Below are positions 1-30,587 of a stretch of DNA of 30,587 nucleotides, piece by piece; positions within the stretch are counted from its first letter, which is position 1, and every line of letters starts with the position of its first letter. Source of the DNA: a virus. The notes below the pieces were generated by a model. The model saw only the letters and a program-made list of their open reading frames with translations. It was not told the origin of the DNA and searched no databases. The stretch is from the IMG/VR virus record IMGVR_UViG_3300030101_000592, positions 26,891-57,477 of that record; one strand, given 5' to 3'. Made by a program: the position numbers and the translations under genes.

Positions 1-1029
1 AGCAACAATCGCCTTCTTCAACTTCTTAGCGTTTGGTCCCCTGCTTGGTAGATTTTGTAGATTTATCTTGTCAGAACCACCCCACCTTCCAGTGTGCGCC
101 GCGTAGTATCGCACAGGAACTGGTAACAAACCTCTCTTACATATATTTATAAACCGTTCGGTGCGGGTTTCTTCCAACGTGCTTTTATTGCCTAGCCGCG
201 CAGCTACTAAAGATTGCACCTTGTCATCGTCGTGTTCTTGCAATGCTTTGAAGCCTTCGTCGGCTTTGGCTAAGGCGTACGTTTCTTTACCTGTCGTGAC
301 GCTAATCTTCATCGGAGGCTCCACACCAAGATCTCGTAGCATGTCAGCAAATTTCTGGTTGCTCATCAGATCTTTCTTATCTTCTATATTTGCATCGCGT
401 AGCAACTTGTCCTTACGTTCTTTGGTATCTTCGAGATGTTGCTCTAGAAGTCCAAGATCAAGATCAAGCGTAGGCTCAATAAACATACGCAATGTAAGAT
501 CAATAAGTTTTAATTCTTGTTTGGGAAATTGTGCGCCCATCTTTTTAAAAAGATTGTAAGTTAAGTCTACATCGTTCTTGGCGTACTCGCCATAACGTAA
601 AGCCTCTTGTTCTGTGAAATCGGCTCGGCGTTTGCCCTTGGCATTGTGTACCTCGGTTCCTTTAACACCGACACCGTATCTTTCTGCTACCGCTTTGAGA
701 GACGCGCTAGTCTCTACACCATGCAAAGCACGAGCCATGCACATTGTATCAAACCATGCTTTCGGTTTTATTCCGTATCGCCATGCAAGTATTGCCCCAT
801 CAAACATAGTGTTATGGCAGAGAATACCACACTGAGAGAAGTCTATGTGTGATAACAAACGTGCCAGCAGAGCTGGGTCACGCACGTATTTAGTTTTTTT
901 GTCGTTCTTCTTGATCGCAAGGCCAATGACCTCGAACCTTTTGTCTCGCACATATTCTTCAGTTGTCAGCTTTGATAACGAATAGTCCTGAGCATAATAC
1001 GTTTCAAAGTCTAGCGTATAAATATCCAT
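1..1029 (-). CDS. DNA polymerase, family A, with 3'-5' exonuclease (N-terminal part, cut by window edge)
   Basis: Phage replicative polymerase. The frame is open from ATG at 1027-1029 to base 1, giving 343 residues with no stop. The proofreading exonuclease comes first: Exo I LDFET (D7, E9), Exo II HNTMFD (H72-D77) and Exo III YAKND (Y149, D153). Near residues 311-330 the segment TGRWGGSDKINLQNLPSR matches the conserved TGR..S...NLQN(I/L)P stretch that opens the palm of Pol I/T7-type polymerases. Catalytic motifs A, B and C lie beyond the left edge. The start overlaps the stop of the upstream gene (TAATG), so the two are probably translationally coupled. The exonuclease and polymerase assignments rest on these motifs and are firm; the exact subfamily cannot be set from the N-terminal half. 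Confidence 0.95.
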   Translation of the reverse strand, partial: MDIYTLDFETYYAQDYSLSKLTTEEYVRDKRFEVIGLAIKKNDKKTKYVRDPALLARLLSHIDFSQCGILCHNTMFDGAILAWRYGIKPKAWFDTMCMARALHGVETSASLKAVAERYGVGVKGTEVHNAKGKRRADFTEQEALRYGEYAKNDVDLTYNLFKKMGAQFPKQELKLIDLTLRMFIEPTLDLDLGLLEQHLEDTKERKDKLLRDANIEDKKDLMSNQKFADMLRDLGVEPPMKISVTTGKETYALAKADEGFKALQEHDDDKVQSLVAARLGNKSTLEETRTERFINICKRGLLPVPVRYYAAHTGRWGGSDKINLQNLPSRGPNAKKLKKAIVA

Positions 1030-1466
1030 TAGGTTTCAGCTATCTCACCACCCAATGACATATACCCACAAACATCTACGTAGTTGTCTAAGTTCTTTAC
1101 GCCGTCTCCGTGTAATCTTGCGATCTTCATCAAAGACATCATAATTGGAATGTCATCTACTTTTATAAAATCTATAAGACCAAGGTGCGTGTTCCAGTAC
1201 GAAGCAATCATCGTAAAGTTAGCTTCAGCATCACCGTGCTGCTCGGCTCTGTCTGTAGTGACAAGATCTTTTGCTGTGTCTAGTATCGTGCTTCTCTCGG
1301 CTGCGCGTGTGGCGTCTATCTCTTCTCGCCAATTAGTTGAGCTTATTCTCGACACCATATTCTTTACGAAGTCTATGTCCACACCACATTCATCTGCTAC
1401 GATAGCGTAATCGGCTTTGCGATTTTTGATTAGGTATTCCCATACCTTGCTCTCTTTTTTGGTCAC
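1029..1466 (-). CDS. DUF6378-type phage protein
   Basis: Protein of 145 aa. Residues about 60-140 (LDTAKDLVTTDRAEQHGD, then MMSLMKIARLHGD, then KNLDNYVDVCGYM) have the pattern of the DUF6378 family found in many phages: a helical domain of unknown role with conserved D-R..QHGD and K-x-A-R motifs. The first 55 residues look like a separate small helical domain, perhaps helix-turn-helix. The start is GTG at 1464-1466, preceded at good spacing by AGGAG; no in-frame ATG fits better. It ends in TAATG shared with the DNA polymerase start, which suggests co-expression with replication genes. The family call is from memory of its motifs; function is unknown. Confidence 0.8.
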   Translation of the reverse strand: MTKKESKVWEYLIKNRKADYAIVADECGVDIDFVKNMVSRISSTNWREEIDATRAAERSTILDTAKDLVTTDRAEQHGDAEANFTMIASYWNTHLGLIDFIKVDDIPIMMSLMKIARLHGDGVKNLDNYVDVCGYMSLGGEIAET

Positions 1467-1476
1467 TGTTGTTCTC

Positions 1477-1683
1477 CTACCAAGGTCTTAATTTAGGTCT
1501 TACAACATGCGACGCGACCTCGCTTACATCACAATGACCTTCTGTTGCACTGATTTTATCGTAAAATCCATTGATGGTAAGCAGTACATCCCAACAAGCA
1601 TCCTCGCTATCAAACCAAGCGGTTAGATACATTTGATGTTCTGCAACGGTATAGCCTACCGTTAATAAAGTAAAAAATTCCAT
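1477..1683 (-). CDS. small hypothetical protein
   Basis: Protein of 68 aa that I do not recognise. It is mixed polar and aromatic with two cysteines and no membrane segment beyond a short hydrophobic start (MEFFTLLTVGYTV). ATG at 1681-1683 has GGAG 5 nt upstream. An AT-rich stretch (TATAAATATAAT on the - strand) lies about 25-35 nt upstream and could hold a -10 box, but no good -35 is seen. It ends 10 nt before the next gene, in the same small-gene operon leading to DNA polymerase. Confidence 0.6.
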   Translation of the reverse strand: MEFFTLLTVGYTVAEHQMYLTAWFDSEDACWDVLLTINGFYDKISATEGHCDVSEVASHVVRPKLRPW

Positions 1684-1726
1684 GACAACTCCATATCTTT
1701 ATGTATTATATTTATAGGGGCGAGTT

Positions 1727-1897
1727 TTAACGCGGTTTTTTAGTCCTTTCTTTTCCACGTTTCCTCTGAATAACTTGCCCCACCTCACTGTCTTTCTGAT
1801 CCCAAGGAGCTTTTACAAGGCTGATTTTTTGCTGTCCATACGCTAACTTACGTCTGTAGCCTTGCATTTCTTTTTGGTTCTTGGTCCAACGGCTCAT
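1727..1897 (-). CDS. small basic hypothetical protein
   Basis: Protein of 56 aa, strongly Lys/Arg/Gln-rich (for example KNQKEMQGYRRKLAYGQQK and a KRGKERTKKPR end). It is likely nucleic-acid binding by composition only. I chose ATG at 1895-1897 because it follows the upstream stop (TAG-T-ATG) and has AAGG at 6 nt spacing. A TTG at 1910-1912 with AGGAG 6 nt upstream is an alternative that adds five residues. Not recognised. Confidence 0.5.
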   Translation of the reverse strand: MSRWTKNQKEMQGYRRKLAYGQQKISLVKAPWDQKDSEVGQVIQRKRGKERTKKPR

Positions 1898-2115
1898 ACT
1901 ACACCTTGCCAAGATCTTCTCCTGTGTTCTATAACTACACCGGTACTCCTCAAAGCGTCCACGTAGTCGTCTAACTCTTCCATCGCGGCAAATATCTCCT
2001 GTTCTATCCTAGGTCTGGCGTCTTTGCGCCCACTTTCGTCTTGTAAACTATCGACTTGTCTTTTTAACCATTTTAGTTGTGCCGCTTGCCAATCTGTTAA
2101 CTGCTCATTTCCCAT
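1894..2115 (-). CDS. small hypothetical protein
   Basis: Protein of 73 aa, helical and charged, starting MGNEQLTDWQAAQLKWLKRQ. The region up to residue 55 could form a short coiled coil. The start at 2113-2115 is set by a strong AAGGAG 6 nt upstream; the frame is open further up to 2151 but without such a site. It overlaps the next downstream gene by 4 nt. Function is not recognised. Confidence 0.6.
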   Translation of the reverse strand: MGNEQLTDWQAAQLKWLKRQVDSLQDESGRKDARPRIEQEIFAAMEELDDYVDALRSTGVVIEHRRRSWQGVV

Positions 2116-2125
2116 AACTATCTCC

Positions 2126-2302
2126 TTAAAAAGGTGGTTCTTCTCCATCATAAGATGGTAACCATGCTACATAATTTTCGGGTTCTGTCACCTCTTCTTT
2201 TATTTCAGCTATCCCCATCTCATGTAGAAACAGGGATAGCTGTTGCGGTAGGCTACTCTGCGGTAACTTCTCTATCATTACGTCGATCTCTAGTACTAGC
2301 AT
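2126..2302 (-). CDS. small acidic hypothetical protein
   Basis: Open frame of 58 aa, hydrophobic and acidic, ending in YDGEEPPF. The stop sits directly before the ribosome-binding site of the next gene, and the frame fills a gap that would otherwise be empty in a packed operon. The ribosome site is weak (AGAAAGA). A second Met at 2276-2278 would reduce the 50-nt overlap with the gene upstream. Product unknown. A real gene is likelier than not, because both edges fit neighbouring genes closely. Confidence 0.45.
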   Translation of the reverse strand: MLVLEIDVMIEKLPQSSLPQQLSLFLHEMGIAEIKEEVTEPENYVAWLPSYDGEEPPF

Positions 2303-2411
2303 GATATCTTTCTAAACTCGGTTTGCTTAAAATAAAATCTTCTAGTCTCTTATGAAAAGTTGGATCAAAGTCGGGGTCATTTGCGACCCTATACGGAACC
2401 CACAATGTCAT
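2253..2411 (-). CDS. small hypothetical protein
   Basis: Open frame of 52 aa beginning MTLWVPYRVANDPDFDPTFH. The ATG at 2409-2411 overlaps the stop of the upstream 166-aa gene as TGATG, a typical coupled start. The product is rich in Asp and Arg (a DRRNDRE stretch near the end). It overlaps the next small frame by up to 50 nt, so one of the two starts may be different. Not recognised. Confidence 0.5.
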   Translation of the reverse strand: MTLWVPYRVANDPDFDPTFHKRLEDFILSKPSLERYHASTRDRRNDREVTAE

Positions 2412-2911
2412 CACGCAACCTCTTCTTTTGTCTTGTCATCACGCAATACGCGAACAATGTCTTCAATAGGTTTTAAGTCTACGCCTATATGTTCGGCACA
2501 ACCTCTATACCTACTCAACCACCCTGCTAAGTATACCCCTGCCTGTTTACGTAATTCTTCCTGTGACTTTGGGTCATCAGGATCAAACGCTTGATATCCT
2601 CCGCCTAGCTTTCTGCTAGCAACTGGAGAGATGTATGCAGGATATTCTGTTACTTTAAATGAAGGTGTAGCTGATTCGATAATTTCACTTTTAACTACAA
2701 TACGTAGCCCAGAAGCAAGCTGTCGAGCCAAGTTTAACTTAGCTTGCCACAACAACTCGTCATCTCTTCCATGAAAAGCCGCATACGCGGGGTGATCTGG
2801 TTGTGTTTCTAACCACAAGACAAATTCATCCGCTTTGAAGGTATTTCTACCTGTGTCATTTAGATAGTCATCGACCATCTTCTGACGTGTCTTCTTATTA
2901 AATTTACTCAT
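2411..2911 (-). CDS. hypothetical phage protein
   Basis: Protein of 166 aa. ATG at 2909-2911 has AAGGA about 8 nt upstream. It starts very basic (MSKFNKKTRQK) and contains WLETQPDHPAYAAFHG, a central predicted beta part (LRIVVKSEIIES), a Gly-rich turn (KLGGGYQAFDPDDP) and a helical C-terminus. No known motif is seen and I do not recognise the family. It is the first gene downstream of the 0.69 kb gap that holds the pentamer array, so its translation or expression could depend on that array. Confidence 0.75.
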   Translation of the reverse strand: MSKFNKKTRQKMVDDYLNDTGRNTFKADEFVLWLETQPDHPAYAAFHGRDDELLWQAKLNLARQLASGLRIVVKSEIIESATPSFKVTEYPAYISPVASRKLGGGYQAFDPDDPKSQEELRKQAGVYLAGWLSRYRGCAEHIGVDLKPIEDIVRVLRDDKTKEEVA

Positions 2912-2941
2912 ACAATTTATCCTTCTAAAAAATTAATTACC

Positions 2942-3554
2942 GTGACTTGGCTTAACAGGTCTAACCTCGTCTCGACCAAACTCAGCCGCCGAAACATACC
3001 CAAACTCAACCGAACTGAACATACCTCAACTTAACGGAACTCATCACAACCGCCTCAACGGACCCCATCCGAACAAACCGGAACACACCCCGACCGCCTT
3101 GCCGTAACGGAACGGAACTCAGCAGAACCCAACTCGACTCAACCGCCGAAACCGAACAAAGCTTAACATGCCCCATCGCAACTAGACTGAACCGACACAA
3201 CTGATCGAAACCCAACAAAGCTTGACGCAACATAACCGCCCTACCTTAACTCGACTCAACGCAACAAACCGTCACAGAACGCAACTCAACATAACCGCCG
3301 AAACAGAACAGATCATACCACTACTAAACTCGCCGCGACCAAACTCAACCGCCGTAGCTCAACCGAACTCAACAAGACATAGCGAAACTTAACTAAACTG
3401 AACCGCCAAAACATACCCAAACTCAACCGAACTCGACGTAACCCAACCGCCATGACACAACCAAACGCAAATCAACCCAACTCAACTCAACCGCCTTAAC
3501 GGAACTTATCTCCACGTAACCAAACTGGACTCTCCACAACCGACTTACCTTAAC
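2942..3554. repeat. punctuated pentanucleotide array (NNAAC)n-CGCC
   Basis: This non-coding stretch of 613 nt fills the gap between two - strand genes. Read on the + strand it parses exactly into 113 pentamers and 12 tetramers (113x5 + 12x4 = 613). I counted 112 pentamers ending in C and 67 of the form NNAAC (TCAAC, CGAAC, GGAAC, TTAAC and others). The tetramers are CGCC (ten) or CGAC (two), ending at 2990, 3054, 3098, 3147, 3196, 3240, 3299, 3353, 3407, 3451, 3495 and 3544. Successive runs hold 9, 12, 8, 9, 9, 8, 11, 10, 10, 8, 8, 9 and 2 pentamers. On the transcribed - strand this reads GTTNN repeats separated by GGCG or GTCG. Period 5 and 5n+4 blocks are incompatible with a reading frame. 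A 25-nt identity links 2992-3016 and 3409-3433. Function unknown. Confidence 0.93.
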
Positions 3555-3564
3555 CCGTGGCACA

Positions 3565-3582
3565 GGGGCGGCGAACCGCCCC
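3565..3582 (-). terminator. perfect GC stem-loop after a 254-aa early gene
   Basis: Inverted repeat GGGGCGG, four-base loop, CCGCCCC. On the - strand the loop reads TTCG, a loop type known for very stable RNA hairpins. It starts 16 nt past the stop of the gene that ends at 3599 and lies between that gene and the pentamer array. No T-run follows, so it is not a textbook Rho-independent terminator; it may instead be an mRNA 3' end stabiliser or pause site. Confidence 0.5.
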
Positions 3583-3598
3583 ACTCCAAAAACATATC

Positions 3599-4363
3599 TT
3601 ATGCGGCTCTGCGTAACCGCTCTTCGTTCAAGAAATCCATCAACTCTTGAGTTTCTTCGTCGTAACACTCAGGGTGTTCGTAAGCCAACTCTTGGACTTC
3701 ACGCGCTTCTGCTACGATATCATCCCAAGCAAGTTGAGCATCTCCCATATCTTCGGCACTATATACCGAGAAGGAACCGAAAGAGCCGTTGCCCTTTTCC
3801 TGTCTGTTATCTCCAAGACCGCAGATCATACCAGAGTTAGCTAACAGAGATATAACTCCCTGTGCGTTAAAGGTAGGTGTGCAATACTTGATAGTTACTT
3901 CGGAACACCAACTTGGAAGGTACGCACGTGTACGTATGTCTGGTGTCCTATTAATATCAGCGGCTCGAACAACGTCCATTTTAAGGTAGGGCTTTCCCCA
4001 TATGTTGATCTTGGCTTCTGGAATGTAAATCAAACGATTAACATTTGCCTTTGTAATCCCTGCGGTTTCCAAGGCCGCTGTAGCTAAACCTTTTTTAATT
4101 CCTGTTGCAGGGAAGTAGAGCATGGTCTTACCATCTTTTTGTCTATACATGGTTTCCCTAAACTCTTTTTCGGGGTTGTGTTTAATCTCCCGTTTTTCTG
4201 CCGCTGTTTTGCGTTGCGCTCCTACAAGTAGGTCACGCATAGCTTTTGACCCCATGCTATTAAAATACATAGGTGTGTCACCTATAATTCTAAGTTTTAA
4301 CATTCCCTGTTTGATCGTATGGATTTGGACTGTTTCAGGGGCTTTTGATTTTACTGTAGCCAT
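3599..4363 (-). CDS. conserved phage protein of unknown function
   Basis: Protein of 254 aa from ATG at 4361-4363 (GGAG about 9 nt upstream). An upstream ATG at 4376-4378, overlapping the previous stop as TAATG, would add five residues. Order of features: MLKLRIIGDTPMYFNSMG near the start, a YFPATGIKKGLATAALE stretch in the middle, RTPDIRTRAYLPSW, then LLANSGMICGLGDNRQEKGNGSFGSF, which is the G(I/L)GD.R.EK...G.F signature of a phage family I have seen only as hypothetical. The tail is acidic and helical. The beta-rich core with a Gly-rich end loosely recalls RAMP/Cas7-like folds, but that is speculation. It lies 14 nt downstream of the VRR-NUC gene, hinting at a DNA-processing job. Confidence 0.8.
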   Translation of the reverse strand: MATVKSKAPETVQIHTIKQGMLKLRIIGDTPMYFNSMGSKAMRDLLVGAQRKTAAEKREIKHNPEKEFRETMYRQKDGKTMLYFPATGIKKGLATAALETAGITKANVNRLIYIPEAKINIWGKPYLKMDVVRAADINRTPDIRTRAYLPSWCSEVTIKYCTPTFNAQGVISLLANSGMICGLGDNRQEKGNGSFGSFSVYSAEDMGDAQLAWDDIVAEAREVQELAYEHPECYDEETQELMDFLNEERLRRAA

Positions 4364-4377
4364 TTTTTTGGTCTCCA

Positions 4378-4662
4378 TTAGAGTTTCTGTAGAGTTTCCT
4401 CTACACTTGCAATGTTGTCCTCATTGACAACCATTGATATTCCGTCAGCTAATTCGATATCTCTCAAGTTCTTTTCCTGTAATGCGGTAGGTTTGTTCCT
4501 GCCCGCTTTACATTCGATACCGATAAACCGACCTTTGTGGCATACTATTATATCTGGCACACCACTGTAGCCATACCCACCAGTGACAGGATAGAAGAAG
4601 TACGCTTTGTACTCTTTAAGTAGCTTTACTACTTTCTTTTTAACTTTTGCTTCAGGCGTCAT
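4378..4662 (-). CDS. VRR-NUC domain nuclease
   Basis: Small PD-(D/E)XK-type nuclease of 94 aa, the size of stand-alone phage VRR-NUC proteins. Catalytic signature: GVPD (D37) followed by the strand RFIGIECKAG (E50, K52), then a helix with Q62. GGYGYSGVPDIIV is typical of the family. VRR-NUC domains occur in structure-selective endonucleases such as FAN1; single-domain phage copies can cleave branched DNA. Here it likely helps resolve replication or packaging intermediates. Only a modest AGGTAG precedes the ATG at 4660-4662. A GTGG-N7-CCAC hairpin lies 39 nt upstream. Confidence 0.9.
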   Translation of the reverse strand: MTPEAKVKKKVVKLLKEYKAYFFYPVTGGYGYSGVPDIIVCHKGRFIGIECKAGRNKPTALQEKNLRDIELADGISMVVNEDNIASVEETLQKL

Positions 4663-4701
4663 AACTTCTACCTAACTGGTTTCGTAACTGGCGTCTGATC
4701 A

Positions 4702-4722
4702 GGCGTGGCTATAAACCACGCC
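4702..4722 (-). promoter_or_regulatory. GTGG-N7-CCAC dyad (copy 1)
   Basis: Inverted repeat GGCGTGG, 7-nt loop, CCACGCC, 39 nt before the VRR-NUC start and just after the stop of the upstream gene. It is one of a family of similar dyads in the early block. The next position inside the loop pairs T-A. Confidence 0.7.
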
Positions 4723-4733
4723 CAACCAAGGAT

Positions 4734-5012
4734 TTAATCGTGAAACAAATAAAATGTATTTCTTTGACTACAATGACGCTCACCAACACCTTTGATTTTA
4801 TCAACTATCATTAGTCTAGCAACGCCCTCTTGTACCCATTTAGGTGTCTCACGTATATTGATATAGTGTGACTTTACTAGCGTGTCAAGACATTCTATGC
4901 CTAAACATGTAATAAAAACACTTTCTTTATCATTCTCGTCATCTGAGAAGGAAACGCGGTATACGTTTCCCTCAGTGATTTCATCCTCACTGGACAAGGT
5001 AACAGGAACCAT
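4734..5012 (-). CDS. hypothetical protein
   Basis: Protein of 92 aa, acidic at the start (SSEDEITEGNVYRVSFSDDENDKE), then beta-rich with three cysteines and a WVQEGVARLMIV segment. It is not recognised. Its ATG lies inside the end of the preceding gene (26-nt overlap, different frame); no later ATG fits, so translation probably relies on ribosomes finishing the upstream gene. Confidence 0.65.
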   Translation of the reverse strand: MVPVTLSSEDEITEGNVYRVSFSDDENDKESVFITCLGIECLDTLVKSHYINIRETPKWVQEGVARLMIVDKIKGVGERHCSQRNTFYLFHD

Positions 5013-5955
5013 CGCTCACACGATACCCCACTTCATCAACGTATTGTCCGTCTTGTAGCATCTGTATAACGGCAAGCTTACCCTCCAGCTCCTTCGGCAA
5101 ATCTCCTTGTGTATAGATAGAGATGTTGTCAGAAGGTATATGATCGTCTAACCTGCGATCCACATCTACATCTCTCACGACTTTGTACTTCATGTCACCG
5201 AAAGAGTTTATAGAGGTCTCCACATACATATGCTTTGTATCGGCGTATTTAAGTTTGGTTTCCGATACCTTTTCACGTTGAGCAAACAAATCTTCTAGTA
5301 GTTGTTTGAACTCAAGATTGACAAACTGATGACCAGTATCAAGCAAGTGTTTTAGCTCTAGCGTCAGGGCATCCGTTCTCGGCATAGTAGTGTGACTTGA
5401 ATACGAGTTAGTTACATCAAGGGTCTCCTCTGAAACAATCTTACGCCTTACGCTACCGGCATCGTCTATGATCTTACGTAAAGATCTCTGCGCCCCTTTC
5501 GACACATCATGCACGGTAAGGCTCATAGACTGAACCAAATTCATAGGCCGTAGATACTTGCGAACATTAGTCATAGCACGTTTGATAGAGACAGCTTCAG
5601 CCATGTTCTCACGTTGACCATAGGAATACTTTCCGTTGTCAATGTTTGGACTAAACACACAAAACTTTCTGTAGTCTTTATCTGGACTGTTTTGTGTCTT
5701 TCTGTCTCTAAAATCGGCAAAGGCAATGTCGCCCATCGTATACTGATCGCCAACTCTGTAGATATACATAGCCACATTTGATTTGTGTGCGAATTTGTAT
5801 GTAGGGAACTCCGCTTGTATTGTACGCGCGAACTCTTTTAGTTGCTCACGACCGTCCAGATCATAGGCTCCGTTCTCCCCTTCAATGGGTTCCAAGCTCA
5901 TGTTGTTCGGTTCTAGGTCTTTGACCCTTTGCATTTCCATAGAAATATGTTTCAT
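4987..5955 (-). CDS. hypothetical early protein
   Basis: Protein of 322 aa, mostly alpha-helical and charged, not recognised. ATG at 5953-5955 follows GGAG at 8 nt. It contains HKSNVAMYIYRVGDQYTMGD, a YRKFCVFSPNIDNGKYSYGQ segment, and helical repeats at about residues 125-175 and 205-245. The stretch KYSYGQRENMAEAVSIKRAM suggests a virion-independent DNA or RNA metabolism role, but no catalytic motif is certain. Its stop overlaps the following 92-aa gene, and it sits downstream of the VWA protein in the same leftward operon. Confidence 0.75.
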   Translation of the reverse strand: MKHISMEMQRVKDLEPNNMSLEPIEGENGAYDLDGREQLKEFARTIQAEFPTYKFAHKSNVAMYIYRVGDQYTMGDIAFADFRDRKTQNSPDKDYRKFCVFSPNIDNGKYSYGQRENMAEAVSIKRAMTNVRKYLRPMNLVQSMSLTVHDVSKGAQRSLRKIIDDAGSVRRKIVSEETLDVTNSYSSHTTMPRTDALTLELKHLLDTGHQFVNLEFKQLLEDLFAQREKVSETKLKYADTKHMYVETSINSFGDMKYKVVRDVDVDRRLDDHIPSDNISIYTQGDLPKELEGKLAVIQMLQDGQYVDEVGYRVSDGSCYLVQ

Positions 5956-5988
5956 AATATATTCTCCATTAATTGTTTTTTAATTAGT

Positions 5989-6005
5989 CGTGGTTGTAAA
6001 CCACG
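5989..6005 (-). promoter_or_regulatory. GTGG-N7-CCAC dyad (copy 2)
   Basis: CGTGG, 7-nt loop, CCACG, lying 33 nt upstream of the 322-aa gene start and downstream of the VWA gene stop. The two outer loop positions pair T-A, extending the stem to seven base pairs with a 3-nt loop. Confidence 0.65.
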
Positions 6006-6019
6006 TGTAACTACGTCCA

Positions 6020-7249
6020 TCACATATCCTCCGACTTGATATGAACAGTCTTACCAACATCAGCAGTTTTGTCTGAGTTGTTCAAGACACACCACAACAC
6101 AGGTAGAGACCACTCACCCCAACCACCGTAGATGTCACCATCAGTTAGAATGATACACGCTTGGGCTTTGATGTTTTTGTCTTGGATGTACTGAGTAACA
6201 CAACGTACATCAGTGCCACCGCCACCGTCTGGCTTGGTTGACTCTACAAGTTTCCCGGTAGATTGCTCGTCATAGTATTCGTCACGACATATCTCTGTGT
6301 CCCAGTAAAGAAGCCTGACGCCTGCGGGCTTGACCGTATCACATATATGCTTCACCTCAGATAAGAACTGAGCGATCTCGGAGTTGCGAATAGACGCAGA
6401 CGTGTCGATACCAATCACCAACTCCCCAACCTTTTCGGCTTCGCCACTAGGCATGTATAGGTCATCTTGTAAGTACCTACGGTTCGCTTTTCGGTATGTA
6501 CTGAATTCGTTACCACGACATGTATCGTTGACGAACTCACGCAATACCTCACGCCAATCAACCTGTGGCTGTAGCAATTCTTCGATATTGCGATTGCCAC
6601 CGCTACCAGATTTCCCTGCGACCAATGCACCTTGACGTAAGGCCTCGTCGATCTCGCGTTCGAGTTCACGCTTCTCTTCGTCCGATAGTTCTTGTGCGCC
6701 TTCCCAGTCGTGATCGTCTAGTGGACTGCCACCACCGTTACCTTGACCTTCGCCTTGACCTTCACCGTCACCGTCACCTTCACCGCCACCGTTAGTCTCT
6801 TTGTATATGGCGTTGAATATTTGAACCTCGTTCATACCTCGATACTTCTCGTCACAACATCCATCAAGAAGGGGACCCGTCATCGTAGCAAAGCCGTCAT
6901 CGTTCTCCTCGACTAGGTTATTGTTAATCATATGATCCATTGCTATGTTTGCAATCATAGGATGCTTGTCATGCAGATACTTGTATAGATACAAGTGACG
7001 CCGATACTTGTGATCGACCTCATGCAACACAAGAAATCTAAGTTCTGGATCGTTAAGTTTCTTTACGAACTCACGTGAGTACTTCTCGTCACGTCCGTTA
7101 GTATATGCGGTCTGGCAGGAAGGATCATCGGTAATCTCACGTGTGCCTATCATCAGCACTGAAGCTAGAGCCTTGTACCTATCCTTGTCCATGATCGCAA
7201 CAACGGCTTTTGCTAGCCGCTGTTCCTCTGTTAAGTTTTGTACGAACAT
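6020..7249 (-). CDS. VWA domain protein with putative metallopeptidase domain (CobT/DUF2201-like)
   Basis: Protein of 409 aa. The N-terminal part carries LVLHEVDHKYRRH, a HExxH zinc site (H76, E77, H80), as in the putative metallopeptidase domain often joined to VWA-like domains. A Gly/Glu/Asp linker follows at about 153-175, encoded by an imperfect hexanucleotide repeat. The C-terminal half is a von Willebrand A-type fold with a complete metal-ion site: DTSAS (282-286), GGGTD (343-347, Thr346) and TDGD (369-372). Such proteins pair with MoxR/CobS-type AAA+ ATPases, and one is encoded two genes upstream. Likely role: adaptor of an ATP-driven remodelling machine; the target is unknown. The start overlaps the upstream stop (TAATG) with GGGAG before it. 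Confidence 0.85.
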   Translation of the reverse strand: MFVQNLTEEQRLAKAVVAIMDKDRYKALASVLMIGTREITDDPSCQTAYTNGRDEKYSREFVKKLNDPELRFLVLHEVDHKYRRHLYLYKYLHDKHPMIANIAMDHMINNNLVEENDDGFATMTGPLLDGCCDEKYRGMNEVQIFNAIYKETNGGGEGDGDGEGQGEGQGNGGGSPLDDHDWEGAQELSDEEKRELEREIDEALRQGALVAGKSGSGGNRNIEELLQPQVDWREVLREFVNDTCRGNEFSTYRKANRRYLQDDLYMPSGEAEKVGELVIGIDTSASIRNSEIAQFLSEVKHICDTVKPAGVRLLYWDTEICRDEYYDEQSTGKLVESTKPDGGGGTDVRCVTQYIQDKNIKAQACIILTDGDIYGGWGEWSLPVLWCVLNNSDKTADVGKTVHIKSEDM

Positions 7250-7443
7250 TAGTTGTTCTCCCTTTTTGTTTCGGCGTGGTTGTTAGCCACGCACTGTTTA
7301 CGTTTCATGCTCATCGCCGCACGACGAGTTGCACGGTTTATCACCTCTGGAATGTCCTCATACCTCTCGACGTAAGGATTTTTATACCTTCTCTTTTTGC
7401 TCCGCATTCCATTAGCGGCGTGGTTTCTAATTATCTTCATCAC
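7249..7443 (-). CDS. small basic hypothetical protein
   Basis: Protein of 64 aa, rich in Arg/Lys/Asn, between the AAA+ and VWA genes. Two Met codons start it, with GAGGTG shortly upstream; it begins 6 nt after the AAA+ stop. The last codons (QCVANNHAE) are written by one of the GTGG-N7-CCAC dyads, so that element lies inside the coding sequence. The C-terminus may have been shaped by insertion or exchange of the dyad. Not recognised; possibly an accessory of the AAA+/VWA pair. Confidence 0.65.
   Translation of the reverse strand: MMKIIRNHAANGMRSKKRRYKNPYVERYEDIPEVINRATRRAAMSMKRKQCVANNHAETKRENN
7274..7292 (-). promoter_or_regulatory. GTGG-N7-CCAC dyad (copy 3, inside a gene end)
   Basis: GCGTGG, 7-nt loop, CCACGC, 24 nt upstream of the VWA start and within the last codons of the 64-aa gene. 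Together with its flanks it is nearly identical over about 29 nt to the copy at 9807-9825; both are followed by a GGAGAA ribosome site. Confidence 0.7.
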
Positions 7444-7448
7444 TCACC

Positions 7449-8555
7449 TCACACTTTGTCAGCAGAATACAAGGAACTGTTCTGCATTGCCCAGTCAGTG
7501 AATTTCTTGTTGGTCATCACCATAGACTGCTTGCTGTACTTCGGTGCGCGAACACCATTGACAAACAATCCTTGTGTGATGCCATCAAGACGCGGTAAGT
7601 AATCCATCCAAGCGTTGATCCAGTCTTTGTCCAACGTAGACAGAGTTCTATACACAACCATACACTTAGCCGCTGCGTTGTCGGGTATCTTCGCACCCTT
7701 CGGATCATCTTTGATAGACTGCAAACTAGGCAACTGATTGGCAAGCTTGACGTGCGCCATCAAATCCATTGCACCACGTTCGCCAATCGCACCCATCAAC
7801 GCGGCTTGCGTTGTCACGTCATCCATATGCTCACTTGAGTTTAGAATGTCAGATGCAAACTCCCCAGTACGACATGTAAAGAAAGCGTTACGTCCTACGG
7901 CTTTCGGATGAAAGATGTACGGGTTTTCTTCGGGGTCTTTCACCTCTAGAAATGTGTGCATGAGTTGCGGATTGTCTTTGCACCAACCAAGAAAGATGTG
8001 ATTGAAGCCATTGTTGATGCCATACTCCAAGTACTCCATCATTGTGGGTTTACGAGTATTCACAATAATCATGGCGTTACGTTGGTGTGCTTGCAACACG
8101 TCACCCAAACCTTCTGCTCCAAGATTTGATGTGCCATAGATCAAGCTACCGTCAGGTAATTCCAGATTGCCAACCTTACGTTCGAGCATGATACGCCGCA
8201 CACCCTTCTTTACTGGTTCGGGTGCTTTGAACAACTCGTCAAAGTTTAGCGTGATAGGCTTACCGAGATGCGCTCCGAGTTCTGCGTTGGGAACAAACTG
8301 AATGTAGTCAGAGATCATGCCCTCTGCCGCTTTCATAAACTTCGGACCAGACAAGTCTTGAATGTCTTTGTTAGTACAATCAAACTCCACATAGATGTTG
8401 TCAGGTCTCAGTTCAGCAAGTTCTGCCGCGATGCCCGATGTTTTTGCGCTACCCATGTGACCTTGCGCGATAACCGTTCGGTTAGGCACAGAGTGTATAA
8501 GGTTAGCAGTTTGTTGGATACTTAGTGCATACATTTCTTTAGCTTGGTTTGTCAT
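7449..8555 (-). CDS. MoxR/CobS-like AAA+ ATPase
   Basis: Protein of 368 aa. Walker A GHMGSAKT at 32-39, Walker B ITLNFDE at 101-107 and sensor 1 YGTSN ending at N144 define an AAA+ ATPase. The short N-terminus and the Walker B followed by LFKAPEPVKKGVRR are typical of the MoxR/CobS branch. These ATPases act with VWA partners as chaperones or in metal insertion (cobaltochelatase CobS/CobT); the VWA protein is two genes downstream and a DUF3150-like gene is directly upstream. AAGGAGAAG precedes the ATG at 8553-8555 and a dyad lies 27 nt upstream. Substrate unknown; cobalt chelation itself is unlikely in a phage. Confidence 0.88.
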   Translation of the reverse strand: MTNQAKEMYALSIQQTANLIHSVPNRTVIAQGHMGSAKTSGIAAELAELRPDNIYVEFDCTNKDIQDLSGPKFMKAAEGMISDYIQFVPNAELGAHLGKPITLNFDELFKAPEPVKKGVRRIMLERKVGNLELPDGSLIYGTSNLGAEGLGDVLQAHQRNAMIIVNTRKPTMMEYLEYGINNGFNHIFLGWCKDNPQLMHTFLEVKDPEENPYIFHPKAVGRNAFFTCRTGEFASDILNSSEHMDDVTTQAALMGAIGERGAMDLMAHVKLANQLPSLQSIKDDPKGAKIPDNAAAKCMVVYRTLSTLDKDWINAWMDYLPRLDGITQGLFVNGVRAPKYSKQSMVMTNKKFTDWAMQNSSLYSADKV

Positions 8556-8582
8556 TTTACTTCTCCTTAAATGACGGTTGAT

Positions 8583-8601
8583 GCGTGGCTGTTAACCACG
8601 C
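8583..8601 (-). promoter_or_regulatory. GTGG-N7-CCAC dyad (copy 4)
   Basis: GCGTGG, 7-nt loop, CCACGC, in the gap between the DUF3150-like gene stop (8606) and the AAA+ gene start (8555), 27 nt before that start. Only 4 nt separate it from the upstream stop codon. Confidence 0.7.
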
Positions 8602-8605
8602 TTGG

Positions 8606-9562
8606 TTACTTATCAAAGTCTAGTGTTGGTAAAGCGGCAATGGCTTGGTCTACCGCCGCTTTGGTTTCGGCGCGAAAGTAATCGTCCTCTCGCAATGCGT
8701 CAGGGGTAACACCCGACATAGCTTCTTCGAGACGGTCAGCCATAGTGTTCATCTGTGAAGAACCTGTCACGTTACATACACGTAACAACTCGATCATATC
8801 AGTGACGTTAGTGACTAGCGTATCACGAAAAATCTTTTTAGTTTCACCATCCGAGTAGTCCAGACGTTCGGACATTCTTGTGAGAAACTTGTGCAAACGA
8901 GTCCACACGTCATTCATGGCGGCTTCGAAATTGTTTTGGAAACTAGCGGTCATGCTAGACTTCAACTCGTCAATCGCTTGCTGTGGTAGTGCCACACGAA
9001 AGTCACCAGTCGGAACCTCAGTATACTGTATGCTCAAGTTGAACTTACGTCTCAGCTCTCCGAGTGTAGGATAGTCATCACGTGAAAACAAACCGCCAAG
9101 ATCCATTTGCACATCAATAACTGCGTCCTCGTATTTGTTTAGAAACGCTTCGACAAGTTTGTAGAACTCGTCGCGTAACGCTGTCATTACTTCCTGATAC
9201 TTGAAGAACTGTTTAGTCGGTAACAGTCGCAAGCCAGAGTTTGACCACGGCATAGTCATTGCCGCGTGTGTGTCACGAATTCTCCCTACGAGTTTAGTAA
9301 TGGCTATCAGGTCGTCGTTATCTGATAGTAGCGACTTGAAAACATTCGCAACACCCTTCTTGGCGTTGTTCTGATCGGTCACGACTTGTGATGCCTTCTT
9401 GTCTTTCTTTTTGCCAACCCAGTGAGAGATGTTGACCTCTACTAGCATAGATGCGCTGGCCAGCGTCGCAACATCAGCGTGGTTGTCAACCACGGCTGTC
9501 TCAGCAATCTCGGCGTTGATTGTGTAATCTTTAGCGGTATTCATTTTTACTACGGTATTCAT
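8606..9562 (-). CDS. DUF3150-like protein of the AAA+/VWA module
   Basis: Protein of 318 aa, helical and charged. Residues about 40-60 (MLVEVNISHWVGKKKDKK) and the middle (PWSNSGLRLLPTKQFFKYQE, then a long helix) resemble DUF3150 proteins, which I recall beside CobS-like AAA+ and VWA genes in integrative elements and phages. The gene order here (DUF3150-like, AAA+, VWA) supports that. Start: ATG at 9560-9562 overlapping the upstream stop (TAATG), with GGGAG at 8 nt; a second Met at residue 7 is possible. Residues VVDNHA near 24-29 are encoded by a GTGG-N7-CCAC dyad. The family call is moderate; role unknown. Confidence 0.7.
   Translation of the reverse strand: MNTVVKMNTAKDYTINAEIAETAVVDNHADVATLASASMLVEVNISHWVGKKKDKKASQVVTDQNNAKKGVANVFKSLLSDNDDLIAITKLVGRIRDTHAAMTMPWSNSGLRLLPTKQFFKYQEVMTALRDEFYKLVEAFLNKYEDAVIDVQMDLGGLFSRDDYPTLGELRRKFNLSIQYTEVPTGDFRVALPQQAIDELKSSMTASFQNNFEAAMNDVWTRLHKFLTRMSERLDYSDGETKKIFRDTLVTNVTDMIELLRVCNVTGSSQMNTMADRLEEAMSGVTPDALREDDYFRAETKAAVDQAIAALPTLDFDK
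9479..9494 (-). promoter_or_regulatory. GTGG-N7-CCAC dyad (copy 5, inside a coding region)
   Basis: CGTGG, TTGTCAA loop, CCACG within codons 23-28 of the DUF3150-like gene. Both outer loop positions pair, so 14 of the 15 bases from GTGG to CCAC are in the dyad. It is the only copy well inside an open reading frame, so it could be chance. Confidence 0.45.
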
Positions 9563-9786
9563 TAGACTTCTCCCATATACTTGTTGAGACCTAGTAGGTC
9601 TGATTTACGTCTGACAAGAGTTGCCCCTTGCTTGTGCGCGACTGGTGCGATGCACCAACCATTGCGCTGTTTCTCGGCGCGAATGTCGCCGCAATCATAA
9701 CAGTGATTTATCCCTGCTATGTCTCGTCTGCGTCTGTCGTACGGTTCGCCGCACAATACGCAAGCTACGTGTTTATGTCTGTTCAA
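9562..9786 (-). CDS. small zinc-ribbon protein
   Basis: Protein of 74 aa with two CxxC pairs (C9/C12 and C29/C32) 16 residues apart, a classic structural zinc site, plus C45. The knuckles are CVLCGEPYDRRRR and HCYDCGD. The basic loop between them fits nucleic-acid or protein binding. The start is TTG at 9784-9786, supported by AAGGAG 7 nt upstream; no ATG is available. A dyad lies 20 nt upstream. Resembles DksA/TraR-like or recombinase-associated zinc fingers in style only; exact role unknown. Confidence 0.75.
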   Translation of the reverse strand: MNRHKHVACVLCGEPYDRRRRDIAGINHCYDCGDIRAEKQRNGWCIAPVAHKQGATLVRRKSDLLGLNKYMGEV

Positions 9787-9806
9787 TGTATTCTCCTTCT
9801 GTTTCG

Positions 9807-9825
9807 GCGTGGTTGATAGCCACGC
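9807..9825 (-). promoter_or_regulatory. GTGG-N7-CCAC dyad (copy 6)
   Basis: GCGTGG, 7-nt loop, CCACGC, 20 nt upstream of the zinc-ribbon start. The flanks match those of copy 3 (TTCGG before, CA after on the + strand), so both probably derive from one duplicated block of hairpin plus ribosome site. Confidence 0.7.
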
Positions 9826-9868
9826 AATGTGAACGCTGTTCGTTGTAGTTTTCCTGACAACATATCTT

Positions 9869-9885
9869 ACAATATCATATATTGT
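9869..9885. promoter_or_regulatory. AT-rich dyad, possible operator or promoter element
   Basis: Perfect inverted repeat ACAATAT, 3-nt spacer, ATATTGT, about 85 nt upstream of the zinc-ribbon gene. On the - strand TTGTAA and TATTGT lie 17 nt apart across this dyad, so a sigma70-like promoter for the leftward module could overlap it. The match is weak and other placements are possible. Confidence 0.35.
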
Positions 9886-9936
9886 TACGTATTACAAGTT
9901 TTCTGACTTTACGTTTGTTTACTAATTTACGACTGT

Positions 9937-10230
9937 AATGTTCGTTTTATAGTGTGTTTTCGTGGTTTATTGTGAATGTTCGTTAATGTTCGTTATGTGG
10001 TCTCTGTAACTTATTGAATATAAAGTAATGTTCGAATGTTCGTTTGTTCTTGGGTTTTATGAGCGCGGAAATGTGGTTGTGATGATGCGAACAATCGCAA
10101 AAAAGAGGGGGTCGCGTACGTAGGGTATCTTTTTATTTAACGAACATTAGGAACATTAGGAACATTATAATAAAATCAATAACTTATTTTTGCATAAAAA
10201 CGAACATTCAGGAACTTCTTTGCGAACATT
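9937..10230. other. iteron-like clusters of AATGTTCG in opposite orientations (candidate origin or control region)
   Basis: No gene is supported here. Five AATGTTCG copies lie on the left (9937, 9975, 9985, 10027, 10035). On the right are the reverse form CGAACATT at 10141, 10201 and 10223, and two shorter GAACATT copies at 10151 and 10160 in a 9-bp tandem with the first. Between them is a segment containing GCGAACAATCGC (10087) and an A-rich stretch. Left copies point one way and right copies the other, giving a large inverted arrangement around about 10090. The flanks are AT-rich. Repeated short sites in an AT-rich gap within a replication gene block are typical of initiator-binding origins or of multi-site operators; which applies cannot be told from sequence. 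Confidence 0.6.
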
Positions 10231-10270
10231 ACAAAGACGCAACGCTACTTAGGAACTGGTATTGGCTTGT

Positions 10271-10287
10271 CGTGGTTACTAGCCACG
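10271..10287 (-). promoter_or_regulatory. GTGG-N7-CCAC dyad (copy 7)
   Basis: CGTGG, 7-nt loop, CCACG in the non-coding segment after repeat copy 1. Its flanks (GT before; GTG, then AACTA after) resemble those of copy 2 at 5989. Confidence 0.6.
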
Positions 10288-10387
10288 TGCAACTAGAAGG
10301 TGCAGCAGGGACCTGTAGTACGTTGTAAACTTTGTGGAAAGATCTTGTCACGTGGGCGCAACGCTGATCAAGAACTGGCATTATCTG

Positions 10388-10404
10388 ATCGTGGAATCCA
10401 CGAT
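10388..10404. promoter_or_regulatory. variant dyad ATCGTGG-N3-CCACGAT
   Basis: Perfect 7-bp inverted repeat with a 3-nt loop after repeat copy 2. It shares the CGTGG/CCACG core with the dyad family but has a shortened loop. Confidence 0.55.
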
Positions 10405-10435
10405 GACGCAATGCTGCTCAAGAACTGGCTTCTGT

Positions 10436-10459
10436 CCGCCAAGCCGTTAAGCTTGGCGG
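10436..10459 (-). terminator. 9-bp stem-loop after the small membrane protein gene
   Basis: CCGCCAAGC, 6-nt loop, GCTTGGCGG, beginning 5 nt after the stop of the 34-aa gene on the - strand. The stem is long and GC-rich, but no T-run follows in the leftward direction, so it may act as a transcript end or stabiliser rather than a classical intrinsic terminator. Confidence 0.5.
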
Positions 10460-10464
10460 TATGT

Positions 10465-10569
10465 TTATAATGACCATCCATGCAGTATGTAAAACCACAT
10501 GCCGACCATCCCGAATAGGATTATAACGCCGAGAATTTCAGTCCAATATTTTTTCATATACTCTTTCAT
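10465..10569 (-). CDS. 34-aa single-pass membrane protein
   Basis: Short frame with a clear ribosome site (AAAAGGA, 6 nt before ATG at 10567-10569) and a hairpin on each side. The N-terminus is basic (KEYMKKYW), followed by about 20 hydrophobic residues (ILGVIILFGMVGMWFYIL) and a short tail HGWSL. By the positive-inside rule the N-terminus is probably cytoplasmic. It could be a tiny holin-like or membrane-targeting early protein; expression in the early block argues against a late lysis role. Function is unknown. Confidence 0.65.
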   Translation of the reverse strand: MKEYMKKYWTEILGVIILFGMVGMWFYILHGWSL

Positions 10570-10587
10570 TTGATTTCCTTTTTTGGT

Positions 10588-10610
10588 GGGCGTGGTCAAT
10601 GACCACGCCC
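10588..10610 (-). promoter_or_regulatory. GTGG-N7-CCAC dyad (copy 8, longest stem)
   Basis: GGGCGTGGTC, 3-nt loop, GACCACGCCC: a perfect 10-bp stem. Here the second loop position pairs C-G where other copies have T-A, a compensatory change that supports a paired structure. It lies 18 nt upstream of the 34-aa membrane protein start and 8 nt after the stop of the 207-aa gene. Confidence 0.75.
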
Positions 10611-10618
10611 GATTAGAA

Positions 10619-11242
10619 TTAAGACTTGTCGCCATACCCTCGAATATCTGCCGCAGGTATATCGAGTGCCTCAGCCGCCTCGATCAACTTAGCCAAAGCT
10701 GTTGTGATATCCGCATTGTCGTCAACTTTGACTGGGTCAACATTGGCTATGTACTTGTAAGCCTCGCCAAGTACTTTCACTGATCGCAAACTGAAGGGAA
10801 GGTTGCGCGATCCCGCTTGGCCATCATCAGCAGCCTCGATGGCCTCGCGCTTATTTTCGGCATTGTATATGCCTTCCTCGATCTGTTCCATGGCCTTACG
10901 AGTTTTTGACCACCAGAAACCATACCCAGTTTTGCGAGCATTCCGACCAGTACCGTTAATAGTCGAACCGTTAAACGCTACGACCTTATCGCCCGCTGCG
11001 TCTTCGGTCATACTCATGAGACTGACAACTTGCTTGCCATATTGCGCGGCAAGTAAAAGAGCTAGCTCTTTATATTCGGCTGTCGGCATTTTCTCCAAGA
11101 ATTTGCCTCGAGGCGAAAACGTCACGCCTTGATTTTTGGCGATCTCAACAACCTTGGCTCTTGATTTCTTGACGGCAACCTCACCTTTTACAAGTTGATC
11201 GATTGCGTTTGCTAGCTCAGTACTAATTGTAAAATTTGACAT
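10619..11242 (-). CDS. hypothetical protein, first gene of the leftward operon
   Basis: Protein of 207 aa, not recognised. AAGGA 7 nt before ATG at 11240-11242 gives a clear start. The N-terminal half is helical and basic (EVAVKKSRAKVVEIAKNQG), the middle has a Gly/Asn/Arg-rich stretch (NGSTINGTGRNARKTGYGFWW) that could contact DNA, and the C-terminus is acidic. The layout of a basic, aromatic core and acidic tail recalls single-stranded DNA-binding proteins, but no OB-fold motif is identifiable, so this stays a guess. As the gene nearest the divergent control region it should be expressed first. Confidence 0.75.
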   Translation of the reverse strand: MSNFTISTELANAIDQLVKGEVAVKKSRAKVVEIAKNQGVTFSPRGKFLEKMPTAEYKELALLLAAQYGKQVVSLMSMTEDAAGDKVVAFNGSTINGTGRNARKTGYGFWWSKTRKAMEQIEEGIYNAENKREAIEAADDGQAGSRNLPFSLRSVKVLGEAYKYIANVDPVKVDDNADITTALAKLIEAAEALDIPAADIRGYGDKS

Positions 11243-11268
11243 GTAAATTTCCTTTCTTATGTCATGCC

Positions 11269-11291
11269 CGAAAACGAATCATTTCGTTTCG
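11269..11291. promoter_or_regulatory. dyad in the leader of the leftward operon
   Basis: CGAAAACGAA, 4-nt spacer, TTCGTTTCG: an inverted repeat with one unpaired A, 27 nt upstream of the 207-aa gene start and next to an AT-rich tract (11301-11318) that could hold a leftward -10 box. It may be an operator or a leader hairpin. Confidence 0.4.
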
Positions 11292-11335
11292 TGACAAGAT
11301 CTTTATATATAATTTATAGCCCCGTGTCTCGAAAG

Positions 11336-11356
11336 TGCGTGGCTAATAACCACGCA
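11336..11356 (-). promoter_or_regulatory. GTGG-N7-CCAC dyad (copy 9)
   Basis: TGCGTGG, 7-nt loop, CCACGCA, 93 nt upstream of the 207-aa gene. It is the rightmost early copy and lies in the divergent control region, farther from its gene than the other copies. Confidence 0.65.
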
Positions 11357-11365
11357 TAACTAGAA

Positions 11366-11387
11366 CCCCACCGCCCCCCACCCCCCC
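11366..11387 (-). other. G-run tract, possible G-quadruplex
   Basis: The - strand carries runs of 7, 6, 2 and 4 G separated by single bases. Four runs of three G can be chosen with short loops, so a quadruplex is feasible. It sits between the leftward and rightward transcription units, next to dyad copy 9. Confidence 0.4.
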
Positions 11388-11397
11388 TGTCAACTGC

Positions 11398-11426
11398 TTG
11401 TGTCGCGCACACCTATACATACTATT
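11398..11426 (+). promoter_or_regulatory. possible late-direction sigma70-like promoter
   Basis: TTGTGT at 11398-11403 and TACTAT at 11420-11425 are 16 nt apart, a weak -35/-10 pair about 50 nt before the terminase small subunit start. An imperfect GTGT...ACAC dyad (11400-11412) overlaps it. Matches are partial, and phage-encoded factors may be needed. Confidence 0.35.
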
Positions 11427-11473
11427 CTAGACAAAAATTTTGCGTTTCGCTCAAAAATGAGTATGTTGCGAAC

Positions 11474-12067
11474 ATGGCTATACACATAGAACCCGAAAAG
11501 GGGGTCGCTAGACGCACCCCACCCAAGATAAAAGACCTAGCAGTTAAGGCGAGTGCCGCTGCAAAAACAGCAGAGTTGCTTCATGAAAACGGATTGGAAA
11601 TCAAACCTAACGCTGACGACAAGGATATTGCCGCCACGCTTGCGGTTTCTTATGCCGAAGATCCTGAAAAGACTTCAAAAGCGGCTACAACAAAAAGGGT
11701 AGCCCACCTCACCCCAGCCACCCTACTCATGACTGACCGCATACTAAAAGATTTCGGCCATTCTGTAGTGAAATCGGCTACGCAGGTACGGCATTTAGTT
11801 ACAAATAAGCTAATCGAGGAGACTGAGAACCCCGACCCACGGGTACGCATCCGCGCATTGGAGTTGCTAGGCAAGGTAAGTGATGTAGGATTGTTTGCAG
11901 AAAAGACAGAAGTGACAATCACACACCAGACTACAGACGATCTTAAAGACAGGTTACGTGAAAAACTGACAAAGCTGGTAAATCCTGAGCCACAGATCGA
12001 GGAAGCCATCGTAATAGAGGGCGAAACGATTGATGTAGACAAGGAATTAGGGTTGGATGACGACTAA
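11474..12067 (+). CDS. terS: terminase small subunit
   Basis: Protein of 197 aa directly before the large terminase and overlapping it by 11 nt, the usual position of the DNA-recognition subunit of the packaging motor. The core (PRVRIRALELLGKVSDVGLF) matches a segment common in phage small terminases, followed by a beta strand (KTEVTITHQ) and a helix (DDLKDRLREKLTKLV) that would form the oligomer barrel and the contact to the large subunit. The N-terminus is basic and Ala-rich, as expected for DNA binding. No strong ribosome site precedes the ATG. The call is from position plus these segments. Confidence 0.82.
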   Translation: MAIHIEPEKGVARRTPPKIKDLAVKASAAAKTAELLHENGLEIKPNADDKDIAATLAVSYAEDPEKTSKAATTKRVAHLTPATLLMTDRILKDFGHSVVKSATQVRHLVTNKLIEETENPDPRVRIRALELLGKVSDVGLFAEKTEVTITHQTTDDLKDRLREKLTKLVNPEPQIEEAIVIEGETIDVDKELGLDDD

Positions 12068-13610
12068 CCTCTCCGAAATCGCTACGGATATGGAGTTCTC
12101 TCCAGAAGAGATACAACATATGCTGGACAATCTGGACAAGTTTGCACCAGAAGAACTTCAAGAGATTGATAAAATCGTTGAAGAACTGTCTACGAGGAAC
12201 GCAAATCAGGCGGCTCGTGACGATTTGATTGAGTTTTGTAAGCGTATGCAGCCAGATTATAAGGTTGGTAGACACCACCGTATCCTAGCAGACCAGCTTA
12301 TGGCGATTGAAAAGGGAGAGAAAGACCGTGTATGTGTCAACATACCCCCACGTCATGGTAAGTCACAGCTCGTAAGTATCTTTTATCCAGCTTGGTTTCT
12401 TGGTCGAAACCCCGGCAAGAAGGTTATGATGGTCTCTCACACTACCGATTTGGCTGTAGACTTCGGACGTAAGGTGAGAAATCTTATAGATATAGAAGAT
12501 TACAAAAACATCTTTCCAGATGTTAAGTTAGCTGTCGATAGTAAGTCGGCAGGTAGGTGGAATACAAATTTTGGAGGTGAGTATTTTGCGTGTGGTATCG
12601 GATCTGCTCTTGCTGGGAGGGGTGCTGATCTTCTGCTTGTTGATGATCCTCACTCTGAGCAGGATGTTATTAACGGAAACTTCTCAGTGTTTGAAAAAGC
12701 CTATGAGTGGTTCACATTTGGAGCGCGTACTCGATTAATGCCGGGCGGCAGAGTGGCTATTGTACAAACACGTTGGCACATGGATGACCTCACGGGGCGT
12801 GTAACCAACGATATGGTGAAGAACGAGCTAGCAGATCAGTACGAGATTGTAGAGTTTCCCGCACTTCTGGATGCTGATGATGGAACAAAGAAACCTTTGT
12901 GGCCTGAGTTCTTTGATCTGGCGGCTTTGGAACGTACAAAGGCTTCTATGCCTGCGTTTCAGTGGAACGCACAGTACCAACAGCAGCCTACAGCCGAAGA
13001 AGCGTCTATAATCAAGCGGGAATGGTGGGGGATATGGCCTAAAGATGACCCACCCCCAGTAGAATACATAATTATGTCGCTTGATGCTGCAGCAGAAAAG
13101 CATAATCGCGCTGATTACACCGCTCTGACTACGTGGGGTGTGTTTTTAAACGAGGAAGAAGACGCTAGACACCTGATATTGCTGGATTCTATTAAAAAGA
13201 GGATGGAATTTCCTGAATTAAAAGAACTTGCGCTGGAAGAGTACAAAAATTGGGAGCCAGACGCGTTTATTGTGGAGAAAAAGTCCTCTGGTGTGGCTAT
13301 TTATCAGGAAATGCGCCGTATGGGGCTACCTGTACAGGAGTACACCCCACACCGAGGAACAGGTGATAAGCTAGCTAGACTAAATTCTGTGGCTGATATC
13401 ATAGCGTCTGGCATGGCGTGGGTCCCCTCCACCCGCTGGGCAGAAGAATTAGTAGAAGAAGTCGCAGGATTTCCGTTCATGTCTAACGATGACCTTGTGG
13501 ACAGCACTGTTATGGCGCTAATGCGCTTTAGACAGGGTGGGTTCATACGTCTACCCACTGATGAATGGGATGACGAGCCTATTTATCGGAGACCTGTTGA
13601 ATATTATTAA
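12057..13610 (+). CDS. terL: terminase large subunit
   Basis: Packaging motor ATPase and nuclease, 517 aa, the typical size. ATPase: Walker A PPRHGKS at 97-103, Walker B LLLVDDPH at 192-199, coupling motif near VQTRWHMDDLTGR (236-248). RNase H-like nuclease: MSLDAAAEKHNRADYTAL with D343, then an acidic position near IVEKKSSG (E407) and NDDLVDSTVMAL (D478/D479, D482). It pumps DNA into the prohead through the portal and cuts concatemers. ATG lies 11 nt inside the small subunit gene. All key residues are present. Confidence 0.97.
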   Translation: MTTNLSEIATDMEFSPEEIQHMLDNLDKFAPEELQEIDKIVEELSTRNANQAARDDLIEFCKRMQPDYKVGRHHRILADQLMAIEKGEKDRVCVNIPPRHGKSQLVSIFYPAWFLGRNPGKKVMMVSHTTDLAVDFGRKVRNLIDIEDYKNIFPDVKLAVDSKSAGRWNTNFGGEYFACGIGSALAGRGADLLLVDDPHSEQDVINGNFSVFEKAYEWFTFGARTRLMPGGRVAIVQTRWHMDDLTGRVTNDMVKNELADQYEIVEFPALLDADDGTKKPLWPEFFDLAALERTKASMPAFQWNAQYQQQPTAEEASIIKREWWGIWPKDDPPPVEYIIMSLDAAAEKHNRADYTALTTWGVFLNEEEDARHLILLDSIKKRMEFPELKELALEEYKNWEPDAFIVEKKSSGVAIYQEMRRMGLPVQEYTPHRGTGDKLARLNSVADIIASGMAWVPSTRWAEELVEEVAGFPFMSNDDLVDSTVMALMRFRQGGFIRLPTDEWDDEPIYRRPVEYY

Positions 13611-13659
13611 GGTGTTCTAGATACAATTCTGCTACCACACGGCTTGATGTGATTAACAG

Positions 13660-13694
13660 TATAGTGCCTGTATCACTATATATCACGTAGTGAT
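13660..13694. terminator. two stem-loops between converging genes
   Basis: TATAGTG, 7-nt loop, CACTATA (13660-13680), directly followed by ATCAC, 3-nt loop, GTGAT (13682-13694) and a short T-rich stretch. They lie between the stop of the large terminase gene (+) and that of a small - strand gene. The position suits a bidirectional terminator; the stems are AT-rich, so strength is doubtful. Confidence 0.4.
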
Positions 13695-13699
13695 TTCTC

Positions 13700-13876
13700 T
13701 TAGTTTCCAGCAACTTCAAGGCAAACAACAGTCTGAGATTTATGTATGACTAGTGATTCCTTTGCTTCCAGCATTTCAATCTCACATTCTTTAAGATCTG
13801 CGTATGACGAGCCAATTTGATAGTATTTTAGGTGGTCAGTGTTCACAAACTGAATGAAAACAAGTACATAAATCAT
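13700..13876 (-). CDS. small membrane or exported hypothetical protein
   Basis: Protein of 58 aa from ATG at 13874-13876, which overlaps the stop of the upstream gene as ATGA; an in-frame GTG at 13903 would add nine residues but lacks a ribosome site. The N-terminus MIYVLVFIQFVNT is hydrophobic and could be a signal or anchor; the rest is polar with two cysteines (CEIEMLEAKE and VVCLEVAGN) that might form a disulphide outside the membrane. Similar short cysteine-bearing exported proteins are common in marine phages. Function is unknown. Confidence 0.6.
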   Translation of the reverse strand: MIYVLVFIQFVNTDHLKYYQIGSSYADLKECEIEMLEAKESLVIHKSQTVVCLEVAGN

Positions 13877-14328
13877 GGTAGATAATCCCAAATATCTAGC
13901 CACCCCATATAGTGTAGGTATCCGGTGGCTCCTATAGACGTAAAGATAAGCAATACAATTATACCTACTATGGTTATCATTAATTCTTGCCGCTGTATAG
14001 CGTCACGCCTTGCTTGAGCCTCCGCTTCGCGCTTTTCTGCTAGGACTTCTCGCCTGATTTTTAAGAGTTCTAGGTACTTTGACCTTCCGTAGGTCTGAGT
14101 AATCCACTCCTTGAGTTCCTCTTCAGCGTCGGCAGCTTGACGAATCTTAGCCCAGCGGTCTAAAGCCGTAGCATTGGTGCTTTTACTGGAAATGCCTTTT
14201 TTCTGAAGCTGTTTCTTGGCAGCGTCCGTTGCGTCAAAAAATTGACCAATCTGTTTACTAAGACCAGCTACGGTTTTACCAGCAGCTAGCCCTGTTTTTA
14301 TGCCAGCAAGGATTGTTAAGGGATCCAT
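13873..14328 (-). CDS. helical protein with C-terminal transmembrane segment
   Basis: Protein of 151 aa. It starts MDPLTILAGIKTGLAAGKTV, then AGLSKQIGQFFDATDAAKKQ, a pattern I associate with marine phage proteins of unknown role found near structural genes. A long charged helix (about 60-115, Arg/Glu/Ala-rich, likely coiled coil) leads to one membrane segment (about 116-138) and a short aromatic tail. It runs against the flanking late genes, between terminase and portal. The membrane segment plus the exported partner downstream suggests host envelope action or DNA ejection; lysis is possible but unproven. Confidence 0.7.
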   Translation of the reverse strand: MDPLTILAGIKTGLAAGKTVAGLSKQIGQFFDATDAAKKQLQKKGISSKSTNATALDRWAKIRQAADAEEELKEWITQTYGRSKYLELLKIRREVLAEKREAEAQARRDAIQRQELMITIVGIIVLLIFTSIGATGYLHYMGWLDIWDYLP

Positions 14329-14395
14329 TATTGTTTTTACACCGCGGTTTGGTTACATTGAGAGCGGGACATGCTCCCAACTGTCCCACGGCGGG

Positions 14396-14417
14396 GCGTG
14401 TAAACCCCCCTACACGC
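14396..14417. promoter_or_regulatory. stem-loop in the divergent gap before the portal gene
   Basis: GCGTGTA, 8-nt loop of AA plus six C, TACACGC. It lies in the 163-nt gap between a leftward gene and the portal gene. The rest of the gap is AT-rich towards the portal (14425-14480), where a late promoter would be expected, but no convincing -35/-10 pair is seen. Confidence 0.45.
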
Positions 14418-14491
14418 TCTGCCAACTTAATATATAGACCAAACGATAGTTTTTGTGTAGAATAAATTAACATATATCAGAAAGAGTGCTT

Positions 14492-16906
14492 ATGGCTATT
14501 GAAAAACCTATGGTTCCAGCAGATCTGGAAGTAGAAGGCAATCCCTCTGAGGAGGAACTTACAGTAGAAATCGTCAATCCAGACGCCGTGTCGATGGAGA
14601 CAGAAGACGGTGGGGTGGTACTTGACTTCACTGGAGAGCTTACAGAAGACCTTATTGGCCCTGACCATGACGCAAACCTAGCAGAGTTCATTGATGAGGG
14701 TGATCTTCGAGCTATGGCATCAGAGCTTGTAGCAGACTTTAACGCTGATAGAGAGTCTCGTTCCGACTGGGCTAGAGCATATGTCAAGGGTCTTGACCTA
14801 TTAGGCATGAAGATAGAAGAGCGTCAGCAGCCTTGGGCAGGGGCTTCTGGAGTATTTCATCCTGTTCTGACCGAATCTGTTGTACGGTTCCAAGCGCAAG
14901 CTATGGGAGAACTCTTTCCTGCCAGTGGGCCAGTCAGAGCCAAAATTATGGGAAAGCTAACCCCAGAGAAGTTTGACCAAGCAGAGCGTGTAGAGACAGA
15001 GCTTAATTATCTTTTGACTGAAGAGATGACAGAATACAGAGACGAGCTTGAGCAGATGTTGTTTAAGTTACCTCTAGCGGGGTCAGCGTTTAAAAAAGTA
15101 TATTATGATCCTATAACAGATAGACCATGCGCTGTATTTGTCCCATCTGAGGACTTTGTTGCTTCATATGGCGCAACTGATCTTATGACATGTTCAAGAT
15201 ACACTCATGTTATGAAGAAGACTAAAAACGAAATTCTACAACTTCAGGTAAACGGGTTCTATAAAGATATAGATCTACCCGACCCACAACCAGATTTTTC
15301 TGATATACAAGAGAAGTATGATGAACTAGATGGTGAAGAGGCTATCATCGAAGATGATGATCGACATACTATACTAGAGATGCATCTTGATATTAACATG
15401 CCTGAAGAGCTTGACGATCCTGATGGTATAGCTAGACCTTATGTCATAACCATAGATAAGTCGTCACAAGAGATACTATCTATTAGAAAGAATTGGTACG
15501 AGGATGACGAAAAGAAAAAGAAACGTATGCATTTCGTTCATTACCGATATCTACCGGGACTGGGATTCTACGGCACAGGGCTTATTCACCTCATTGGAGG
15601 CTTGGCGAAATCAGCCACCTCAATACTTCGACAACTTATTGATGCGGGTACGCTATCGAATTTACCTGCAGGTCTTAAAGCTAGGGGAATGCGTATTAAA
15701 GGTGACGACACGCCCCTTATGCCGGGGGAGTTCAGGGACGTGGATGTACCGGGTGGGGCAATCCGCGATTCAATTACGTTTATCCCTTATAAAGAGCCAA
15801 GCGGAGTACTCTATTCTTTACTTGGCAACATTGTCGAAGAAGGACGACGTATAGGGTCTGTAGCTGACATACAGGTTGGTGACATGAACGCTCAAGCACC
15901 AGTCGGTACAACTCTTGCCCTTCTGGAGAGATCCATGAAAGTGATGTCTGGTGTACAGGCTCGCCTTCATGCGGCAATGAAAAAAGAACTACGTCTACTT
16001 GCAAAGATAGTGCATGACTATATGCCAGCAGAGTACGCTTATGAGATGGAAGGTGATTTTAGCAGAACAGATGACTTTGACAAACGTATAGATGTTATAC
16101 CTGTGAGCGATCCTAACGCTGCTACGATGTCGCAAAGAATTATGCAGTATCAAGCAGCTCTACAGCTAGCACAGCAAGCACCGCAGTTGTACGACATGGG
16201 CAAACTACACCGTCAGATGCTAGAAGTTCTAGGTATACAGGATGCAAGCGATATAATTAAGTTACCTGATGACATCAAACCAGCAGATCCTGTGACCGAA
16301 AACATGATGATTTTAAAGCAGGAGCCTGTAAAGGTTTTCAAGTATCAGGATCACGAAGCACATATCGGCGTTCACATGGCAGCGGCACAAGATCCAAAGA
16401 TCATGCAGATGGTGGGGCAGTCTCCGTTCGCGCAGCAGATACAACAAGCAATGGCTGCACATATAACCGAACACGTTGCGTTCCAGTATCGCCGCGAGAT
16501 AGAGAAGATGCTTGGAGTGGAGATGCCAAACGAAGAGCAACCACTACCAGAAAACATAGAGGTAGATATCTCCCGCATGGCAAAAGACGCAGCAGAGAAG
16601 CTATTGAAGAAAGATCAGACAGAAGCACAGCAACAACAAGTTGCCAAACAACAGCAAGATCCCGTTGTGCAGATGCAACAACAAGAACTACAGCTCAAAG
16701 CACAAGAGCTGCAGCATAAGATGCAGACTGATATGGCTAAAATTCAGCTTGAAGCTGAAAAGATTAAAGCGCAGAATCAAAGAGAAGGCGCTAAACTGGG
16801 AGTTACGCTTGCTACCGAGTTGGATAAGAACCAACGTGAAGATCAGCAAGCTGGCGCTAAATTGGGTATAGAAGTAGCGAAGGAGTTAACTAAGGGGGAT
16901 GGATGA
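14492..16906 (+). CDS. portal protein
   Basis: Protein of 804 aa; dodecameric portals of P22-like podoviruses are of similar size. Start at ATG 14492 with AGAAAGAG just upstream; an in-frame GTG at 14486 is less likely. The segment QQPWAGASGVFHPVLTESVV and the following FQAQAMGELFPASGPVRAK are characteristic of a marine portal family. A helical stem region follows (about 390-560), and the C-terminus from about 690 is a long Gln/Lys-rich helix (many QQ and QLK steps) that would form the coiled-coil barrel projecting into the head. It is the channel for packaging and ejection and binds terminase, scaffold and the adaptors. Acidic N-terminal 70 residues. Confidence 0.9.
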   Translation: MAIEKPMVPADLEVEGNPSEEELTVEIVNPDAVSMETEDGGVVLDFTGELTEDLIGPDHDANLAEFIDEGDLRAMASELVADFNADRESRSDWARAYVKGLDLLGMKIEERQQPWAGASGVFHPVLTESVVRFQAQAMGELFPASGPVRAKIMGKLTPEKFDQAERVETELNYLLTEEMTEYRDELEQMLFKLPLAGSAFKKVYYDPITDRPCAVFVPSEDFVASYGATDLMTCSRYTHVMKKTKNEILQLQVNGFYKDIDLPDPQPDFSDIQEKYDELDGEEAIIEDDDRHTILEMHLDINMPEELDDPDGIARPYVITIDKSSQEILSIRKNWYEDDEKKKKRMHFVHYRYLPGLGFYGTGLIHLIGGLAKSATSILRQLIDAGTLSNLPAGLKARGMRIKGDDTPLMPGEFRDVDVPGGAIRDSITFIPYKEPSGVLYSLLGNIVEEGRRIGSVADIQVGDMNAQAPVGTTLALLERSMKVMSGVQARLHAAMKKELRLLAKIVHDYMPAEYAYEMEGDFSRTDDFDKRIDVIPVSDPNAATMSQRIMQYQAALQLAQQAPQLYDMGKLHRQMLEVLGIQDASDIIKLPDDIKPADPVTENMMILKQEPVKVFKYQDHEAHIGVHMAAAQDPKIMQMVGQSPFAQQIQQAMAAHITEHVAFQYRREIEKMLGVEMPNEEQPLPENIEVDISRMAKDAAEKLLKKDQTEAQQQQVAKQQQDPVVQMQQQELQLKAQELQHKMQTDMAKIQLEAEKIKAQNQREGAKLGVTLATELDKNQREDQQAGAKLGIEVAKELTKGDG

Positions 16907-17087
16907 TACGGTTATCGCGCTCTTAAAGCGTGTTATCACTGAATCTGGGGACGAGGTAAAACAGTTCCTAGCTGACGGGAGAGCGGAGGACATGTCTGCG
17001 TATAACAGACTTGTTGGCCGTTATGAGGCTCTCAAACTAATGGAGAGAGAGCTAGAAGACTTAGAAAAAAGATTTATTGAAGAATAG
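16899..17087 (+). CDS. small helical hypothetical protein
   Basis: Protein of 62 aa, two charged helices (VIALLKRVITESGDEVKQFL and YEALKLMERELEDLEKRFIE), possibly coiled coil. It overlaps the portal end by 8 nt. Short helical proteins at this point are common in phage head operons, but the role is not known. Confidence 0.65.
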   Translation: MDDTVIALLKRVITESGDEVKQFLADGRAEDMSAYNRLVGRYEALKLMERELEDLEKRFIEE

Positions 17088-17119
17088 ATTTTTTTGTTCT
17101 ATGCATTAACTGGGGGCTT

Positions 17120-17134
17120 CGTGGATGATCCACG
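17120..17134 (+). promoter_or_regulatory. short CGTGG/CCACG dyad upstream of the GroES-like gene
   Basis: CGTGG, 5-nt loop, CCACG, 38 nt before the co-chaperonin start. It is the only copy of the dyad core seen in the late region and is shorter in the loop than the early copies. Confidence 0.45.
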
Positions 17135-17172
17135 CAAGGTTTCTGTGAACCTAAATCACTGCAAGGAATATT

Positions 17173-17541
17173 ATGTACACAGCAGAAGTTAAAACGGAAG
17201 AAAAAGTAGCTACACAGCTACCAGAGCCAAAAGGCTACAAACTACTCATAGGAATTCCAGAGGTCAGCGAAAAGACAGAAGGCGGAATATTTATGCCTGA
17301 TGGTATGAGAAGCGCAGAAGAAACCGCTTCAATCGTCGGTTTTGTTATAAAAACAGGGCCAGATGCTTACTCTGACAAAGAAAGATTTCCTAATGGAGCC
17401 TACTGTAAAGAAGGCGATTTTGTAATTTTTAGATCCTATTCAGGAACAAGGTTTAAAATACACGGTAAAGAGTTTCGTCTAATCAATGACGATACTGTTG
17501 AGGCTGTGGTAGATGATCCAAGGGGGTATACAAGAGTATGA
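17173..17541 (+). CDS. GroES-like co-chaperonin
   Basis: Protein of 122 aa. Residues 20-122 follow the chaperonin-10 pattern: GYKLLIGIPE strand, flexible loop KTEGGIFMPDGMRSAEE (about 34-50, the mobile GroEL-binding loop), ASIVGFVIKTGPDAY, GDFVIFRSYSGTRFKIHGKEF and a C-terminal strand. Phage co-chaperonins (T4 gp31 is the known case) enlarge the host GroEL cage so that the major capsid protein can fold. Its place between portal and scaffold fits that. AAGGA 8 nt before ATG. The 15-residue N-terminal extension and VDDPRGYTRV tail are specific to this phage type. Confidence 0.88.
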   Translation: MYTAEVKTEEKVATQLPEPKGYKLLIGIPEVSEKTEGGIFMPDGMRSAEETASIVGFVIKTGPDAYSDKERFPNGAYCKEGDFVIFRSYSGTRFKIHGKEFRLINDDTVEAVVDDPRGYTRV

Positions 17542-18515
17542 GTAACGTGGCCGAAGAACAAGAATTCAAAGAAGAAACAGTTGCCGAAGCAGTGGCTAGC
17601 GCACAACAAGATGTTGTAAACGAATCACCTGAAACACAAGATGTTGATTCTTTTGACATTGAGGTTGTGGATGACACTCCTGAAGAAGATCAGGGGAAAC
17701 CACGCCGCGCCGAAGACGCCGAACCACAGATACCTTCGGATGACGAGGTAGAGAAATACTCTGAAGGGGTGCAGAAACGTATCAAACAGTTAAAGTTTGA
17801 GTTTCACGAGGAGCGCCGTGCGAAAGAAGAAGCAGCGCGACTGCAGGAAGAAGCGTTACGTTATGCAGAAACAATCAAGTCTGAAAACGAAAAACTACGC
17901 AAAACCCTAGATGATGGGGAGCAAACCCTTATAGGGCAGGCTAAAACTCGTATTGAAGCGCAGCTTGCACAAGCTCAGGCGCAGTATAAAACCGCGTATG
18001 AAGCAGGTGATCCTGACGAGCTTTTAAAAGCACAGTCGGAACTAACTAGACTGCAGAACGAAGAATATCGTGTAAGCAATTACAAACCACAACCTAGGGC
18101 GGCAGAAAAACCCGCTGAACCTGCACCGCAACCTGCTCAACCTCCACAGGTAGACCAGAAGGCTTTAGAGTGGGGTAAAAAGAACGAATGGTTTGAAAAA
18201 GACCCTGAAATGACAGGGTATGCATACGGACTTCACCAAAAACTTGTAAATCAGGGTATTGATCCGAGAACAGATCAGTACTATGATGAGATAGACAAAG
18301 CCGTAAGGCGAGTCTTTCCAGATAAGTTTGACGATGGGCAAATTGAGGAAGAAGCACCCCAACGTCAAAACGGCCCCGTGGTTGCCGCACCGTCTAAAAC
18401 GACCAAGAAACCACGCACAGTGCGACTGACCTCAACGCAAGCTGCTCTCGCCAAGCGGCTTGGTCTGACAAATGAGCAATATGCGGCGCAGTTGATGAAG
18501 GAAGTATCCAAATGA
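17538..18515 (+). CDS. capsid scaffolding protein
   Basis: Protein of 325 aa between the co-chaperonin and capsid genes. It is very acidic at the N-terminus (about 1-75), has a long Glu/Lys/Ala/Gln coiled coil (about 75-185), a Pro/Ala linker (about 190-215), and a basic C-terminal domain (KTTKKPRTVRLTSTQAALAK) of the kind that binds capsid subunits. It would guide assembly of the procapsid and then leave. ATG overlaps the previous stop by 4 nt. Call is from composition, length and gene order. Confidence 0.85.
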   Translation: MSNVAEEQEFKEETVAEAVASAQQDVVNESPETQDVDSFDIEVVDDTPEEDQGKPRRAEDAEPQIPSDDEVEKYSEGVQKRIKQLKFEFHEERRAKEEAARLQEEALRYAETIKSENEKLRKTLDDGEQTLIGQAKTRIEAQLAQAQAQYKTAYEAGDPDELLKAQSELTRLQNEEYRVSNYKPQPRAAEKPAEPAPQPAQPPQVDQKALEWGKKNEWFEKDPEMTGYAYGLHQKLVNQGIDPRTDQYYDEIDKAVRRVFPDKFDDGQIEEEAPQRQNGPVVAAPSKTTKKPRTVRLTSTQAALAKRLGLTNEQYAAQLMKEVSK

Positions 18516-18955
18516 CAGACAGAACCTCGCGCAATAACAAAACTCGTGACAACGAGAAACGTAAAGCGTCATGGGAGAGACCCTCGATGTTACCGACCCC
18601 CGAACCACGAGACGGATTAGAGTTTCGTTGGATTCGCACAGCAATACTGGGTAATACGGATAACCCGAATGTTTCTTCTAGATTCCGCGAAGGTTGGACG
18701 CCTGTTCGTAAGGAGGATCATCCTAACCTTCAAGTTGTGTCTGATATCGACTCACGATTTCAAGACAATATTGAGGTCGGTGGATTACTGCTTTGCCAGA
18801 ATTCTGCCGAAAATGTTCAAGCTAGGAAGGATGCACAGTTACAACAGGCTAAACACCAAATGGAAGCTGTGGATAATTCTTACTTGAGGCAATCAGACCC
18901 TCGTATGCCTGTTCTAAATCCAGAGCGGAGTACGAGGACTTCGTTTGGCAAGTAA
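18512..18955 (+). CDS. hypothetical virion-region protein
   Basis: Protein of 147 aa, Arg/Asn/Asp-rich, starting with a basic disordered part (TDRTSRNNKTRDNEKRKASW). The centre FRWIRTAILGNTDNPNVSSR, then FREGWTPVRKEDHPNLQ matches a small protein often placed between scaffold and capsid genes in marine phages. ATG overlaps the scaffold stop by 4 nt. Role unknown; perhaps a head assembly cofactor. Confidence 0.7.
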   Translation: MTDRTSRNNKTRDNEKRKASWERPSMLPTPEPRDGLEFRWIRTAILGNTDNPNVSSRFREGWTPVRKEDHPNLQVVSDIDSRFQDNIEVGGLLLCQNSAENVQARKDAQLQQAKHQMEAVDNSYLRQSDPRMPVLNPERSTRTSFGK

Positions 18956-19008
18956 CCCTTACGGGGAGCTTGCTTGGTAGAAACTTTAAATGATAAGGAA
19001 CCAGAGCT

Positions 19009-19620
19009 ATGGCTACTTCAGCAGCTCCTTATGGTCTTCGTCCTATTAGACGTACGGACGGCATGCCATATGCTGGGGCAACATCCCAGTTTCTCATCGA
19101 TCCTTCAGGTGAAGCTACAAACCTATTTTATGGGCAAGCAGTTATCATCGGGGCCGATGGGTTTATCGCGCTGGCTACAGGCACAGGTGCAGACCTGACC
19201 TCTAACAGCATTTCCGGTACAACAGGCGTAGGCGCTATTGGTGTTTTCGTCGGTTGTGAGTATGTGAATGATTCCGGTCAAACGGTTCAAGCACAGTTCT
19301 ATCCATCTGGCACAGCCAATGGTGGGCCGATTAAGGCTTACGTTGTTGACGATCCAAACGTACTGTTTCAAGCGCAGCTTGATGGTACAGGAGCGCAAAC
19401 AATTATCGGAACTAATACATTCTTTGCGTCTGCACAGTCTACCTCTACAGGTAGCACAGCGACAGGCAACTCCACATCAGCGCTAGACGCAACTGTTCAG
19501 ACAGCGGCGGCAGCGTTTAGAATTGTGGCGCATGTCTCTGATCCAGCAGATGCATTTCCAGATGTATTGGTTAAGTTCAATCCCGGTGGTCATCAGATGA
19601 CCAACAACGTCGGCTTATAA
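19009..19620 (+). CDS. putative capsid decoration or head structural protein
   Basis: Protein of 203 aa, Ala/Gly/Ser/Thr-rich, beta type (for example GADGFIALATGTGADLTSNS), starting MATSAAPYGLRPIRR. Position just before the major capsid gene and its composition suggest a decoration or minor head protein. AAGGAAC precedes ATG at good spacing. The family is often seen in marine phages with no assigned function. Confidence 0.65.
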   Translation: MATSAAPYGLRPIRRTDGMPYAGATSQFLIDPSGEATNLFYGQAVIIGADGFIALATGTGADLTSNSISGTTGVGAIGVFVGCEYVNDSGQTVQAQFYPSGTANGGPIKAYVVDDPNVLFQAQLDGTGAQTIIGTNTFFASAQSTSTGSTATGNSTSALDATVQTAAAAFRIVAHVSDPADAFPDVLVKFNPGGHQMTNNVGL

Positions 19621-19632
19621 GGAGGCTAAATA

Positions 19633-20538
19633 ATGGCTATTTCACGCGCACAGCTCCTTAAAGAGCTACTTCCCGGCCTAAACGCATTATACGGCTTGGA
19701 ATACGACAAGTACGAGAATGAGCATGAGGAAATATACGAGACAGAAACTTCAGAGCGTAGCTTTGAAGAAGAAGTAAAACTGTCTGGTTTTGGTGCAGCT
19801 CCTGTGAAAGCAGAAGGTTCATCCATTTCTTATGACAATGCTCAAGAGCATTTCACTTCTCGTTACAACCACGAAACTGTTGCTATGGGCTTTTCTATCA
19901 CTGAAGAAGCGATGGAAGATAACCTATATGACTCTCTTTCTGCACGTTACACCAAGGCATTAGCCCGTGGTATGGCGTATACAAAGCAGACAAAAGCAGC
20001 AGCTTTGTTAAACAATGGTTTTGATACTTTTAACTCTGGTGATGGTGTTACACTGTTTTCAACAGCGCACCCGACTATTGAAGGTGTCAATAACCGCAAC
20101 CGTTTAGCTACAAATGCTGACTTAAATGAGACTTCACTTGAGCAATCTGTAATTGATATTGCTGCGTTCGTTGATGAGCGTGGTCTATTAATCGCAGCTC
20201 GCCCACGTAAGTTGATTGTACCGCCAGCACTTATGTTTGTCGCTACACGTCTGTTACAGACAGAGTTACGTGTCGGAACAGCAGATAATGATTTGAATGC
20301 GATACGTTCAAATGGGTCTATCCCAGAGGGCTATACCATCAACCATTATCTAACAGATAACGATGCGTTCTTCATCACAACAGATATACCTAATGGCATG
20401 AAGCACTTTGTGCGTACTGCTATGCAGACAGGCATGGACGGTGACTTCGATACAGGTAACGTTCGCTACAAAGCGAGAGAGCGTTATTCTTTCGGTGTTT
20501 CCGACCCGCTAGGTATTTTTGGTTCCCCCGGAGCCTAA
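19633..20538 (+). CDS. major capsid protein
   Basis: Protein of 301 aa with a very strong ribosome site (AAGGAGG 7 nt before ATG) and an intrinsic terminator after the stop, as expected for the most abundant virion protein. The N-terminus is a charged helix (NALYGLEYDKYENEHEEIYE), as in the N-arm of HK97-fold capsids. HYLTDNDAFFITTDIPNGMK is typical of the Mu gpT-like capsid branch. AHPTIEGVNNRN and ARPRKLIVPPALMF (about 208-221) are also diagnostic of this group. It forms the icosahedral shell on the scaffold. Confidence 0.92.
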   Translation: MAISRAQLLKELLPGLNALYGLEYDKYENEHEEIYETETSERSFEEEVKLSGFGAAPVKAEGSSISYDNAQEHFTSRYNHETVAMGFSITEEAMEDNLYDSLSARYTKALARGMAYTKQTKAAALLNNGFDTFNSGDGVTLFSTAHPTIEGVNNRNRLATNADLNETSLEQSVIDIAAFVDERGLLIAARPRKLIVPPALMFVATRLLQTELRVGTADNDLNAIRSNGSIPEGYTINHYLTDNDAFFITTDIPNGMKHFVRTAMQTGMDGDFDTGNVRYKARERYSFGVSDPLGIFGSPGA

Positions 20539-20594
20539 ATTATGCTATAGAGAGGTTACTACTTTTTCATATTAGTAGTCCTCCCTGTTAAACT

Positions 20595-20623
20595 GGGGCA
20601 GCGTAAGTTGCCCCTTTCTTTTT
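20595..20623 (+). terminator. Rho-independent terminator after the capsid gene
   Basis: Stem GGGGCA / TGCCCC with an 8-nt loop, then TTTCTTTTT. It lies 57 nt after the capsid stop and is the clearest intrinsic terminator in the window. Partial read-through would supply the downstream tail genes at lower level. Confidence 0.85.
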
Positions 20624-20736
20624 AAAAAAACTATGTTATGCTGTTTGTAGGGGCAACATTAGCCTTGCAGACAGGACACCCCCTACCTGACGTTGCACAG
20701 ACTGCTAGGCAAAACCTTGTGCAAAGGGTATTTATT

Positions 20737-21219
20737 ATGGCATCAACTACATTTTCAGGCCCAGTGACATCTACTGCTGGTTTCGTCAGCGGCTCAGATT
20801 CTTTGGTTTCTATCGCAGCAGACACAACACTAACTGCTGCTTCTCATGCAGGGCGTACAATGAACCTCAACGTAGCTTCTGGCGCAACTGTAACGCTTCC
20901 AGCAGCATCTGGAAGTGGCAACACTTATAGATTCTTCGTTCAGACAACTGTAACTTCGAACAACTATAAAATTCAGGTAGCAAGTGCGAGTGACACAATG
21001 GCAGGCATTGCAGTAGTGGCAAACGATAGCGACAACACAGCATCTATTTTTGAAACTGCGGCAGCATCAGACACGATCACTCTAGACGGAACTACAACAG
21101 GCGGTATCTTGGGTGGTCAAGTTGAGCTTCAAGACGTTGCTTCAGGTGTCTTTCGTGTTCTAATTAATCAATCAGCAACTGGCACAGAAGCTACACCGTT
21201 TAGCGCTGCTGTTTCATAG
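20737..21219 (+). CDS. putative virion structural protein
   Basis: Protein of 160 aa from ATG at 20737 (AAAGGG upstream); an in-frame ATG at 20638 lies directly on the terminator and is unlikely. Ser/Thr/Ala-rich beta sequence without cysteine, for example GPVTSTAGFVSGSDSLVS and ASGATVTLPAASGSGNTYRF, typical of exposed head fibre or decoration proteins. It follows the capsid terminator and so begins the connector and tail region. Confidence 0.7.
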   Translation: MASTTFSGPVTSTAGFVSGSDSLVSIAADTTLTAASHAGRTMNLNVASGATVTLPAASGSGNTYRFFVQTTVTSNNYKIQVASASDTMAGIAVVANDSDNTASIFETAAASDTITLDGTTTGGILGGQVELQDVASGVFRVLINQSATGTEATPFSAAVS

Positions 21220-21226
21220 GTGAATC

Positions 21227-21364
21227 ATGGGCAAACTTAAAATGAAGCCACGTAAAAAGATTCGTGCTAGAGATAAAGATGGCAAGTTAAAAGCAGATGA
21301 CCCGTCTACTCCACAAAATGAAGCGTGGACAACAGAAATCGTGGAGAAAGAAGAGGATAGCTAA
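21227..21364 (+). CDS. small basic/acidic hypothetical protein
   Basis: Protein of 45 aa: basic first half (GKLKMKPRKKIRARDKDGK), acidic second half (EIVEKEEDS). It fills the gap between two virion genes and its stop overlaps the next ATG (TAATG). A polycation at one end may bind DNA or the capsid interior. Not recognised. Confidence 0.6.
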   Translation: MGKLKMKPRKKIRARDKDGKLKADDPSTPQNEAWTTEIVEKEEDS

Positions 21365-21642
21365 TGTCTCAGTCAGATATTTTTGCTGTTACAAAGACTG
21401 CTGACGGTTCTGTTTTTGGCTCAAGAGCTAGAGTTCGACAGGTGCAAGTACACACCGCTGGGAGTGGTAGCCCTGCTATCACGCTTAAAGATGGCGGATC
21501 AGGTGGTACAACACGTCTGACTATGACTTTAACCACCGGAGTTGTGCATTCTGTTAACCTCCCAGATAATGGTATCCTATTTTCTACGGATGTTTTTCTG
21601 GACTTAACTGATTGCACAGGCGTGACTGTATTCTTGTCGTAG
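21364..21642 (+). CDS. small beta-rich virion protein
   Basis: Protein of 92 aa, almost entirely short beta strands and Gly turns (VRQVQVHTAGSGSPAITLKD; GILFSTDVFLDLTDCTGVTV). Composition resembles the 109-aa protein at 27349, so both may be small beta-sandwich virion parts. Start overlaps the upstream stop. No known family assigned. Confidence 0.65.
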   Translation: MSQSDIFAVTKTADGSVFGSRARVRQVQVHTAGSGSPAITLKDGGSGGTTRLTMTLTTGVVHSVNLPDNGILFSTDVFLDLTDCTGVTVFLS

Positions 21643-21646
21643 AGTT

Positions 21647-21937
21647 ATGGCAGAGCGCAAACCAAAAGGCAAAATGCCAGCACGTAATAAAAAGAATTTC
21701 CGCCCTACAAAAGCCGGGGCGGGGATGACTAAAGCTGGTGTGGCTGCGTATAGACGCAAGAACCCCGGCTCCAAGCTAAAAACTGCGGTTACAGGTAAAG
21801 TCAAAAAAGGTAGTAAGGACGCAAAGAGGCGTAAGTCTTTCTGCGCTCGTTCTGCTGGACAGATGAAGAAGTTTCCAAAAGCAGCAAAAAATCCTAATTC
21901 ACGTTTGCGACAAGCAAGAAAAAGATGGAGATGTTAG
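21647..21937 (+). CDS. basic phage protein, DUF6321-like
   Basis: Protein of 96 aa and extremely basic. The core (KAGVAAYRRKNPGSKLKTAV, then KKGSKDAKRRKSFCARSAGQ) matches a widespread family in phages and some large eukaryotic viruses that I recall as DUF6321. Role unproven; charge suggests nucleic-acid binding, perhaps as an internal virion protein. It is directly followed, without a gap, by another basic gene. Confidence 0.75.
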   Translation: MAERKPKGKMPARNKKNFRPTKAGAGMTKAGVAAYRRKNPGSKLKTAVTGKVKKGSKDAKRRKSFCARSAGQMKKFPKAAKNPNSRLRQARKRWRC

Positions 21938-22237
21938 ATGGCTATTTCTCGTTCTCAAATGGGTAGTCAGCTTGTAGGTAACAGAGTTTCTACGGGTGAT
22001 GACGCTAAAGATCTTGATATTATTCGTATGGGTAAAGGTGGCAAGACTAGAAAGAAGAAAAAGTCTAAAAGCCGTGTTAATGAAGCTGGTAACTATACAA
22101 AACCGGGCATGCGTAAGCGTCTGTTTAATAGAATAAAAGCTGGCAGTAAGGGCGGAAATCCGGGTCAATGGAGTGCTAGAAAAGCTCAAATGCTTGCTTC
22201 AGCTTATAAAAAAGCAGGTGGGGGATATAAGAATTAA
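21938..22237 (+). CDS. basic phage protein
   Basis: Protein of 99 aa. The N-terminus MAISRSQMGSQL echoes the capsid start MAISRAQLLKEL. The middle is Lys-rich (KGGKTRKKKKSKSRVNEAG) and the end KAGSKGGNPGQWSARKAQML is a signature common in marine phages. Candidate DNA-binding virion protein. Stop and next start overlap by one base. Confidence 0.75.
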   Translation: MAISRSQMGSQLVGNRVSTGDDAKDLDIIRMGKGGKTRKKKKSKSRVNEAGNYTKPGMRKRLFNRIKAGSKGGNPGQWSARKAQMLASAYKKAGGGYKN

Positions 22238-22770
22238 TGTCTAGTGACATAGAAAAAGACCTTCGTAGCTGGTCAACTCAGGTACTAGAGGTTCCAAATC
22301 CCAAACTAAAAGGGCTTTCCCCGTGTCCCTATGCCAAAAATGCGTGGGAAAGGGATAAAGTACTGGTCGTTGAGACAGACGATGTGTACGCAGACAGTCT
22401 AAGATACTGCGCCGATTTTACAGTGACAGGCAAAGAACTCGTTGTAGTCGCGTCCCATAGCGTCCCAGAACTAGAGAGATTTAATAAGTATGTACAGAAC
22501 TTAAACATACTATTCGAGAACTTGCATTGTATGGAATTTCACCCTGAATACGGTGCAGAAGATGCAGAACTTGATTTCCTCTCCGAGATAGATTGGGAGA
22601 GTTCTGTAGATAAGCCATACTGCATGGTTTTTATACAAGATCTAAAATTAGTAGTCCAAGCAAGTGACAAGCTCGAACGCTTGGGCTATTATAAAGTATA
22701 CCCTGAAGAGGAGTATACAGAGCTAGTCGTTAACAGAAAAAGGAGACTGACAAATGGCTATGAAACCTAG
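22237..22770 (+). CDS. conserved phage protein of unknown function
   Basis: Protein of 177 aa. The N-terminal part VPNPKLKGLSPCPYAKNAW (a CPYAK cysteine motif) is shared with a marine phage family. A central alpha/beta part holds VLVVETDDVYADSL and ELVVVASHSVPELERF, and the end is charged. The conserved CP(F/Y)A motif occurs in a group of small proteins of unknown enzymology; no catalytic claim can be made. Embedded in a run of small basic virion-region genes. Confidence 0.65.
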   Translation: MSSDIEKDLRSWSTQVLEVPNPKLKGLSPCPYAKNAWERDKVLVVETDDVYADSLRYCADFTVTGKELVVVASHSVPELERFNKYVQNLNILFENLHCMEFHPEYGAEDAELDFLSEIDWESSVDKPYCMVFIQDLKLVVQASDKLERLGYYKVYPEEEYTELVVNRKRRLTNGYET

Positions 22771-22900
22771 GGCTATGAAGAAAAAGCCAATGGCAATGAA
22801 ACGTGGTGGCGCAGCAAAGAAAATGATGCGTGGCGGCGCTATGGGCATGAAGAAAAAGCCAATGGCTATGAAACGCGGTGGTAAAGCTAAGAAAAAGTAA
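22754..22900 (+). CDS. small Lys/Met/Gly repeat protein
   Basis: Protein of 48 aa built from a repeated unit: MKKKPMAMKRGG occurs twice, separated by AAKKMMRGGAMG. It has 13 Met and 17 Lys and almost no other side chains. AAGGAG about 10 nt before ATG at 22754 and overlaps of 17 nt upstream and 1 nt downstream support it as a real gene. A similar Lys/Met/Gly style ends the 60-aa protein at 25106. A role in DNA binding inside the head is possible. Confidence 0.7.
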   Translation: MAMKPRAMKKKPMAMKRGGAAKKMMRGGAMGMKKKPMAMKRGGKAKKK

Positions 22901-23151
22901 TGGCGTTAAAAAAATCTCAGAAGAGCTTAAAGTCTTGGACCAAACAAAAATGGCGTACCAAAAGTGGGAAGCCTAGCGGTAAAACTGGTGAGCGGTATTT
23001 ACCTAGTGCGGCTATTAAGTCTCTTAGCCCTTCTGAGTACGCAGCCACAACACGAGCTAAACGAAAAGGCAAGGCTTCAGGCAAACAGCATGTGGCTCAA
23101 CCTAAAAAAATTGCAAAGAAAACCAAACGATTTAGGAGCGTAGTGACATAA
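22900..23151 (+). CDS. basic phage protein, DUF5872-like
   Basis: Protein of 83 aa, very basic. KSLKSWTKQKWRTKSGKPS, TGERYLPSAAIKSL and KIAKKTKRF are the motifs of a phage and virus family I recall as DUF5872, function unknown. Overlaps both neighbours by one base. Charge suggests DNA or RNA contact. Confidence 0.75.
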   Translation: MALKKSQKSLKSWTKQKWRTKSGKPSGKTGERYLPSAAIKSLSPSEYAATTRAKRKGKASGKQHVAQPKKIAKKTKRFRSVVT

Positions 23152-23834
23152 TGGCTGTAGTTACACCCGAACTTTCTGAAATATTTGAAGAGGCTTATGA
23201 AAGAGCAGGTCTTCAAATGCGAGCTGGTTATGATTTGCGAACAGCAAGACGTAGCCTCAACCTTTTAACATTGGAGTGGCAAAATCGTGGTCTTAATCTC
23301 TTCACTATCGAAGAGGGTACAATCTCTGTTACAGCAGGTACGGAGACTTATACCCTTCCTTCGGACACCATCGACATCATCGAACACCAAATCCGAACCG
23401 GGACAGGTACGAATCAAATCGACACGGCCCTCGAAAGGATCAGTGTCGCAACCTACGCCCAGCAAACAAACAAGCAAACGGAAGGTAGGCCGACCCAAAT
23501 CTTCGTCCAAAGGCTCTCAACGGAAACGAAAGTAACGTTATGGCCTGTTCCAGACAACACAACCACATACACAATATTTTATTATAGATTGAAGGGTATT
23601 GATGGGCTAGCGTCTGGAGTTGGATCTGCTACTAATTTTGTACCTCCACGGTTTGTCCCCTGTTTGGTTTCAGGGTTAGCGTACTATATAGCTATGAAAC
23701 GCCCAGAGGTAGCAAATCGCGTGGTTGCATTAAAGCAGGAATATGAGTTTCAATTTGAATTGGCTGCTGGGGAAGATGAAGAAACGGCGTCAATTAAGTT
23801 TGTGCCTTTTAACACATTTATGTTAGGTGCTTAA
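23151..23834 (+). CDS. head-tail adaptor, P22 gp4-like
   Basis: Protein of 227 aa. The beginning (EIFEEAYERAGLQMRAGYDL, RTARRSLNLLTLEWQNRGLN) is the helical start of the P22 gp4-type accessory factor that binds the portal and seals packaged DNA; beta strands (TISVTAGTETYTLPSDT) and FYYRLKGIDG follow. It would form the ring between portal and tail. Between about 23350 and 23535 the codon use changes to C-ending codons (ATC, ACC, GCC, GTC), unlike the rest of the gene, suggesting an exchanged segment. The product remains in frame. Confidence 0.82.
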   Translation: MAVVTPELSEIFEEAYERAGLQMRAGYDLRTARRSLNLLTLEWQNRGLNLFTIEEGTISVTAGTETYTLPSDTIDIIEHQIRTGTGTNQIDTALERISVATYAQQTNKQTEGRPTQIFVQRLSTETKVTLWPVPDNTTTYTIFYYRLKGIDGLASGVGSATNFVPPRFVPCLVSGLAYYIAMKRPEVANRVVALKQEYEFQFELAAGEDEETASIKFVPFNTFMLGA

Positions 23835-24280
23835 TGTCATATGCAAGAGGGAGATATGCTTTTGGTTTTTGTGACAAAACAGGCTTCCGTTATCCATTAT
23901 CCGATCTTGTTCCCGAATTTAAAAACGGTGTTAAGACTGGCTTTCTTGTAGGCCGTGACGTTGCAGACCCAGACCAGCCGCAAAATTTTCTTGGTCGCTT
24001 AAAAATATTTGACCCTCAAAGCTTACAGAATCCTCGTCCTGACACTTCAGAAGCCGCCAGCAGAAGGCTTTTTGGCTTCAATCCAGTGGGGAATGACGCA
24101 CAGTTTATGACTGCAGAAATAGGAACTGTTACAGTTAGTACAACAGACACTTCTACTTTAAACGCGGGTATTTTTACTCTAACGGGCCAAGCCGTTACTT
24201 TAACAGCTTCTAGTGCGCCGACTTTTGACAGTACATCAACCACTCTAGACTCTACCTCAGAGACATTCGATGAAGGATAA
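23834..24280 (+). CDS. hypothetical virion protein
   Basis: Protein of 148 aa. The N-terminal 90 residues (YAFGFCDKTGFRYPLSDLVP, GRDVADPDQPQNFLG) match a protein common beside adaptors in marine phages. From about 95 to the end the sequence is Thr/Ser-rich and repetitive (TFDSTSTTLDSTSETFD), probably an extended, exposed tail. Overlaps the adaptor stop by one base. Role probably in the connector or tail. Confidence 0.7.
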   Translation: MSYARGRYAFGFCDKTGFRYPLSDLVPEFKNGVKTGFLVGRDVADPDQPQNFLGRLKIFDPQSLQNPRPDTSEAASRRLFGFNPVGNDAQFMTAEIGTVTVSTTDTSTLNAGIFTLTGQAVTLTASSAPTFDSTSTTLDSTSETFDEG

Positions 24281-24283
24281 AAT

Positions 24284-24934
24284 ATGGCAAAACAAACAGT
24301 AGGTATAGGTTCATCCGCTAACGATGGAACAGGCGACACTCTTCGAGCTGGTGCAGACAAGATTAATGATAATTTTAATGAAGTGTATGCGGCTATAGGA
24401 AACGGCACGGCTCTTACCGATCTAATAGATTCAAATGGGTTATTAGATGTAAGTTCTGGCGCAAACAAAATCGTCTTTTATTATGCGGCTTTAAGCGATC
24501 TTCCAAGTGCTTCGACATATCATGGTGCTATAGCTCACGTCCACGCTGCTGGGGGAATGTATTTCGCACATGGTGGGGCATGGCTTCGACTCAATGACGA
24601 AACAACTGGTCCTGTAACTAAATATACTGCGGGTACAAATGGATCGTCTGCATACACATTTACTGGACCCGGAGCTACGTCTGGCAATAATCCAAACTTT
24701 ACTTTTTATAAAGGTCATACCTATCTAATCGACAACACAGCCAACGTAGGAAGCCATCCCCTACAGATTAGAACATCTAATGGTGGTTCGGCTTTTACTA
24801 CGGGTGTTACAGAAAACTACAATTCAACAACAGGATTAACACAATTTATTGTGCCTCACGAACCTTCTGATACTTCTTTAGTGTATCAATGTACAAATCA
24901 TAGTAGTATGGTTGGAAACATAACGATAGTGTGA
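24284..24934 (+). CDS. tail or baseplate-type protein with a cupredoxin-like C-terminus
   Basis: Protein of 216 aa. Residues 1-40 (IGSSANDGTGDTLRAGADKI, NDNFNEVYAAI) match the N-terminal attachment motif of phage baseplate and fibre proteins. From about 112 a beta domain ends in SLVYQCTNHSSMVGNITIV, very like the end of plastocyanin and amicyanin. Cys203, His206 and Met209 have the C-x2-H-x2-M spacing of amicyanin, and His158 (GSHPL) is placed as the fourth ligand of a type 1 copper site. Whether copper is bound is unknown; the fold may only serve structure. Virion surface role likely. Confidence 0.7.
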   Translation: MAKQTVGIGSSANDGTGDTLRAGADKINDNFNEVYAAIGNGTALTDLIDSNGLLDVSSGANKIVFYYAALSDLPSASTYHGAIAHVHAAGGMYFAHGGAWLRLNDETTGPVTKYTAGTNGSSAYTFTGPGATSGNNPNFTFYKGHTYLIDNTANVGSHPLQIRTSNGGSAFTTGVTENYNSTTGLTQFIVPHEPSDTSLVYQCTNHSSMVGNITIV

Positions 24935-24948
24935 TAAGGAGATTAAAT

Positions 24949-25095
24949 ATGCCAAAGAATCAAGATATGTCAGATGAAGATATGGGTTTACTAGTAGATT
25001 TCTTTGATTCTCCTGAAGGAGATGAGTATATGAAGGATCTGTTAAAAAAAGACGTACCTTCTAAAAAACATAGCGGCAAAATAAAAATTAAGTAG
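24949..25095 (+). CDS. small charged hypothetical protein
   Basis: Protein of 48 aa: acidic first half (DMSDEDMGLLVDFFDSPEGD), basic end (KKDVPSKKHSGKIKIK). AAGGAG lies 8 nt before ATG. Not recognised; lies between two tail-region genes. Confidence 0.6.
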   Translation: MPKNQDMSDEDMGLLVDFFDSPEGDEYMKDLLKKDVPSKKHSGKIKIK

Positions 25096-25105
25096 GAGAT
25101 TAGAT

Positions 25106-25288
25106 ATGCCCGGAAAGTTAAAACCTGTACCTGCAGGGAATAAAGGTTTAGGTAAGTTACCATCACAGGTCCGTAACAAAATGGGCTTTATGGAAAAAGG
25201 TGGTAAGGTAAAGAAAATGGCAATGGGCGGCAAGTGTCGTGGCATGGGCGCTGCTACTAAAGGCGGCAATTTTAGCAAGATGGGCTAG
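25106..25288 (+). CDS. small basic Lys/Gly/Met protein
   Basis: Protein of 60 aa. KLKPVPAGNKGLGKLPSQVR is a motif I recall from marine phages; the end is Gly/Lys/Met-rich (KGGKVKKMAMGGKCRGMG). TAGGAG about 8 nt before ATG. May bind DNA or line the connector; no function known. Confidence 0.65.
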   Translation: MPGKLKPVPAGNKGLGKLPSQVRNKMGFMEKGGKVKKMAMGGKCRGMGAATKGGNFSKMG

Positions 25289-25291
25289 ACA

Positions 25292-25924
25292 ATGAATTAT
25301 TCAGAACTGACACAGGCCATTAAAGATTACACGGAAAATACAGAAACAACTTTCGTGAATAATATAGATGACTTTGTTCGTCAGGCTGAAGAGCGCATAT
25401 ACAGGGATGTCATAATTCCTGAGTTAAAGAAAAATGCTACTGGTAACATGACCGCAGGTAATCAGTATCTTGCACGACCTTCAGACTTTTTATCTACGTT
25501 TTCTCTCGCCATATCTAATAGCAGCGAATATTCATATCTTCTTGAAAAAGAAGTTAATTTTATAAGGGAAGCCTATCCTAATTCTTCTACACAAGGTGTT
25601 CCAAAGTACTATGCAATATTTGATGGAGACTCCGCATCTTCAGACGGCAATTTTATAATAGGTCCAACACCAGATGCTTCCTACGCTATAGAGCTACATT
25701 ATTACTACGACCCACCATCAATAGTTACAGCGAGTACTTCTTGGTTGGGAGACAATGCAGAAGCTACGCTACTTTATGGAAGTTTAATCGAAGCGTATAC
25801 GTTTATGAAAGGCGAGCCTGATATAATACAGTTGTATCAACAAAGATATGAAAGCGCTTTACTAAACATGGCAAGTCTAGGCGTTATGCTTAGAAGTGAT
25901 ATTTACAGAACGAGTGCAGCATAA
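25292..25924 (+). CDS. second adaptor-type protein, SU10-like
   Basis: Protein of 210 aa starting with two helices (YSELTQAIKDYTENTETTFV, IDDFVRQAEERIYRDVIIPE), the pattern of head-tail adaptors of the SU10 type, then a beta region (YYAIFDGD, FIIGPTPDASYAIELHYYYD) and a helical end with LLYGSLIEAYTFMKGEPD. It would join the portal/adaptor stack to the tail. No strong ribosome site before ATG. It overlaps the next gene by one base. Confidence 0.75.
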   Translation: MNYSELTQAIKDYTENTETTFVNNIDDFVRQAEERIYRDVIIPELKKNATGNMTAGNQYLARPSDFLSTFSLAISNSSEYSYLLEKEVNFIREAYPNSSTQGVPKYYAIFDGDSASSDGNFIIGPTPDASYAIELHYYYDPPSIVTASTSWLGDNAEATLLYGSLIEAYTFMKGEPDIIQLYQQRYESALLNMASLGVMLRSDIYRTSAA

Positions 25925-26361
25925 TGGCTATTACACAAACGACATGTACTTCATTTAAAGTTGAGCTTTTTAAGGGAGAGCATGACTTTGATTCACACAC
26001 CTTTAAAATTGCTCTTTATACAAGTTCAGCAACATTGGGTGCAACTACTACTGCTTACAGTTCTACCAATGAAATTACAAATACATCAGGTAGCGCCTAC
26101 AGTGCGACGGGAAAATCTCTCACTCTTGCAAGCACATTTCCAAAGGCTTCTGGAACAACAGCTCTTGTTGATTTTGACAACGTACAATGGGCAAGTGCAA
26201 CTTTCACTGCACGAGGTGCTTTGATCTATAACGACACACACTCTTCCAAAGCAGCCGTTGCTGTGTTAGACTTTGGAGGTGACAGGTCTGCTTCAAACAG
26301 CACCTTTGAAATACAATTCCCAATAGCGGATGCTTCGTCTGCTATCCTAAGGATAACATAG
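25924..26361 (+). CDS. beta-rich virion protein
   Basis: Protein of 145 aa with Ser/Thr/Ala-rich strands (FKIALYTSSATLGATTTAYS, ARGALIYNDTHSSKAAVAVL). Both the fold type and the phrase FTARGALIYND suggest tail or decoration protein. It and the next gene (142 aa) appear to be diverged copies of one ancestor: each has FK/NFVKN start, ALYT or ALTN motif and C-terminal (FEIQFPIADASSAILRI / FTLDFSPSNGVIQIA). Confidence 0.65.
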   Translation: MAITQTTCTSFKVELFKGEHDFDSHTFKIALYTSSATLGATTTAYSSTNEITNTSGSAYSATGKSLTLASTFPKASGTTALVDFDNVQWASATFTARGALIYNDTHSSKAAVAVLDFGGDRSASNSTFEIQFPIADASSAILRIT

Positions 26362-26371
26362 GAGATAGAAA

Positions 26372-26800
26372 ATGGCATCCTTTACAAAAGTAAACAACTT
26401 CGTTAAAAACGCAGTTCACGATATGGACTTGGAATCAGATCAAATAGCGGTAGCTCTCACTAATACTGCACCCGGTTCCGAATCAACCGATCCAACAGGA
26501 GATACTGGTGGCGTAATTGCTAACCTAACACAGATTAGCTACTCAAATTGCTCTTCTAGAAACGTTGGTACAACTTCGTCCACTCAATCGGGCGGAACAT
26601 ATAAGCTTGTTCTACAAGACTTGACGCTGACAGCTTCAGGCACAGTGGGTCCGTTTAGATACATTTATCTATTTAATGATACCGTAACTGGAGATCCGCT
26701 TATCGGTTTGTACGATTATGGAGCGAGCGTGACACTGAATAACGGAGACACTTTTACATTAGATTTTAGCCCTTCAAACGGTGTAATTCAAATAGCGTAA
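26372..26800 (+). CDS. beta-rich virion protein
   Basis: Protein of 142 aa, Ser/Thr/Gly-rich, beta type (QIAVALTNTAPGSESTDPTG, GPFRYIYLFNDTVTGDPLIG, DTFTLDFSPSNGVIQIA). It follows a similar gene and is likely part of the tail or the virion surface. GGAG lies 9 nt before ATG. Not assigned to a known family. Confidence 0.65.
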   Translation: MASFTKVNNFVKNAVHDMDLESDQIAVALTNTAPGSESTDPTGDTGGVIANLTQISYSNCSSRNVGTTSSTQSGGTYKLVLQDLTLTASGTVGPFRYIYLFNDTVTGDPLIGLYDYGASVTLNNGDTFTLDFSPSNGVIQIA

Positions 26801-26809
26801 GGTAAGAAC

Positions 26810-27334
26810 ATGGCAAAGCTCTTCAACAGGGCAAAGATGGGAACCAGTACAACGGGTACTGGAACTGTTACTTTAGGCAGCGCCTCTTCAGGTTTTCAAT
26901 CTTTTGCAGATGCGGGTGTGAGCAATAGTGATGTCATTCAGTATGTCATTGAGGATGGTTCCAACTTTGAAATAGGAACAGGTACATACACTAGTTCTGG
27001 CACTACTTTAACTAGGGCAGCGGTGACAGAAAGTTCCAATTCGGACAGTGCTATTAATTTATCTGGCAATGCGGTAGTTTTTATAAGTGCAGTTGCTGAT
27101 GATCTCAATCGTTTACAGAACGCAGGTTCGACCAAAGTAGCAGCTACTTCTTCTGGTGCTACCATTACAGGCGACCTTGCGCTTACCGGAACGATGAGTA
27201 GCGGTGCTTTATCTTCTTCAGTAACGGGTGCAACTCAAACCGCAGGAACAACCAACACGACTATTGCTACGACTGCATTTGCTGCAACAGAAGCTGCCAA
27301 TCAAGCAGTGGCTATGGCAATCGCTCTAGGTTAG
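26810..27334 (+). CDS. tail fibre-associated protein
   Basis: Protein of 174 aa. VTLGSASSGFQSFADAGVSN, SNFEIGTGTYTSSGTTLTRA are motifs found in phage fibre proteins, followed by ALSSSVTGATQTAGTTNTTI and an Ala-rich end that resembles trimeric fibre stalk sequence. Located just before a pair of fibre genes. Confidence 0.7.
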   Translation: MAKLFNRAKMGTSTTGTGTVTLGSASSGFQSFADAGVSNSDVIQYVIEDGSNFEIGTGTYTSSGTTLTRAAVTESSNSDSAINLSGNAVVFISAVADDLNRLQNAGSTKVAATSSGATITGDLALTGTMSSGALSSSVTGATQTAGTTNTTIATTAFAATEAANQAVAMAIALG

Positions 27335-27348
27335 ATAGGAAGTAACAA

Positions 27349-27678
27349 ATGGCAAACGCATTTAAATTAGTAACAGACACAGGAGTAGGCACTTCGGCGG
27401 CTACCATACACACTGGCGCTTCTTCGACAGAAACTACGATTATCGGTCTCAGCATATCTAATATCGTAACTTCTCAAATAGAGGTGGATGTTCAGATCGA
27501 GAATAATGACGGTGATAATATATACCTTATTAAAGCGGCTCCTGTACCTGTAGGTTCTAGTTTAGTCGTTGTAGGTGGTGAACAAAAGGTTGTCCTCAAC
27601 GCAAGTGATGTTTTAAAAGTTACAAGTAATACAGCTTCCAGTGCTGACGTTGCACTGTCTATTTTAGAGGTTACCTAA
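27349..27678 (+). CDS. small beta-rich virion protein
   Basis: Protein of 109 aa, nearly all beta strands (IGLSISNIVTSQIEVDVQIE, LIKAAPVPVGSSLVVVGGEQ). Similar in style to the 92-aa protein at 21364. One-base overlap with the following fibre gene suggests a fibre connector or chaperone. Function unknown. Confidence 0.65.
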   Translation: MANAFKLVTDTGVGTSAATIHTGASSTETTIIGLSISNIVTSQIEVDVQIENNDGDNIYLIKAAPVPVGSSLVVVGGEQKVVLNASDVLKVTSNTASSADVALSILEVT

Positions 27679-29069
27679 TGGCGTACTTAGGGGCAGGCAT
27701 TACAAGATTTAATACGGCAGATGGTTTGACTGTAACGGGCGATGCTCAGATCGATACAAATACACTTGTAGTCGATAGCACAAATAATCAAGTTGGAATT
27801 GGAACTTCAACACATTTTGACAGCAACACTAAATTAACAGTCGCAGGTCGTATTAATACATCTAATGGCACTGCTACTGGTTCTATAAATTTTGGTGGTG
27901 GAACAGTTGTAAATGTTGGCTCGTTGTCTAATCACAATTTACAGTTGATGACCAACAATACAACTAGGGCAACCATAGATAGCTCAGGTAATTTTGGAAT
28001 TGGTACAACAACCGTAAATAGAAAATTAGAAACTTCAGCAAACAATAATGGTGGTGCAAAAGCAAACTACATACGAATAACTGATACAGACACCACTGCT
28101 ACCGCCGCAAATCAACAGGGTGGTATCGAGTTTTATGCTAGTGACTCTAGTTCAGGGGCCGGTGTTACAGCTAGTATAGAGGTTGTATATGCAGGTTCAG
28201 GCGGTGGTGGTGAAATAACATTTAATACAGCGGCAAACTCTGGTGCAGGTGTTTCTGAGGCTCTCCGCATTGATGAGGCAGGTAAAGTATTAATTAATAA
28301 AACTACAGACAGTATTGCTATAGCAGGTACAGCTATATCTTCAACACTAGGTGTTAGAGCAGCCGTTGACGGTAATATAGGTCTTTTAATAAATAGGCTT
28401 TCCTCAGACGGGAACTTAGTAGACTTCCGCAAAGACAGTTCTACTGTGGGGGCTATTTCTTCTCGTGGTGGTGTTGCAACAAATGTTATTCTTAGAACTG
28501 CAACTGGACAAGGTGCAGGTATTGGCGGTGCTAACAGTGGTGTTCTTCCTTGTGATGAGGATGGATTACAAGATAATGAAATAAATTTAGGTGCATCTGG
28601 AACTCGTTGGAAAGACCTCTACCTCTCAGGCGGTGCATACCTTGGCGGCACTGGTTCAGCTAATAAGCTAGAAGATTATGAAGAGGGAACTTGGACGCCT
28701 ACGCTACCTAGCGGTGGTAGTTTAAGTGTTGGTAAGGCTCGTTATGTTAAAATAGGAAATTATGTAAATCTAAGCTTTTATGTCACTAGCATAAATCCTA
28801 CTGCAGGCAACTCTGTTTTTAAAATAGGAGGCCTACCTTTTGATGTTAAAACAGACTCTAGTTATTATGTTGGGGGTACAATCGGTTATACTGGGGATAA
28901 TAATTTAAATGATGTTATGATCCTAACAGGAACTACTTTAGATTATCTTTATTTTCATCTTAATGATGGTGATGGTGGCGCAGTTACTAATACCGAAATG
29001 AGAGACAGAGGTCTGACCGGTGCGAGTTTAGATGCCATGATTGCATCAGTCAGTTATACCTCGGCATAA
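27678..29069 (+). CDS. tail fibre protein
   Basis: Protein of 463 aa starting MAYLGAGITRFNTADGLTVT, with repeated stalk-like phrases (NNQVGIGTSTHF, SSGNFGIGTTT) and a Gly/Ser-rich beta helix-like middle. From about 330 EDYEEGTWTPTLPSGG begins a C-terminal domain (ARYVKIGNYVNLSFYVTSIN) that occurs at the end of many phage fibres and is the probable receptor-binding head. The next long gene has the same N-terminal MAYLG and similar stalk phrases, so the two are probably paralogues. Confidence 0.82.
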   Translation: MAYLGAGITRFNTADGLTVTGDAQIDTNTLVVDSTNNQVGIGTSTHFDSNTKLTVAGRINTSNGTATGSINFGGGTVVNVGSLSNHNLQLMTNNTTRATIDSSGNFGIGTTTVNRKLETSANNNGGAKANYIRITDTDTTATAANQQGGIEFYASDSSSGAGVTASIEVVYAGSGGGGEITFNTAANSGAGVSEALRIDEAGKVLINKTTDSIAIAGTAISSTLGVRAAVDGNIGLLINRLSSDGNLVDFRKDSSTVGAISSRGGVATNVILRTATGQGAGIGGANSGVLPCDEDGLQDNEINLGASGTRWKDLYLSGGAYLGGTGSANKLEDYEEGTWTPTLPSGGSLSVGKARYVKIGNYVNLSFYVTSINPTAGNSVFKIGGLPFDVKTDSSYYVGGTIGYTGDNNLNDVMILTGTTLDYLYFHLNDGDGGAVTNTEMRDRGLTGASLDAMIASVSYTSA

Positions 29070-29072
29070 CAC

Positions 29073-29090
29073 CCCAGTTGGATTACTGGG
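29073..29090 (+). terminator. weak stem-loop after the fibre gene
   Basis: CCCAGT, 6-nt loop, ACTGGG directly after the fibre stop; no T-run follows. It could slow transcription or stabilise the mRNA end. Confidence 0.35.
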
Positions 29091-29121
29091 TAGTTAGTCC
29101 ATAGCCAAAAGGAGATAAAAA

Positions 29122-29400
29122 ATGGCATTAACAGAAGAAACAGAATACGATTGTGAAGTACGAGGGCCGCATAAAAATGTGCAAGTCCGAAAAGCAACAA
29201 TCATAAAAAAAGATAATGAAGAAATAAGTCGTTCTTACCACAGACACGTTTTGTCTTGCCGCACTAAGTCAGGTGACACATGGGGCGACACAGATATAAG
29301 CGGTGAAGATGCAGCAATACAGGCTGTATGTAACGCAGTCTGGACTAGCGATATAAAGTCTGCATACGAAACTGCAATGGACGCACAGGAGCTACCGTAA
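29122..29400 (+). CDS. small hypothetical protein
   Basis: Protein of 92 aa, charged, with Cys10, Cys46 and Cys70 and pattern YDCEVRGPHKNVQVRKATII, RSYHRHVLSCRTKSGD. Small proteins of this type accompany fibre genes in marine phages. AAGGAG is 9 nt before ATG. Function unknown. Confidence 0.65.
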   Translation: MALTEETEYDCEVRGPHKNVQVRKATIIKKDNEEISRSYHRHVLSCRTKSGDTWGDTDISGEDAAIQAVCNAVWTSDIKSAYETAMDAQELP

Positions 29401-29403
29401 TAG

Positions 29404-30587
29404 ATGGCATATCTAGGCAGAACACCGTCACAGGCTGTACGCAGTCGATATTATTTTACAGCTTCGGGAGGAGAGACCTCTCTCAGTGGTAATGATAGTA
29501 GTGGTAATACACTTACCTTTACTGATGGTAATTATGTCGATGTCAACTTAAACGGTGCTACGTTAGTTGCAGGTTCCGACTACAATACAACAACTGCAAA
29601 CACCATTGGGGGGTTAGCGGCTTTAACAGCTAGTGATGTTGTTGAAATAGTAGTTTACGATACATTCAGCGTGTTTGGTGGCAATGTTCTGGGTGATTTT
29701 ACAATCAGTAATGGCACACTTACGGCTCAGGCCGTGTCTGTCTCTTCATTATCTACTACAGGCAATATAACTTTTGGAGACAACGACAAAGCCATTTTTG
29801 GCGCAGGGTCTGACCTACAGATTTACCATGATGGGTCAGCATCATACATTGACGATGTTGGCACTGGAAATTTATTTGTAAGAGGAAACAACTTAGCACT
29901 TAAAAACGCTGATGGTAGTAAAAGCTATCTTTTTGGTACAAATGGTGGTGCAGTCAATCTTTATCACGATGGGTCATCCAAACTCGTCACCACCTCCACA
30001 GGTGTAGATATTACTGGCACTGTCACGGCTAAGGGTGGGAGTATTTCAACTCCAACAGACAACGATGAACTTATTACAAATGCTTCTGCAATTTTTATTG
30101 TAAATCATAGTAACGAATATGGTCTTTATACTGGGTATACAAATTCTAGCAACGATGCAATAGGGGTAGCTGCAACACGCTCAGGTGGCGGTGCTTTACC
30201 TCTTAGCCTACAGCCATTTGGTGGTAATGTTGGAATTGGAGATACAGCTCCAGACAATGTTTTAAACATAAAAGAAAGTGCGTTGTCAGGTAGGAGTGCA
30301 TCAAACGGCAACACATCTATGACCTTAGAACACGCCACTGATACTGGTATTCAATTTTTCTCAGCTACACAAACGCAGTTACGTTTTGGTGATGCTGCTT
30401 CAACAGGAGCAGGGTCTATTATTTATACTCATAGCGATAATGCTATGAAATTTTCTACTGCTGAATCAGAGCGGATGCGTATCGATGCGTCAGGGAACTT
30501 GCTTGTGGGGACTACTGATAGCGCAGGGGGAACATCAGGCACAACACAAGGTATTGCTCTTTCTGCTGGTTCTTTTGGTGGTTTTAT
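29404..30587 (+). CDS. tail fibre protein (cut by right window edge)
   Basis: Open frame from ATG at 29404 to the window end, 394 codons with no stop. It starts MAYLGRTPSQAVRSRYYFTA, a common fibre N-terminus for attachment to the tail, then TSLSGNDSSGNTLTFTDG, stalk phrases such as GAGSDLQIYHDGSASYIDD and RMRIDASGNLLVGTTD. These occur widely in fibre proteins of marine phages. The C-terminal receptor-binding part lies outside. ATG is 4 nt after the previous stop; no separate ribosome site is needed if translation is coupled. Confidence 0.85.
   Translation, partial: MAYLGRTPSQAVRSRYYFTASGGETSLSGNDSSGNTLTFTDGNYVDVNLNGATLVAGSDYNTTTANTIGGLAALTASDVVEIVVYDTFSVFGGNVLGDFTISNGTLTAQAVSVSSLSTTGNITFGDNDKAIFGAGSDLQIYHDGSASYIDDVGTGNLFVRGNNLALKNADGSKSYLFGTNGGAVNLYHDGSSKLVTTSTGVDITGTVTAKGGSISTPTDNDELITNASAIFIVNHSNEYGLYTGYTNSSNDAIGVAATRSGGGALPLSLQPFGGNVGIGDTAPDNVLNIKESALSGRSASNGNTSMTLEHATDTGIQFFSATQTQLRFGDAASTGAGSIIYTHSDNAMKFSTAESERMRIDASGNLLVGTTDSAGGTSGTTQGIALSAGSFGGF

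Follow-up and report, generated by a model that had tools for sequence, protein, structure and literature searches.

The array at positions 2942-3554 of the window, a 30,587-nt stretch of viral DNA, is very probably a guide-RNA array of VIPR (Viral Interference Programmable Repeat), a phage-encoded system that was described in a 2026 preprint as consisting of the RAMP protein Vipr, an accessory gene vap, and vrRNAs (PMC13142463). As stated in the main text of that preprint, a vrRNA has 9-16 units in which a GGY scaffold 'or a related consensus' alternates with hypervariable NN, and the target is read with one base, usually the wobble base, skipped between NN pairs (PMC13142463). Repression and inter-phage conflict are given as the uses, DNA targeting was shown experimentally, and Escherichia phage SUSP1 and a P. 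fulva prophage serve as examples (PMC13142463). Seven types are distinguished, with 'staggered arrays' among the architectures, vap1-6 as the accessory classes, and a structured invariant 3' tail on the type II vrRNA (PMC13142463). Systems of the VIPR kind have been known since 2026; little has been written on the compact layout found here, in which guides lack tails and are shuffled between phages. Our hypothesis of a RAMP with a discontinuous guide was formulated prior to finding the preprint. Since the protein linked to the array is of the RAMP type and the relatives of the array are vrRNA arrays, each run of pentamers is most likely one guide, with NN carrying the target information. The preliminary description of this DNA had treated NN as filler and had missed the protein partner, whose RAMP gene is linked to the array.

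The leftward transcript runs through the 94-aa gene (4662-4378), vipr (4378-3599), a hairpin (3582-3565), the modules (3544 to 2942), and the 166-aa gene (2911-2411). The features are as follows.

4378..4662, minus strand: nuclease-like gene, 94 aa, PHROG 93 endonuclease with a weak Hjc match, directly upstream of vipr
3599..4378, minus strand: vipr, 259-aa RAMP-family protein with a predicted RRM-like core and C-terminal helical extension
3565..3582, minus strand: GC hairpin GGGGCGGUUCGCCGCCCC, between the vipr stop codon and the array
2942..3554, minus strand: probable guide array of the vrRNA type; 12 modules, each with 8-12 GUUNN units, and a run of 2 units at the 5' end of the RNA; possible start at 2937
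3496..3544, minus strand: module 12, the 5'-most complete guide of the RNA, 9 units, GUCG boundary at 3541-3544
3452..3495, minus strand: module 11, 8 units
3408..3451, minus strand: module 10, 8 units
3354..3407, minus strand: module 9, 10 units, homologs in L008 and L015
3300..3353, minus strand: module 8, 10 units, NN letters identical to an L004 module; also common to L002
3241..3299, minus strand: module 7, 11 units, common to L015
3197..3240, minus strand: module 6, 8 units, common to L008 and L004
3148..3196, minus strand: module 5, 9 units, bounded by GUCG (3193-3196), common to L008
3099..3147, minus strand: module 4, 9 units, common to L008 and L012
3055..3098, minus strand: module 3, 8 units, no copy seen in the other arrays compared
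2991..3054, minus strand: module 2, 12 units, identical NN letters in L005, L012, and L014
2942..2990, minus strand: module 1, last in the RNA and 3'-terminal, 9 units, common to L008 and L004
2411..2911, minus strand: candidate vap (VIPR-accessory) gene, 166 aa, mostly helical

The 613 nt of the array were re-parsed into 113 consecutive pentamers with a remainder of zero, of which 112 end in C and 67 are NNAAC. Runs of 8-12 pentamers are split in register by CGCC (ten times) and CGAC (twice), the final run has 2 pentamers, and TTACC at 2937-2941 is one extra unit that is also in register. The counts of the preliminary description were thus reproduced exactly, and its claim that the register exceeds chance was borne out as well. 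The parse score was 338, compared to a shuffle maximum of 22 and to 10 in the rest of the window, and the autocorrelation that had been suggested as a check gave a lag-5 identity of 0.475, compared to 0.304 +/- 0.017 in dinucleotide shuffles (maximum 0.350). One module boundary plus eight C-phased pentamers was found at 7 places in the window and in none of 100 shuffles. On the plus strand, the entropy of pentamer positions 1 and 2 was near the maximum (1.91 and 1.93 bits), compared to 0.87, 1.25, and 0.07 bits at positions 3, 4, and 5. Two ORFs are listed inside the array (3006-3233 and 3423-3668, both minus); since both disregard the register of the 5n+4-nt modules, a coding array was rejected, as had been concluded previously.

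A pattern scan that recovers related arrays also picked up true microsatellites (CAACC, CAACT) at L069, L084, and L114, and the array might likewise be a functionless simple-sequence expansion produced by slippage. However, neighbouring NN pairs were no more alike than expected (8 observed vs 10.5 expected), the NN entropy was near maximum, the register survives the 4-nt marks, and the arrays co-occur with one gene family. Slippage is barely conceivable as the explanation.

Because the array lies between two leftward genes, its RNA reads GUUNN with GGCG marks, which agrees with the transcript given in the preliminary description and supports action at the RNA level, one of the two roles considered there. 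In the transcript-strand unit G-U-U-N-N, G is almost invariant, UU is favoured, and NN has near maximal entropy; the mark between runs is GGCG (10 times) or GUCG (twice). Among the modules of the window's array group, GUU was the first unit after the mark in 96%, compared to approximately 55% at the other units, a difference to which the search pattern contributes slightly by favouring GUU. This enrichment makes GGCG-GUU look like a fixed 5' boundary. Extra RNA folding of the array did not exceed that of shuffles (z 0.28), no structured 3' tail was found between the array modules, and the GGGGCGGUUCGCCGCCCC hairpin is not an obvious terminator since a U-tract is absent. The Rfam search of the window gave no match, and the Rfam search of 13 related loci detected neither hammerhead nor other RNA at the arrays.

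TRAP, a ring protein, has sites of about 11 (G/U)AG triplets at a spacing of ~5 nt. Each run had been taken in the preliminary description as a landing pad for such a ring or another repeat-type nucleic-acid-binding protein, and the 5-nt period and the 9-13 G-initiated units per module do resemble TRAP site spacing as generally known. Nevertheless, modules differ in length by whole units (8 to 12 or more), their triplet is GUU where TRAP has (G/U)AG, and the conserved linked protein is a CRISPR-type RAMP, which makes a TRAP-like ring or other non-RAMP repeat protein very improbable. The part of the landing-pad proposal that holds is a repeat-type nucleic-acid-binding protein that reads the RNA in 5-nt steps; the ring and the generic pad were given up in view of the RAMP partner and of relatives that are vrRNA arrays.

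The evidence for the RAMP partner comes from linkage, fold, and homology. A profile grown from the vipr product detected a homolog in 35 of the 39 diverse-array loci, compared to 3 of the 102 loci lacking a diverse array; of the four array loci with no homolog, two (L015 and L016) have the array at or near the end of the sequence stretch. The Pfam search with the 259-aa product gave no match, and the PHROG search returned an unknown PHROG only. The AlphaFold2 model had a pLDDT of 80, and the best 50 Foldseek matches of this model were all CRISPR effector RAMPs (best E 6.4e-6), including Csm3, type VII Cas7, and Cas7-11. VIA-align of the model with CRISPR RAMPs gave Z up to 10.1 over residues 21-212, and the predicted fold of the 3599-4378 product is that of a Cas7/Csm3-type CRISPR RAMP. 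The alignment contains the glycine-rich loop G-[LI]-G-D-x-R...G-x-[FY]-G-x-F, which reads G-L-G-D-x-R...G-S-F-G-S-F in the window Vipr.

The profile of the window Vipr relatives matched SUSP1 ALH47069.1 (E 4.6e-30), LESphi2 P21_9 (E 1.3e-38), and UmaThurman gp39 (E 4.8e-45). It follows from the locus layout that ALH47069.1 is the published vipr. GGY/NN pentamer runs adjoin the Vipr-like genes of SUSP1 and LESphi2, and the SUSP1 gene is flanked by GGTNN runs. The profile match to SUSP1, together with these runs, identifies the window as a VIPR locus, and the window Vipr was placed on a long branch away from SUSP1. The 'hypothetical proteins' of Gordonia phage UmaThurman (NC_031249.1, gp39, L143) and Pseudomonas phage LESphi2 (OQ594955.1, P21_9, L144) are Vipr homologs, and three GGC/NN guide-like runs lie upstream of P21_9 in LESphi2.

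Homologs of the 166-aa protein were found in 26 loci, the window included, and near vipr in most of them; they are upstream of the array in some lineages and downstream in others. UmaThurman gp41, located beside the Vipr homolog, is related to this protein. The fold search with its model (pTM 0.42) gave no match. We regard the gene at 2411-2911 as a candidate VIPR accessory gene (vap). The 94-aa nuclease-like gene immediately precedes vipr in the window, L002, L004, L008, and L012, and its membership in the VIPR system is uncertain.

Outside the locus, the second long gap of the window (9930-10230) carries AATGTTCG / CGAACATT in multiple copies, both direct and inverted, among them three tandem GAACATTAG, and looks like a cluster of operator- or origin-type repeats. 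Degenerate repeats of approximately 75 nt (GACGCAACGCT..TCAAGAACTGGC..CGTGG) occupy 10230-10460 and recur at 9812, 10590, and 11340; beside them, near the divergent early/late junction, GTGG..CCAC hairpins recur (e.g. GTGGTTGATAGCCAC). On the minus strand, a VWA-like/metallopeptidase protein (DUF2201, PF13203/PF09967) adjoins a phage ATPase (PHROG 1297) at 6020-7249 and 7449-8555, which is a MoxR/VWA-like pair.

Similar arrays were found in approximately 35 other viral contigs. The collection was scanned with AAC(NNAAC)4CGCC, which represents one module boundary. This search for arrays in viral contigs, which had been suggested in advance, matched 17 contigs, most of them with whole arrays of like design, compared to a chance expectation of ~0.4 by our estimate assuming ~50 billion bases. 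Further scans with the CGAC mark and with (NNAAC)7 alone yielded more arrays, some lineages having TGCC or longer linkers, and plain microsatellites among the matches were left out of the diverse-array set. Almost every diverse array has GTT on the coding strand of the genes to either side, and the related arrays occupy the gap between co-directional genes, from the upstream stop codon to the ribosome-binding site of the next gene. The mRNA sense of the GTT strand and the filling of intergenic gaps point to RNA. The preliminary description had made its reading depend on related phages, in whose gap both the array and the register were found to be kept. No near-identical DNA was found for the window among deposited phages.

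Several related genomes showed features of their own. L030, L031, L033, L045, L056, L063, L091, and L127 have short GUUNN arrays in two or more of their intergenic gaps, mostly near vipr, with longer lineage-specific linkers in place of the tetramers; one of these genomes is 236 kb. In L009 (7675-7720) and L011 (minus), the array stops at an intrinsic terminator made of GGGCGC..GCGCCC and then a T-run, in contrast to arrays that run into the next gene. In a second array group (L024, L029, L010, L016, and L017), a 556-aa helicase-like protein with the N-terminus MMLRPYQEVAVSSA..GAGKT is encoded downstream of the array, possibly a VIPR-linked helicase or just the phage replication helicase. HEARO RNAs (RF02033, HNH-associated) were located at L087 12529-12750 and L089 9984-10218, in contigs that also have VIPR arrays.

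Related phages carry common modules in differing order and combinations. In several modules common to different phages, all NN letters were kept and the scaffold letters differed; the copies of module 2 in L005, L012, and L014 vary only in scaffold letters and length. In an unbiased count of module pairs with at least 90% identity, NN changed at a rate similar to that of scaffold positions 3-4, so the module data are consistent with selection on NN but do not prove it. Synonymy among unique NN differences, each counted once, was not significant.

The guides were decoded with NN as codon positions 1-2 and the third (wobble) base skipped. Under this rule, guides of L024, L028, and L029 decode to T-T-[IM]-R-Y-A-[HQ]-[LF]-A-P, a tyrosine integrase motif, with different synonymous codons among these guides (Arg AG/CG and Leu CT/TT). 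The L024 guide matched an integrase gene in L097, identified as such by PF00589, at 19 of 20 bases, the skipped bases falling on wobble positions; the chance estimate for a match of this type was ~0.03 before allowing for the several skip lengths tried. Guides in three window-group phages decode to [DE]-W-[DE]-P-[DE]-H-[IV]-[IV]-P-[FL]-S, which with its DHIVPLS we take, by eye, to be a probable HNH nuclease motif.

As for the window's own guides, the letters of module 9 matched a single gene of L145/L146, two related, near-identical 160-kb phage contigs, at 20 of 20 with a one-base skip and in frame (HYKSILDRET). Since ~0.4 matches of this type are expected by chance, the match is a lead only, and as a true target it is only suggestive. 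The exact scan of viral_contigs with module 7 hit a single tail-fibre-like gene in four contigs, which is within chance, and its scan of the genome collection gave scattered, codon-phased bacterial genes; modules 2, 8, and 5 had no match in exact scans of viral_contigs. When 169 modules were decoded against 1.47 Mb of local loci, the matches of at least 7 pairs numbered 26 for skip-1 vs 14 in the reversed control, 18 vs 12 for skip-0, and 19 vs 10 for skip-2. All three skips exceeded the control, and this comparison therefore gives no general proof of the one-base-skip rule; with 60 modules, a previous comparison had given no excess of decoded matches. Overdispersion of codon-phase likelihood across modules was not found, so that both population-level tests for codon-phased guides (overdispersion and NN synonymy) were unsupportive. 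The decoded peptides were too short for Pfam, in which the positive controls failed too.

These results bear on the possibility that the RAMP-like protein coats GUUNN RNA for a non-targeting purpose, such as mRNA protection, regulation of a downstream gene, or a counter-defence decoy, with NN as neutral filler. The non-significant overdispersion and synonymy tests, and window guides without established targets in the scans run, are in line with such a scaffold. However, the sister-array NN decode to integrase TTMRYAHLAP in three phages and to the probable HNH DHIVPLS in three, one sister guide matches 19 of 20 bases in an integrase gene, homologous modules often keep all NN letters while the scaffold drifts, and the homologous VIPR system has been shown by experiment to target DNA (PMC13142463). 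A non-targeting scaffold is thus unlikely. We consider it probable that the window guides obey the one-base-skip rule and are directed against mobile elements.

With the array read as VIPR guides, a mechanism can be outlined. The array would be transcribed leftward behind vipr into an RNA made of GUUNN units, and Cas7-like Vipr protomers would bind this RNA with presumably one protomer per 5-nt unit, GUU being the scaffold gripped by Vipr and NN being exposed for pairing. A run of 8-12 units enclosed by GGCG/GUCG would be one guide with 16-24 target-specifying bases, and guides would be delimited, presumably at GGCG, by the 4-nt mark, which keeps the register and in nearly all cases has a strict GUU after it. 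The resulting RNP would bind double-stranded DNA with one ignored base, mostly the codon wobble, between consecutive NN pairs, and would repress genes of competing phages or prophages, so that the phage may silence its rivals during co-infection. RNP assembly, the one-base skip, transcriptional repression, and inter-phage use are carried over by analogy from the published system (PMC13142463); what the guides of the window target, and what the 166-aa protein does, is our inference.

No RNA-guided system with a discontinuous guide had been described before VIPR, which has been proposed as an ancestor of CRISPR RAMPs. The present locus extends VIPR to a lineage with a GUU scaffold triplet and the densest guide packing among the loci compared, and with these two properties the rules of unit recognition and guide boundaries become testable. 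In the related arrays, guides appear as modular cassettes that phages gain, lose, and rearrange among one another. Some guides read active-site codons that are conserved in integrases, and probably in HNH nucleases, which suggests a route to durable targets. It is conceivable, although we lean slightly against it, that the locus represents a distinct VIPR type, in which one transcript carries a dozen tail-less guides bounded only by an in-register GGCG and a strict GUU, and guide cassettes are swapped between co-occurring phages by recombination, giving an evolving memory of rivals without acquisition machinery.

Among known systems, TRAP leader arrays are similar in being an RNA element of ~11 short motifs with ~5-nt spacing; however, the window has the triplet GUU, a variable unit number, many modules, and a partner that is a RAMP, not a ring. 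Class 1 CRISPR effectors (Csm3/Cas7, types III and VII) share the predicted RAMP fold of Vipr and an RNA-guided filament logic in which pairing is disrupted periodically. The window differs from them by a unit of 5 nt rather than 6, by discontinuous guide letters, and by lacking CRISPR repeats, contiguous spacers, and other cas genes: no Cas family was detected among the 20 window proteins scanned, and no identical repeats with contiguous unique spacers were present in the array. The closest resemblance is to VIPR. In both, a RAMP homolog adjoins an intergenic RNA whose 5-nt units combine three scaffold letters with two hypervariable ones, in a small locus with a candidate accessory gene, the window protein is homologous to SUSP1 ALH47069.1, and guides in sister arrays decode with a one-base skip. 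The modules have 8-12 pentamers, or 9-13 if the boundary tetramer is counted, compared to the 9-16 units of VIPR. Nevertheless, the window scaffold is GUU rather than a strict GGY, and its fit depends on the 'related consensus' wording in the main text of the preprint; approximately 12 guides abut, separated by no more than a GGCG/GUCG tetramer and lacking a visible 3' tail; the window Vipr has a C-terminal extension of approximately 50 residues; and no relationship between the accessory protein and any SUSP1 protein was detected. The locus is an added VIPR member, which may equal one of the seven published types, for example the one with 'staggered arrays', or possibly be a new variant.
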